A stretch of 52,872 nucleotides of DNA from Pirellulaceae bacterium (GTDB lineage Bacteria > Planctomycetota > Planctomycetia > Pirellulales > Pirellulaceae), in assembly GCA_022448315.1 (NCBI GenBank), contig JAKVCA010000020.1:131107-183978 (forward strand), in the 5' to 3' direction. Of the stretch, positions 1 through 52,872 are shown one piece after another. The notes under the pieces were generated by a model that did not search any database, was not told where the DNA came from, and worked only from the letters and a program-made list of their open reading frames with translations. The translations under genes and the position numbers were made by a program. How positions within the stretch are numbered: position 1 is the first letter of the stretch; each line of letters opens with the position of its first letter.

Positions 1-1511
1 AGTTGCTGGATCAACAGACCATCGATCGCATCCTCTTCTGCGCCCCGGGTTGGAAGTAGGGCGGCATAGTTGTCCAAGATGTTGTATCGCCAGTGGCCTT
101 TCCATGCCTGCGGCAACTGACGTTTTTCGACCATTTTCCCAAACTCGGAATAATCATAGCGAGAACGAAAAACAAAAATCGTCATCCGTCCTTTGACGAA
201 GGGCGTTCGGGTATTGCCGCGAAACATGCGTGCCACACCGGGTGCCAGAGACTCGGCTCGTTGCCCCAATTCCTCGAGTTGATCTTGCCCCAGGTTTCCG
301 ATGACAAGGAAGTTCTCCGTTTCGATTTCACTCGAATCAACATCGGGCAACCCGAGATCCCAATTGTCGTGAGCCAGGGCAATTCGATCGGCAAGTAGTT
401 CTTCGTGGGTTGCTTTCTGGGCTTTAGCCTCCGCGTAAACCAATTCAATCGTTTGCCCAGGTTCACGCCCATCAAACTTCGCGCCTTCCCTGATCCATGT
501 CGCGATGGTTTCAATCGTATCGTCCGGCAAGGGAGCACGGTTCTGTGGCATGCGGTCCCCCCCCGCGGTGCCTTTCAGTTTCTGAACCAGGAGACTCTCA
601 TCCGCGTTACCTGGCACGAAAAGATTTCCGCTGTCTCCGCCACGCAACCAACCCTGAAACATTGTCAAATCGAGGCCGCCACGAGCGTTTTGGGCATTCA
701 CGTGGCAACCCCCGCATTGCTGCACGATCACCGGCGCGACCTCCAGCGCGAAGCTGACGGTTTCCTTGCCCGTCGCGCGTACCAGTTCGGGCGCGGGCAT
801 CTCCGGAGCAGCGTCATCATTGTCCGCATTCAAAACAGCGAGACTCGTCATTCTCTGCTGTGCATCGATCCTCGCCCCTTCATCGATCCATTTTTTCAAA
901 ACGGCCAACTCCTCCTCGGTAACACTTCCACCCCCTCGGGGCATATCGCCTTCCTCAATCACCTGATAAATGCGACTCCCCTCTCCGTTGCCGGGCAACA
1001 CCACTCGACCTGCGGGTGTCCCTCGCATCAGTTCGTTGTAGTTCGCCATCGCGAATTCACCACGATTTGCCGTCACGTGGCAACGTCCACATTTTCCGAC
1101 AAGAATCGGCACAACCTCTTTGGCAAAGTTGGTCCCACCCTCAACCGGCATTCCGGCATCCTCGCCGAGAACAGCCTGCAATCCCCCAATGGGTTCGAGT
1201 TCGACCCCTTCAAGTTGGAGCAAGCCGTGCGCTTTCCTCAGTCGATCGTACTGCGGCTTCAACAATTTGATTACTTCCGGATTCGGCTCCGCCACCAGCA
1301 GCTCCATCGCCTTTTGAGCAGCCGTCACCATCCGACCACTCTCGTCAAAATTTTTGCTCGAGTAAGCCTTCCCCGCACGATCAATCGCCTGCTCGATCAG
1401 GCGAGCCTGTCGCCTAACCGCGGAATTTTGTGCCTCGGCCGTTTGCAACCAAGCACCGAGAACGGCAAAGCACGTCCCCCAAAGAATCCAATTTCTGACT
1501 ACGTTTCGCAT
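1..1511 (-). CDS. Secreted di-haem cytochrome c-domain protein (planctomycete type), C-terminus beyond the window
   Basis: From the ATG at 1511 the minus-strand frame stays open to the window edge, so about 503 residues are present and the C-terminus is missing. Residues 8-27 look like a signal peptide ending near AEAQ. Two c-type haem motifs are visible, CGRCH near residue 141 and CGGCH near 266. Each is followed about 50 residues later by a Met-Pro stretch (DMPRGGG, DRMPQNR) that could supply the distal ligand, and then by a closing helix (KKWIDEGA, ATWIREGA). This is the layout of planctomycete-type cytochrome c domains, known from large secreted proteins of unsettled role. The region after residue 370 has no motif I recognise. 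Haem binding is inferred from the motifs; the electron partner and substrate are unknown. Long plus-strand open frames here are shadows. Confidence 0.85.
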   Translation of the reverse strand, partial: MRNVVRNWILWGTCFAVLGAWLQTAEAQNSAVRRQARLIEQAIDRAGKAYSSKNFDESGRMVTAAQKAMELLVAEPNPEVIKLLKPQYDRLRKAHGLLQLEGVELEPIGGLQAVLGEDAGMPVEGGTNFAKEVVPILVGKCGRCHVTANRGEFAMANYNELMRGTPAGRVVLPGNGEGSRIYQVIEEGDMPRGGGSVTEEELAVLKKWIDEGARIDAQQRMTSLAVLNADNDDAAPEMPAPELVRATGKETVSFALEVAPVIVQQCGGCHVNAQNARGGLDLTMFQGWLRGGDSGNLFVPGNADESLLVQKLKGTAGGDRMPQNRAPLPDDTIETIATWIREGAKFDGREPGQTIELVYAEAKAQKATHEELLADRIALAHDNWDLGLPDVDSSEIETENFLVIGNLGQDQLEELGQRAESLAPGVARMFRGNTRTPFVKGRMTIFVFRSRYDYSEFGKMVEKRQLPQAWKGHWRYNILDNYAALLPTRGAEEDAIDGLLIQQ

Positions 1512-2105
1512 GATAACTACTCGATCGATACTCGTGTGTAGGTGGGCTGTCAGCGTGGAATCACAAACGTCTATCATCAAAATGCCCGAACTCAGCGATA
1601 AATTTCAAGCTCTCGAAGCCCTAAAAAGTCAGTCACCTGAGGCGAGTCGCGAAGACTCTCTGTCTCTGTTGCCCCTTTTGGCCCATCCAATGACGAATCA
1701 TTGGCCAAGTTTTTGTGCGGTGTTCGGTCAAGTCTACCGGTTTTAAAGTGGCAAGGTAAAGTCGACCTTCGTTAAACCCTCGAAACATCCATCTCAGCGC
1801 GGTCACTGTGGCTCCTGCGATGGGTTCCAACTCGGGGCCGATAGGAGATTTACATGGGGCCCTAAAAATGGCATGCGTCACCCGAAAAGTCAGTTTCCTG
1901 ACATTCTGCAACTCGAACCTCCAAAAACGTTCGGCAATCGGCGTTACTCAAGGTAACGAAAAGGAGGTGGAATGTACTCGCTCGGGATTAATCTTGGCAT
2001 CCAATGCGTGGCGATCGCATATAAAAACGGGGCAAGTGACAAGCAGCACAAGTTGAGACATCACACTGTTTCCCGAACTTTTTGGCATCGGTTGCCTCCG
2101 GGGAG
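1512..2105. other. Intergenic region without a convincing gene
   Basis: This is the gap between the 3' end of the LysM-like gene and the cytochrome-domain gene, both on the minus strand. It holds a hairpin at 1678-1708 (CCAATGA and TCATTGG arms, CGAA loop, outer TTGG/CCAA pairs) followed on the plus strand by a short T run. It also holds a 6-bp inverted repeat at 1942-1958 directly before a plus-strand AAGGAGG and ATG at 1972. No open frame here has recognisable protein character. Confidence 0.5.
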
Positions 2106-3164
2106 CTACCTGGGCGGTAACCTTAACTCGATGCCCTGTGGGAGCGGTGCGGAATGGTCAGTCTGGTCGGGCAAACGCGGTGCATTCAATTCTACCAGTT
2201 CGACATAACGGGAGGCTTGACCTAACAATCTTGCAGCAATCTGGAAGAGACTCTCGTTCCCGGCCGTCACATACACACCTTCCGCCGAGTCCACCGACCC
2301 CGCTTCCAACGATCGTGACGGCAGGCTCGCTCTGAGGCCCGGCACCTTCTCGGGAAACCTCTGACGTAATTCAGCCTTGGTGGGTGGCTGCAAAACGCGA
2401 CCGACACCAAGGGTCTCAAAATCAAGCCCCCGTTCTGCAAGGCTGGCATCGACCGCAAGAAACCACTGCGGATCACCGTAGTTGCGTTCACAATAGGTCC
2501 ACAGCGTATCGTCGATCCGTAAAATCCATTTAGGATCCGGCGTGGGAATATCGTCTCGAGGATTTCGCTTCAGAGGGGCAGGACGATGATTCAGGCCTGA
2601 CGCAGCGGGCCGAACTTGCACCGATCGGAACGGCGTAGGAACGTACTCCGATTCTGACTCAGGAGACGCGCTCAAAGCCGAATTCGGCTCCGTTTGACCG
2701 GCGAGAGACTGACTTGGAGACAACGCGTTACTGGGCGTTCGCATCTCAAGTTCCGACTGCGGCTCGTTCAAGCCCCGTGTTTCATCGATAGCTGGAATGG
2801 AAGCAGGCGAAGCAATCGAGCCCGAATTTTGAACTGGCGAAGCAGGTGGCTCTGCGGCCAACACCGCTTCGGGAGCAGGGGTTCGCAAGCCCGAAGGCTC
2901 AGTCTGCGGATGAAGAACCGAGTCAACTTGAGTCACGCGAGGTGGTATGGCAAGAACTGTGCTTGCCTTGGCCTCACTCTCCGAGCCAGTCACGCGGCGA
3001 TACACCTGTGCTAACGGGATGTCACCTGCTTGAGGCGTTTTGATCAGGACGCCATGTCGTCGCGCCAGACCGACAAGGATCACCGCCAACAATCCAACCA
3101 CTAAGATGAGGCCGAGAGTTGCTTCTCGAATGAAGCGGCGAGTCGTGGGATCGGTCGTCTTCAC
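2106..3164 (-). CDS. Membrane-anchored protein with two LysM-like repeats
   Basis: The protein has 352 residues. The start is a GTG at 3164: the codon just upstream is an in-frame TAG, and AGGA lies a few bases upstream. One transmembrane helix (residues 16-34) follows a short charged N-terminus, so the rest is probably periplasmic. Residues 60-205 are a low-complexity linker rich in Pro, Ser and Glu. Two C-terminal segments have LysM character, a pattern of Leu and Tyr residues with an NAPxL-like turn: about 216-262 (DDTLWTYCERNYGDPQ) and 297-350 (ESLFQIAARLLG, LNAPRLP). LysM folds usually bind peptidoglycan or related glycans, so cell-wall binding is inferred. The gene lies 174 bp downstream of rsmH, where ftsL and ftsI sit in many bacteria, but it does not resemble either. 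Membership of the exact LysM family is my reading of a weak pattern. Confidence 0.7.
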   Translation of the reverse strand: MKTTDPTTRRFIREATLGLILVVGLLAVILVGLARRHGVLIKTPQAGDIPLAQVYRRVTGSESEAKASTVLAIPPRVTQVDSVLHPQTEPSGLRTPAPEAVLAAEPPASPVQNSGSIASPASIPAIDETRGLNEPQSELEMRTPSNALSPSQSLAGQTEPNSALSASPESESEYVPTPFRSVQVRPAASGLNHRPAPLKRNPRDDIPTPDPKWILRIDDTLWTYCERNYGDPQWFLAVDASLAERGLDFETLGVGRVLQPPTKAELRQRFPEKVPGLRASLPSRSLEAGSVDSAEGVYVTAGNESLFQIAARLLGQASRYVELVELNAPRLPDQTDHSAPLPQGIELRLPPR

Positions 3165-3338
3165 CTAGTCCTGCTTCCGTTGCACGGGATCGTCGAGGAT
3201 GATCGTTAGGGATTGCAAAACAACGCTTGGTTTGCACGTTGGGCAACCGTTTTCAAGATCATGCAATCCGATTCAGAGATACATTAAGCTCGCTTTTCCT
3301 ACCTTGCGTTGCATCTTAAATCATCGCTCCCACTCCGA

Positions 3339-4274
3339 TCATCGATGCCACTCAGAGCGTTTCGGAGCATTGATGAAAGGCTGCTTTTCGATATCACCAT
3401 CGTCCAATCGAATCGCGACTCGAAGCCTTGAGCTGCGACTTCGCGGATTCGCGGCGATTTCCGCATCTGTAGGACGAATCGGTTTCCGATGAGTTACCTT
3501 CAGTCGAGGATTGTCTCGGAAAGCATGCTTGACGAGGCGATCCTCCAGCGAGTGAAAACTGATGATTGCAAACCGACCTCCCGGTTTAAGTAGATTTGGA
3601 AAATCACGCAAGGCCAATTCCAGAGCGTCCAGTTCACCATTGACGGCAATCCTCAGAGCTTGAAACGTGCGTGTAGCAGGATGAATCGGGTTTTTCGTGG
3701 ACCGCGGGACAACACTGGCAACCAGTTCAGCCAACTGCAAGCTCGTCCAATTCATCGTTGCCTGACGGCGCTGGACAATGGTTCGCGCAATTCGGCGACT
3801 TGCCCGCTCTTCACCGTACTTGTAGATCGTGTCAGCGAGTTCGCGTTCTGTAAGTCGGTTCAATAGGTCACTCGCAGACTCACCTTTCGCATCGTCAAAC
3901 CGCAAATCAAGCGGACCTTCGTCGAGAAAGCTGAAGCCCCGCCCCGAGTCTGCCAATTGATCGCTGGAAATTCCGAGGTCGAGCAGAATGCCATCAAAGA
4001 GGGGCCAAGCATGCTCTTCGACCAACGTCCTGAGCTCACGGAAATTACTGTGGACAAGCTCAACAGGCAATCCCTCAAGCAATCCACGACATCGCGACAG
4101 GGCTCGTGGATCCGCGTCAAGGCTGATCACCTTTCCATCTGGCCTCACAGCATCCGCGAGCTGCCGTGTATGACCGCCTCCCCCAAGCGTACCGTCCACC
4201 ATGGTCTGCCCGGGTTGCGGCGCGAGACTCTCGAGCGTTTCCTGCGGAAGAACCGAGACATGCTGAGTCGTCAT
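3339..4274 (-). CDS. rsmH: 16S rRNA (cytosine-1402-N4)-methyltransferase RsmH (MraW)
   Basis: This cytoplasmic enzyme methylates C1402 of 16S rRNA with S-adenosylmethionine (SAM). The SAM-binding motif VDGTLGGGGHT (about residues 26-36), the family segment GILLDLGISSDQL, RTFQALRIAVN and the C-terminal ISFHSLEDRLVK are all present, and the length of 311 residues is normal. I chose the ATG at 4274 because family members begin close to HVxVL. A TTG at 4286 would add four residues, and neither start has a clear ribosome site. Usually rsmH follows mraZ and precedes ftsL/ftsI in the dcw cluster. Here there is no mraZ upstream (only intergenic DNA with the preceding gene's terminator), and downstream lies the LysM-like gene, in keeping with the broken dcw clusters known from planctomycetes. 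Confidence 0.95.
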   Translation of the reverse strand: MTTQHVSVLPQETLESLAPQPGQTMVDGTLGGGGHTRQLADAVRPDGKVISLDADPRALSRCRGLLEGLPVELVHSNFRELRTLVEEHAWPLFDGILLDLGISSDQLADSGRGFSFLDEGPLDLRFDDAKGESASDLLNRLTERELADTIYKYGEERASRRIARTIVQRRQATMNWTSLQLAELVASVVPRSTKNPIHPATRTFQALRIAVNGELDALELALRDFPNLLKPGGRFAIISFHSLEDRLVKHAFRDNPRLKVTHRKPIRPTDAEIAANPRSRSSRLRVAIRLDDGDIEKQPFINAPKRSEWHR

Positions 4275-4468
4275 CTTTGAAGTCAACTAACTGCGGATAA
4301 GGTAAGGAGTTTTGCTAAGACGAAATCGATATTCTCGTAAACTTGAAATCAGCAGAAGTAGAGCCACCGTGCTCTTCCACGGCTTCGTCTTGAAAACGCT
4401 CTTCGTGCGGCAACCAATGTAGCTAGGGATCGCACAAGCATCGACCACACCGTTGCGATCGGGTCCAT

Positions 4469-4510
4469 AAAAAAACGTGAGTCGATACAGTCCTTGTATC
4501 GAACTCACGT
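4469..4510 (-). terminator. Rho-independent terminator, minus strand
   Basis: The arms ACGTGAGTCGATACA (from 4475) and TGTATCGAACTCACGT (to 4510) pair over about 15 bp with one bulged base. On the minus strand the hairpin is followed by a run of seven T. It probably ends transcription coming from the glycosyltransferase gene, although about 415 bp separate it from that stop codon. Confidence 0.8.
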
Positions 4511-4632
4511 TTGAGGTCCAAGCAGGGCGAATCACACTCCTTAGGCCCCTGTCCATCGCCCTCGAGGCGTTCCCTTGCCTTGAGTTCCTCAGTACGACCG
4601 AAGCGCTGTGGCCAACGATTTTCGGCAAACTG

Positions 4633-4686
4633 AACGGACGTGAACGATGGGACGGACGTGAACGATGGGACGGGCGTAAACGGGCG
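4633..4686. repeat. 18-bp tandem repeat, three copies
   Basis: The copies at 4633-4650 and 4651-4668 (consensus GACGGACGTGAACGATGG) differ by one base. The third copy, 4669-4686, is diverged. The repeat lies in untranslated DNA between the glycosyltransferase gene and its terminator. Confidence 0.8.
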
Positions 4687-4924
4687 AGTCCATTAACGTT
4701 ATCCGAGTGTTTTGTGCTCGATCCGTTACGGTAATCTGGCCCTTCCACCTCGCAAACCGATCCTCGACCCTTTCAAGATAGCCTTGCCCCAAGGGCGGTC
4801 AACCGATTCGAGTCGAGTCCCAAGTCGCGTGAAAGGAGAGGTTCGTCGGGCAATTGCATTGCTGCCAAGGGTTTGCGACGGTAGGGCATATCGTCAGCAA
4901 TCGAAAAATTCGTTCCGAGTGCTA

Positions 4925-6058
4925 TCAGATCACCCCTTCGATGGCACTTTCAAATCGTCCGACCATACCCTCGATCGAATAATTCTGAAGGACTCGATCG
5001 CGATTAAAATGCCCACACCTCGATCGAACCTCTGGATCCTGAAGCACCTGACAAAGATTCGCGACAAGCGTCTCAGGCTGACGCACTTCCGCCAATTGAC
5101 AAGCAGGTCCAGGCCCTAAAACCTCGCTGACACCCTCGATCATGTTTGCCACAATCGCCTTCCCGGTGGCCATCCCCTCGAGCAGTGCGTTGGACATGCC
5201 CTCCCACTGCGAGGGAAAAACGAAGGCATCGCAATGTTCCAGCAAGGCCCAGGGCTGAGCTCTCCAACCCAGCCAGTGAATACACGCCTCAAGCCCCAGT
5301 GCTTTTCCTTGGCCAGCAAGGGACTTGGCTTGCGGCCCATCGCCCGCGATCCACAGCGAGGCATTGGGAAATTGGCCCCGCAGTTTGGGCCAATACGCGA
5401 TAAGGCGATCCAGCCCTTTCTGCGAGTCTAGTCGTCCGACAAAGCCCACATGAGGCCCCGACGATTCGCGGAAGCCCTCAGGCCTCAATGGATGGCTAAT
5501 CTGGGTTTCGATCGCCGTGTGATCAACACCATTGGGGATGACGCTCAAGCGATTCTCCGAATAGTGTCCTTTGAATTGACAGTAGTCGCGAACCGAATGG
5601 CTGACGCAGATCACATTGCGGGCACGTTGGAGACTCCTTCGTTCCAGGGGTAAACGCCACCTCCGGGGATCAGCCACGCGAATGTTTCCGATGTGGGGTA
5701 CGCGGGGAAACTTCTTCAGCGTCGCACCGGTCAATACATTGGCATGGAAGAGGAACGAGAGGACCGCCGCGGGGTTTTGTGACTGAATCCGCTGTGCGAG
5801 TCGTCTTTTGGCCCCGAAAAAGTCGAAGGCCGACCGCGCATTCAGCGAGGACAACGAGACCTGCTGCTCTCGCAGGCGCTCGTAGAACTGCATGCGTTCG
5901 GTAGGAAAAGGTGCAAGACAAACCACCTCGCAGTTGTATTTTTCCGGATCGAGTCGAGTGGCCAATTCCGTGACGCACCTTTCCGTCCCCCCAGCGCGCA
6001 ATTCGGTCGTGACCAGCATCACATTTCGAGTTTCGGATGGAGGAGCAACAACGGTCAT
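4925..6058 (-). CDS. Glycosyltransferase family 4 (GT-B fold)
   Basis: The protein has 377 residues and an ATG start at 6058. The N-terminal Rossmann half has the acceptor-side glycine motif AGGTERCVTEL (about 22-32). The C-terminal half has VGFVGRLDSQKGLDRL, WIAGDGPQAKSL, and the nucleotide-sugar-binding segment with the EX7E-type pattern, PSQWEGMSNALLEGMA. Together these define GT4 retaining glycosyltransferases, which transfer a sugar from a nucleotide donor, often in exopolysaccharide or lipopolysaccharide synthesis. No membrane helix or signal peptide is seen, so it is probably cytosolic or peripheral. The neighbours (rsmH downstream, queA divergent upstream) do not reveal the substrate, and there is no polysaccharide cluster around it. 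Confidence 0.9.
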   Translation of the reverse strand: MTVVAPPSETRNVMLVTTELRAGGTERCVTELATRLDPEKYNCEVVCLAPFPTERMQFYERLREQQVSLSSLNARSAFDFFGAKRRLAQRIQSQNPAAVLSFLFHANVLTGATLKKFPRVPHIGNIRVADPRRWRLPLERRSLQRARNVICVSHSVRDYCQFKGHYSENRLSVIPNGVDHTAIETQISHPLRPEGFRESSGPHVGFVGRLDSQKGLDRLIAYWPKLRGQFPNASLWIAGDGPQAKSLAGQGKALGLEACIHWLGWRAQPWALLEHCDAFVFPSQWEGMSNALLEGMATGKAIVANMIEGVSEVLGPGPACQLAEVRQPETLVANLCQVLQDPEVRSRCGHFNRDRVLQNYSIEGMVGRFESAIEGVI

Positions 6059-6278
6059 GGTTGATCTTTTGGTATCCCGAATTCAGAGCCAGAAAGTCGA
6101 GTGCCATGTTGACGGTCTGGCAGTCCTTGGTGTTCAATCGGACAATTCTAAATCAGAACATGACGGCGGTTTACGCGAAATGGTCTGCTCTACCTTAATT
6201 TCTTTTGAAACAGCCCCGTGTAGTGCGTGATCGGATTTCCCTATCCGTAAAGTTCCTCCGCCACTGAAAACCAACTCA

Positions 6279-7325
6279 ATGACACACGTTGACCAATACG
6301 ACTATGAGCTTCCCAAGGAACTCATCGCCCAAGAGCCATTACGAAACCGCAGTGATGCGCGGCTCATGGTCATCGATCGTCAATCGGGATCGATCGAACA
6401 CTATCACATCCGAGATTTACCTGATCTAGTCCGTCCCGGTGACGCGATGGTCCTCAACAACACGCGTGTGCTCCCTGCAAAACTGGTCGGTTATCGGACC
6501 ACAACTCGTGGACGCTGGACAGGCCTTTTTCTGGATGCGGACGAGTTGGGAGTCGCCAAGGTATTGGCCAAAACGAGAGGAAAAGTCCAACCGGGAGATA
6601 CCGTCACGCTGCAGACGAGAAACGGGGTTGACGATGTTCGACTTCTGTTACTGGCCCGACTCTCCGGTGGCGCCTGGGCGGTTCGGCCTGAGGAGCCAGA
6701 ACCATGGGTCGACCTCCTTGAGAGAGTCGGACAGGTTCCTCTGCCTCATTACATCCGTGGCGGCCACATGTCTGACCACGATCTTGACACCTACCAAACG
6801 GTTTTCGCAAAACAACCCGGAGCCGTTGCCGCGCCCACGGCTGGCCTTCATTTCACCAAAGACATGCTTATTTATCTTAACGACTTTGGTGTCGAACTCT
6901 GTACGGTCACGCTTCACGTGGGTGTGGGAACATTCCGACCGATTGGAACGGAACAGATTGAAGACCATCAGATGCACACGGAGAGAGCGCAAATTTCCGC
7001 GGAAACCGTCAACCGCTTGAAACTCGCAAGGTCAACGGGAAACCGTGTGATCGCTGTCGGTACCACGAGCGTTCGCACACTTGAGTCGGCATCACAAAAT
7101 GGGGAACTCGAGCCATGGGAGGGCGAAACCGACCTTTTCATTCATCCTCCCTACCGCTTTCGCAGTGTGGATGCTTTGCTCACTAATTTTCATTTACCAC
7201 GAAGTACGCTGCTCGTACTGATCCGCACATTTGGCGGAAACGAGTTGATGAAGCGGGCTTACGAATTGGCAATCGAAGAAAAATACCGTTTCTACAGTTA
7301 CGGCGATGCGATGCTGATTCTCTAG
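6279..7325 (+). CDS. queA: tRNA preQ1(34) S-adenosylmethionine ribosyltransferase-isomerase QueA
   Basis: QueA transfers and rearranges the ribose of SAM onto preQ1 at tRNA wobble position 34, giving epoxyqueuosine. Family landmarks are YDYELPKELIAQEP at the N-terminus, the DAMVLNNTRVLPAKL segment, VAAPTAGLHFT (about 182-194), TLHVGVGTF, and the C-terminal VGTTSVRTLES and TNFHLPRSTLL. The length of 348 residues is normal. It starts at ATG 6279, divergent from the glycosyltransferase gene, and is followed within 20 bp by a strong terminator, so it appears to be a single-gene unit. No tgt or other queuosine gene is next to it. Confidence 0.97.
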   Translation: MTHVDQYDYELPKELIAQEPLRNRSDARLMVIDRQSGSIEHYHIRDLPDLVRPGDAMVLNNTRVLPAKLVGYRTTTRGRWTGLFLDADELGVAKVLAKTRGKVQPGDTVTLQTRNGVDDVRLLLLARLSGGAWAVRPEEPEPWVDLLERVGQVPLPHYIRGGHMSDHDLDTYQTVFAKQPGAVAAPTAGLHFTKDMLIYLNDFGVELCTVTLHVGVGTFRPIGTEQIEDHQMHTERAQISAETVNRLKLARSTGNRVIAVGTTSVRTLESASQNGELEPWEGETDLFIHPPYRFRSVDALLTNFHLPRSTLLVLIRTFGGNELMKRAYELAIEEKYRFYSYGDAMLIL

Positions 7326-7343
7326 CTCCCCCAGGAACTAAAA

Positions 7344-7378
7344 AAAGCCCGGCAAGATTGCCGGGCTTTCTCGTTTTT
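7344..7378. terminator. Strong, probably bidirectional terminator between queA and fliA
   Basis: AAAGCCCGGCAA (7344-7355) and TTGCCGGGCTTT (7358-7369) form a perfect 12-bp stem with a two-base GA loop. A T-rich stretch follows on the plus strand and an A run precedes it. It ends queA and may also end the minus-strand fliA transcript. Confidence 0.9.
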
Positions 7379-7434
7379 CTCTAGTCAAAGTTTTTGAGGA
7401 CCTCGAAGCGTAAGTACCTCTACGTCCAAGGACC

Positions 7435-8220
7435 TCAGCCGCCAAATTCAACGCGTCGGCGGCCTAACTGTCCCTGAAGACGATTGACAATACTGCTGTG
7501 CATTTGACTGACACGACTTTCACTGAGATCCAGCGTCATGCCAATCTCTTTCATCGTCAATTCTTCGTAGTAATAAAGAATGATGATCAGTCGCTCGTTG
7601 CGATTCAGACCCTTGCAGACCAATCGCATCAAGTCTGTTTTCTGAATCCGTCGAGTTGGATCCTCACCCTTTTTATCCTCAAGGATGTCGATTTCTCGGA
7701 CATCCTTGTAGCTGTCGGTCTCGTAATATTTCTTGTCAAGACTGATGAAATTCGCGGCATTCGCATCCAAATGCATTTTCTCCAGTTCCTGGAGACTGAT
7801 TTGCAGATCTTGCGACAACTCTTCATCCGTGGGTGGACGACCAAACTTGGCTTCCAGTCGCTTGGTCGCTTCCCCAAGTTTGCTGGCCTTAGCTCGGACA
7901 AGCCTTGGGACCCAATCCATCGTACGTAATTCATCGAGCATGGCGCCTCGAATTCGAGGGACACAGTAAGTCTCGAATTTGACGCCACGACTGAGGTCGA
8001 ATGCATTGATCGCATCCATCAGTCCGAAGACTCCCGCAGAGATGAGGTCGTCAAGTTCGACGCCTTCGGGAAGTCGCTGCCAAATACGTTCGCCATTGTA
8101 ACGAACGAGTGGGAAATAACGTTCAACCAACCGGTTTCTCAAAGGCTTGTTGGTTTGATCTTTTTTGTACTCTTGCCAAACTTGCTGGATCTCGTCAGCA
8201 GGCGCAACGGTCGTGGCCAT
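7435..8220 (-). CDS. fliA: Flagellar-type RNA polymerase sigma factor (FliA/WhiG family)
   Basis: The protein has 261 residues. Region 2 is recognisable (VERYFPLVRYNGERIW through DLISAGVFGLMDAINAFD, KFETYCVPRIRGAMLDELR), then region 3 (KLGEATKRLEAKFGRPPTDEEL) and a region 4 helix-turn-helix (LTMKEIGMTLDLSESRVSQMHSS). The short region 2-3-4 layout without region 1.1 and the DWVPRLVR segment are typical of sigma-28 (FliA), which transcribes late flagellar and chemotaxis genes. The start is ATG 8220, preceded by GGAGG at 8226-8230. It lies downstream of flhA, flhF and a small membrane protein in the same direction, the usual neighbourhood of fliA. No anti-sigma factor FlgM is nearby. Confidence 0.95.
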   Translation of the reverse strand: MATTVAPADEIQQVWQEYKKDQTNKPLRNRLVERYFPLVRYNGERIWQRLPEGVELDDLISAGVFGLMDAINAFDLSRGVKFETYCVPRIRGAMLDELRTMDWVPRLVRAKASKLGEATKRLEAKFGRPPTDEELSQDLQISLQELEKMHLDANAANFISLDKKYYETDSYKDVREIDILEDKKGEDPTRRIQKTDLMRLVCKGLNRNERLIIILYYYEELTMKEIGMTLDLSESRVSQMHSSIVNRLQGQLGRRRVEFGG

Positions 8221-8331
8221 GCAATCCTCCGTGATTGATTTGCCGTGACTTGGGGTCTATTCAGTCGATCAGTTCATCGCTGAAAAAACTTCCAGGTCCG
8301 AGCCTGAACTCGGCTGTGAGGCACCCGGAAA

Positions 8332-8580
8332 CTAGTTTCCGGAAGTAACCTCGTCTGTTTTCTCCAAAGCTTCCAATTCACGTTGCAGTTGCACCTGAAT
8401 GGAATCTTCAATCGTGCTTTCCGCAATCTTGCCAATGACATAGCCGATTGCAGCGAACACGAAAAGTAACAGGATGCTGAGCTTGATTGTTCCTTCAACT
8501 GCGTATCCTTGGAGAACGCCACGCAAAATGACGATAACGTATGCTAGCGTTCCAAGTATTCCGGCATATGAAGGACCCAT
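8332..8580 (-). CDS. Small two-helix membrane protein in the flagellar block
   Basis: The protein has 82 residues and an ATG start at 8580. Two hydrophobic segments, about residues 8-26 and 32-52 (LSILLLFVFAAIGYVIGKIA), are followed by an acidic, helical C-terminus with coiled-coil tendency (VQLQRELEALEKTDE). I do not recognise the family. It occupies the place between flhF and fliA where many bacteria carry flhG. Its conserved-looking composition and the lack of a competing frame support a real gene, but no strong ribosome site precedes it. A role in flagellar placement or assembly would be guilt by association only. Confidence 0.65.
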   Translation of the reverse strand: MGPSYAGILGTLAYVIVILRGVLQGYAVEGTIKLSILLLFVFAAIGYVIGKIAESTIEDSIQVQLQRELEALEKTDEVTSGN

Positions 8581-8908
8581 GAATCAGCTTGCTCTTAAAG
8601 ACGATAGGTCCTGTCCATCCTGGGGGGTAATCGCGCAACATGGTTACGCGTCATTAACAATCGGTTCCTTTTCTCAATTGAAATAAGTACATCTTCAAAG
8701 TTTGTAATTTTTTCAACGTCTTCGGGATTGCCTTGATCGAAAACATCGCAATCCCTTCACATTCGCTTCCGAAACACATGCCTTCCATGGCTCATCTGAC
8801 GTTCACGAATTGTACGCTTTTGGCTCCCCTCGCCCTCGTCGTTCTGACTTGGGTCTCTGAGCCGTTTCCCCGAGGTCGCCTAATGACGGGAACCTGAGGA
8901 TTATCTCT
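8581..8908. other. Intergenic region between flhF and the small membrane protein gene
   Basis: I see no gene here. An AT-rich patch at about 8650-8720 could hold a minus-strand promoter for the small membrane protein and fliA, but I cannot fix a -35/-10 pair. Confidence 0.4.
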
Positions 8909-10087
8909 TCAGGCAACGTAAATCGCCTCATTGTTTCTCGTTGGTGCAGCTTCGGATTCAACCGCCGCGCTCAAGCTTCTATGGAGCCATCTCTCCATCG
9001 ATTTCGCATCGGCCACTGTCAAATCCTCTGGAACTCGTGTCCCGTGTGTGAGGTAATTAACAGGCCACGCGATTTCTTGCAATGCTGGCCACAGGTGATG
9101 AAGTGCGAAAGTTTCATCCAAGTGGGTCAAAATCAGTCCCGTCGGCTTCAAGGCAGCCATGTCGGACGCCGACTGTCCAAGACGGTGGGGCTTCGTGTAT
9201 GCAGGAACGACCCATTGAACTTCGTCAGGTTTGGCGATGTTTAAAATCTCTTGGATGGCCGTCATCGATGGCATTTCGCGACTCTCGATGCCTGGGGTAT
9301 CCATCAGAACGAGGTCAAATTTTTCGGTAAGTTGCGGTGCGGATTTTTGCATCGCGTTGGTCGAATCGACCCGAAAGACAGGAATTTTCATCAGCTCCGC
9401 GAATTCATCCAAAGCGGTGTCAGGTATTCGGCGATCCGAAGAAGATTCAATTTTCACAAGCGCGACAGATTGCTTGAGGTTTCCTGAATATGCCGTTGCC
9501 AGCTTCGCAACGACGCTGGTTTTTCCTACGCCGCATTCCCCAACCAAAGCGACCCAATGCGATACGCCTTCCTGGCAATGAAGCTCACCCCCGAGGGGGA
9601 TGGTTTCCGAAATTTTTCTAGCAATCTGTCGGAAGCCCCACTCCGAATTGGCAAAGCCTTGATCTCCGATATTTTTTGAGATTTGGTCAATCAAGCCATC
9701 CGCAATTTGAGAATCGACGCCTGCAAGGCCTAATCCGCGTCGCAAGGAATTCAGGTGCCCAAGTGTTGTAGACGATCTCTCTGGGTCGGCCGCTTCGAAG
9801 TTGCCCGATGAAGAAGCAGATTTGACGGAACCGCTGAAAATCCGTGCTCCGTAAGCGGCTTGAGTATCTGGAGGCAACCACTTCAACGCTTCGCCAGGTA
9901 GACGACTGGGAACGTCATTTTGCACGGATGCGACGACTTCGAGATCCGTACCGCCCGTAATCCACCCGCGGACACCCGGACGACGTATGCGACGGCAATG
10001 AAGCAAGCTGGCATTCGGACCAAGTTCTTCGCGGATCAAGTCCAATGCTTCACGGATCGTCTGCACCCGATAGGTTTTCGCATCCAT
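8909..10087 (-). CDS. flhF: Flagellar biosynthesis GTPase FlhF
   Basis: FlhF is an SRP-type GTPase that helps fix flagellar number and position. The N-terminus MDAKTYRVQTIREALDLI is the FlhF signature, so I start at ATG 10087; the frame is open 14 codons further, to 10129. An N-terminal B domain and linker precede the NG domain, which carries P-loop GECGVGKTS (about 183-191), the DTPG G3 motif near 263 and THLDE in place of the usual TKLDE near 325. The length of 392 residues is normal. It follows flhA by about 200 bp on the same strand. The P-loop Gly-Glu-Cys start differs from the commoner GPTGVGKT form but keeps the GKT/S core. Confidence 0.93.
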   Translation of the reverse strand: MDAKTYRVQTIREALDLIREELGPNASLLHCRRIRRPGVRGWITGGTDLEVVASVQNDVPSRLPGEALKWLPPDTQAAYGARIFSGSVKSASSSGNFEAADPERSSTTLGHLNSLRRGLGLAGVDSQIADGLIDQISKNIGDQGFANSEWGFRQIARKISETIPLGGELHCQEGVSHWVALVGECGVGKTSVVAKLATAYSGNLKQSVALVKIESSSDRRIPDTALDEFAELMKIPVFRVDSTNAMQKSAPQLTEKFDLVLMDTPGIESREMPSMTAIQEILNIAKPDEVQWVVPAYTKPHRLGQSASDMAALKPTGLILTHLDETFALHHLWPALQEIAWPVNYLTHGTRVPEDLTVADAKSMERWLHRSLSAAVESEAAPTRNNEAIYVA

Positions 10088-10285
10088 GCATTTACCCAAT
10101 ACTTTCATGACCCAGCAATCGAGCAGCAATGCTTTTCGGATCGGTTTGAATTTGAATACAAATAGCTTAGAACCGGCTCAAACTGAAGGCCTGTTCAATC
10201 TCGTTGAGGTCCCCTCAACGTCTCAAAGTTTTACTTCGCCTCATCAATACTTTTTTCGCTCTGACTTTGGCCATGTCCGCCAGCG

Positions 10286-12367
10286 TCAAACCCCCGACTT
10301 GGCCGTGGTGTCGGTGACCAGGCCATGCGATTCGATTTGCGTGTCACGAGTGACTTCGTTGTAACTCATGACCACCAAACGTGGCAGAATTGACGCCGTC
10401 ATCTGCTTCAAGCCAGGTCTGATCTGCGGACTCACCAAAACGACAGGCGTCAGTCCTTGACGGCTTAATGTCACGGTCTCTGCCGAAATACGATCGCAAA
10501 TCTCCTGAACCACATTCGGTGCGAGCCGGACAAACAATCCCCGTTCATTGTGTTCGATTCCTGCGGAAATTCGATCTTCGAGCGCGGGATCCAGCGTGAT
10601 TACATGCAAACGATTTTCCTCATCTCGATAACGCGTGCAGATCGTTCTGGACAACCGATTTCGGACGTATTCCGTGAGCCAAATTGGATCGGATGTCCGG
10701 CTGGCGTAGTCCCCAAGCGTCTCCAGAATCAAGCTGAGCTGACGGATGGACACTTCCTCCCGAAGCAACATCTGCAACACGTTTTGGACCTCCCCAAGCT
10801 TCATTACGCCGGGAATCAATTCGTCGACCACGGCAGGGCTGGTCTTCTTGAGTTCGTCCATCAAGTGCCGTGTCGCATCTCGGGTAAGGATGTCCTCGGC
10901 ATGACGTCGTACCACTTCCTGCAAGTGCGTCGCAAGAACGGCCGCCGGTTCGACCATGGTGTAGCCCTGCATCTCGCCCTGGTCTCTTTGCTGATGCTCA
11001 ATCCATACCGCTGGCTGATCGAATGCCGGGTCCTTGACGTCAATGCCCAACAAACGACCCTGCGCGGTTCCGCCATCCATCGCCAAGAGTCGCTCCGGCA
11101 ACACCAGTCCATCAGCGACCACGTTATTCATGATTTTTAGTCGGTAGTCATTTTCACCCAACCGCATGTTGTCGCGAATGCGAATTTTGGGAAGGACAAT
11201 ACCAATTTCCGATGCGACCTGCTGTCGAACCGATGTGATTCTCGGCAATAAGTCACCACCACGATTCGGATCCGCCAAGCGAATCAGGCCAACGCCCAAC
11301 TCCAGTTCCATGGGATCAATGGTCAGGTAGTCCTCGATCCGTTCTTCCTTCTTGGGTTTATTTTCGTCTTGTGATTTCTGCTCCGCCTCAAAGGCCTCCG
11401 CTTCACGCTGCTTATTCTGGCGATTTAAAACGATGGCAAGCCCCACACATCCACCGGCCAACGAAAGCAGTGGAAGTGTGGGCAGGTTGGTGAAGACAAG
11501 GATGAAGAGGAATCCGCCGGAGACCAGTAAAGCCTGAGGGCGAGCGAACAGTTGGGACAGGAATTCGGTGGGAAGGTTCGTCCGCTTGGTGCTTCTCGTC
11601 ACCAAGAGGCCCGCAGCGAGAGAAATCAGGAATGCCGGCACTTGCGAAACGAGACCGTCACCAATCGTCAGTTTTGTAAAAACTTCCGCCGCTTCTGCCA
11701 GCGACATTCCACCTTGAAGACCAATCGCGAACCCACCAATCACATTGATGACGGTAATGACGATGCCTGCGATCGCGTCCCCTCGAACAAACTTACTGGC
11801 ACCATCCATCGCTCCATAGAAATCGGCCTGACTAGTGATTTCCTCGCGACGCCTCTGAGCTTCCTTTTCGTCAATGGTCCCAGCATTGAGGTCCGCATCG
11901 ACTGCCATCTGCCGGCCGGGCATCCCGTCCAATGCAAATCGGGCCGCCACTTCACTAATTCGCGTTGCGCCTTTGGTGATCACAACAAATTGGATCACCA
12001 CAATGATCACGAAGATGATCAGCCCTACGACAATCCGGTCACCAGCAACAAAATCGCCGAAAGCCTGAATAACTCCGCCCGCAGCAGCGTCCGTATTGGT
12101 CTCGGCCTGCGTCAGAATCAGTCGGGTTGTGGCGACGTTCAAGACCAGTCGACCAAGCGTCGTCGCGAGCAAAAGAGATGGAAAAATATTGAAATCAAGA
12201 GGCGAGCGAACATAAATGGTCGTCAGCAAAACAATGACAGCGACGGTGATGTTCGCCGCAAGTAACAAATCCATAAGAGGGGTCGGCAACGGCACCAGAA
12301 TCACCAGAATGCTGGAGATCAGCCCGAAGGGTAGAACCAAATTTTGCCAAGCTGACAGACGATTCAT
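10286..12367 (-). CDS. flhA: Flagellar export apparatus protein FlhA
   Basis: FlhA is the large inner-membrane component of the flagellar type III export gate. In 693 residues there are about eight N-terminal membrane helices (to about residue 330), the conserved cytoplasmic loop (VITKGATRISEVAARFALD, MPGRQMAVDADLNAG, REEITSQADFYGAMDG) and a long cytoplasmic domain ending near RLVVMSYNEV. The LDFNIFPSLLLATTLGRLVLN stretch, starting at about residue 57, is typical of the FHIPEP family. The start is ATG 12367. The gene heads a minus-strand block with flhF, a small membrane protein and fliA; flhB, a frequent neighbour, is not upstream. Confidence 0.97.
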   Translation of the reverse strand: MNRLSAWQNLVLPFGLISSILVILVPLPTPLMDLLLAANITVAVIVLLTTIYVRSPLDFNIFPSLLLATTLGRLVLNVATTRLILTQAETNTDAAAGGVIQAFGDFVAGDRIVVGLIIFVIIVVIQFVVITKGATRISEVAARFALDGMPGRQMAVDADLNAGTIDEKEAQRRREEITSQADFYGAMDGASKFVRGDAIAGIVITVINVIGGFAIGLQGGMSLAEAAEVFTKLTIGDGLVSQVPAFLISLAAGLLVTRSTKRTNLPTEFLSQLFARPQALLVSGGFLFILVFTNLPTLPLLSLAGGCVGLAIVLNRQNKQREAEAFEAEQKSQDENKPKKEERIEDYLTIDPMELELGVGLIRLADPNRGGDLLPRITSVRQQVASEIGIVLPKIRIRDNMRLGENDYRLKIMNNVVADGLVLPERLLAMDGGTAQGRLLGIDVKDPAFDQPAVWIEHQQRDQGEMQGYTMVEPAAVLATHLQEVVRRHAEDILTRDATRHLMDELKKTSPAVVDELIPGVMKLGEVQNVLQMLLREEVSIRQLSLILETLGDYASRTSDPIWLTEYVRNRLSRTICTRYRDEENRLHVITLDPALEDRISAGIEHNERGLFVRLAPNVVQEICDRISAETVTLSRQGLTPVVLVSPQIRPGLKQMTASILPRLVVMSYNEVTRDTQIESHGLVTDTTAKSGV

Positions 12368-12920
12368 GCTAGCGAATGGGGTTTTCCGTCAAAAAGGAGT
12401 GGTTTGCGAACGCGGATTGCGTCGAAATCATACGGATCTTCAAACAAGGGGCGAAGATTACTGAAACACCGCCTCCTCGTCCAGCCAAGATTTTCGGGTT
12501 CCCAAAATCGCTTACCCAAAATGCGTCCAACAGAGTTTGAACGACAGAAGAGTCAGGAAACGCACTCGGCAAGTGGGCCGCATGTCTGCCTTTTTCTGAC
12601 GCTGCAGGTAATGACTTGAATCGAAGACGACAGGGGATCGCGGTCGCTGGATGGGTCGCCAGCAAGTTTCGTCGCCCATCAAGAGGGGAGGGCGGTGATA
12701 GGAAGGCCCGTGCTATCGCTTCCTGACTCTGAGTGCAGCAACATACGGGCAAATTGGATTTAGATGGGCCCCCCTCCCGCGCGTTACTATGTCATAATGC
12801 GGCAAGTCATAATGCGGCAAACCGTCAGCATGGAACTCCTGCGAGAGGCGATCCGAGGCGGATTCCATGCATTTCGCTACGATTCAATACCACGTCTAAT
12901 CTTGCACCTGGAAACACCCA
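12368..12920. other. Intergenic region upstream of flhA and the sulfotransferase gene
   Basis: This divergent gap must hold the promoters for flhA (minus) and the sulfotransferase gene (plus). I could not identify a convincing sigma-28, sigma-54 or sigma-70 site. A 15-bp tandem duplication lies at 12791-12820. A minus-strand frame across 12369-12752 lacks protein character. Confidence 0.4.
12791..12820. repeat. 15-bp perfect tandem duplication
   Basis: GTCATAATGCGGCAA occurs twice head to tail (12791-12805 and 12806-12820), about 100 bp upstream of the sulfotransferase start. Confidence 0.85.
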
Positions 12921-14084
12921 TTGTCCGGAAAATCCAACCAATATCCGTGGTATTCACCCCGCTTCTGGCATGGCATGAGGGCAGGTCACTATTTTCGTCT
13001 GCTAGCACGAAATCGATTCCGCATCGGCTTCATGGGGATAGGGATGTCCTTCATGATCATCTGGTTCTCCATGGCCAATTCGCTGGCATGGCGCCTCCAG
13101 CAACTCCTGTTTGGTCAAAAAATCGAGCGAGCCAAACTCAAAGAACCTCCCATCTTCATCATCGGTCATTGGCGGAGTGGGACGACCCTTCTGCACGAGT
13201 ATCTCGTCAAGGATCGACGATTTGCCTACCCGACGACGTTTCAGGTGTTCGCCCCAACTCATTTTCTCCTCACCGATTGGATCTTGCCCCGACTCCTCTG
13301 GTTCATCATTCCTTCGAAACGCCCCATGGACAATATGGCAACGGGTTTCGAACGTCCTCAAGAGGACGAATTTTCATTGTGCGCCATGGGAGCACCCACA
13401 CCCTACGAACGCATGGCTTTTCCGAACAATCCGCCGGTGTACCTCGAGTTCTTAAACATGCAAGACTGCAAGGCAGAGGATCAGTCTGCGTTTGAGGCCG
13501 CGCTCCAGTGGTTTGTCAAAGCCGTTTCCTACAAATCTGGCGGTCGTCGCCTCATCCTTAAATCGCCTCCCCATACCGGTCGAATTGAAACGCTGAGACG
13601 ACTGTTCCCAAATGCCAAATTCATTCATATCTGCCGAGACCCGCTGGAGGTCTACTCGTCTACCATGCGTTTGTGGCCGGCTCTGGATCGTGCCCAAGGA
13701 TTCCAGATGCCGAAATATTCCGACGAGTGGCTGGAGAGCTACGTCTTTGATTGTGGTCGGCGCATGTATGAAGGTTACTTGGAGCAAAGCCAACTCCTAC
13801 CACCTGAAGACTTGATGGAGGTGCGTTACGAAGACCTGGTTGAAGACCCGCTGGGAACATTGAAAGCCATTTATGAAGCCTGTGACCTCGGAGATTTCTC
13901 TGAAACTCAGGAATCCATGGAGGCGTTTATACGAACCCAGAAAAGTTACCAACCGAACAAGCATCGTCTCGATGAGTCGAAATCTCAGCGTGTTTACCAG
14001 GAATGGCGAGTCTACTTCGATCGTTTCGGGTATGCGCTGCCCCAATCGGACTCCATCTCCGCAACTGCCTCGTCAGGAGATTAG
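12921..14084 (+). CDS. Sulfotransferase (PAPS-dependent, planctomycete type)
   Basis: The family transfers sulfate from PAPS (3'-phosphoadenylyl sulfate) to a hydroxyl or amine acceptor. The 5'-phosphosulfate loop IGHWRSGTTL (residues 81-90) and the 3'-phosphate motif CRDPLEVYSST (about 235-245) are clear. The fold continues through the LMEVRYEDLVEDP segment. The N-terminus has a hydrophobic helix (about 33-50), so membrane association is likely. The start is TTG 12921: GGAA lies seven bases upstream, an in-frame stop lies at 12897, and the N-terminal PWYSPRFWHGMR looks conserved from memory of similar proteins. The first ATG would be 12978. The length of 387 residues fits. The acceptor is unknown, and no sulfatase or PAPS-synthesis gene is adjacent. 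Confidence 0.88.
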   Translation: MSGKSNQYPWYSPRFWHGMRAGHYFRLLARNRFRIGFMGIGMSFMIIWFSMANSLAWRLQQLLFGQKIERAKLKEPPIFIIGHWRSGTTLLHEYLVKDRRFAYPTTFQVFAPTHFLLTDWILPRLLWFIIPSKRPMDNMATGFERPQEDEFSLCAMGAPTPYERMAFPNNPPVYLEFLNMQDCKAEDQSAFEAALQWFVKAVSYKSGGRRLILKSPPHTGRIETLRRLFPNAKFIHICRDPLEVYSSTMRLWPALDRAQGFQMPKYSDEWLESYVFDCGRRMYEGYLEQSQLLPPEDLMEVRYEDLVEDPLGTLKAIYEACDLGDFSETQESMEAFIRTQKSYQPNKHRLDESKSQRVYQEWRVYFDRFGYALPQSDSISATASSGD

Positions 14085-14149
14085 AAACGGTCGTTGGAGC
14101 CCTAAGGTGAGGAAGAGAGTCGTTCGGCTTCTCTCGAGGTCACCATATC

Positions 14150-14866
14150 TCAACGTTGAGTTGGCATTTCGCGAATTGCCGCTCGGATCGCATGGTCTGG
14201 AATGCCGATATCCAACACACAGATTTTCCCGACCCACGGCGTTGCATCCTCAGTAAGCAAACCGGGCTTCGCTGCGACAAAGGTCGCCGTCATATCGGCT
14301 CGCACCAGAGTGGTTGAAATGACGCCCTGATCGGCATCGAGACCACTCGGTAGATCAACGGCCAAACAACGCCACTCAGCTCGATTGACCGCTTCGATCA
14401 CCGGCAGCATGTGCTGACGGGGAGGACCTTTGGCACCGGTTCCCAGCATTGCATCGACCACCCACCTCAATCGCTCCCCCTGAAAAAGAGCTGAAATCAA
14501 CTGGCTGACCTGCTCCTCGGTAGAATCCGGGCTGAACTGAACGGTAGGGATCCCTAACGCCTGAGCAATGCGCCAATGGATTGCCGCATCCCCACGGTAT
14601 TTCCCCGCATCGCAAACCAGACCGACTTTGACATTGATGCCGCGGACTTGCATGTGCCTTGCGATCACCCACCCATCGCCCCCATTATTACCCGGGCCGC
14701 ACAAGACCAACACCGCTCCCTCGACCTCCTGTTTCACCAGGAGATCGACGCAACCTCGTCCTGCATTCTCCATCAATACGGAACCCGGAATCCCGAGTCG
14801 CTCCATTGCATAGCGGTCCACATATTGCACTTGAGCGCACGATAAACATAAGGGTTCAACACTCAT
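14150..14866 (-). CDS. nnrE: NAD(P)H-hydrate epimerase (YjeF N-terminal domain)
   Basis: This enzyme epimerises the R and S forms of damaged, hydrated NAD(P)H so that a companion dehydratase can repair them. Family motifs are GPGNNGGDGWVIARH (57-71), VDAMLGTGAKG (about 136) and VDLPSGLDAD (about 169). The protein has 238 residues, so it is the stand-alone epimerase domain; the dehydratase domain to which it is fused in many bacteria is not here. The start is ATG 14866. It is convergent with the sulfotransferase gene, 65 bp away. Confidence 0.93.
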   Translation of the reverse strand: MSVEPLCLSCAQVQYVDRYAMERLGIPGSVLMENAGRGCVDLLVKQEVEGAVLVLCGPGNNGGDGWVIARHMQVRGINVKVGLVCDAGKYRGDAAIHWRIAQALGIPTVQFSPDSTEEQVSQLISALFQGERLRWVVDAMLGTGAKGPPRQHMLPVIEAVNRAEWRCLAVDLPSGLDADQGVISTTLVRADMTATFVAAKPGLLTEDATPWVGKICVLDIGIPDHAIRAAIREMPTQR

Positions 14867-15052
14867 TATCGACTCCGAGGCGGATTTAGCAGGCTTTTAT
14901 CACGGGATATGATAGTGCGGAGGAACGCCGTATTCACGCGGACCTTCGAAACCGTGTCTCATTCAGTCTGTTCATAGGCTCGCCCCTTTCGAACCGGGGT
15001 ATATTGGGTCACACTCGAGGATCCAAATTCCAGTATTTCAAGGATGCAATTT

Positions 15053-15277
15053 ATGCCGTTATACGAATATCGTTGCCAGAAATGCGAAGCCGAATTCGAA
15101 CTGCTTGTTCGGAATGAAAAAGATCGGGTGTGTCCCAAATGCCAGAGTCGAGATCTGGAAAAACTTCTGAGCGTACCCGCGTCACCATCCATCCACTCCG
15201 GCTCACTTCCGGTTACTTCAGGCGAGGACACATGTGGTCGACCTCAATGTGCTCGTGGCTGCATGTTTGACAATTGA
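15053..15277 (+). CDS. FmdB-family zinc-ribbon protein
   Basis: A short protein of 74 residues begins MPLYEYRCQKC, the signature of the FmdB/CxxC_CxxC_SSSS regulatory family. A four-Cys ribbon (CQKC near residue 8, CPKC near 34) is followed by a Ser/Gly-rich stretch and a further Cys-rich tail (CGRPQCARGC). I chose ATG 15053 because AGGA at 15041-15044 is correctly spaced for it and overlaps the earlier ATG at 15044. The family is widespread and mostly uncharacterised; a regulatory or metal-binding role is only suggested. Confidence 0.88.
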   Translation: MPLYEYRCQKCEAEFELLVRNEKDRVCPKCQSRDLEKLLSVPASPSIHSGSLPVTSGEDTCGRPQCARGCMFDN

Positions 15278-15760
15278 TGCCTCGGGAAAGGTTGCCAAAG
15301 TGATCGATATTTCCGAGCAATTTCAATGGTGGGGATCAAGACTCCAGAGACACGGGCCAAATCCTACGTGGGGCATTCGAGTGCTCTGAACCTTGGTTCT
15401 CCAGCAGCTTTTCAAGATTTGGCAACAAGCTCATATTTCGTCGCGACATCGCCCCACGCGTCACTTTCTGCCATTTTCGTTCGCTTTTTGGCCTCGTTGA
15501 TTCATTGGCCTCGTTGATTCAAAGGCCGGGTCCGGAGACAATGGGAGCGGCGTGTTCACTGACTCCATATTTCCCAAGTTCTAGCCGCAGAGCCTTCGGG
15601 AAACACGGTCAGGAGACTCCACAGCGTTGGAGCATCGGGTGGTCGCATCCACGCTCGATCATTCGGCAATAAAACCGGTTTCGCCACTTCATAAGAGGTG
15701 ATCGGGAGCTGACACTTTCCCGGCGTGCTTCATCACTCACGTTATATTTTGGAATCAAAG
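15278..15760. other. Intergenic region upstream of ilvE
   Basis: I see no gene here. A 17-bp tandem duplication lies at 15488-15521. The ilvE frame is open upstream to a GTG at 15725, but I do not count those codons as translated. Confidence 0.4.
15488..15521. repeat. 17-bp perfect tandem duplication
   Basis: TTGGCCTCGTTGATTCA occurs twice head to tail (15488-15504 and 15505-15521) in non-coding DNA. Confidence 0.85.
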
Positions 15761-16618
15761 ATGTCCCTGAAAGTTAATATCAACGGTCAGCTTTTTGACA
15801 AAGAAGACGCGAAAATCAGCGTCTACGACCACGGTCTTCTCTACGGTGACGGTGTTTTCGAGGGGATGAGAAGTTACGGTGGGAAAGTATTCCGATTGCA
15901 GACGCACCTTGACCGCCTCTGGGAATCCGCGCAAGCGATTGGATTGCAGATTCCCATGACCACGGAGGAGGTGGGAAATGCGGTGCAGGAAACACTTGAA
16001 ACGAACTCGATTTCGGATGGCTACATCCGATTGGTCGTGACGCGAGGCTCCGGAACTCTAGGGTTGGATCCCAATCGAACAAGCCATCCTCAGGTCATTA
16101 CCATCACGGACCATATTTCGCTCTATCCGGATGAATTCTACGAAAACGGTCTCGAAATCGTCACCGCCAGTACAGTACGAAATCATCCCTCTGCGGTTAA
16201 CCCCCGGATCAAAAGTCTGAATTACTTGAATAATGTCCTGGCCAAAATGGAGGGACTCCGTGCAGGCTGTGTGGAGGCATTGATGTTGAATTCCCAGGGT
16301 CACGTTGCTGAGTGCACGGGAGATAACATTTTCATCGTCAAAGCCGGGCGACTGCTTACACCCTCGATCGACTCGGGAATCCTCGCAGGAATCACGCGGC
16401 AAGTCGTCATGGACCTCGCTACCGAAGATGGGATCCCCGTCGAAGAATTGACACTCACGCGGCATGACCTCTATGTGGCCGACGAGTGCTTTCTGACCGG
16501 CAGTGCTGCCGAGGTGATTCCGGTTGTCAAAATCGATGATCGGACCATCGGGGTGGGCACGCCAGGACCGGTTACTCGAACGCTGATCGAGAAGTTCCGG
16601 GAAGAAACACGAAAATAA
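15761..16618 (+). CDS. ilvE: Branched-chain amino acid aminotransferase (class IV PLP enzyme)
   Basis: The enzyme transaminates branched-chain amino acids with 2-oxoglutarate. The class IV hallmarks are VYDHGLLYGDGVFEGMRSY near the N-terminus, HLDRLWESAQ, the PLP-lysine segment RIKSLNYLNNVLAK (the Lys of IKSLN), ECTGDNIFIV and the phosphate-binding SGILAGITRQ. The protein has 285 residues from ATG 15761, which has GGA seven bases upstream; a GTG at 15725 is in frame but would add residues foreign to the family. D-alanine aminotransferase and aminodeoxychorismate lyase share the fold. The GVFEGMRSYGGKVFRL stretch favours IlvE. Confidence 0.88.
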   Translation: MSLKVNINGQLFDKEDAKISVYDHGLLYGDGVFEGMRSYGGKVFRLQTHLDRLWESAQAIGLQIPMTTEEVGNAVQETLETNSISDGYIRLVVTRGSGTLGLDPNRTSHPQVITITDHISLYPDEFYENGLEIVTASTVRNHPSAVNPRIKSLNYLNNVLAKMEGLRAGCVEALMLNSQGHVAECTGDNIFIVKAGRLLTPSIDSGILAGITRQVVMDLATEDGIPVEELTLTRHDLYVADECFLTGSAAEVIPVVKIDDRTIGVGTPGPVTRTLIEKFREETRK

Positions 16619-16673
16619 CCCGTCTGTCGTCGCCTATTCCTCAAACCACCTCATTCCCTGAAGGCCTGAAACC

Positions 16674-17444
16674 ATGCTTAATCCCAAAAGATGCGGCTTG
16701 CCGATTCTGTTCGTTGCACTCAGTGCGTTGATCGCTTGGGGTCAGCAGGGCAACGGCCTCGGAAACACGGGTGATTCAACGATCCCTCGAGGTGTGAACC
16801 GATATTTGGGGCGCACAGTGGCTCAAACGATGCACTACACGGGTGCCGAGTGGCTCATCCGAAACACGCGAGAACGAGAAGAAAGATGCTCGTTGATGCT
16901 CGCGAATCTCGACGTTCGCCCCGGCATGACGGTTTGTGACATGGGTTGCGGCAACGGTTTTTACTCGCTGAAACTCGCCAAGATGGTCGGGCAGCAGGGC
17001 CAGGTTCTCGGAGTCGACATTCAACCGGAGATGCTCGTCCTGCTACGACAACGGGCCGAGAAATCGGGCATTGAAAACATCTCCCCGATACTCGGTTCGA
17101 TGCATGATCCGCGTCTGCCCCAGAAGACGGTGGACATGGTCCTCTTGGTCGATGTTTATCACGAATTTTCGCATCCGCAACATATGCTCGCCGGCATGAG
17201 GCGGTCCCTCAAGGAAGATGGAACGATCGTCCTGCTGGAGTATCGGGGGGAAGATCCGGATGTGCCCATCAAACCGCTCCACAAAATGACGCGAAAGCAG
17301 GTGGACCTCGAAATGCGAGCGAACGGATTCAAACTGGTGAAGTCGTTTGATGACCTGCCTTGGCAACATATGCTGTACTATGGAATTGACACGGAATGGG
17401 AACCCCCGCAGGGTTACCCAAATAAAGTCACCGCCCCCCGATAG
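16674..17444 (+). CDS. Exported SAM-dependent class I methyltransferase
   Basis: The protein has 256 residues. Residues 1-23 read as a signal peptide (basic start NPKRC, hydrophobic core LPILFVALSALIAWG, then Gln-Gln). The mature part has the class I methyltransferase core: motif I VCDMGCGNGFYSLKLA (about 83-98), acidic residue GVDIQPEM after strand 2, MVLLVDVYHEFSHP at motif II/III, and a motif like VLLEYRGED. The HEF.HP step resembles UbiE-type methyltransferases. It follows ilvE by 55 bp and could be cotranscribed. The combination of a cytosolic-type SAM-binding fold and an export signal is odd because SAM is not known to be abundant outside the cytoplasm. The substrate is unknown. Confidence 0.85.
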   Translation: MLNPKRCGLPILFVALSALIAWGQQGNGLGNTGDSTIPRGVNRYLGRTVAQTMHYTGAEWLIRNTREREERCSLMLANLDVRPGMTVCDMGCGNGFYSLKLAKMVGQQGQVLGVDIQPEMLVLLRQRAEKSGIENISPILGSMHDPRLPQKTVDMVLLVDVYHEFSHPQHMLAGMRRSLKEDGTIVLLEYRGEDPDVPIKPLHKMTRKQVDLEMRANGFKLVKSFDDLPWQHMLYYGIDTEWEPPQGYPNKVTAPR

Positions 17445-17559
17445 GCCTCGGGCACCGGGAGAAACTTTCGACCGTTTTGTTGAAACGCCCGAGCGAATGA
17501 CAACTTTTAGCAACTGACATCTGAGACTGGACTCTGGGACTTCAACCAGGAAGATCGCT

Positions 17560-19452
17560 GTGGCGAAGATTATCGAATTTGACACCAAGGAACGCGTCCG
17601 GGAAGCGACTGACATCGTGGACCTGATCAGTGGGTACCTCGATCTACGTCGCGAAGGGCGAGGCTTTTCTGCCATCTGCCCATGGCATGACGACTCTCAC
17701 CCAAGTTTGAAGATCAATCCCGATCGCCAAACCTGGAAATGCTGGGTCTGCAACATCGGAGGAGATGTTTTCAGCTTTGTCCAGCAACGTGAAGGAATCG
17801 GTTTCGGGGAAGCATTGAGGATGCTTGCCGAAAAGGCGGGGATTCCTCTGGGCGACCCTCGACAGGCCCATAAAGCAGCCCAAGTACGTGACGAGAAACA
17901 GGCGATTTATCAGGTCATGGCATGGGCCGAGTCGCTGTTCCATCGTTACCTGCTTGAAGCCCCACAAGCTCGTTCTGCGCGGGAGTACCTCGAAGGCCGC
18001 AATATCACGCAGGAGAGCATCAAGACTTGGCATATTGGCTACGCGCCAGACGAATGGTCATGGCTAATCGACGAAGCCTCTCGTTCAAAAATTTCGGTGC
18101 CGGCGCTCCAAGCGGGAGGCCTCGTGTCGACCTCCGAACGAACTGGAAAAAAGCTCGACCGATTTCGAGGCCGGGTAATTTTTCCCATTCGTGACCTTCA
18201 GCAGCGGCCAATTGCCTTCGGGGGTAGAGTCCTCCCGGAAGTCGCCGACGCTCTAGAGAAAAAGTATTCAAGACCGGCGGCCAAGTACATCAACTCCCCG
18301 GAAACGCGAGTGTTTTCCAAAAGCGAAACGCTCTACGGATTGAATCTCGCAAGGGATCCGGTTTCGCGAGAAAAACGTTTGCTGGTGATGGAGGGTTACA
18401 CGGACGTGGTTATGGCCCGACAATACGGCGTCAAGAATGCGACCGCCGTCCTTGGAACCGCATTGAATGAGCGCCACCTGAAATTGATAAGGCAATTTGA
18501 CGCCGAGGTGGTCTTGGTCCTTGACGGTGATCAGGCGGGTCAGAAACGGACGAACGAAATCCTTGACCTCTTCGTCGGTTCCGATGTGAACCTGCGAATC
18601 CTCCCGCTACCAGACCAACTCGACCCGTGCGACTTTCTGGAGCAAAAGGGTTTAGATCATTTCCAATCTGCCGTCGGCAATGCAGTGGATGCCCTTGAGC
18701 ACAAACTCAATGTCGAATTGGGAGGGATCGACCCTCTTCGCGATTCACAGCGTGCAATGCGTGCGGCGGAAAACATCTTGAAAACACTGGCTCGGGCACC
18801 ACGCCTGACATTGACCGACTCGGAAGCCAGGCTAAAAGAACAACAAATCGTGGGCCGACTCGCAAGGACGCTAGCAGTTTCAGAGCCTGAATTGCGGCGC
18901 CGGCTTGGCGACTTGAAAAAGAAAAGACGCGGCGGCCCCGAGCGAGACGCAGAGAACACGGTCCCCGCGGAGCAACGTGGGCCTTGGATTCCTCGAGAGC
19001 TTGAACTGCTTGAAATCCTTGTCTTGGCACCAGAAAACGTTGACTTTGTGATGGAGAATATCTCGCCACAGCATTTCACCGAAGGACCATTGCGGCAAAT
19101 CTTTAATCTTTATTGCGAGTGCTATCAGTCAGGGCAGGAAGTCGATTTTAATCGGATAATGGTGGCCACGGAGGACCCGCCTACCAAGAGCATGCTTGCT
19201 GAGCTGGCGGAAAGTGTGGATGCAAAAACAAAACTCGACTTGGCGAAAATTACTTTTTGGTTACAACAAGTCATATCCTCGTTTCGCCAAGTCGAAGGAG
19301 AGCAGGTTCAGCGACAAGCTTTGTCTCGTCTGGACAGCGCTCAACTGAAGGAGAACGAGGAAGAGGATATCCTCGCTCAGATTCTCGAAGAGAAAAAACG
19401 AGAGCAGGAAGTCCAACAACAGCGTTTGTCCACACCATGGGAAGGTCAATGA
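17560..19452 (+). CDS. dnaG: DNA primase DnaG
   Basis: DnaG makes RNA primers for replication. In 630 residues there is the N-terminal CHC2 zinc finger (Cys40, His43, Cys61, Cys64 in CPWHDD and CWVCNIGGD), then the RNA-polymerase core and TOPRIM fold with EGYTDV (about 278) and DGDQAG (322-327), and a C-terminal helicase-interaction region. The start is GTG 17560 with AGGAAG upstream; the N-terminus is typical (DIVDLISGYLDLRREG). It is followed by rpoD, as in the macromolecular-synthesis operon; rpsU, the third member in enterics, is absent. The C-terminus is rich in charged residues (EEKKREQEVQQQ). Confidence 0.96.
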   Translation: MAKIIEFDTKERVREATDIVDLISGYLDLRREGRGFSAICPWHDDSHPSLKINPDRQTWKCWVCNIGGDVFSFVQQREGIGFGEALRMLAEKAGIPLGDPRQAHKAAQVRDEKQAIYQVMAWAESLFHRYLLEAPQARSAREYLEGRNITQESIKTWHIGYAPDEWSWLIDEASRSKISVPALQAGGLVSTSERTGKKLDRFRGRVIFPIRDLQQRPIAFGGRVLPEVADALEKKYSRPAAKYINSPETRVFSKSETLYGLNLARDPVSREKRLLVMEGYTDVVMARQYGVKNATAVLGTALNERHLKLIRQFDAEVVLVLDGDQAGQKRTNEILDLFVGSDVNLRILPLPDQLDPCDFLEQKGLDHFQSAVGNAVDALEHKLNVELGGIDPLRDSQRAMRAAENILKTLARAPRLTLTDSEARLKEQQIVGRLARTLAVSEPELRRRLGDLKKKRRGGPERDAENTVPAEQRGPWIPRELELLEILVLAPENVDFVMENISPQHFTEGPLRQIFNLYCECYQSGQEVDFNRIMVATEDPPTKSMLAELAESVDAKTKLDLAKITFWLQQVISSFRQVEGEQVQRQALSRLDSAQLKENEEEDILAQILEEKKREQEVQQQRLSTPWEGQ

Positions 19453-19463
19453 CAAGCGACTGT

Positions 19464-19522
19464 TTCGTTCGTTGAACATGCCATTTGGCCTGGAAGGCCA
19501 TCAGCAACTCAAACGAACGAAC
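19464..19522 (+). other. Intergenic hairpin between dnaG and rpoD
   Basis: TTCGTTCGTT (19464-19473) pairs perfectly with AACGAACGAA (19512-19521); two more pairs can form past a bulged A. Inside sits a second 6-bp hairpin, TGGCCT and AGGCCA (19486-19500), with a three-base loop. There is no T run, so it is not a terminator. It begins 12 bases after the dnaG stop. It may be an mRNA-processing or stability element; this is inference. Confidence 0.55.
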
Positions 19523-19591
19523 CGTATCCGCCCGTGCCCCCGACAGGATGCTCAGGCGGAACATTCGTGCCCGCGAGGACAAGGAAGTCGT

Positions 19592-19600
19592 AGGAGGTGA
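19592..19600 (+). promoter_or_regulatory. Strong ribosome binding site of rpoD
   Basis: AGGAGGTGA ends three bases before the GTG at 19604. It settles that non-ATG start. Confidence 0.85.
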
Positions 19601-19603
19601 CAC

Positions 19604-21265
19604 GTGCAATACGTTGAACAAGATCTCGCATCGCTGATTGAACGCGGTCGTTCACAAGGCTATCTCACATACGAGCAGGTCGGTGAGTATCTTCCGGATG
19701 AAGATGTAAGTCCCGAGAAGATGGACAATTTTCTTCAGGCAATCAACGAAACGGGGATCCAACTTGTGGACCAGGCGCCAACGGACGCTTTTGAAGGTTC
19801 AGGGTCTCGTAAAGTTGATCCATCTCCAGAAGAATTGAAGGAGATTGAAGACGAGTTCACGGATTCTGGCAAAGCAGAGACGTTGCCCAAATTGAGTGAC
19901 GATCCCATCCGGATGTATCTTAGTCAGATGGCCGAAATCCCTCTGCTCACACGAGAGCAGGAAATTGGCCTCGCCAAGAAGATTGAAATCACCCGAAAAC
20001 AGTTTCGCCGGACACTGTTGAGCTGCGCTCCGGCCCTGAAAGCGACCGTCGCAACGCTGAAACGCGTTCATGAAGGTGAATTGCCCTTTGATCGAACCAT
20101 CAAGGTCTCGCTTACCGAGCGATTGACCAAAGAGCAGATCATGGCTCGCATGCCGCACAACCTGCGGACGCTGGAACACCTGATCGAAAAATCAGACGCC
20201 GATTTCAAAGTACTCATCAGTCGGTCGGCCAGAGAGCAAGACAAATCCGCCGCACAGGCGAGGATACAATCTTCGCGTTCCAAGTGTCTTCAGCTCGTCG
20301 AAGAATTAAGTCTTCGAACTCGACGCGTTTATCCCCTGATCTCCAACACAGAACAGGTGTTTGAGCGGATGCAGGAGACGAAGGAACGACTGCAGGAAAT
20401 CGGTCTCGACGATCAATTTGCCGAGGAACGGACCCAGCTCAAACGCGAACTCTTTCGTCTTTACTCGGAAGCCCAGTCCGGTCCGAAGGCACTTGCAGCC
20501 AAAGCGGCTGAAGCGAAGCGACTCTATGTTGAATTCGAGAGCGTCAAACGCCAGCTTTCGAGCGGAAACTTACGACTGGTCGTTTCCATCGCCAAAAAGT
20601 ATCGCAATCGAGGCCTGAGTTTCCTTGACCTGATTCAGGAAGGGAACACCGGTTTGATGCGAGCCGTTGACAAGTACGAGTATCGACGCGGCTTCAAGTT
20701 CTCAACCTACGCAACCTGGTGGATCCGTCAGGCCATCACTCGGGCCATCGCTGATCAAGCGAGGACCATTCGCATTCCGGTCCATATGATCGATGTCCTC
20801 AGCAAATTGCGAAACATTCAGAAGCGACTCCAGCAACAGTTACGTCGAGAACCAACGGCTGACGAGATTTCACAGCTTTGTGATGTTCCTTCCGAAGAAG
20901 TTCAACGTGTTCTGGATATTGGCCGACATCCCGTCAGCCTCGACCGTCCAGTAGGAGATAGTGAAGACAGTTCCTTCGGCGAATTCATCGAAGACAACGC
21001 CGAAGAGAATCCAATGCGTCTCGCCAACAACGAAATTCTTCGAGACAAGATTGAAGTGTTGCTGAAAACCTTGACCTACCGCGAACGAGAGATTGTTCGC
21101 CTGCGATATGGTCTCGGCGATGGGTATACCTACACGCTTGAGGAAGTCGGACGCATCTTCAAAGTCACGCGCGAGCGGGTTCGCCAAATCGAGGCGAAAG
21201 CAGTTCGTAAACTTCAGAATCCAATCCGCAGCCAACTGCTTGAAGGATTCATGAAGGCTGCCTGA
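19604..21265 (+). CDS. rpoD: Primary RNA polymerase sigma factor RpoD (sigma-70)
   Basis: The vegetative sigma factor has 553 residues. Region 1.1 ([20 protein letters not shown]), region 1.2 ([20 protein letters not shown]), region 2 ([36 protein letters not shown]), region 3 ([13 protein letters not shown]), and region 4 ([35 protein letters not shown]) are all in order. A non-conserved, charged segment between regions 1.2 and 2 accounts for most of the length. The start is GTG 19604 with a near-perfect ribosome site. It is preceded by dnaG and followed by a strong terminator, so the two genes probably share an operon. Confidence 0.97.
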
Positions 21266-21324
21266 GTTCGGTCTTTCCTCGTTCAGCAGCGGCCCTTCAG
21301 GGCCATGATTTGACAAGTTTCATG

Positions 21325-21355
21325 AGCCGCCGGTTTTCCCACCGGCGGCTTTTTC
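21325..21355 (+). terminator. Rho-independent terminator after rpoD
   Basis: AGCCGCCGGT (21325-21334) and ACCGGCGGCT (21341-21350) form a perfect 10-bp stem with a 6-base loop, followed by TTTTTC on the plus strand. Confidence 0.92.
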
Positions 21356-21611
21356 TATAATTGGATCCATGAAAAACAGATTCCGGCTCTAAATCACGGT
21401 ACGATACCGCTGAAAAGCGATTTCAACCCAATCCAAAATACTTGGAAATCGCGTCGAGGGCTTTGTGAATCAGCCTTTAAGCAAGGTGAAATCCCGGTCG
21501 CCCCATCGTGCTGGTTAATTCACATGACTCGGGATGTGAGGTTGAAAACGGTGGTTTCCACCTACTGCCCCCAACCCTCCGACTAAAATTGGACAAGGAT
21601 TTTCTTCTATT

Positions 21612-22319
21612 ATGGCTGACCCGCTCGATACTTTTCGCACGCTTCATCGCATTCTCAAGCAGAAAACCGATCTGGAATCTCGCTTGAAACGAGGTCCCCA
21701 ACAGGTCGCAGCCAGCCAAAATCGAGTCAATCATTGCCAAGACAAACTAAGCGAGGCCAAAAAGAGAGTTCAGGCTGCCCGGATGGCGGCAGATGACAAA
21801 CAGCTGCAGCTGAAATCGCGCGAAGCGCGTGTTGAGGATTTGAACGGCAAGCTCAACACTGCCGCCACCAACAAGGAGTATCAAGCGATAAAAGAACAGA
21901 TTGCTGCCGACGAACAGGCCAACGCTGTGCTTGCCGACGAGACTTTCGAGATGCTGGAAAAAATTGACGAACTCAATGACGCGGTATCGCAAGTCGAGGC
22001 AAGCCTGAAAACCTGCCAAGATGAATTTGCCGATGTCTCAAGCCGGGTTGAGGAGCTGCAGAAAAAACTTGAGTCGGAACTTGAGAGAGTTCTCGAAGAA
22101 ATGAAGCTCACTGAGAAAGAGCTGCCCGGCGACGTCAAATCGGACTATCTGAGAATGGTAAAGACCCGCGGAGAAAGTAGTTTTGCGGAAGTCGAGAATG
22201 GCACTTGTGGTAATTGCTACCAGACTCTGACGCCCCAGTTGCTCGACCAATTGACGATGAAGAAAACGGTGTTTTGCAGCGGCTGCGGTTCGGTTCTCTA
22301 CACCCCAGAACGCGTTTAG
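21612..22319 (+). CDS. Coiled-coil protein with C-terminal C4 zinc ribbon (COG1579 type)
   Basis: In 235 residues, a long helical hairpin (about 10-170, rich in Glu, Lys, Gln and Ala, with an EEL.KKLESELE heptad pattern) is followed by a C4 zinc ribbon with Cys199, Cys202, Cys222 and Cys225 (CGNC and CSGCG). This is the layout of the COG1579/zf-RING_7 family, found in most bacteria, whose members are proposed to bind nucleic acid; the role is not established. It has its own start at ATG 21612, about 256 bp beyond the rpoD terminator. It is not part of the dnaG-rpoD transcript if that terminator is efficient. Confidence 0.88.
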   Translation: MADPLDTFRTLHRILKQKTDLESRLKRGPQQVAASQNRVNHCQDKLSEAKKRVQAARMAADDKQLQLKSREARVEDLNGKLNTAATNKEYQAIKEQIAADEQANAVLADETFEMLEKIDELNDAVSQVEASLKTCQDEFADVSSRVEELQKKLESELERVLEEMKLTEKELPGDVKSDYLRMVKTRGESSFAEVENGTCGNCYQTLTPQLLDQLTMKKTVFCSGCGSVLYTPERV

Positions 22320-22660
22320 AATCGCTCCTCGCTTCAGTGATTCACGGGCATCGAAAAATCTGCTAGTCTGCCCCAACAAGTCGAGCAGCGAGATCGATCA
22401 ACCAGATCCTGCTTGGGTGTATTCTTGGACGGAAAGAGGACCACCGCGATACTCTCCACAATGATCCGCGACAAGAATCATGGCGATAGATCAGATCAGC
22501 CGTGGTGCGGAAATGTCTTAACGGACATGGTGAGGAGACGTGTTATCCTAACCTCGCGATGATGTCAGAGGCCGAGGCGTCAGAGGCCACAAGATCAAAG
22601 GCTTCGATCGTAAGAGCTTGATGTACGAGACGACCAAGACGCATCAAAGCAGCATTCGAA
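22320..22660. other. Convergent intergenic region
   Basis: This gap lies between the zinc-ribbon gene (plus) and lpdA (minus). I see no gene and no clear terminator. Confidence 0.4.
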
Positions 22661-24049
22661 TCAGGTGTGAACGGCTCTGCCTTCCACCGCCATCGCAGCT
22701 TCCATCAAGATTTCAGAAAGCGTCGGGTGGGCATGGCTGCAGCGTGCCAAGTCTTCGCTACTCGCCTTGAACGTCATGGCCACAGCGGCCTCGGCGATCA
22801 GGTCACCCGCATGGGCACCGATAATGTGGACACCGAGCAATCGGTCGGTTTTCGCATCCGCCAGAATTTTAACCCGGCCCTCCGCATCACCGATCGCACG
22901 CGCTCTTCCGTTGGCCCCATACGGGCACATCCCCTTAAGATACTCCGTCCCTTCTTCTTTCAATTGCTGTTCCGTCTTGCCCACCATGGCGATTTCCGGG
23001 TGCGTGTAGACAATCGCTGGAATCGCATCGTAATGGATCTGTCCGGTCCCGTTCACGATTTTCTCAACGCATGCAATTCCTTCCTCCGAGGCCTTGTGAG
23101 CCAACATCGCCCCAGGCACACAGTCTCCGATCGCGTAAACGCCGGCAGCACTGGTGGTAAAGTTCTCGTCGATTTGAATCGTGCCCCGAGCGTCGGTTTC
23201 AATTCCGACGGTTTCCAGTCCGATGGAATCGGTATTGGGAACGCGTCCGGTGCAAAGCAGGACTCTTTCTGCCGTCAGCGGCTCTTGCCCCTTAATCTTC
23301 ACCAAGCATTCGCCGTTTTCGACCGTTGCCGATTCCACCCACGCGCCGGTGACAAACTTAAGACCCTGCTTTTCAAAAGTGCGATGTGCAAGCCGACCGA
23401 TTTCTTCGTCCAGTCCAGGCAAGACACGATCCATGGCCTCGAGTACCGTGACTTCTGCCCCGAGTCGACTCCAAACGGAACCCAACTCGAGACCGATATA
23501 GCCGCCGCCGATCACAATCATGGATTTGGGAACCGCAGGGTAGGAGAGAGCGGTGGTGCTGTCACCAATCAAATCACCATCAAACTCCACACCTTTCATC
23601 ATTGCAGGCTTGCTGCCAGTGGCGATGATGATGCTTTTGGCGGAAATCTCTTGCTCGCCGTCCTCGCTTTTCACGACCAACTTGCCCGGACCTGCAAGTT
23701 GCCCACGTCCGACATACGCGGTCACCTTGTTCCGTTTCAGGAGCATGTTGATGCCGCCAGTCAAGGTATTGACCACCTCATCTTTGCGTTTCAGCATCGC
23801 GGGCAAATCAATCTTCGCCCCGGTCACTTCAATACCGTGCTCTGCAAGATCGTGTGCGGCCTGATGGTAAAGATGACTCGACTCAAGCAGCGCTTTGCTT
23901 GGGATACACCCCACTCGGAGACAGGTCCCACCAAACTGAAGATTTTCGTCGATACACGCAACATTTAAGCCAAGTTGAGCCGCGCGAATTGCTGCGACAT
24001 ATCCACCGGGACCTCCACCCAAAACCACCAAATCATGGGTCGTGCTCAT
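22661..24049 (-). CDS. lpdA: Dihydrolipoyl dehydrogenase (E3)
   Basis: E3 reoxidises the dihydrolipoamide of 2-oxoacid dehydrogenase complexes with NAD+. The FAD site GGGPGGYVAA (11-20), the redox-active disulfide GGTCLRVGCIPSK (Cys43, Cys48), the NAD site VIGGGYIGLELGSVW, the YAIGDC FAD segment and the C-terminal active-site base HAHPTLSEIL are all present. The protein has 462 residues. The start is ATG 24049, 128 bp downstream of sucB, so it serves the 2-oxoglutarate dehydrogenase complex encoded here, and possibly others. Confidence 0.96.
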   Translation of the reverse strand: MSTTHDLVVLGGGPGGYVAAIRAAQLGLNVACIDENLQFGGTCLRVGCIPSKALLESSHLYHQAAHDLAEHGIEVTGAKIDLPAMLKRKDEVVNTLTGGINMLLKRNKVTAYVGRGQLAGPGKLVVKSEDGEQEISAKSIIIATGSKPAMMKGVEFDGDLIGDSTTALSYPAVPKSMIVIGGGYIGLELGSVWSRLGAEVTVLEAMDRVLPGLDEEIGRLAHRTFEKQGLKFVTGAWVESATVENGECLVKIKGQEPLTAERVLLCTGRVPNTDSIGLETVGIETDARGTIQIDENFTTSAAGVYAIGDCVPGAMLAHKASEEGIACVEKIVNGTGQIHYDAIPAIVYTHPEIAMVGKTEQQLKEEGTEYLKGMCPYGANGRARAIGDAEGRVKILADAKTDRLLGVHIIGAHAGDLIAEAAVAMTFKASSEDLARCSHAHPTLSEILMEAAMAVEGRAVHT

Positions 24050-24177
24050 CGTGAATGGCTCGTTCTTTTTTCAGGAGTTCATCAGGTCAACCTCGGACCA
24101 AGAATCCGAAGTACGTCAACAAATCTTTCTCGCAACCCAAAACCAATCGGTCCGACGCGCATCACCGACGTCGTGGG

Positions 24178-25485
24178 TCAAACTTCGAGGAAAAGTCGGG
24201 CAGGTTCCTCAAGCACTTCTTTGATCGATTTCAAGAATCCAACCGCCTCGCGACCGTCAACGATTCGATGATCATAAGTCAGCGCGATGTACATCATGGG
24301 GCGAATCACCACTTCACCATTCATCGCGATCGGACGTTCCTGAATGGTGTGCATGCCGAGGATGCCACTTTGCGGCGGATTCACAATGGGCGTCGATAAC
24401 AACGACCCGTAAATCCCGCCGTTGCTGATCGTGAAGGTTCCTCCCTCCAGATCTTGGGGCTTGATCTTGTTCTGCATGGCGAGGTCCGCGTACTGCGAAA
24501 TTTGACGCTCGATGGCGGCGAAACTTAGATTTTCGCAATTTCGCAAGACTGGGACCACCAATCCTTTGCCGCCCCCGATCGCAACCCCAATGTCGCAGTA
24601 ATGACGCGTGACAATGTTGTTGCCCCGTATCTCAGAATTTACTGCGGGATAACGTTTCAGTGCTTCGACACACGCCTTTGCGAAAAAGGACATGAAGCCA
24701 AGCTTGACGCCATGAATCTCAAGGAACTTGTTCTTATATTTGTTCCTCAGATCCATCACGGGTTTCATATCGATTTCGTTGAACGTTGTCAGGAGGGCAG
24801 CCGCCTGCTGGGCCTCGACAAGTCGAGTGGCGATCGTCCTCCGAATCATGCTCATCGGTTTGACTTCTTCGTCACGTGTCCCCACCATCGCCTCGGAAAC
24901 CACCGCGACGGTCGTGGGTGCAGGAATCGTCGTCGCGGGGGCCGGCGGGGGAGCAGGTACCGGAGTGGCAGGGCGTGCGGCGGGTTCCGCCGATTCGCCT
25001 TTTCCGGGACGCAAATTGTGCTTCTCAACGTAGGCGAGGACATCTTCTTTGAGTAGACGACCACCCGGACCTGTTGGAACCACTTTGTCTGCCGAAATCT
25101 TGTATTCTTCTAGCATCCGCTCGGCCGCGGGCATGACTGCCGTTGCGGTCGGTTGCCCCGAGGAGGTCTCCGGTGCGGCCGCTTCGACCGCGGGCTCTGC
25201 CGCTGAGTTCGATGATCCGGAAGAGGCCGATTCCGGAGAGGCGGACTCATCCAACTCCCCAATCACGGTTCCGATGGTCGCAAATTCGCCTGGCGGGAGA
25301 GCAATCTTTTTGAGGATTCCGGAAACCGGTGCAGGCAGGCTTTGAGCCGCTTTTTCCGACTCCAACTCGACAAGATCGTCGTCTTTTTCAACCCACTCGC
25401 CCTCTTTTTTCAACCACTGGCTGATCTGGACCTCTTGGATCGACTCACCCAACTCCGGTACTTTTATCTCGACCATCTGGTTCAT
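24178..25485 (-). CDS. sucB: Dihydrolipoyl succinyltransferase, E2 of 2-oxoglutarate dehydrogenase
   Basis: E2 transfers the succinyl group from lipoate to CoA. An N-terminal lipoyl domain ([17 protein letters not shown]; lipoyl Lys in ELESEKAAQ rather than the usual ETDKV), a Pro/Ala linker, a peripheral subunit-binding domain ([15 protein letters not shown]), a longer Pro/Ala/Thr linker, and the catalytic domain with the active-site HRIVDG motif near the C-terminus are in the right order. ATG 25485 gives 435 residues and an N-terminus close to the family form ([15 protein letters not shown]). The frame is open to an ATG at 25533, which would add 16 unconserved residues. It lies between sucA and lpdA on the same strand. 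Confidence 0.94.
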
Positions 25486-25606
25486 CCTATTTGCGTCAGG
25501 TGCCACAGCATCGTTAGCCACCGAGGCATTCATGTTTGGTTGATCGGTATTAAAGTTCGTCCTGACAACTCGAAATGTGAATTTCAGGATGGTTTGTGTG
25601 TTTCAT

Positions 25607-28426
25607 TCAGCTTGCCACGGGCTGTTTTTTTTCAGCCAAAGCTCGATCCCAGATCTCCTGCTGTTCGAGCTTATGCGTCTTTTTTGAACCCGTCGACGGG
25701 CTGGCCGATTCTTCACGAGTGATCGGAATCAATGGCCAGCGATCAAATAGCTTGTCGCCGAAGTTCACTTTCATGAACTGCCAGGCCCCCATATTGGCCG
25801 GTTCTTCCTGAACCCAATAGACCGGATGCCCATCGGGAAGGGGCGCGAGGGCCGCTTTGATTTCTTCGACGGGCAGAGGATAGAGCTGCTCCACCCGAAT
25901 GACGGCAACGTCGTCCCGTTGCTGCTCGTCCCTCAACTTGATCAATTCAATCGCGATCTTGCCTGTTGCAAGGATCACGCGTTCGGGCTGATTTCCGCCC
26001 AGCAACCCCTCGTCTGGAATCACCCTGTGAAATTTGCCGTCGGACAACTCTTCGAGTGCAGACATCGCCGCCGGTTCACGAAGCATGCTTTTCGGAGTGA
26101 GCACAATGAGTGGCTTTCGCCAATTGCGCCGCACCTGTCTTCTCAGAACGTGAAAGTATTGTGCCGCCGAGGTGGGATTCACGACCTGAATATTGTGCTC
26201 AGCGCTCAACATGAGAAATCGCTCGACTCGGGCGCTACAATGCTCGGGTCCCGCGCCTTCAAAACCGTGGGGCAGAAGCATGGTGATTCCACTAAGGCGG
26301 TGCCACTTATCTTCCGCACTGGTAATGAACTGATCCACAATCACCTGAGCAACATTCCAGAAGTCTCCGAATTGTGCCTCCCAGAGCACCAGACCCTCAG
26401 GACAATCGAGACTATAGCCGTACTCAAACCCCAGAACGCCCGCTTCGGACAGTGGACTGTTGATGATTTCGACGACCGCTTGATCATCGGAAAGATTGGA
26501 CAAGGTATGGTGGCGACAGCCATTTTCAATGTCATGCAAGATTGCGTGTCTTTGGGAGAATGTCCCTCGACCGCAGTCCTGCCCACTCAATCTCACTCGA
26601 TGACCATCGACCGATAGTGAGGCGAAGGCCGCAAGTTCCGCCGTTGCCCAGTCGATGGGCCGTTTGCCTTCGCCCATCTCGCGGCGCTGCGAGAACAACC
26701 GCCCAAGCTTTTTGTTCAAGTGGAAATCTTCAGGAACGGTCGCGAGTTGGTCGATCAGGAAGGAAAGTTTCCCGATGGGGACCCCCGTCTCAGATTCCTC
26801 CTTCGGTTCCGGGCCTCCTTCATACCCCCGCCAGTAGCCAGCCATCGTTTGCGTGTCCGGCGTGTAGGGATCATTTTGGGCAGCATCAAACTCACTTTGC
26901 AGTTCCGCTTTTCGACGCTCTGCAATCGCGACAGCTTCTTCCTCGGTAATTCCCTCCATTTTATGGAGACGTTCGAGATAACTATCACGAACCGTCGGCT
27001 TGTTATCGATGGTTTGATACATCAACGGTTGAGTGAAGCGGGGTTCGTCACTTTCGTTATGACCGAGACGCCGGTAGCAATACATGTCGATGACGACATC
27101 TCGCCGGAACTCATTGCGAAACTCCATTGCAAGCTGAATGACCTGTGCCACGCTCTCAGGATCTTCCCCATTGACGTGGAAAATCGGAATCTGGAGCATT
27201 TTAGCGACGTCTGAAGCGTAGGTGGTTGAACGCCCCTCGTTTGCAATCGTCGTGAAGCCAATCTGGTTATTGACGATAACGTGCAACGCACCGCCAACCG
27301 AATAGCCCCCAAGTTCGCTGAGGTTCAATGTCTCTTGAACGACTCCCTCACCCGCAAATGCGGCATCTCCATGAATCAGAATGGGCATCACCTGTCGGCG
27401 TTCCGTATCCAGAATACGATCCTGCTTCGATCGAGCACGACCAACGGCCACAGGGTTGACGAATTCGAGGTGGCTGGGATTGAAGCAGAGGGAAAGGTGA
27501 ACGTTTTTGCCAGCGCCAGTGGTCCAATCGGTGCTGTAACCCATGTGATACAGCACGTCACCCCCGCCCCGGTGCTCCTCAGGATTAGGGTCGTCAAAGC
27601 CCCAGAAGATATTCTGAGCCCGTCGCCCGAGGATGTTGGCCAAGACGTTGAGACGACCCCGATGGGCCATACCAATGACGACCTCACGAATCCCCTCGTT
27701 ACCCGCCTCTTCCAATGCGAGATCCAGCAAGGGGATCAGACTTTCGGCCCCTTCGAGTGAAAAGGTCTTGGCACCGACGAACTTTCGACGAACGAACTCC
27801 TCAAAGATCACGGCATCCGTGAGACGGGTCAAAATTCTGACTTGGGTCTCTCGAGACAATTCCAGTCGGTTCTCCGTCCCTTCCATTCGCTTCTGAAGCC
27901 AATCCCGAACATCGTAATCGTCGATGTGCATGAATTGCGCGCCGATGTATCGGCAATAGGTGTTGCGCATCTGTTGCACAATCTCACCCAGAGGTCGGAC
28001 GTTTTCTCCATCGATCGTCCGAGTCGAAAAAAGCTTGTCCATGTCGCTGGGAAGCAAACCGTAAGACTCGGGAATCAACTCGCGTTGCTCTGGCCGAGGC
28101 AAACCGAGAGGATCAATGCGAGCCGCCATGTGTCCGCGTACTCGGAAACCTCGTATCAGCTGATCCACACGATCCTGAAGTTGAGCGAGCGACATGGGCG
28201 AACCCGTTTGACTCGTCACCGCCGAGGCGGTATTCCCGGCACCACCCACCGCGGCGGAAGTCTGGCTGGCCCCCGCCTCGAAACCGGAACCCACCGAACT
28301 TGAATTTCCTACAGGGGCGTCTGGAAACGACGAGAAGTAGGTCCGCCATTCGACGGGAACGGAGGATGGATCCTGAAGAAACTGCTCGTAGAGAGCGTCG
28401 ACGTAATCACGACTCGATAAATTCAT
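25607..28426 (-). CDS. sucA: 2-oxoglutarate dehydrogenase E1 component
   Basis: This thiamine diphosphate enzyme decarboxylates 2-oxoglutarate in the TCA cycle. The protein has 939 residues from ATG 28426. The N-terminal YVDALYEQFLQDPSSV segment (the E1o E2-binding region), KTFSLEGAESLIPLLD, the ThDP site GMAHRGRLNVLAN and HGDAAFAGEGVVQETLNLS, the Mg site around VNNQIGFTT, the MYCYRRLGHNESDEP segment and the C-terminal LTPKSMLREP are clear. The open frame extends a further 48 codons to 28570, but that stretch is not family-like, so I use 28426. The gene order sucA-sucB-lpdA, all on one strand, is an intact oxoglutarate dehydrogenase operon. No succinyl-CoA synthetase genes are adjacent. Confidence 0.95.
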   Translation of the reverse strand: MNLSSRDYVDALYEQFLQDPSSVPVEWRTYFSSFPDAPVGNSSSVGSGFEAGASQTSAAVGGAGNTASAVTSQTGSPMSLAQLQDRVDQLIRGFRVRGHMAARIDPLGLPRPEQRELIPESYGLLPSDMDKLFSTRTIDGENVRPLGEIVQQMRNTYCRYIGAQFMHIDDYDVRDWLQKRMEGTENRLELSRETQVRILTRLTDAVIFEEFVRRKFVGAKTFSLEGAESLIPLLDLALEEAGNEGIREVVIGMAHRGRLNVLANILGRRAQNIFWGFDDPNPEEHRGGGDVLYHMGYSTDWTTGAGKNVHLSLCFNPSHLEFVNPVAVGRARSKQDRILDTERRQVMPILIHGDAAFAGEGVVQETLNLSELGGYSVGGALHVIVNNQIGFTTIANEGRSTTYASDVAKMLQIPIFHVNGEDPESVAQVIQLAMEFRNEFRRDVVIDMYCYRRLGHNESDEPRFTQPLMYQTIDNKPTVRDSYLERLHKMEGITEEEAVAIAERRKAELQSEFDAAQNDPYTPDTQTMAGYWRGYEGGPEPKEESETGVPIGKLSFLIDQLATVPEDFHLNKKLGRLFSQRREMGEGKRPIDWATAELAAFASLSVDGHRVRLSGQDCGRGTFSQRHAILHDIENGCRHHTLSNLSDDQAVVEIINSPLSEAGVLGFEYGYSLDCPEGLVLWEAQFGDFWNVAQVIVDQFITSAEDKWHRLSGITMLLPHGFEGAGPEHCSARVERFLMLSAEHNIQVVNPTSAAQYFHVLRRQVRRNWRKPLIVLTPKSMLREPAAMSALEELSDGKFHRVIPDEGLLGGNQPERVILATGKIAIELIKLRDEQQRDDVAVIRVEQLYPLPVEEIKAALAPLPDGHPVYWVQEEPANMGAWQFMKVNFGDKLFDRWPLIPITREESASPSTGSKKTHKLEQQEIWDRALAEKKQPVAS

Positions 28427-28788
28427 TCCAACTACAGCGACGTTCGTTGCTCGTGCAACTTCCGCCCTACTGTCCAAGTTGCAGTTGTGATTGATTTGAT
28501 ACGCCCCAGAGCCTTCTCTGAGGTCGCTCGACCTTGCCCCCATTTTGGCTGGCAAGGTCCTCTTTGGCAAACCTCATGTGGAGCTCGGGGCACCGGTAAA
28601 TTGCCCATTTGCGATCTTAAACCAATTCTAACGGTTTGCCGGGAGATTGAAGAGTCCGGTTCAAGCACAATTCACTAGAAAAACCCGACGTTTTTTCAGC
28701 AGAGAAACGTGTCTGAAGCTCGAAGCCGTTTCCGTAGCGACCGCGACCCCATCCGCAATCCCGAATCAACGCCTGCCTGAGTGCGAAT
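28427..28788. other. Upstream region of sucA
   Basis: The gap between sucA and the end of the TPR gene must carry the promoter for the oxoglutarate dehydrogenase operon; I could not place it. I see no gene. Confidence 0.4.
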
Positions 28789-29343
28789 TCAAAATTCGAA
28801 AGGAGCTCGACGGGCCAATTCGTCCAACATGGATTCGAACCCGGGCTCGCCGCGAAGGGGAAAAAAGTGCTGATCCTCGTCGACATGATCAAAGTCGGTA
28901 TAACCCTCGTCGAGCAGCTGTCTGAACGTTCCGATCGCCGCCTCTTTCTTCCCCTGCAGGCCTTGGCAACAAGCGAGGTTATAGAGGCTGAGCCTTCGAT
29001 TACGGCTGAACCTCAGCGCATAATTCCAAATTTCTTCGGACTGCTCATATTGCCCCTGAATCAGGTAGCCCAGTCCTAACCATAGCCAAACCACCTCATC
29101 ATCTTCTCTCCAGACCAACATCCCGCTGCATAGCTCGACGACGTCATCCCAACGATTCTCTTCCACGGCGGCCGCGGCCTCCACGCGAGCGCCCTGATAA
29201 CGACGCGCATCCCAGCCTTGAGAATTCGGAGTCCCCCCGGCATTCGACGCCTCATCGCGACTTGCAAAAGGGTTCCAATAGGTGGCGGAGAGCAGGATCG
29301 CAGCCACCACGAAAACCCAGAGCCCGTTTTTGATTACTGCCAT
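28789..29343 (-). CDS. Membrane-anchored TPR-repeat protein
   Basis: The protein has 184 residues. A single hydrophobic helix at residues 6-22 (LWVFVVAAILLSATYW) can act as anchor or uncleaved signal. Helical repeats follow that match the TPR pattern, including EVVWLWLGLGYLIQGQYEQSEEIW and RRLSLYNLACCQGLQGKKEAAI; the last segment (FRQLLDEGYTDFDHVDEDQHFFPLRGEPGFESML) has the ending commonly seen in TPR proteins. ATG 29343 is favoured over upstream starts because GGGAG lies eight bases before it. TPRs mediate protein-protein contacts; the partner is unknown. The gene is divergent from the nucleoside phosphorylase gene. Confidence 0.8.
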   Translation of the reverse strand: MAVIKNGLWVFVVAAILLSATYWNPFASRDEASNAGGTPNSQGWDARRYQGARVEAAAAVEENRWDDVVELCSGMLVWREDDEVVWLWLGLGYLIQGQYEQSEEIWNYALRFSRNRRLSLYNLACCQGLQGKKEAAIGTFRQLLDEGYTDFDHVDEDQHFFPLRGEPGFESMLDELARRAPFEF

Positions 29344-29714
29344 GGGCCGTGCTCCCATGCTGCGTGACCGAGACACATCATGATCCAGGCAACTTTCCTC
29401 CGCAAAATGATTTTATTGTTGAATGTCAGCAGTTTCGTCGATCCAAGATACCAAAATCCATTTCCATGCCCATCGTTGCCGGAAAACTCATCGACAGACA
29501 ACCCGGCTGCATGGTGTTCATCGACGATACGCGTCCCGGGTCGAGAACGTCGGAATCCAGCTTCGATTCGGTCCGTCGACGCACATCCGACCGAAAATGG
29601 ATTAAAACAAAGGCCGGGGGATTAAGACGCTCGAGCCTTTACTTCGAAGAGTCGCGCCCCACCGGGATGCTTGAGACACCCCATGGCGAAACCTTTACCG
29701 AGCACGACGGCCCG
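29344..29714. other. Divergent intergenic region before the nucleoside phosphorylase gene
   Basis: The phosphorylase frame is open back to 29349, but the extra 122 residues have no family character (mixed composition, no repeats or signal), so I treat this as leader DNA. I see no RNA gene or strong promoter. Confidence 0.45.
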
Positions 29715-31010
29715 ATGAATATTGCTCAACTGATTACGCGGAAAAGGAATGGTGGAACACTCACAAAATCTCAGATTGACGGATTAATTGAGGGATACAC
29801 ACGCGGAGAAATCCCCGATTACCAACTCTCGGCACTCGCCATGGCCATTTACTTTCAGGGGCTGACCCATGAGGAAACCCTGTTTTTAACGAAAGCGAAG
29901 GCGGAATCGGGCAATACTCTCCAGTGGAACAGAGAAGATCGTCCGATCATCGACAAGCACTCTACCGGGGGCATTGGGGACAAAACTTCCTTGGTCCTTG
30001 TCCCTCTTCTGGCATGTTTTGACGTCGGAGTGCCGAAACTTTCCGGCCGGGGTTTGGGGACGACAGGTGGAACACTTGACAAACTGGAATCGATCCCCGG
30101 GTTCAAGGTGAATTATTCCATCAAAGACCTGCAACGGCTCGTACGCACGGTGGGTTGCGCGATCGTCTCGGCAAGTCATGAACTGGCGCCAGCCGACAAA
30201 AAGCTCTACGCCCTGAGAGATGTCACCGGTACGGTCGATATCATCCCGCTGATCACCGCGAGTATCCTCAGCAAAAAGATGGCAGAGGGACTCGATGCTC
30301 TAGTCCTTGATGTGAAAGCAGGACAGGGGGCGTTGATGAAAAACGCCGAAGAGGCCCGCACCCTTGCCCAATCACTTGTTGAGGTTGCGAAAGATCTCGA
30401 AACCCCCTGTCGGGCGGTCATCAGTGACATGAATGCACCGTTGGGAGCCATGGTGGGTAATGCCTGCGAGGTTCGAGAAGCCATGGATTTGCTTCAACAC
30501 AACCACACCGGTCCATTACGCGACCTGGTTTTGGAACTTGGAGGGGAATTGCTCGTTTCCGCTTCGTTGTTCCCGGACATCCGCAGTGCGACCCATGCTC
30601 TGGCCGAGAATTTGAGTTCTGGCAAGGCCTTCGAGAAGTTCGGCGAAATGGTGCGAGCCCAAGAAGGCATTTGGCCAGTGGATTTACCCTTGGCGAAGAA
30701 GTTTCCACTCACCGCCAAAAGTGAGGGTTGGGTCACCTCCATCGACGGACGAATTCTCGGGCAACTTTGTGTTGACCTGGGTGGAGGCCGAAAAACTACC
30801 CAAGACGTCATTGATCATGGAGTGGGGGTGGAGATCCTTGTCCGTCCAGGAGACCGGGTCGCACGCGACGAAACTTGGGCTCACGTCTTTGCAAGGAGTG
30901 AACCCTCGCCTGAACGACGTGGCAACTTCGACCGGGCACTCCGTCTAGCCGACAAGTCGCCGCTTCCATCCTCCATTGTCATTGACCGCGTTTATCCGTC
31001 AGTGGATTGA
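29715..31010 (+). CDS. deoA: Pyrimidine-nucleoside (thymidine) phosphorylase
   Basis: The enzyme splits thymidine or other pyrimidine nucleosides with phosphate during salvage. Residues 1-65 form the family alpha domain (IAQLITRKRNGGTLTKSQID). The phosphate site DKHSTGGIGDKTS (about 80-92), the signature SGRGLGTTGGTLDKLES (about 108-124), the SASHELAPADKKLYALRDV segment and KAGQGALMKN are present. The protein has 431 residues from ATG 29715, the length usual for the family. DeoA and Pdp cannot be separated by eye, so the symbol is the more common one. The next gene, a NUDIX hydrolase, starts 79 bp downstream. Confidence 0.9.
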   Translation: MNIAQLITRKRNGGTLTKSQIDGLIEGYTRGEIPDYQLSALAMAIYFQGLTHEETLFLTKAKAESGNTLQWNREDRPIIDKHSTGGIGDKTSLVLVPLLACFDVGVPKLSGRGLGTTGGTLDKLESIPGFKVNYSIKDLQRLVRTVGCAIVSASHELAPADKKLYALRDVTGTVDIIPLITASILSKKMAEGLDALVLDVKAGQGALMKNAEEARTLAQSLVEVAKDLETPCRAVISDMNAPLGAMVGNACEVREAMDLLQHNHTGPLRDLVLELGGELLVSASLFPDIRSATHALAENLSSGKAFEKFGEMVRAQEGIWPVDLPLAKKFPLTAKSEGWVTSIDGRILGQLCVDLGGGRKTTQDVIDHGVGVEILVRPGDRVARDETWAHVFARSEPSPERRGNFDRALRLADKSPLPSSIVIDRVYPSVD

Positions 31011-31089
31011 CGCGACGGGTGTTCAGAGACAGACTCCGAAGACCAAGCCGTTTCCGACTCACTCTCATTCATCTCATTCGGTCATTCCC

Positions 31090-31563
31090 ATGCCTGATAT
31101 CGGTACCCCGCCTCGCCCTCCAACAACGTCTCGCGACCCCAAAAACACGCGAGTCGGAGTCATCGGTGTGATTCAGCGTGGCTCACAGTTCCTCGCGATA
31201 CGACGCGGTGCTCAGGTTCGCAAGCCTGGGAAGATCTGCTTTCCGGGCGGGACCTTGATTGCGGGTGAAAAAGAATCGGAAACCGTGGTTCGAGAACTCA
31301 GAGAGGAACTGGGGGTTCAGGTTCGCCCAATTACGCGAATTCACCGAAGCGAAACCGCTTGGGGTACCCAACTGTTCTGGTGGAGTTGCCAACTTGAGTC
31401 GCGGCCGACATTCACACTTCACCCCGTTGAAGTTGCCGAGATTCGGTGGGCAACATTAGAAGAGCTCCTCGCCCATCCCGACCTGCTGGAAAGCAATCAC
31501 TCATTCCTCGAGCGATTCCGGGGAGGAGATTTAATACCAGATGGACCCCCATTGGGCGATTGA
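31090..31563 (+). CDS. NUDIX hydrolase
   Basis: The protein has 157 residues. The NUDIX box is complete: G-TLIAG-E-KESETVV-RELREELGV (about 54-76), fitting the GX5EX7REUXEEXGU pattern, with GKICFPGGTLIAGEKE before it. The family hydrolyses nucleoside diphosphates linked to another group; the substrate is not predictable. I chose ATG 31090; TTG 30976 is open upstream but overlaps the phosphorylase gene and adds a Thr/Ser/Pro-rich stretch. The last 67 bp overlap the 3' end of the convergent gene at 31497-32672. Confidence 0.85.
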   Translation: MPDIGTPPRPPTTSRDPKNTRVGVIGVIQRGSQFLAIRRGAQVRKPGKICFPGGTLIAGEKESETVVRELREELGVQVRPITRIHRSETAWGTQLFWWSCQLESRPTFTLHPVEVAEIRWATLEELLAHPDLLESNHSFLERFRGGDLIPDGPPLGD

Positions 31564-32672
31564 AGTCGTTCCGGAATCGATTTCACCTCCGAATCGGTCG
31601 CGGTCTCTGCGGGTCCATCGTCGGTTTGCTCACCTACGAAACGATGAAAGATTTCAGGGTCGTACGGGCTTGTCTCATCGACCTCCGATTGTTGCGGCGA
31701 GCCCTCCGCTCCCTGCTGTAAACCCACTCTGCGAATCCCGCTGGAATCGGCCTGGCGATTTCCCTTGACGTGTTCGCTTCGATACTCGGCCCATACGTTC
31801 AACGCGTTGGTCCCAATCGAGTCCGACTCCCATACAGGTTTACGCATGCCTCCATGGACCGATTGAGCGATCTGTTTCAGATTCTCCGTACCAATTTTAT
31901 CAATCCAGCGTTTCATCATGGCATAATTGGCTTGGCTCATTTTTCGTGTAGGTGCCGCACCGAGTTCTTGCCTCTCAAAGACGAATCCCGTTGGCCCCTG
32001 CGCCCCGTGACAGAGGGCTTGGCTGCAGCCCATCAGCAAGTGAGGCTGCACTTCACGCACAAACATCGAGAAATCATCGTCGTTGACGCTCCCCCATGGG
32101 TCATCCGGATTCCCCCTTATCTCGGCTTGATACTCGGCAGCGAGAACTTCGGAATCAGGGCCAGAATTCTGCCATGGCGTCCGTTCGGGCGTTTCGGAAT
32201 CCACCAACGCCCGCTCGGACTCGAGACGCGCTTGTTTCCGTGCCGCAGACAACCGAATCTCAAGGCGATTCCACACCTCAATCGGGACGCCATCCTGCTT
32301 CAACCAGGCGACTTCGTTTTGAGCTTCCGACAATAATTGGTGACGTAAACAAAATTCAATGATCTCGACTCGCTCCTCCATTTGATCGCGTTGGGTCCGC
32401 TGCTGCATTTGGGCATAAAGGTGCTGAAGCGAGTTTCCAAGTAGGTCAATATCTCGAAAGGTCAACTTTAAAGAAGCGCCGGAGTCAAATCGGAGAATCC
32501 AGTTATCAAGACTTTGCCGCAATGTCCCCTGCAAGACCCGGCCGTTACGGAGCAAGACGTACTGTCGATCGTCATCGAATTCTTGGGCAGCTGCATTGAC
32601 GAGACCCGCAAGCCCAAGAAAGCAGATTAAGGCCCATGGAGGGAAACGGCATTGGTCGGGGAAAGGTCTCAT
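31497..32672 (-). CDS. Secreted protein with a CX4CH motif, unknown function
   Basis: The protein has 391 residues. Residues 13-30 form a signal peptide (ALICFLGLAGLVNAAAQ). Residues 37-75 have the VLLRNGRVLQGTL and FDSGASLKLTFRDI segments of a small beta domain. A helical part follows, and then GCSQALCHGAQ near 215-225, where Cys216, Cys221 and His222 form a CX4CH motif. In planctomycetes, similar C-x4-C-H-G-x-x-G motifs occur in large DUF1549/DUF1553-type proteins (from memory). The C-terminus is rich in Pro, Ser and Glu. Haem binding is possible but unproven. The 3' end overlaps the NUDIX gene by 67 bp. Confidence 0.75.
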   Translation of the reverse strand: MRPFPDQCRFPPWALICFLGLAGLVNAAAQEFDDDRQYVLLRNGRVLQGTLRQSLDNWILRFDSGASLKLTFRDIDLLGNSLQHLYAQMQQRTQRDQMEERVEIIEFCLRHQLLSEAQNEVAWLKQDGVPIEVWNRLEIRLSAARKQARLESERALVDSETPERTPWQNSGPDSEVLAAEYQAEIRGNPDDPWGSVNDDDFSMFVREVQPHLLMGCSQALCHGAQGPTGFVFERQELGAAPTRKMSQANYAMMKRWIDKIGTENLKQIAQSVHGGMRKPVWESDSIGTNALNVWAEYRSEHVKGNRQADSSGIRRVGLQQGAEGSPQQSEVDETSPYDPEIFHRFVGEQTDDGPAETATDSEVKSIPERLQSPNGGPSGIKSPPRNRSRNE

Positions 32673-32909
32673 GACGGTCGGGACGATAGCAGGTGCGTAT
32701 TCCAGCCGTCAAGGCAGATTGCAATGCATCACAGAATCACCAATCCCCCTAAAGTCCCAAAGCGTATTTTTTAGCGGACGCGTTGTGCGATTGGAGGGAA
32801 CCTCGAGCAGAACATTCTGAACCGACCGGTGTTATGATTGGAAGTGTCTTTTGAAATGCAGTTTGAACGCTGTCTCAAACCGATGAATGACCTTTGCTGA
32901 CCTGACTTC

Positions 32910-33860
32910 ATGCCCGAAGAACTTCCCGCTGTTATCGCCGATGGCCCGTTGGACGATACGGTCCTTGAATTCATGGCCGGCCAAGTAAGTCTGGTGCCCT
33001 GGGACACGCTCGATACAGGGCTGACCTTGCAAATCGAAGGACTCTATACCTATGGACACCCGCGTGTGGATTCGGCATTACTGGACCGTTTCCCCAAGCT
33101 GAGAATCATCTCGAACTACGGAGTGGGAGTCGACCATATCGATTTGCGGGCGGCGGAGGAGCGGGGCATCCCCGTAGGCAATACACCCGACATTCTGAAT
33201 GGCGCGACCGCAGACCAGGCAATGACTCTCGTTTTAGCGACCGGTCGTCGGCTGATTGAGGGTGATGGGTACGCGAGAAGCCCCGACTTTACCGCCTATG
33301 ATCCTGGCCACATGTTGGGGCGTGAAATTCACGGGGCAACGATAGGCATTATTGGATTGGGCCGCATTGGTCAGGAAATTGCCAAACGGGCGCATGGCTT
33401 TGGGATGACAATCCTCTATCACAATCGTCGCCCACGAGCCGACGCACAGTCCCTTTGGGGAGCGGTTTGGCGCACACTTCCTGACCTGCTTGAGCACGCC
33501 GACTATGTTGTTCTGAGCTGCCCACTCACACCTGAAACCCACCATTTGATCGACGAAAAGGCCTTGAGGCTCATGAAGCCAACCGCCACACTCGTCAACG
33601 TCGCTCGTGGAGGCGTTGTGGATACCGACGCTCTCACGACGGCCCTAAAAGAGGGTTGGATACAGTCTGCTGGACTCGACGTGACGGAGCCGGAACCCTT
33701 GCCGAGAAATCACGAACTCTTGAATTTCAAAAACGTGGTGCTCGCTCCCCATCTGGGAAGTGCCACGGTCCAGACGCGTCGAGCCATGGCCCAATTATCC
33801 GTCTCCAACCTTCTGCATGGCCTGGCAGGACAACCGTTGATCCGGCAAGTACGGTATTGA
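32910..33860 (+). CDS. D-isomer-specific 2-hydroxyacid dehydrogenase (glyoxylate/hydroxypyruvate reductase type)
   Basis: The protein has 316 residues and an ATG start at 32910. The nucleotide-binding domain carries ATIGIIGLGRIGQEIA (about 144-159), preceded by the catalytic-domain segment SNYGVGVDHIDLRAAEERG. The catalytic residues Arg (in NVARGGVVD), Glu (in TEPEP) and His (in APHLGSAT) are present. These enzymes reduce a 2-oxo acid with NAD(P)H; glycerate, glyoxylate or hydroxypyruvate substrates are typical but are not shown here. The gene stands alone, convergent with the adaptor operon. Confidence 0.88.
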   Translation: MPEELPAVIADGPLDDTVLEFMAGQVSLVPWDTLDTGLTLQIEGLYTYGHPRVDSALLDRFPKLRIISNYGVGVDHIDLRAAEERGIPVGNTPDILNGATADQAMTLVLATGRRLIEGDGYARSPDFTAYDPGHMLGREIHGATIGIIGLGRIGQEIAKRAHGFGMTILYHNRRPRADAQSLWGAVWRTLPDLLEHADYVVLSCPLTPETHHLIDEKALRLMKPTATLVNVARGGVVDTDALTTALKEGWIQSAGLDVTEPEPLPRNHELLNFKNVVLAPHLGSATVQTRRAMAQLSVSNLLHGLAGQPLIRQVRY

Positions 33861-33898
33861 TCGTCAGGCATGGCCACTTCGCACCTTGGCGGAGCGGG

Positions 33899-34894
33899 TC
33901 AATCAATCTTTTCGGGGTGAATCCGAAGAGTCACGTCGGCCCCCGGATGCAGAACCCAGTGGCCAGCTGCTATTTGGTTGTCCACCTCGGCACGAACCTG
34001 AATCATCTTGCTCGCCGTCTCACGCAAACCCGTATAGATGATCTTTCCTGTAAAGCTCACCTTCTCCCCGCGTGCCCGCTCGTACTGAACCGTCACTCGG
34101 CGAGAATGGACATCCTCTCGGTTATATCGATCCGACGGCAGCTGGGCCTCGACCCTCAGTCGATCCATCCTCACCAGACGCATGACGGGATCACCCGCTT
34201 TAACCCATTCCCCCTCACGCCGGTAAATGGCCTGCACATTGGCCATGGTTTTCGAGACCACCTGGTAACGCTGAATCTCCTGCTCGGTTTCCTGCAACTC
34301 CAACTCGGTCACCTCAAGTTTCTTCATCGCCAACTGCTTTTGTTTGCGACGATTTTGAAGTCGCAATTCGGCCTGACGTTTCTGCAACTCCGCCTGTTCC
34401 AGCTCGAAAACACTTACCGCATCTTGCTGACGCAACTGTTCCGCACGGAGAAATTCCTTGCTTGCGAGTTCCAAAGCAGCTTCCGCTTCGAGAATGGCTG
34501 ACTCATCATCAGCCTCCAATTGCGCCGCATGAAGTCTTGCTTCTGCGAGAGCCTTGGCCGTCCGTGCTTGCTGATCATTGACCTGAGCGAGGACGGTTTC
34601 CTCGGCCACCAATGCATTTTCAGAAACATGAACCGTCTCAAGTTGCCCAGTGACCGGCGCTGGAACTTCAATTTCCCGGAGCGGAAAAACGACACCCGAA
34701 AGTACAATATCGCGAGCAGAGGCCTCCAGAGTTTTCGAATCGTTGGGCGACTGCGCATGGCCAATTGAAGCGATCCACAAGACAGTGACGAAAGCGACTC
34801 CCAGCTGTTTCCACTTGCGACCCCAAGGCAAACGTGAAGAGCGAAGCTTCGGAAATTCAGGGGGCTCGGGCATGAGGTTCTCTCTCGTCTTCAT
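33899..34894 (-). CDS. HlyD-family periplasmic adaptor (membrane fusion protein)
   Basis: The protein has 331 residues. Residues 31-48 are a membrane or signal segment (GVAFVTVLWIASIGHAQ). Then come a barrel-sandwich half (VVFPLREIEVPAPVTGQLE), a long coiled-coil hairpin (Glu/Leu/Arg/Gln-rich, about 105-220), a second barrel-sandwich half (QAIYRREGEWVKAGDP), and a beta-barrel (RLVRMDRLRVEAQLPSDRY). I chose ATG 34894, five bases after the TGA of the upstream gene at 34900-34902, which suggests translational coupling. No ABC, RND or MFS transporter and no outer-membrane partner is encoded beside it. Confidence 0.87.
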   Translation of the reverse strand: MKTRENLMPEPPEFPKLRSSRLPWGRKWKQLGVAFVTVLWIASIGHAQSPNDSKTLEASARDIVLSGVVFPLREIEVPAPVTGQLETVHVSENALVAEETVLAQVNDQQARTAKALAEARLHAAQLEADDESAILEAEAALELASKEFLRAEQLRQQDAVSVFELEQAELQKRQAELRLQNRRKQKQLAMKKLEVTELELQETEQEIQRYQVVSKTMANVQAIYRREGEWVKAGDPVMRLVRMDRLRVEAQLPSDRYNREDVHSRRVTVQYERARGEKVSFTGKIIYTGLRETASKMIQVRAEVDNQIAAGHWVLHPGADVTLRIHPEKID

Positions 34895-34899
34895 TCGAC

Positions 34900-37071
34900 T
34901 CACCAAATCCAAAACAAAACGCGTTGCTGCAAAGTGTCCCAAAGATCATGAAAAAGGACGTAGCCAGAACTTCGGGAGCCGCAGGCAATTTTTGCCGAAA
35001 CACGCGCTCCAGCAACACGAACTTCGGGAGGCAAATTTTCAGAATCCAATCTCACGCGAACCTGAACCGAGTTCCCCGCGACAGGGTCCACCGTCGCATA
35101 CCGATCCACCCATTCGATTTCACCGTTGAAGGAACGTCCCGGAAGACTTGCCAAAACAAGCGAAACTGAGACCGGGTGTCCCTTTGAAGCCTGCTCTTGA
35201 ACATGCCGGAGGTGCTTTTCCGGAAGTGAAAGCTCCACATGCCAAGGTCCCGAAGGATCGACCAGAGAAACGAGGACTTGCCCACGTTGCACATACCGCC
35301 GATACAACTTTTGTGTGATTTGCCAGTCAACCAACCTGCCTTCGATGGGGCTCTGGATTTCCAGCAGTTTGAATTCTTTAAGTTTCAACTTAAGGCTTTG
35401 CCGCACCGCCTCGAGTTCCGTCTTGGCCTCGTCAGCTTGGGATTGTAGCTTCTGCTCCTCCAAGAGGGTCAGACGCGCGTAATTCTCAACCGTATCTTTT
35501 CGCAGAGCTTCAATGCGCTGCTCCAGCTGACGCTGCCGCCCTTCCAGTTGGTTCATTTCATCCAGTAAGTGCTCGTCAGAGAGATTCAGCAGTGGCGAGT
35601 TTGCTTTCACCACGAGGCCCGGTTGATCGTCCACATGAATTTGGCTGACAAGGCCATCGGTTGGGGCGAAAACGTCACGACGCACGTCAGGAACCAACTG
35701 GCCATCGCACGCAACTTGAAAAGACATCGGAATGATGGCCATACCAAGCAGGACGGCCGCGAACGCCGCCAGCACCAAAACGGTGGTTGGCAGATTTTTC
35801 GCATTGAACCACTGCATCGCCTGCTCAAATTTTCGAAGAACCGGCACCAGCGGCAAGCGGTGCATTTGAATCGCATTGGACAGAGCTCTCGTCGCATGCG
35901 GGCGAATCGCCTCGACTCGCTCACTCAAAACCTGGTTGTCGACGGTCTGGACAATCTGTTCAAAAATCAGACAACCGACCACCTGTGCTTTCTCGTTTTC
36001 CCCAGCCGAGGATTCATCCCTAAGCGGGAAGACGGCGATGCGTTTTGTGTGCGATTCGTCAAGGTACTCGTGGAGCGGCTCCTCAATTTGAGGAGGGAGC
36101 TCAGCATCATCTCCCTGATACCACAACGGGTTCGCGGCTTCGCAAACCCGCTCAATCAAATGGGTAAGGCCTTTGATTTCGCTGGACCGTCTCTCCACAC
36201 TATCCAACCCGCTCACGGCCATGACTTCCCATCGATCTCGTTGGATCACTGCGAGTCCTACCCGATCTACTTGAGTGAATTTTCGGCCTTCATTGACGAT
36301 TGCATAGGCGGTTGCTTTCAGGTCCAACTCCCGATGTGCCTCAACGATGAATCGATCCATTTGCTCAAATCGCATCTCACGTTGTTGCAGCTGACGGTAC
36401 TGTTCCCGTTGAGTGAAGCTCGAAAAGTGGCGGGCCATTTGAGTGACAAAACGCAGATACCCCCTCTGCGTTGTCGGTCCGCCGCCAGGTCGTTGGAAAA
36501 TCTCGATGCTGCCCACTCGACGGTCCCCAACGGTCACGGGGACGAGGATCAGCAGGCTTGCCGTTGGATTATCGTCGGGAGTCTCCGAGGATCCACGGCT
36601 GCATGGAGGGATAATCACGGGCTGCCCCGCGGTGGTCACACGATGGACCAATGCCTGATGAAGACCTCGCTCATCATCTGTCAAATCTGAGAGCACAGTA
36701 TCCAGATTGATCTGATACTCCGGCACCAGCTCCTCGTCCCGATGTAACCAGATGACTCCCCCTTGAGAGGCTAAAGCGGCGGTCACCCGAGATAGAAATC
36801 CGGAGTTGAATTCACTCGCGGAAACCTCACGCTGAGCGAGCTGCTGAATCTCCTGGGTCAGCTGTTGAATCTGTTGTCGAGTCTGCTCAATGAGGTCACT
36901 GGATACCGAGAACTTTTGACCACGAGTTTTCTCACCCTTTTCCTCCGCATGCCCATCATTCAAGCGTTCGTTGCCGGACCCCGTAGGCTCAATACCCCAC
37001 GACTCCGCCAACGGACCGACCGGTGGCAAGTTGGCAGGAAAATCAGGGTTTGTCGGAGAACTCATTTTCAC
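34900..37071 (-). CDS. GAF-domain HlyD-family adaptor
   Basis: The protein has 723 residues. An N-terminal linker (1-50) is followed by a coiled coil (about 58-85), a GAF-like domain (about 90-220), a second GAF-like domain (about 245-400), one transmembrane helix (429-449), a barrel-sandwich segment (APTDGLVSQIHVDD), a long coiled coil (500-570), a second sandwich half and a beta-barrel. So a cytoplasmic sensor-like half is joined to a periplasmic adaptor half. The start is GTG 37071 or ATG 37065; ribosome-site spacing does not decide. Its TGA is five bases from the next adaptor's ATG. GAF domains usually bind small ligands or dimerise; the ligand is unknown. Confidence 0.85.
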   Translation of the reverse strand: MKMSSPTNPDFPANLPPVGPLAESWGIEPTGSGNERLNDGHAEEKGEKTRGQKFSVSSDLIEQTRQQIQQLTQEIQQLAQREVSASEFNSGFLSRVTAALASQGGVIWLHRDEELVPEYQINLDTVLSDLTDDERGLHQALVHRVTTAGQPVIIPPCSRGSSETPDDNPTASLLILVPVTVGDRRVGSIEIFQRPGGGPTTQRGYLRFVTQMARHFSSFTQREQYRQLQQREMRFEQMDRFIVEAHRELDLKATAYAIVNEGRKFTQVDRVGLAVIQRDRWEVMAVSGLDSVERRSSEIKGLTHLIERVCEAANPLWYQGDDAELPPQIEEPLHEYLDESHTKRIAVFPLRDESSAGENEKAQVVGCLIFEQIVQTVDNQVLSERVEAIRPHATRALSNAIQMHRLPLVPVLRKFEQAMQWFNAKNLPTTVLVLAAFAAVLLGMAIIPMSFQVACDGQLVPDVRRDVFAPTDGLVSQIHVDDQPGLVVKANSPLLNLSDEHLLDEMNQLEGRQRQLEQRIEALRKDTVENYARLTLLEEQKLQSQADEAKTELEAVRQSLKLKLKEFKLLEIQSPIEGRLVDWQITQKLYRRYVQRGQVLVSLVDPSGPWHVELSLPEKHLRHVQEQASKGHPVSVSLVLASLPGRSFNGEIEWVDRYATVDPVAGNSVQVRVRLDSENLPPEVRVAGARVSAKIACGSRSSGYVLFHDLWDTLQQRVLFWIW

Positions 37072-37638
37072 CGAATCCAGTTGTCAGGCCTCGTCGACGA
37101 CACCACCGATATCCCAAAATGCGGCCCTCCATTCTCAGCCATGGCCTCGGAGATCGCTGGGGACGAATTCAGATCAAAAAGTTGAAACGCTTGATCAGGT
37201 CCGAGCGCTGTCCACAAATTTTGGTGGGATGACGGTACAGAAACAGGGACTTCAGGTCAAAGCCGGTTTTTACCTGCAGTGGGTTGGCCAGAACCTCCGG
37301 GTACAAGGTCCGAACGATGGCCCATAGAACGAGACTTACCGCGGCGCGGACGCTAGCGGTCATAAGCGTCGGACATCTGCAATCTCAGAAAGGGGGCGAA
37401 AACGAAAAAGTCGGCCATTTAGGAAGGCAAGGCGGAATGACACAAATGGGGTCACAAGATACAATCTGAGGGCGAAACGCCGCTCCCGCTGGGGAAGCGG
37501 ATGGGAATCCTTGCCATTGGGCTATGACCCCCGGGATTTGACGGGTTCGGGGATCGACAATGCCCTCCAAAACGGAACCGAATTCCACGAACCTCATTTG
37601 ACTTCACTTGTAGATCCTAATCAGATCGCTGATCCACC
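37072..37638. other. Divergent intergenic region, no gene seen
   Basis: Upstream of the adaptor operon (minus) and of the large unknown gene (plus). I see no third gene such as the M50-type peptidase that I recall beside this adaptor type in other planctomycetes, and no clear promoter. Confidence 0.4.
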
Positions 37639-39372
37639 ATGACATCAACATCGACGCAGCATCCCTCAGCTCAACGCAAGTCCAAGAAATCATCTCAAGG
37701 TAAAACTCGGTGGGAACCCCTGGCCGACATTCTCGAGTGCGGCAAAAAATCACCTTATCTATGGTCCCTTCCCGAGGGTATCGTCACCCAAGAGGTTGCC
37801 GATCGGTTGTCTGCTTGGTGTACGGTCTCCATGCAGAAATCTCCCTGCTCGAAGGAGGCGATCCTTGATCTTCAGAACTGGGTCGCCACCGATTCGGAGC
37901 CTCATCCGCTCGAGGCCATTCATGCGCTCCAAAGCCTCTGGTTGGCGAACAAATTGGAGGTTTGTGACGAAGCCCAACTGGCGGATCAAGTCGTAGAGCG
38001 TGCGGCAAAAGTTCAGGCCGAAGGAAACGGGGGCTCCTATGAGACGGCTTGGCACGAGTTTCTGTGCGAAGTCGAGATACCCCTTGTTTTAGCTGCCGTT
38101 GGGCGACCGATGAAACTGACGGCGAAAAATCTAGGCCAGACGATTCAAGATTTACTCGAGGAGATTTGCGATACCGATGGCGTTCCCCACGCAAGCCATC
38201 TGGCGTACCTCCGCCCGATTCTTGGATCCTGGATTCGGTCATTGGCCTTCGCCAAGCACCTTGGCATCAATTTAAGTAAAAAGAAGTTGCAGTCTTTGTA
38301 CGATGTGTTCTTCGAGCAGTGCATCCGATTTTCAACCTGTGACCAGCATGCCATGGGATGCACCCCATCAAATTACGACTTCAGCAAACGCATGTTCCAG
38401 TTGGGCCTTGATCACTGCAACGATGGAGAAGCGAAGTTCCTTGCTGCGGGCGGTCTGGGTGTTGGGCGGAAACCGAAACTCTCAACGCTTGAGGGACTTG
38501 TCACCGCCTCGGCCCATACAGAGTGGGGCTCGCTCGCATTGCTACGGACCCACTGGACGCGGATGGCTGCCAAATTGATGGTGAGTTACGAAGGTTCCGC
38601 TTTTGACTGCCATCTCGACACCTTTAAGTCAGTCCTCAAAGGCAACTGGGATCTAAGAATCGACAAGGACGGGAAGACCCTCTTGCCTGAAGGCGACTGG
38701 GGAATGGTCTGCTGGCATGACGACGACGACGGCATTTATCTGGAACTCGAGCGCAACTACTCAAATGGTTGCAAAGTCCAGCGACAGATCTTTTTGGGGA
38801 GTGAAGACGCCATCCTTTATTGCGGGGATGCCGTTTTCTTCGATGACGCCTGCGAATGGGACTATCGAAGTTCTCTGCCCCTCGCCGACGGAGTGGAACT
38901 GATCCCGGCGGAAGAATCCCGTGAAGCCCACCTGGTTCATCACGACATTAATGGGGCAACGACCAACTTGGGACTCGTAATTCCGCTTTCTCTCCCAGAA
39001 TGGAGGCAAGAGGCGGTCGATGCTGGCTTGCAGCAGGAGGATCGGCACCTGATTCATTTTGGGCATCGCGGCCGATGTCGTGGTTATTTCCCAATCTTTT
39101 TCGACCTGAATCCGGTACGTTGTCAAAGCGGGCTGACGTGGCGGCGTCTCACGGTGGGAGAGTCGATGGAAATCTGTGAGGAGGACACGGCGGTCGCGTT
39201 CCGCGTGCAAGTCGGCCACGAACAGTGGATTTTCTATCGGGCGTTGAGTGGTACCGCAAATCGCACGTTCTTTGGCCAGAATCTCTTCTCGGACTTCTTT
39301 GCAGCCCAGTTTGATACGGATGGTCAGACCAATGAACTGATCTCCATCAATGAGAATGACGATCCGCGATAA
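37639..39372 (+). CDS. Conserved-looking protein of unknown function (alpha-helical N-terminal half, beta-rich C-terminal half)
   Basis: The protein has 577 residues and an ATG start at 37639. No signal peptide or membrane helix is seen, so it is probably cytoplasmic. Residues 1-30 are a basic, Ser-rich leader. Residues about 45-300 are strongly helical with several Cys and His. From about residue 330 on the sequence becomes beta-rich and acidic (WDLRIDKDGKTLLPEGDW, IYLELERNYSNGCKVQ), in the style of a beta-sandwich. An alpha-helical block followed by a beta-sandwich resembles polysaccharide-lyase or heparinase architecture, but I see no catalytic signature. The family is not recognised. It is followed 91 bp downstream by yggS. 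Confidence 0.75.
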   Translation: MTSTSTQHPSAQRKSKKSSQGKTRWEPLADILECGKKSPYLWSLPEGIVTQEVADRLSAWCTVSMQKSPCSKEAILDLQNWVATDSEPHPLEAIHALQSLWLANKLEVCDEAQLADQVVERAAKVQAEGNGGSYETAWHEFLCEVEIPLVLAAVGRPMKLTAKNLGQTIQDLLEEICDTDGVPHASHLAYLRPILGSWIRSLAFAKHLGINLSKKKLQSLYDVFFEQCIRFSTCDQHAMGCTPSNYDFSKRMFQLGLDHCNDGEAKFLAAGGLGVGRKPKLSTLEGLVTASAHTEWGSLALLRTHWTRMAAKLMVSYEGSAFDCHLDTFKSVLKGNWDLRIDKDGKTLLPEGDWGMVCWHDDDDGIYLELERNYSNGCKVQRQIFLGSEDAILYCGDAVFFDDACEWDYRSSLPLADGVELIPAEESREAHLVHHDINGATTNLGLVIPLSLPEWRQEAVDAGLQQEDRHLIHFGHRGRCRGYFPIFFDLNPVRCQSGLTWRRLTVGESMEICEEDTAVAFRVQVGHEQWIFYRALSGTANRTFFGQNLFSDFFAAQFDTDGQTNELISINENDDPR

Positions 39373-39463
39373 GTGGTCATGGAGTTCCACAAGATTTCCG
39401 TTTTCGACGCGACATGGCAAGTCTGTGACTTTGCGAAGCACGTCTTCGTATTAGAATGACGGC

Positions 39464-40177
39464 ATGAAGCCTATCCAACAGAAGTTTATTGCCGAAAACG
39501 TTGCATCAATCCAGGAGGAGATCGAAGCCGCTGCGCAAAAGACCGGCCGACGTGGTCGCGACATCTGTTTGATCGCTGTCACCAAATATGTTGACGTCGA
39601 CTTGACACAGATGGTCTTGGAGTCGGGGTGTCGCCATCTCGGAGAAAGTCGCCCGCAACAGCTCTGGGAAAAAGCGTCGGCTCTCTCGAGCCAAGAACCG
39701 AACTGGCACATGATCGGCCATCTGCAAAGGAACAAAGTTCGAAGGACCTTGCCTTCGCTCAGCTGCATCCACTCGATCGATAGCTTAAGGTTGCTGGCGT
39801 CCTTAGATGAGGAATGCCGTCGTCAAGGTAAGGAGATCGAAGGACTCCTTGAAGTCAACGTTTCGGGCGATGTTTCAAAGACTGGAATGACCGAAGACGA
39901 TGCGAAGCTGCTGTTGGACCGACGAAGTGAGTATCCCCAAGTCAAACTGACGGGCGTGATGGGAATGGCCTCCAGATCAGGCAGCCTCTCGACGGCACAA
40001 CAAGAGTTTTCAAGTTTGCGAGAAATACGCGACCGTTTGCAATCTCATGGGGGTGCGGACGTTAAACTCGACGAGTTGTCGATGGGCATGAGCCACGATT
40101 TCGCTCAGGCCATTGCGGAGGGGGCAACCATGGTCCGTATCGGCTCCCGTCTATTTCAGGGACTTGCTCGACCTTGA
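39464..40177 (+). CDS. yggS: YggS-family pyridoxal phosphate homeostasis protein
   Basis: The protein has 237 residues and is a single-domain PLP-binding TIM barrel without known enzymatic activity. The PLP lysine lies in CLIAVTKYVD (about 34-43), followed by the ESRPQQLWEKA and WHMIGHLQRNKVRR segments, EVNVSGDVSKTGM, GVMGMASRSG, LSMGMSHDFAQAI and a C-terminal GATMVRIGSRLFQG. The family helps balance B6 vitamers and affects amino acid pools. The start is ATG 39464. It precedes the SDR gene by about 87 bp; the usual neighbours (proC, yggT, sepF) are not here. Confidence 0.94.
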   Translation: MKPIQQKFIAENVASIQEEIEAAAQKTGRRGRDICLIAVTKYVDVDLTQMVLESGCRHLGESRPQQLWEKASALSSQEPNWHMIGHLQRNKVRRTLPSLSCIHSIDSLRLLASLDEECRRQGKEIEGLLEVNVSGDVSKTGMTEDDAKLLLDRRSEYPQVKLTGVMGMASRSGSLSTAQQEFSSLREIRDRLQSHGGADVKLDELSMGMSHDFAQAIAEGATMVRIGSRLFQGLARP

Positions 40178-40264
40178 ACCCGTTTGGAGGCTTTCGGGAC
40201 AGGAGCGACCCGTAGCTCGTCGGCGACGCCGTCTTGAGTATCCAGCGAACCGAAGGGGACAACG

Positions 40265-41059
40265 ATGAAGAATGCGGCGAATCTGGATTTCTCAGGTAAG
40301 ACGGTCTTGGTCACCGGTTCGACCCAAGGTGTCGGTAGGGCGGTCGCCGAACATCTTGCCAAGCTTGGGGCCAACCTGATTTTGCACGGTCTGAACGAGG
40401 ACGCGTCCGCAAGGGAAGCGGTCTTGCGGTGCCAAGAGGCGGGCAACCCGGTTCATTTGGTGACGCATGATCTACTGCAGAACCCGCCGAGCGGAATCCA
40501 GGAATTTGTGGATCGAACTTATCAGGATCACGGTCCGATCGACATGCTGGTCTGCAATGCAGGAACGTATATCGACCAACCGTTTCTGGAAATGGAATTT
40601 TCCCGGTTCGATCGCACCATGCGGCTCAATGTTTACGCCTACTTTTTGATGGTACAACGAATGGCACGTCGGTGGGTTGCCGACGGGCACGAAGGTCGAG
40701 TCGTATTGGTCGGCTCGATCAATGGACGACTGGCAGAGGATGTTCACGTCGCCTACGACACGAGTAAAGGCGCTGTCGAGATGATGGTCAAGTCCATGGC
40801 CGTCTCATTAGCACCCCATAAAATTCGCGTGAACGGCATGGCGCCCGGTCTGGTGTATACGCCTCTTACCGCTCCCGCCCTGGACGACCCCACATTCAAA
40901 CAATGGATGGAGAAGCACACGCCCAATGGACAGGTGCCCGGGCCGGACGCGTGTGGTGGCGCTGTTGCCTTTCTGCTTAGTGACTCAGCATGGCACATTC
41001 ATGGTCAGATGTTGCTGGTCGATGGAGGAATGAGTGCATGGCAACAACCCGACCCTTAG
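40265..41059 (+). CDS. Short-chain dehydrogenase/reductase
   Basis: The protein has 264 residues and an ATG start at 40265, after a GGGGA-like ribosome site. The cofactor motif VTGSTQGVGRAVAEHL (TGxxxGxG), the NAG motif (CNAGTY), the Ser of VLVGSINGR and the YDTSK catalytic Tyr/Lys pair are complete, and the C-terminus ends GQMLLVDGGMSAW as usual. It is a classical SDR, NAD(P)-dependent. The substrate is unknown; the Glu/Asp pattern after the second strand does not settle NADH versus NADPH. It follows yggS and could be cotranscribed. Confidence 0.9.
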   Translation: MKNAANLDFSGKTVLVTGSTQGVGRAVAEHLAKLGANLILHGLNEDASAREAVLRCQEAGNPVHLVTHDLLQNPPSGIQEFVDRTYQDHGPIDMLVCNAGTYIDQPFLEMEFSRFDRTMRLNVYAYFLMVQRMARRWVADGHEGRVVLVGSINGRLAEDVHVAYDTSKGAVEMMVKSMAVSLAPHKIRVNGMAPGLVYTPLTAPALDDPTFKQWMEKHTPNGQVPGPDACGGAVAFLLSDSAWHIHGQMLLVDGGMSAWQQPDP

Positions 41060-41513
41060 TGATAGCTGCTATCGCCGTGAGAGACCGCAAGGTGTCCGAC
41101 GGGGCCGTCAAGAAGTCAATGCACGACAACACCAGCGAAAACACCAGCGAAAACACCAGAACACCAGCGACAACACCAACGTTATAAAAACCAGATGGTC
41201 GGTAGCACTCTACGGTCAATCCATGGCTGATGAAGCTCGAAATGAGTAGTTTTCCGCAAGACACCCATTGCTCGCCAAATCAGTTTGGCTGCGGACTCTG
41301 CAACCACGTCGACTTCGATTAAACTGTCTGAAATCGCCCGCCATGGATATCTCGCCGCGGATTGGATTCCCAACGGATGAAGCCCTCAACCGATTAGCTT
41401 GAGACGCACCTTCCGCTCGCGGCAACACCGCCCGGGTTCGTCAAGGCAAACGGCGTCGTCAGGTGCAAAAACTGGGGTAACCGATCACTTCTTCAAAAGT
41501 CAGATGAGAATCA
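41060..41513. other. Intergenic region with tandem repeat
   Basis: The gap after the SDR gene holds the 12-bp repeat array at 41128-41181. The remainder shows no gene, terminator or RNA that I can recognise. Confidence 0.4.
41128..41181. repeat. 12-bp tandem repeat array
   Basis: The unit AACACCAGCGAA occurs at 41128-41139 and 41140-41151, a shortened copy (AACACCAG) at 41152-41159, and variants at 41160-41171 and 41172-41181. There are no spacers and no palindromes, so it is not a CRISPR array. Confidence 0.85.
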
Positions 41514-42092
41514 ATGGTCCGCTTTCCATGCCCTTATTGCGGTCACCTACTTCAGGCTCAACCCAGCCGCAGAGGCCTGCAACGTCGCTGCCCCCGTTGC
41601 CAAGGGAAATTCCTGGAGCCGACAGATCCTCTGCCCGGCGTGGCTCCGGATGCCCTGATCCAGACTGAGGATGAGGACGGTCCCGAAGTTGAAATCGAGG
41701 AGCCTGTTAGTGATCAGGCGGTGGAACCCACGGTCAGTAACTCGTCGGAAGATGTCCCCACACCGACGGAGGTCACGGAGCCTACGGAGGTCACAGAACC
41801 GGTTGAGGCGATCGAGCCGATCAAATCAGCCCTCCATGAATTCGATACTCGTCAGCTTTTGCAACCGCTGGAAGAACTTGAGGTTCGGGGCTTACTGATC
41901 GCCTGGACTCAGAACCGAAGCGAGGGCCTAAAAATTGGAACCACGTCGGGTTGCCCCAAAGACGAATCGGAAAAGCTTTTACTGAAAGCTGCCCTGCAAC
42001 TGATCAAGTCGAGATCGACCGACTTGCACGCGACGGTCTCGAGAGAATTGGCGCGGCTGGAAATGGCCCGCCAGACGGAAAGAGACGCGTAA
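41514..42092 (+). CDS. Zinc-ribbon protein with acidic repeat, unknown function
   Basis: The protein has 192 residues and an ATG start at 41514. An N-terminal ribbon has Cys6, Cys9, Cys26 and Cys29 (CPYCG, CPRCQ). A long acidic, Pro/Thr/Val-rich stretch follows, including the duplicated TEVTEP unit encoded by an 18-bp tandem repeat (41766-41801). The C-terminal 80 residues form a helical domain (QLLQPLEELEVRGLLIAW, LLLKAALQLI) without a membrane helix. It is not a recognised family. It lies 125 bp before the DUF1598-type gene on the same strand. Confidence 0.75.
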   Translation: MVRFPCPYCGHLLQAQPSRRGLQRRCPRCQGKFLEPTDPLPGVAPDALIQTEDEDGPEVEIEEPVSDQAVEPTVSNSSEDVPTPTEVTEPTEVTEPVEAIEPIKSALHEFDTRQLLQPLEELEVRGLLIAWTQNRSEGLKIGTTSGCPKDESEKLLLKAALQLIKSRSTDLHATVSRELARLEMARQTERDA

Positions 42093-42205
42093 GCCTGCAC
42101 CAACGTCCACGAATGCCCGAATTTGACGTTTGGCTTGACGAAAACAGGTTTCGTGTGTCACCTTGAGTTGGTTAGGGAAACCGCGGCAGCAAAAACCAGA
42201 CGCGT

Positions 42206-42214
42206 AGGAGAAGG
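42206..42214 (+). promoter_or_regulatory. Ribosome binding site deciding a TTG start
   Basis: AGGAGAAGG is well placed for the TTG at 42218, which begins a typical signal peptide. Confidence 0.75.
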
Positions 42215-42217
42215 ACG

Positions 42218-43972
42218 TTGAAAAGTTTCAAGCAGTTACTCATCGGTATGTGCAAAATTTCCACGTGTCTTCTCTTGCTCACCAGCTTGACTCTCTCACA
42301 AGAGAATTTCGAAAATTCGAAGTTCAAAGGCTTCCTCGACTCGGGTGAGTTTGCCGCAGCCTCGAAGATGGTGGCGCCTTTTAGAGGTTCCCTTGAAGGG
42401 GACCAGCGATTGGCGGAAATCGCCGAGTCGCAACTTGCCCGCGGGGCTTTTCGACAGGCAACCGCGACATTGAATCAGATCCGCTCGGACGACATTTATG
42501 CATCCGCCGCCCAGAACCACCAAGAGCAGCTTTCTAGATACAAGGGGTCTTTCGGAAGTCGTGGTGGAGGTATTCAGGCGGATTTCGACCCTTTGATGGA
42601 ACTCATTCAGCGAACAGTGGAACCCGAATCTTGGGAAGACCTTGGAGGAATGGGGCGCATGTCCCCTTTTGAAGCGGGGGTGCACGTCGACGCAGAGGGC
42701 ATGCTAAAGATGGTGATGGCGGAGAACGGAAGCAACACCCTCGATCGACTTCGAGGACGTGTCCGTCATTCACTTGAAGCGGGCGGTGATCTCGGACCGA
42801 GCAAGCTTAGACTCATTTCACTGCCGCGTCTCGAGCGTGCAGTCCAGCAACGTCAACGCCAGGGACTCCCGCCGACAAACTCCATGAAATACCTCGGAGG
42901 CCTGACCCGAATTCAATATGTATTGGTCTATCCGGAAACTGGCGACCTTGTGATTGCGGGGCCAGCAGAAGATTGGGAACTGGATCCTGCGGGCCGCCCT
43001 GTGGGTATTGAAACCGGACAGCCAACCTTGTGGCTCGACGACTTGGTGAGTTGCTGGCGGGCAGTCCGCGAAGACGATGGAATCTTTGGCTGCTCCATCG
43101 ACCCACTTCCTGAAAATCTGGTGGCGACAAAGAACTTTCTCGCGGACAGTCGCGCGACAGGTCGCGCATGGCGGGAAGGCTTGCGGGAAGCGTTGGGACG
43201 TCAGAAAATCATGATCCACGGGATTGATCCAACAAGTCATGCGGCGCACATCCTGGTCAAGGCTGACTATCACATGAAACGAGTGGGGATGGGGCTTGAA
43301 GCAGGGGTTCTCGGTGTCCCCGACATCCTGACCTTGATGGCATCGCAATCAACATCCACACCGCCTTCAAACCTGATTCGTTGGTGGTTTACACTCGACT
43401 ACGAAACCGTTGAAACCTCAAAAGACAAGCTCGCTTACGCGTTGTCGGGCCCCGGTGTCAAAGTCCTCAGTGAGAACGAGTTTCTTGACGATACAGGTCG
43501 CCGTCGAGCGACAGGCGCGAGCGATCAGCCAACGCGAGAATTTGCGGAGAATTTTACAAACCACTTCGGAGAACTTGCGGAGAAGTACCCTGTATACGCG
43601 GATCTTCGGAATGTTTTTGACGTCGCCATGGTTTGCGGACTGATCGCCCGGGAGGGCCTGGATCGAAAAGTTGAATGGCGGTCACGCTACTTTGAAGTCG
43701 ACTCAGGCTCGACCCTCACTTACCCACTGGAAGTCTGGGCGACACCTCGAGAAGTCAACACGATCATGAATCACAAGATCTGGACCGAAGCGAAGAACGG
43801 ACTCAAACGCCAATCCACCCTGGTTGGCGTCAGTGGTGGTGTCTCTGCCGATATCCGATCGACCTTGGAAAAACTCCCCACAGAGACGGACGAGTATCAA
43901 ACACTCTCGGCACAGAAGACGGCCTCTCGGCCGGGAACATGGGATGCCTCTCAATGGTGGTGGGATCGATAA
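42218..43972 (+). CDS. Secreted DUF1598-type protein
   Basis: The protein has 584 residues with a TTG start supported by the ribosome site at 42206. Residues 3-27 form a signal peptide (a KSFKQ basic start and the core LLLLTSLTLSQ). After a helical, TPR-like N-terminal part (RLAEIAESQLARGAFRQATATLNQI), the main domain contains the MSPFEAGVHVDAEGML, SLPRLERAVQQR, LGGLTRIQYVLVYPETGDLVIAGPAEDW and GILHGI-like segments of the planctomycete DUF1598 family, recognised from memory. The function of the family is unknown. It lies between two zinc-ribbon proteins on the same strand, which may or may not be linked. Confidence 0.82.
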   Translation: MKSFKQLLIGMCKISTCLLLLTSLTLSQENFENSKFKGFLDSGEFAAASKMVAPFRGSLEGDQRLAEIAESQLARGAFRQATATLNQIRSDDIYASAAQNHQEQLSRYKGSFGSRGGGIQADFDPLMELIQRTVEPESWEDLGGMGRMSPFEAGVHVDAEGMLKMVMAENGSNTLDRLRGRVRHSLEAGGDLGPSKLRLISLPRLERAVQQRQRQGLPPTNSMKYLGGLTRIQYVLVYPETGDLVIAGPAEDWELDPAGRPVGIETGQPTLWLDDLVSCWRAVREDDGIFGCSIDPLPENLVATKNFLADSRATGRAWREGLREALGRQKIMIHGIDPTSHAAHILVKADYHMKRVGMGLEAGVLGVPDILTLMASQSTSTPPSNLIRWWFTLDYETVETSKDKLAYALSGPGVKVLSENEFLDDTGRRRATGASDQPTREFAENFTNHFGELAEKYPVYADLRNVFDVAMVCGLIAREGLDRKVEWRSRYFEVDSGSTLTYPLEVWATPREVNTIMNHKIWTEAKNGLKRQSTLVGVSGGVSADIRSTLEKLPTETDEYQTLSAQKTASRPGTWDASQWWWDR

Positions 43973-44227
43973 TTTTGCGCGACCCCCATGGTCGATCCAA
44001 TCCTCAAATTTTGACTGAAGTCACCCGAGCACCCAACCGTTATCAAAGACCAACTCCGTGCAGGATTACCTGATCCACGGGTAAACTCGGATGCAGTTCG
44101 CGGGGGGCTCTGTCCGATAACCTCCACATGTGATCCGTATACGGTTTTTCAAGAGAGTGCGGCTTCTTGGAAATCGACTAGGGATGAATCGTCAATCGCC
44201 TCGGCTCAATCCACCGAAGGTGCCGTC

Positions 44228-44998
44228 ATGTGGTGCTCAAGCTGTCATCAAGATGTTGCCGGCGTTCTGAATTCGGAACGCGGTCGAGGCTATGTTTGCG
44301 GTCGATGTGGCCAACTCATGGGGCAGGTCTCCTCCCTGAAAACCTCGCCTGAAACTTACCGCGAAGAGACATCCGTACCCGAGGCCTTGATCCATACGAT
44401 AGAGCAGTCAAACCAAAGTGATTCCCGTTCTGACGCCTCTCGAGAAGACGGGGACTCGACCGTTTTGCAAACGAATTCCACGGCAAATTCGCTCGCTGCG
44501 CTGGATCGTGAAATTGACGCGTTTGATACCTTGCTGGAAAACTGGCCAGGCGAAGCGTCGAGGTCACAAACGGTGGACGAAGAACCGATCTTCGAGGCCG
44601 TGCAACCGGTTCACCCAAAACCATTTCGAAAGAAGATGGATCCCCTCACGTTATCCGTGGGGACGACACGTCAGCAAGTTCAACGAGTTGAACGACAGGT
44701 ATCTTTGCTCCTGATCGCACAAATCACATTTTTCGTGGGTGCCGCGTTAACTTCGCTTTGGGCCCTCACCCAACCTGAGCAAGGATTAGTCGGTCAACTT
44801 GTCGGCGTCAGCATCACCGGACAGTTAGGCACGCTGTTCTGCCTCGCCTGGTTCGTGTCACGGATGCGAAGCATCCAGCAGAGACTCTCCGACGCGGAAA
44901 TGCTGATCATCAAACAGAAATTGGAGCGGGCGAATCCACCGCAGCTTCAAACCGACGCCGCGTTGAAGGGGCGATCTGGAATCTCAGCCGCTGCATGA
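44228..44998 (+). CDS. Zinc-ribbon membrane protein, unknown function
   Basis: The protein has 256 residues and an ATG start at 44228, preceded by GAAGGTG. The N-terminal ribbon carries Cys3, Cys6, Cys24 and Cys27 (CSSC, CGRC). A disordered, acidic linker (40-145) leads to a short coiled-coil stretch (TRQQVQRVERQ) and two transmembrane helices, about 158-180 (LLLIAQITFFVGAALTSLWA) and 188-210, with a basic, helical C-terminus. The ribbon and linker are presumably cytoplasmic. The combination is not a family I can name. It is in line with the DUF1598-type gene, 255 bp upstream. Confidence 0.78.
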   Translation: MWCSSCHQDVAGVLNSERGRGYVCGRCGQLMGQVSSLKTSPETYREETSVPEALIHTIEQSNQSDSRSDASREDGDSTVLQTNSTANSLAALDREIDAFDTLLENWPGEASRSQTVDEEPIFEAVQPVHPKPFRKKMDPLTLSVGTTRQQVQRVERQVSLLLIAQITFFVGAALTSLWALTQPEQGLVGQLVGVSITGQLGTLFCLAWFVSRMRSIQQRLSDAEMLIIKQKLERANPPQLQTDAALKGRSGISAAA

Positions 44999-45168
44999 TT
45001 CGCCCGTGCCCCTGCGAATCATTCACTCATACCGATAAATGCTCAATCGTCTTGAGAGACTCGAAAATGTTCTCCCGAAGGGGCGTCTGAGGCGTTAACC
45101 TTTTGCCCGGCAAGTCAAATGCAGGCCCAATACCGCGCATTAAGTTAAATTCGCGGTGATCACAAAGT

Positions 45169-45260
45169 GTTGAAAATGACTTGCATTTTCAACTTTCTCC
45201 TCGGTCGCGGCATTGATGCCGTGTGTCTTTTGCAAGCCCAATTTCTGGGCATTTCGCAAA
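45169..45260. other. Cluster of three predicted hairpins
   Basis: First, GTTGAAAATG (45169-45178) pairs with CATTTTCAAC (45184-45193), perfect over 10 bp. Second, CGGCA (45208-45212) pairs with TGCCG (45217-45221). Third, TTTGC-AA-GCCCA (45229-45240) pairs with TGGGC-ATTTC-GCAAA (45246-45260), two 5-bp stems with an internal loop. None ends in a convincing T run. Their role is unknown. Confidence 0.55.
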
Positions 45261-45585
45261 CGCTATCAGTTGCTCCTTCAACCTTGACACTCCATTTTAA
45301 ATCTTGAGAATCGGCAAGTGCTGGTGTTCATCAGGAAGGTGAAACTCTAGCAAAAGAAACGCCGCATCGATCTCCAGATTGAATGTCAGGATGTCGCCAG
45401 AGTCGAGGAACGCCAAAGGCGACATGCTTGAACAAAACAAGAGTCGATGGCTGAAGGAGTCTCATCCATCATGAGCCTCACCGCAATCGCGGGTCAGCCT
45501 CGGTGTCGGCATAACAACGAATTTCATGCCGCTTTGCGAGCAGGCGACATGTTAATCGATACTCAAGATGTGCAGCGATTTCGGC

Positions 45586-45592
45586 AAGGAGG
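45586..45592 (+). promoter_or_regulatory. Ribosome binding site of the MurE-like gene
   Basis: AAGGAGG ends six bases before the ATG at 45599, which fixes this start. Confidence 0.8.
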
Positions 45593-45598
45593 CCGTAG

Positions 45599-47095
45599 AT
45601 GCATCAACTATCTTCTCCTCATCGACGTATTCGCCTGACGGATTTACCCACGAAGATTCAGGGTTCCGGGATCGACCGATTCGAATTCCATTCCTGTTCC
45701 AGTGACTGGAAACTTTGCCAACCCAACGATCTCTATGTCGCCATTGATCAGGCGCAAGGTGACGGTCACGACCATGTGCGTCAGGCGATCAATCAGGGCG
45801 CCCAAGCCATCCTCGCCGAGCGGATCATTCCTGTCGATGTCCCCGTGTTTTTGACCAGTGACACCCGCGAAGCGTTTGGACATATCTGTCATCAACTTTG
45901 TGATCACCCCACTCGCTCCTTGCAATCCGTCGGCGTGACAGGCACCAGTGGCAAGTCCACCGTCGTGGAAATGCTGGACACCATACTCAACTCGGTAGGA
46001 AAAAACCCACTGCGTGCCACTCGGCAGGATTGGCTTCACGTGTCCGGACAAAAAACTTTAGATCCGATCACCAGTCCCCAAGTTTCGGTGGCACTCTCGG
46101 ACGCCGTCGCGATGGGTAAAAGTCATGTGATTCTGGAAATGCACTCCGAAGAACTCGCCCGTCGAGCATGGTCCGGAGTCCAACTGGATGTGGCGGTTTT
46201 GACTGCTTTGAAAGCTGACTTCCGGGATCTCCACGGTTCGTTTGACAACTATTTACGGGCCAGCGAACGACTGCTTGACCATCTCAAAGACACGGGCTTG
46301 GTGGTGATCGACGCCGACGATCCTCAACTTCGCAAACTCCTCGACAAGCTTCCGTACCCCGCTTTGACCTATGGTATCAAACACGAAGCGGAGATCATGG
46401 GCGAAGTTCTCGAAGAGTCAGCAACTGACCAACTGGTCATGATTCATGCGGGTTGCGACAGCATCCCTGTCCAATTAGCTCGGCCAGGGCAACACTTCTT
46501 GTCGAATGCGCTTGCCGCCACAACATCCGCTTTGGCGGTGGGGGTTGAACTTCTAGAAATCCAGAAGGGGCTTGAAGCTTACAAGCCCGCTGCGGGGATC
46601 TTGGAGACGATCCCTCAAAGTAGAAACTCGGCCCAAGTCTACTTCGACCAGGCCGTATTCCCTGACCGTTTACGTGCAACGCTATCGACACTTCGAAAAC
46701 AGACTTCCGGAAAGCTCTGGTGCTTACTCGAGGTTTCGGAAAAACTTACCTCGCGGCACAGGGCCACGATGGGTTCATTGCTTGAAACCCACGCCCATGG
46801 GGCCGCCATCTCTATCGCCCCCAACGTCGCCGAAGTCGGCTTCGAGGCGATCCATGATGTGATGGACGGCTATGACAACGCGGGCCGCGACATGGTGATT
46901 CCACAACTCGCACGTGCCGTGGACTGGGTACTGGCTCAAGCAGGACGAGGAGACACGATTCTTGTGGCTGCTGACGCCAGTTCCTACTCAGAGACTCTGG
47001 CGGAGCTCAGCCGTTCGATCGCCGCCCCATTTTCGGATGAGAATCCCGAGGCTCCGATAACTCTGAGACTTGATGATTATCGAAATGATTACTGA
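45599..47095 (+). CDS. Mur ligase-family protein, MurE-like with diverged catalytic motifs
   Basis: The protein has 498 residues. The N-terminal domain matches MurE (SDWKLCQPNDLYVAI, GDGHDHVRQAINQGAQAILAE) and the ATP loop is kept as GVTGTSGKST (112-121). From there it diverges: the canonical DHLDYHGT region reads ADFRDLHGS, the carbamylated-lysine position of the NYxxAK segment is Ser (NYLRASERLL), and in the C-terminal domain I find neither the GGDRDxxKR nor the DNPR nor the GKGHE motif (DTILVAADASSYSE stands in the last place). So it is probably a paralogue that does not add diaminopimelate, or is inactive. A true murE must lie elsewhere. The gene overlaps the convergent gene by 7 bp. Confidence 0.85.
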   Translation: MHQLSSPHRRIRLTDLPTKIQGSGIDRFEFHSCSSDWKLCQPNDLYVAIDQAQGDGHDHVRQAINQGAQAILAERIIPVDVPVFLTSDTREAFGHICHQLCDHPTRSLQSVGVTGTSGKSTVVEMLDTILNSVGKNPLRATRQDWLHVSGQKTLDPITSPQVSVALSDAVAMGKSHVILEMHSEELARRAWSGVQLDVAVLTALKADFRDLHGSFDNYLRASERLLDHLKDTGLVVIDADDPQLRKLLDKLPYPALTYGIKHEAEIMGEVLEESATDQLVMIHAGCDSIPVQLARPGQHFLSNALAATTSALAVGVELLEIQKGLEAYKPAAGILETIPQSRNSAQVYFDQAVFPDRLRATLSTLRKQTSGKLWCLLEVSEKLTSRHRATMGSLLETHAHGAAISIAPNVAEVGFEAIHDVMDGYDNAGRDMVIPQLARAVDWVLAQAGRGDTILVAADASSYSETLAELSRSIAAPFSDENPEAPITLRLDDYRNDY

Positions 47096-48720
47096 GGGCT
47101 CGGTTTGAAGCCAGTGAAGTTGATTCCAAAGTCATCCCACTTCTGCTCGCCCTCAGACACTGGCCCACCATCATCAACGCCATTTTGGCCCAAATTATAC
47201 AGGATGAATCCGCGGCCCTGGCGACGGTATTCATAAGGCTGGTCGGAGGCGAAATCCCTCCAACGGAACTCCCTCGCCTTGAGCCTCATGGCTTTGAGGG
47301 ACTCTGGAAATTCACCGGCGTTCGCCCGCTCATCAAAGATCTTGATGGCCAGCGCGGTGACCGCCTGGTCATTGAGATTTCGAGTCGCCGCCTGCTCAAC
47401 CGCGGTTAATGCCGGAAGTAACAGGCTGAATAGCGCGTCGGTAATCAACTCGGTCGACTCTCGGCGAGCTCGCTTCGGAAGCAGGACCCAAGAAGCGAGG
47501 CGAAGCGGATTCTCCGACACTTGTTGCACATTCTCACTTCGTTGTTCAAGTTCTTCCTCGAGCTCGACCAGTCTTTCTCGCCGCTCTTTGGCCGTTGCCG
47601 CGAGATAGGCAACTTCGAGACGATCATAGTAATCGTTGGCGTTGAGTAAAACCTGATTCCAGTCAGGTTTTGCAAACCGCGTCAACTGAGTGAAAACTGC
47701 GGCAAAATTCGGTCCCTGCGAAGGCATCAGGCCCAGTCCGCCCAACTCGTTAATCTTCTCGGAACCTTGTGCCATCATCTGGATCGTATCGACGAACATC
47801 AGCCGCTCCAAAAGCAAGTTGGTGGACAACGACGGCATGGGTCCGAGTTCAGCGACGGCTTCCAACGGTTCGCCAAATTCGTCGAAAGACTCCGGCAGGT
47901 TTTGCAACCAGATCATGGTCGACCGACATGCCATCCCCTCAATCGCGACGCCGATTAAGCCTTCGATAAGAGTCGGACCCTGCGCAATCTTCCTCGCGAG
48001 TCCCCGCATCAACACAATGTCTCGCCAAGCCTCTTTATAGCGTGCCTCGCCGATCTTGAGCGTCACACGACTCCCAAGACCACGGGCGACATTACGTGCT
48101 TCCTGAACCTCCGCAAGCGAAAGCATGATGATGGACTCTCCTTTGGCATCACGAGGAACATACCATCCTGATTTTTGAACCGAGGCGTCGATCCACCGAA
48201 ATCCTGGCTCACATTCGTCCAAGTAGAGTTTAAGATCAGGAAACTCATCTGCTTTCCAGACTCTCGAGGGACAATCCGAAACGTCCTCGCCGAATTGGAG
48301 CATCCGCTGGTCAGACCAACCCTTCTGAGTAGCGAAAAGCCTCACGCTTTTGACGAACTTTTCTGTTTCCGCAGGAATCTCGATCCCGAGTTGCTCGCAC
48401 GCGTACGTCATCTCTTGCCCTTCGGCTCGCCCGCCTACAGCCTTAAGAAAATCGACCGCGGCATTATCTTCAGGCTTCACCCGTGCTTTCAAAAAGTCAT
48501 TAATAGCCCCGCCGACATGCAAGTAGCCGCGTTCATCCAAAGGTGTCGTCAAGACGGTCGTCTCTGGTGAAATCTCGATCTGCGTTTGAGGGGCGTCAGG
48601 CGAGAGAGACTCTTCCGGGTTTTCGAGATTCTCCTGCCCCATCCCTGCGGAATATAAACAGAAACAGGCGGCGAAGAGCAAGCCAGTTTTGGTTTGAATG
48701 GCGTGGGGTCGTATGGACAT
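47089..48720 (-). CDS. Secreted protein of unknown function with a pseudopilin-like C-terminal motif
   Basis: The protein has 543 residues and an ATG start at 48720. Residues 11-29 are a signal peptide (GLLFAACFCLYSAGMGQ). The body is long, mixed and helical with no recognised domain. Residues about 430-455 are strongly hydrophobic/helical, and the end reads DQPYEYRRQGRGFILYNLG followed by QNGVDDGG, resembling the C-terminal segment of GspG-type pseudopilins and many planctomycete secreted proteins, where it often forms a calcium-binding loop. No N-terminal prepilin cleavage site (GFTLxE) is present, so it is not a pilin. It overlaps the MurE-like gene by 7 bp, tail to tail. Confidence 0.75.
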   Translation of the reverse strand: MSIRPHAIQTKTGLLFAACFCLYSAGMGQENLENPEESLSPDAPQTQIEISPETTVLTTPLDERGYLHVGGAINDFLKARVKPEDNAAVDFLKAVGGRAEGQEMTYACEQLGIEIPAETEKFVKSVRLFATQKGWSDQRMLQFGEDVSDCPSRVWKADEFPDLKLYLDECEPGFRWIDASVQKSGWYVPRDAKGESIIMLSLAEVQEARNVARGLGSRVTLKIGEARYKEAWRDIVLMRGLARKIAQGPTLIEGLIGVAIEGMACRSTMIWLQNLPESFDEFGEPLEAVAELGPMPSLSTNLLLERLMFVDTIQMMAQGSEKINELGGLGLMPSQGPNFAAVFTQLTRFAKPDWNQVLLNANDYYDRLEVAYLAATAKERRERLVELEEELEQRSENVQQVSENPLRLASWVLLPKRARRESTELITDALFSLLLPALTAVEQAATRNLNDQAVTALAIKIFDERANAGEFPESLKAMRLKAREFRWRDFASDQPYEYRRQGRGFILYNLGQNGVDDGGPVSEGEQKWDDFGINFTGFKPSPQ

Positions 48721-49049
48721 GATTCAAGCCTCGAAAAATTTTCAATAGACGCCGGGGTAGGGCGTCGCAGGAGGTTCACCAGCGTGCATCATCCTGACGA
48801 CTCCACTTCAGGCTGTCAAAGTATCGACCGCGTCCTCCACGCCGCAGGGTAGCCCTTCACCTCGGTTGGATGCCATGTTTGGCCCCATTTCAGGACAACC
48901 AGCTTGCTTTTTGGACCTTGTACGGAGCAAAAACGGAGAGCGAGTCTCTTATTTTTATGAAAAATTGACCTTGAAGCGTTTTTCGAGGTCCTGTATTTCA
49001 TGTTCCGAGAGAGAAGTTTTCTCGCTCAACCCTAAACGCAACAAGCTTC

Positions 49050-49257
49050 GTTCCTTGATACCCGCATGCTGATGGCACGTCGGTATCGCTCCCCTCCTGG
49101 GTGCGAGCTTATAGCTTGTCGGCCAAGGCGGTTACTGGGTCGACCGTCCGACAAGTGCTCATGACGGAGCTTTGACTGCGCACCGGGGTGACTTCGGTCA
49201 CCTCGGTGCCAGGGAACAATAAGAAAGCCGGGACGTGCCTCACGTTCCGGCTTTTTT
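49050..49257 (+). ncRNA. Candidate structured RNA with terminator, family unknown
   Basis: Several helices nest over about 170 nt. A closing helix pairs GTTCCTTG (49050-49057) with CAGGGAAC (49210-49217). An internal 8-bp helix pairs CTTGTCGG (49115-49122) with CCGACAAG (49148-49155), enclosing a further CGGT/ACCG stem. A 13-bp hairpin (49180-49192 with 49197-49209, one G-U pair) is capped by a UUCG tetraloop, and a terminator follows at 49225-49257. The orientation is set by the canonical UUCG loop and the T run on the plus strand. The motifs of tmRNA, RNase P RNA, SRP RNA and the common riboswitches were not found. No protein gene lies in the direction of transcription before the terminator, so a free-standing small RNA is more likely than a riboswitch. 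The 5' end is not determined. Confidence 0.45.
49225..49257 (+). terminator. Rho-independent terminator
   Basis: AAGCCGGGACGTG (49225-49237) and CACGTTCCGGCTT (49241-49253) pair over 13 bp with one G-T wobble and a 3-base loop, followed by TTTT. No plus-strand protein gene precedes it. Confidence 0.85.
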
Positions 49258-49382
49258 CATGCCATCTGCTGATATGGGCAAACATCGATCGAAGCGCGTT
49301 TAGAGAGTTCGATCCTGGGATCACCTTGCAGCTCCGCCGATCGCCCCAAAGCTCGAAAAGCAACCGTCCCAGCTTGAACGGA

Positions 49383-49769
49383 TCACGACCGCGGGAAGGG
49401 CAACATCTCGGGGCCTGCTGAGGTTTGAGCCTCTTCCGTTGGTGTGGGAAGTATAAAAAACGGAGGACGACACGTTGGCGATTCCCCAGTGAGCACATCC
49501 CCTGAAGGCAGATCCGTCGGAGGATGAAACGGATCCCAAACCGGCACCGGATAGAAACGAGGATGAGAGTGTGCTGTCCCGATGATCGGCTCGGTCAGTG
49601 ATTCTTTTTTCTCAGGAAACTCCGGATTTTCTAAGGGAACTTCCCACTCTATCGTTCGGGAAGGAACTTGGACCCAAGACCGGTGGCAGCCTAACAGTGA
49701 CGCACTTACCAAGCATGCACCTAACAGGCAGATTCTGGTCCAATTCCATTCCGTTCGAATCCATTTCAC
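49383..49769 (-). CDS. Small lipoprotein, unknown function
   Basis: The protein has 128 residues. GTG 49769, with GGGAG upstream, gives a normal signal (VKWIRTEWNWTRICLLG) and a lipobox SLLGC with the lipidated Cys at 28. The mature part is Pro-rich, with short motifs (VPVWDPFHPPTDLPSGD), and no domain is recognised. The open frame begins further upstream, but those residues do not fit a signal peptide. It is transcribed away from the Gfo/Idh gene's terminator, which lies 240 bp upstream. Confidence 0.65.
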   Translation of the reverse strand: MKWIRTEWNWTRICLLGACLVSASLLGCHRSWVQVPSRTIEWEVPLENPEFPEKKESLTEPIIGTAHSHPRFYPVPVWDPFHPPTDLPSGDVLTGESPTCRPPFFILPTPTEEAQTSAGPEMLPFPRS

Positions 49770-50011
49770 TTGAAATTCACTCCCAAAGAAGCGGCTCTCT
49801 TTGGTCCGGAGCTTGCAGAGAAAGGCATCATCCTTTTCAGTCCCCAATCTGGTTTGGGCCAGAGAGCATCCCCAACAGACCAAAATCCTGAGATTCCGGA
49901 CCCCTCATGGGGCACATCGACCATTCGGCCTTCGTTTCGAGAGAAAAACCTTCGATCGCACAAAGTGCTGTCAGTCGCAGGCACGGGGCGGGTCTGAGGC
50001 AACAAGGCGCA

Positions 50012-50042
50012 TAAAAAAAGCCCCTGCCCAAAGGCAGAGGCC
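50012..50042 (-). terminator. Rho-independent terminator after the Gfo/Idh gene
   Basis: GCCCCTGCC (50020-50028) pairs with GGCAGAGGC (50033-50041), one mismatch. On the minus strand it is followed by a run of seven T. Confidence 0.85.
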
Positions 50043-50074
50043 ATTCCGCTCTGAGTTTACTCGCCCGTCACCAA

Positions 50075-51370
50075 CTAGGCATTTTTTCCGGGCATGGCGA
50101 TCGGACGATATTCGACGTCACCCCAAGTGCAGTTTTCAGGGCCGAGGCGTGTTTCATCGTTGAGCATATCTTCCCAACTGATGGACTTCCCTGAGTAACA
50201 GACCTCTCGTCCAAGAATCGCCATCAAGGTGCTGTAGCACATGTACTCACCATTGTTGATCGGATTTCCGGCACGGATCGCCGCAAACAATCGCTGATGC
50301 TCGACGTCGTACATGCTGGGCTTGGGCCCGTTGTATTTCCAGGTGCCTTCGTCGTTTTCGATGGTATTTCGCAGGATCACCGCGCTTCCTTTGGTTCCCA
50401 GGACATAGTCATCAACATTGTTGTAGCAGCCGGACATTTGACGCGTGTAAGCAAACGCTTTGACTCCACTCTCCCACTCGTAACATACAGCAAAGTGGTC
50501 GTAGATATTGCCCCATTTGTCATCAGTTCGCACCTGTCTTCCGCCGAGCCCAAAAGCGCGGGCGGGCGGCACATCGCCATTCAGCCATAACGCTTTGTCA
50601 AGACTGTGAATGTGCTGCTCAACGATGTGATCCCCTGAGAGCCACGTGAAATAGAGCCAGTTACGCATCTGGTATTCCATTTCGCTCCAGCTAGGATCCT
50701 GGCCACGATGCCACAGGGTTCCCGTCAAGTAGTTCTCTTGTATCGACCGAATATCGCCGATCGCACCATCTTGAATCCGCTGCATGGTTTCCAGCACACC
50801 AAGATCGTATCTCCAGCATAAACCGGAGACCAAATTGAGTCCTTTCTCTGCGGCCATCTTGCTGGTGGCCAAAACATCGCGAACCCCAGGCCCGTCCACC
50901 GCGACAGGCTTCTCGCAAAACACGTGCTTGCCCGCTTCCACCGCCGCTCGTAGTTGTACGGGACGGAAATGCGGAGTGGTGCAAAGCAAAACCACATCGA
51001 TATCAGTGTCCATCACCTTCTTGTAGCCATCAAAGTCGGTGAAGCAGTGGTCATCAGCGACATCGTACTGATCGCCGATCTGATTCTGCAGGACCTTACG
51101 ACTGTGCTCGAGTCGATCTCCAAAAAGATCGCACATCACGGTCAACTTGGCATTCTTGTCAGCCCGCATTGCGTTGACGGCAGCTCCCGTGCCCCGACCG
51201 CCGCAACCGATCAGACCGACCTTAAGGGTTTCGTCAACTCCACTGTGAACCATGTGTCCGGACGCGGCATTCGTCGCGAGGCCACCTGCGACAACGGCTG
51301 CTGTTGTACCTTTGACGAATTGGCGACGCGATGGCGTCGAGGCGTTTTGATTTGAAGCGGATTCTTTCAT
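50075..51370 (-). CDS. Tat-exported Gfo/Idh/MocA-family oxidoreductase
   Basis: The protein has 431 residues and an ATG start at 51370 with AGGAG upstream. Residues 13-45 carry a twin-arginine signal (SRRQFVK, then a hydrophobic AAVVAGGLATNAA core), so the folded enzyme is probably exported with its cofactor. The Rossmann motif VGLIGCGGRGTGAAVNA, the HVFCEKPVA segment and the substrate-domain VSGLCWRYD are typical. These enzymes use NAD(P)(H) on sugars or related polyols; the substrate is not known. Planctomycetes carry many such paralogues, often near sulfatases or sugar genes, but none are here. It is a single-gene unit with its own terminator. Confidence 0.88.
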   Translation of the reverse strand: MKESASNQNASTPSRRQFVKGTTAAVVAGGLATNAASGHMVHSGVDETLKVGLIGCGGRGTGAAVNAMRADKNAKLTVMCDLFGDRLEHSRKVLQNQIGDQYDVADDHCFTDFDGYKKVMDTDIDVVLLCTTPHFRPVQLRAAVEAGKHVFCEKPVAVDGPGVRDVLATSKMAAEKGLNLVSGLCWRYDLGVLETMQRIQDGAIGDIRSIQENYLTGTLWHRGQDPSWSEMEYQMRNWLYFTWLSGDHIVEQHIHSLDKALWLNGDVPPARAFGLGGRQVRTDDKWGNIYDHFAVCYEWESGVKAFAYTRQMSGCYNNVDDYVLGTKGSAVILRNTIENDEGTWKYNGPKPSMYDVEHQRLFAAIRAGNPINNGEYMCYSTLMAILGREVCYSGKSISWEDMLNDETRLGPENCTWGDVEYRPIAMPGKNA

Positions 51371-51606
51371 CCGAGTAAACTCCTACGAATGAGGGTTGGG
51401 TGTAGAGGGCAGGGTGCTGAGGGTTGTTCGCCTAGGGTCCATCGGCCGCCACGTTTTGATGAAACCGAGGCAAGCTCGAACTTATGCGGAAACATCTCAT
51501 GCTGACGTGACGCCGAACACAAGGAGACCGGGTCTCCCCCCAGGACGTTTCCCATGATAGTCATTTATAAAAACGTCTCGCAACCGGAATCGCAAGAACT
51601 GCTGGA

Positions 51607-52521
51607 CTAGTTGGGGCGAATGCCAACCCCATGGAGATCGTTGATCATCCGGCGAGTGGCTTCGGCCACGGCTCCTTGCCACCCATCGGATCGGGCCACT
51701 TCAGCATAATCTTCGTTCTGGTGCGCGAAAATGATTCCCCGTGAGCTGTTGATCAAGCCGCCCAACCCGAGTTCGTTAAAGCCACCCGCAACATCGGCAG
51801 CTCCCCCCCCTTGAGCTCCGTAACCCGGGACCAACAACCAGACGTGCGGCATGGCCTCCCTCATGGCCTTAAGTTGTGCCGGATAGGTCGCCCCAACCAC
51901 GGCCCCAACCGGCCCGAAACCGGAGTTGTCCGACGAATTCTGAGACTGCTCTTCAACCCAGCGTGCAACCCTTCCATAAACATGTTTTTCCGGCTCCGGC
52001 AACGTCACGTCCTGCAGGTAACCGCCCCCCGGATTCGATGTTTTTACCAGAACGAAAATACCGCAATCTCTCTGGATGGCGGTCTCCGAAAAGGGCTCCA
52101 AACTATCACTTCCCAGATAAGGGCTAACGGTGAGGCTGTCCGCACCCCAGGCCGAAGATCCCCCTAACCATCCTTCTGCATAAGCGATTGCCGTGGAACC
52201 GATGTCATTCCGTTTGCCGTCCAGTATCGTCATCACACCCTGAGCCCGAGCGTGATTCAAAACCTGCCCCAAGGCGACCATGCCATGCGGTCCCAATTGC
52301 TCGAAAAAAGCGGCTTGTGGCTTGACGATGGGCACCATGGGCGCCACCACATCAATGATCTGGCAACAGAATTTCGCGTACGCTCGAGCCTGCGTCTCAA
52401 GGTCTTGACTGGACTCAAGACACGCTTCAGGCAATGATCCCAATCGCGGATCAAGTCCCACACAGACGGGATTTCCTTTGGAGCGAACGGCATCGACAAG
52501 TCTCGAAGCAAAACTGGCCAT
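51607..52521 (-). CDS. pyrF: Orotidine 5'-phosphate decarboxylase
   Basis: The enzyme makes UMP from orotidine 5'-phosphate, the last step of de novo pyrimidine synthesis. The protein has 304 residues and an ATG start at 52521. NPVCVGLDPRLGSLP near the N-terminus, the active-site DGKRNDIGSTA (Lys and Asp; about 99-109), and the phosphate-binding VPGYGAQGG stretch identify the longer (type 2, mycobacterial-like) PyrF family. It stands apart from the Gfo/Idh gene by about 236 bp. No other pyrimidine gene is in the window. Confidence 0.95.
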   Translation of the reverse strand: MASFASRLVDAVRSKGNPVCVGLDPRLGSLPEACLESSQDLETQARAYAKFCCQIIDVVAPMVPIVKPQAAFFEQLGPHGMVALGQVLNHARAQGVMTILDGKRNDIGSTAIAYAEGWLGGSSAWGADSLTVSPYLGSDSLEPFSETAIQRDCGIFVLVKTSNPGGGYLQDVTLPEPEKHVYGRVARWVEEQSQNSSDNSGFGPVGAVVGATYPAQLKAMREAMPHVWLLVPGYGAQGGGAADVAGGFNELGLGGLINSSRGIIFAHQNEDYAEVARSDGWQGAVAEATRRMINDLHGVGIRPN

Positions 52522-52872
52522 CTAAGATATTCCAACTTGGATTTGACAGAAAAAGGGAAGTCAACGACAGCGAGCGAATCCGGCCAAAGGGGACCAACCG
52601 CCTTCCGCTGCCGGCGATCAACCTAACTCGGAAAAATCAACTTGTAAACCAATCTGAAAATGGCGGTCGAAACTGGACGACCGACCCGTTTCTCTTCACG
52701 CCTCAACGTATTTCGCGTGAGATTTGCCGCGATATCAAGCACGTAGGCGGCGTCCCGGAGAGCCGGAAATAACATGCATATCGCACTCCGTAGAGTAAAA
52801 ACGCAAACAGGAATTGAACTCAATAGGATGCAGTGGTAGGGTATCCGTCTTGCCGGGGTAGATCATTTCTGC
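52522..52872. other. Upstream region of pyrF, right window edge
   Basis: I see no gene that I can support. Short frames on both strands lack start signals. The last 45 bases resemble a tRNA D-arm in places but do not fold as a tRNA within the window. Confidence 0.4.

Follow-up and report, generated by a model that had tools for sequence, protein, structure and literature searches.

A MurE descendant in the Pirellulaceae with its ATP loop kept and its catalytic and substrate motifs lost

The window analysed here, a stretch of 52,872 nucleotides from the genome of a Pirellulaceae bacterium, carries a gene at 45599-47095 (+ strand) whose product has the fold and descent of MurE. Judged by alignment, the catalytic lysine and the DNPR, GGDRD and GKGHE motifs of this protein are gone and its ATP loop is intact. 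We consider it probable, on sequence evidence, that the protein is a MurE pseudoenzyme which binds nucleotide and has been exapted, much as PAP11 has been in plants.

Results

The gene, its fold and its descent

The reading frame starts with ATG and encodes 498 amino acids, and its ends agree with those given in the initial annotation. Six bases 5′ of the start codon lies AAGGAGG (45586-45592, + strand), which resembles a ribosome-binding sequence and may act as one. A scan of 44900-47300 returned one promoter-like element (1.5 in shuffled sequence) and four terminator-like elements (2.3 in shuffled sequence, sd 1.6), and no RNA family exceeded its gathering score in the window.

In Pfam, the protein matches Mur_ligase_M (E 2.5e-30) and Mur_ligase_C (E 2.8e-9) above their cut-offs, and the N-terminal Mur_ligase domain reaches 17.9 bits, just under the 21-bit cut-off. 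MurE models rank first in NCBIfam, the best at 200.7 bits (NF001126, cut-off 373), and TIGR01085 scores 180.7 bits against a cut-off of 257.3; each of the top MurE models has a curated cut-off above the protein's score (among the first six, these cut-offs run from 257.3 to 1023 bits). The top phmmer matches among solved structures are MurE chains and plastid MurE-like chains. An AlphaFold model, for which the window protein was combined with 57 MurE sequences from related loci (pLDDT 87.9, pTM 0.88), has the three-domain MurE fold and superimposes on MurE structures with Z 35-36 over 459-471 residues, for example on 4bub_A (Z 36.4, 459 residues). Pfam, NCBIfam, the model and the tree described below all bear out the homology to MurE that the initial annotation had proposed, and the host is a planctomycete, as it had supposed. 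FolC, cyanophycin synthetase and MurT belong with the window protein to the Mur-ligase superfamily but differ in that its profile scores for them are lower than those for MurE, which remained best when the profiles of the Mur ligases, FolC and cyanophycin synthetase were compared. An identity as FolC or cyanophycin synthetase was rejected on these scores, and the FolC of this genome is a separate gene.

Motifs kept and lost

The alignment set the window protein against 139 relatives, with E. coli MurE as reference (E. coli residues are numbered from Met1, so that Lys224 of the literature is 225 here). Among these relatives, 110 family sequences comprise the window protein and 109 fetched from the 111 other genomes with a match; G068 and G094, the latter a broken frame, were left out. 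A further 30 rows are the best-scoring MurE matches and so are canonical by choice.

The P-loop GTSGKS (residues 115-120; 45941-45958) conforms to the Walker pattern GXXGK(T/S), and its lysine occurs in 107 of the 110 family members. Also kept are Glu180 (46136-46138; E. coli Glu183, Glu in 106/110) and Asp350 (46646-46648; E. coli Asp357, Asp in 102/110), which we take to be the metal-site acid and the ATP-site aspartate, respectively; a role for Arg342 is assumed in the same way. This arginine, in the sequence GR(M/L)E (GRME), is kept by 98 of 110 members but is Ile334 in the window protein and is missing in its two nearest relatives as well. The ATP site of the window protein is therefore only partly kept.

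The remaining motifs have changed. DHLDYH reads DFRDLH (residues 207-212; 46217-46234), the carbamylated-lysine position (E. coli 225) is Ser222 (46262-46264), GGDRD reads SEKLT (residues 380-384; 46736-46750), DNPR reads APNV (residues 407-410; 46817-46828) and GKGHE reads ADASS (residues 458-462; 46970-46984), all on the + strand. The positions of E. coli T158, T159, S185, Q191 and R193, which we take to be contacts to the sugar-dipeptide, read D, P, H, R and A, and the E. coli letter is kept at them in 30, 41, 66, 15 and 37 of the 110 family members, respectively. According to PMC3829189, the carbamyl-lysine of MurE is thought to position Mg-ATP, and DNPR serves the carboxylate of DAP. The possibility that the motifs had merely shifted was ruled out: the tyrosine and alanine neighbouring the lysine align, and another lysine lies within three columns in only 2 of the 63 lysine-less members. 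Two claims of the initial annotation, a retained ATP loop and the loss of catalytic and substrate motifs, accordingly held up in the alignment, where the missing motifs are gone and not displaced. Set beside the MurE ligase that joins meso-DAP or L-Lys to UDP-MurNAc-L-Ala-D-Glu (E. coli 1e8c, T. maritima 4bub, S. aureus 4c12), the window protein is alike in fold, descent, P-loop, Glu183 and Asp357, but differs in having neither carbamyl-lysine nor DNPR, GGDRD or GKGHE, in its presumed MurNAc-dipeptide contacts, and in having no pathway around its gene.

The same erosion runs through the family. The carbamyl-lysine is kept in 47 of the 110 sequences, His211 in 51, His360 in 12 and Arg390 in 19; the Asp, Asn and Arg of DNPR in 19, 28 and 16; and the His and Glu of GKGHE in 4 and 10. 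All of these positions, kept and eroded alike, are conserved in 30/30 canonical relatives. Asp, Asn and Arg of DNPR occur together in nine family members, two of which also have the GKGHE Glu. P-loop lysine is present in 60 of the 63 lysine-less rows, and in 52 of the 63 the carbamyl-lysine is replaced by L, Q, M, I or V. The neighbouring tyrosine aligns in 66 rows (47 with the lysine, 19 without); some lineages are gapped around the lysine, and so these rows are less certain. The carbamyl-lysine and the four ATP-core residues occur together in 42/110 members, some of which may therefore still carry out ligation. The P-loop lysine is lost in three members (G002, G015 and G101), and nucleotide binding is thus not indispensable everywhere.

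The family has also gained a motif of its own, H..LDG, which in the window protein is HDVMDG (residues 419-424; 46853-46870, + strand) and lies shortly after the old DAP loop. His at E. coli position 426 is found in 99/110 members and Asp at 430 in 105/110 (0/30 and 1/30 in canonical MurE); the two occur together in 98/110 and in 0/30.

The only murE found in the genome

The genome of the window (5.03 Mb, 126 contigs, completeness 96.95) has only two genes with PF08245 (Mur_ligase_M): the MurE-like gene and a 502-aa gene that NCBIfam identifies as FolC (347.2 bits; cut-off 162.65). A MurF-like profile run over this genome found the MurE-like gene again and no MurF-like gene. In a quick tree that used 10 of the 30 canonical rows, the 110 family sequences form one clade (SH-aLRT 100) within the MurE of the same order.

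These results bear on the view, taken in the initial annotation, that the gene is a paralogue beside a canonical MurE, for which motif loss by itself would speak. That annotation had itself named the absence of any other murE as evidence against a paralogue, and in this 97%-complete genome no second murE was found. As the genome has only these two Mur_ligase_M genes, there is no resident MurE of which the MurE-like gene could be a paralogue; and because the family copies are monophyletic, of vertical-looking descent, and group inside the true MurE of the order, it is a changed ortholog and no duplicate of a functional murE. We regard the paralogue as almost certainly the wrong reading and have rejected it. 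Genome content and tree together mark the gene as the murE that the family inherited vertically, in changed form.

Most of the peptidoglycan pathway appears to be missing

Across 119 genomes of the family, a MurE-like match occurs in 112, with identities down to 22%. MurA, MurC and MurG exceed their curated cut-offs in 0/119, the sub-cut-off MurA matches being taken for putative AroA, and a penicillin-binding transpeptidase was found in one genome, a bin with 9% contamination. PF08245, which also covers MurD, finds two or fewer extra genes in most of the family genomes listed. Extra genes with Mur-ligase-M occur in several family genomes (for example in G046:C43, G052:C1:1297606 and G096:C1:3687884), their frames of some 800-960 aa being comparable in size to cyanophycin synthetase. 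Of the genomes of the order, 13 have a strong MurE (E < 1e-124), and 10 of these also have a transpeptidase; none of the 34 others does. A wider profile search of contigs kept 80 loci, nearly all of them ordinary MurE of other phyla. Most peptidoglycan genes thus appear to be missing from the family, a statement that rests on MurA, MurC, MurG and the transpeptidase.

A MurB-like gene is present in 113 of the 119 family genomes, the window's own included. Twenty MurB-like loci were sampled, and 19 remained (G000:C38:51045-51869, L313, and 18 others among L314-L332) after the second, complete-looking MurB of G114 was dropped. In these 19 copies, Ser or Cys stands at the position of E. coli Ser229 in 4 (15 without) and Glu at that of Glu325 in 2 (17 without), the alignment of this C-terminal Glu being less sure than that of Ser229. 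The copy in the window's own genome has Tyr and Asn at the two positions. Ser or Cys is found at Ser229 in all of 30 MurB relatives from the top of the list for the class, 29 of them in genomes with a transpeptidase match. By eye, the FAD-domain motifs of the MurB-like proteins look kept. The G114 copy that was set aside (L331, G114:C117:21909-25039; L291) lies directly beside a strong MurA-like gene of 358 bits; despite the two genes, neither MurC nor MurG nor a transpeptidase exceeds its cut-off in this genome.

Might the MurE-like protein still serve a cryptic, divergent peptidoglycan pathway? The MurB-like and MurE-like genes have been kept, Jeske et al. (2015; PMC4432640) reported DAP in hydrolysates of Rhodopirellula baltica, and PMC5147048 counts this species among those in which peptidoglycan has been observed. 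Against this stand the lack of any MurA, MurC or MurG over cut-off, the confinement of the transpeptidase to one contaminated bin, and the degraded sites of MurE and MurB themselves. DAP, moreover, is also a precursor of lysine. We therefore consider such a pathway improbable. A pair reading of the two proteins, each keeping its cofactor-binding motifs (the ATP loop in one, the FAD-domain motifs in the other) and both having lost catalytic residues, is consistent with the alignments. We put forward only tentatively, and with more doubt than confidence, that MurE and MurB, kept by planctomycetes after the loss of peptidoglycan, are paired cofactor-binding pseudoenzymes in one non-enzymatic module, for example a nucleotide- or redox-sensing scaffold in envelope growth or budding, and that MurE pseudoenzymes have arisen several times in parallel within the class.

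By profile, a MurF-like gene lies directly 3′ of the MurE-like gene at 22 of 109 loci (for example L088:1783-2244, L073:7480-7956 and L103:4788-5834); none does so in the window. Five of the 22 share four bases with the 3′ end of the MurE-like frame. Domain alignment covered 18 of them (L068, L077, L080 and L101 were left out); among these, the G..GKT loop is kept in one (G019), three reach well into the C-terminal domain, and 17 are truncated or have lost the P-loop. Five MurF-like copies have 132-158 residues and little beyond the N-terminal domain, L068 and L080 being assigned to these by profile search only.

Probable repeated loss, and selection in close pairs

The fewest changes that the tree requires are 2 for the P-loop Lys, 2 for Glu183, 5 for Asp357, 6 for Arg342, 10 for the DNPR Arg, 15 for the carbamyl-lysine and 17 for His211; with branches of support below 95 collapsed, they are 2, 2, 5, 6, 11, 16 and 18, respectively. 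Such counts do not tell loss from regain, but losses are the simpler reading because every canonical row has the lysine. Six further families of the order supplied nine copies whose genomes show no transpeptidase match; among these copies the P-loop Lys, the Glu and the Asp are kept in 9/9 each, the carbamyl-lysine in 1/9 and the DNPR Arg in 0/9. A second tree included the window protein with 24 of the 109 family rows, 11 canonical rows and 20 from other families. In it, three of these nine copies, from families f3 and f8, join the canonical MurE of f8 and stand away from the window's family (supports 93 and 90), and so the loss does not look like a single event. A different pattern of erosion is seen in family f16 (L302-L312) of the same class, with the DNPR Arg in 11/11, the P-loop Lys in 6/11 and the carbamyl-lysine in 6/11.

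Nei-Gojobori dN/dS lies between 0.025 and 0.115 in 17 close pairs, some genomes occurring in two pairs. It is 0.025-0.115 in the eight pairs in which both members lack the lysine, 0.040-0.096 in the eight in which both have it, and 0.041 in the one mixed pair; the low values in lysine-less pairs mean that a function is guarded in lineages without the lysine. The window gene is outside these pairs because its nearest relatives are only 44% identical. Compared with the nearest two, it differs at 0.44-0.45, 0.34-0.36 and 0.66-0.69 of first, second and third codon positions, which, as far as codon positions can tell, is the pattern of a constrained protein.

A decaying gene, about to disappear now that its pathway is lost, would explain the wide spread of sequence, with identities as low as those given above, the lost motifs, the one broken copy (G094) and the many damaged MurF-like neighbours. 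It would not explain why dN/dS is low in 17/17 pairs, why residues have become newly fixed in the family, why the gene persists in 112/119 genomes or why the other full-length matches listed have no internal stop. A decaying pseudogene was rejected on dN/dS and the fixed residues, and we strongly disfavour decay as very improbable.

More weight is due to a working ligase with a new substrate, in which an ATP-activated acyl group would be joined to another amine or amino acid and motif loss would mark a changed specificity. The near invariance of the P-loop, Glu183 and Asp357, the 42 members with both the carbamyl-lysine and the ATP core, the kept C-terminal domain and the fixed H..LDG motif near the old DAP loop all fit such an enzyme. 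Yet the lysine thought to position Mg-ATP is lost in 63/110, mostly to hydrophobic residues or Gln, its roughly 15 changes on the tree have come with no relaxation of dN/dS, and no neighbouring gene points to a substrate. On balance, we think a new-substrate ligase rather unlikely.

Gene neighbourhood

Beside the MurE-like gene in the window lie a DUF1598 gene (42218-43972, + strand), a gene that looks by eye like a zinc-ribbon protein (44228-44998, + strand) and a 543-aa gene (47089-48720, − strand), the last two without a Pfam match. All three have homologs at the nearest relative, G078 (L072; another genus), where the four genes again stand together in a block corresponding to 42218-48720 of the window, with the MurE-like gene inverted onto the opposite strand; a DUF1598 homolog also lies near the G092 copy. 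When ten window neighbours were tested against 109 related loci, the four-gene set was found at no locus other than G078, and the remaining neighbours either have no counterpart at the related loci or match there only widespread families (SDR, GFO/IDH/MocA). The neighbour conservation suggested as a check in the initial annotation extends, for the four genes as a set, to this one relative.

Elsewhere in the family, a gene with HTH_17 and PTS EIIA domains (PtsN-like) lies upstream on the other strand at no fewer than 33 loci (for example L109:4822-5544), though not beside the window copy. A borderline FleQ-domain gene is near the MurE-like gene at 36 family loci or more, and another clade has a Der-like gene (by eye) at a minimum of 14 loci and a uracil-DNA glycosylase at a minimum of 13. 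The counts are lower bounds because the longest non-overlapping frames were picked. As a clue to function, the neighbourhood was set aside, since none of these neighbours gives a mechanism.

Discussion

The ATP loop and acids are kept, the reaction and substrate centres have been lost repeatedly, and selection is unrelaxed; a retained, nucleotide-dependent, non-ligase role best explains this combination. In the exapted pseudoenzyme that we favour, the one surviving murE of the family would have been kept though the rest of the pathway is missing. Its product would no longer make UDP-MurNAc-tripeptide, would bind ATP and Mg fully or in part, and might work with a partner, which it would regulate or scaffold through its surface and a nucleotide-dependent arrangement of its domains. 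That partner may belong to the envelope, to budding or to transcription; the envelope role suggested in the initial annotation is neither strengthened nor weakened by these results. Ile334 in the window copy and the three members without the P-loop Lys count against a strict dependence on ATP. Re-use for another role, which the initial annotation had suggested, remains likely on the residue pattern, dN/dS and the orphan status of the gene.

A known parallel is PAP11. This too is a MurE homolog retained where other Mur genes have been lost, and it has taken on another role, as we propose for the family studied here. Among the sequence matches of the family profile, a plastid-type MurE-like chain ranks second, and the window model superimposes on 8r6s_Q with Z 34.5; a further entry, 8w9z, is presumably also a structure of plastid MurE-like PAP11. 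PAP11-type chains are longer, at 768-774 residues, and carry an additional stretch at the N terminus. PMC12681378 describes PAP11 as one of the subunits of the plastid RNA polymerase, in plant lineages without other Mur genes, reports DNPR or DNPK as kept in most streptophytes, a further difference from the protein described here, and leaves a catalytic role of PAP11 possible in the authors' view.

Orphan murE and murB in Planctomycetia, and exapted Mur enzymes, are already known. What seems new are the residue losses, the H..LDG motif and the repetition of the losses. In the section on these genes, Rivas-Marin et al. (2023; PMC10632474) call murE ‘semi-conserved’ and murB ‘very conserved’ in Planctomycetia and report both as non-essential in Planctopirus limnophila; that section has no account of residue loss, H..LDG or repeated losses. 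A search that covered few subscription journals found no title or abstract reporting that MurE or MurB of planctomycetes has lost catalytic residues, which is weak evidence of novelty. Work on planctomycete envelopes by Mahajan et al. in 2020 may list the presence of murE.

Whether planctomycetes have peptidoglycan has long been disputed, and finding murE in a genome can suggest that a wall is made. Since the motifs are lost, its presence here is not to be taken as that of a working MurE. The protein would be a bacterial parallel to plastid PAP11, and would illustrate one fate of a cell-wall enzyme after loss of its pathway: to be kept under strong selection with its reaction centre erased, and not deleted.
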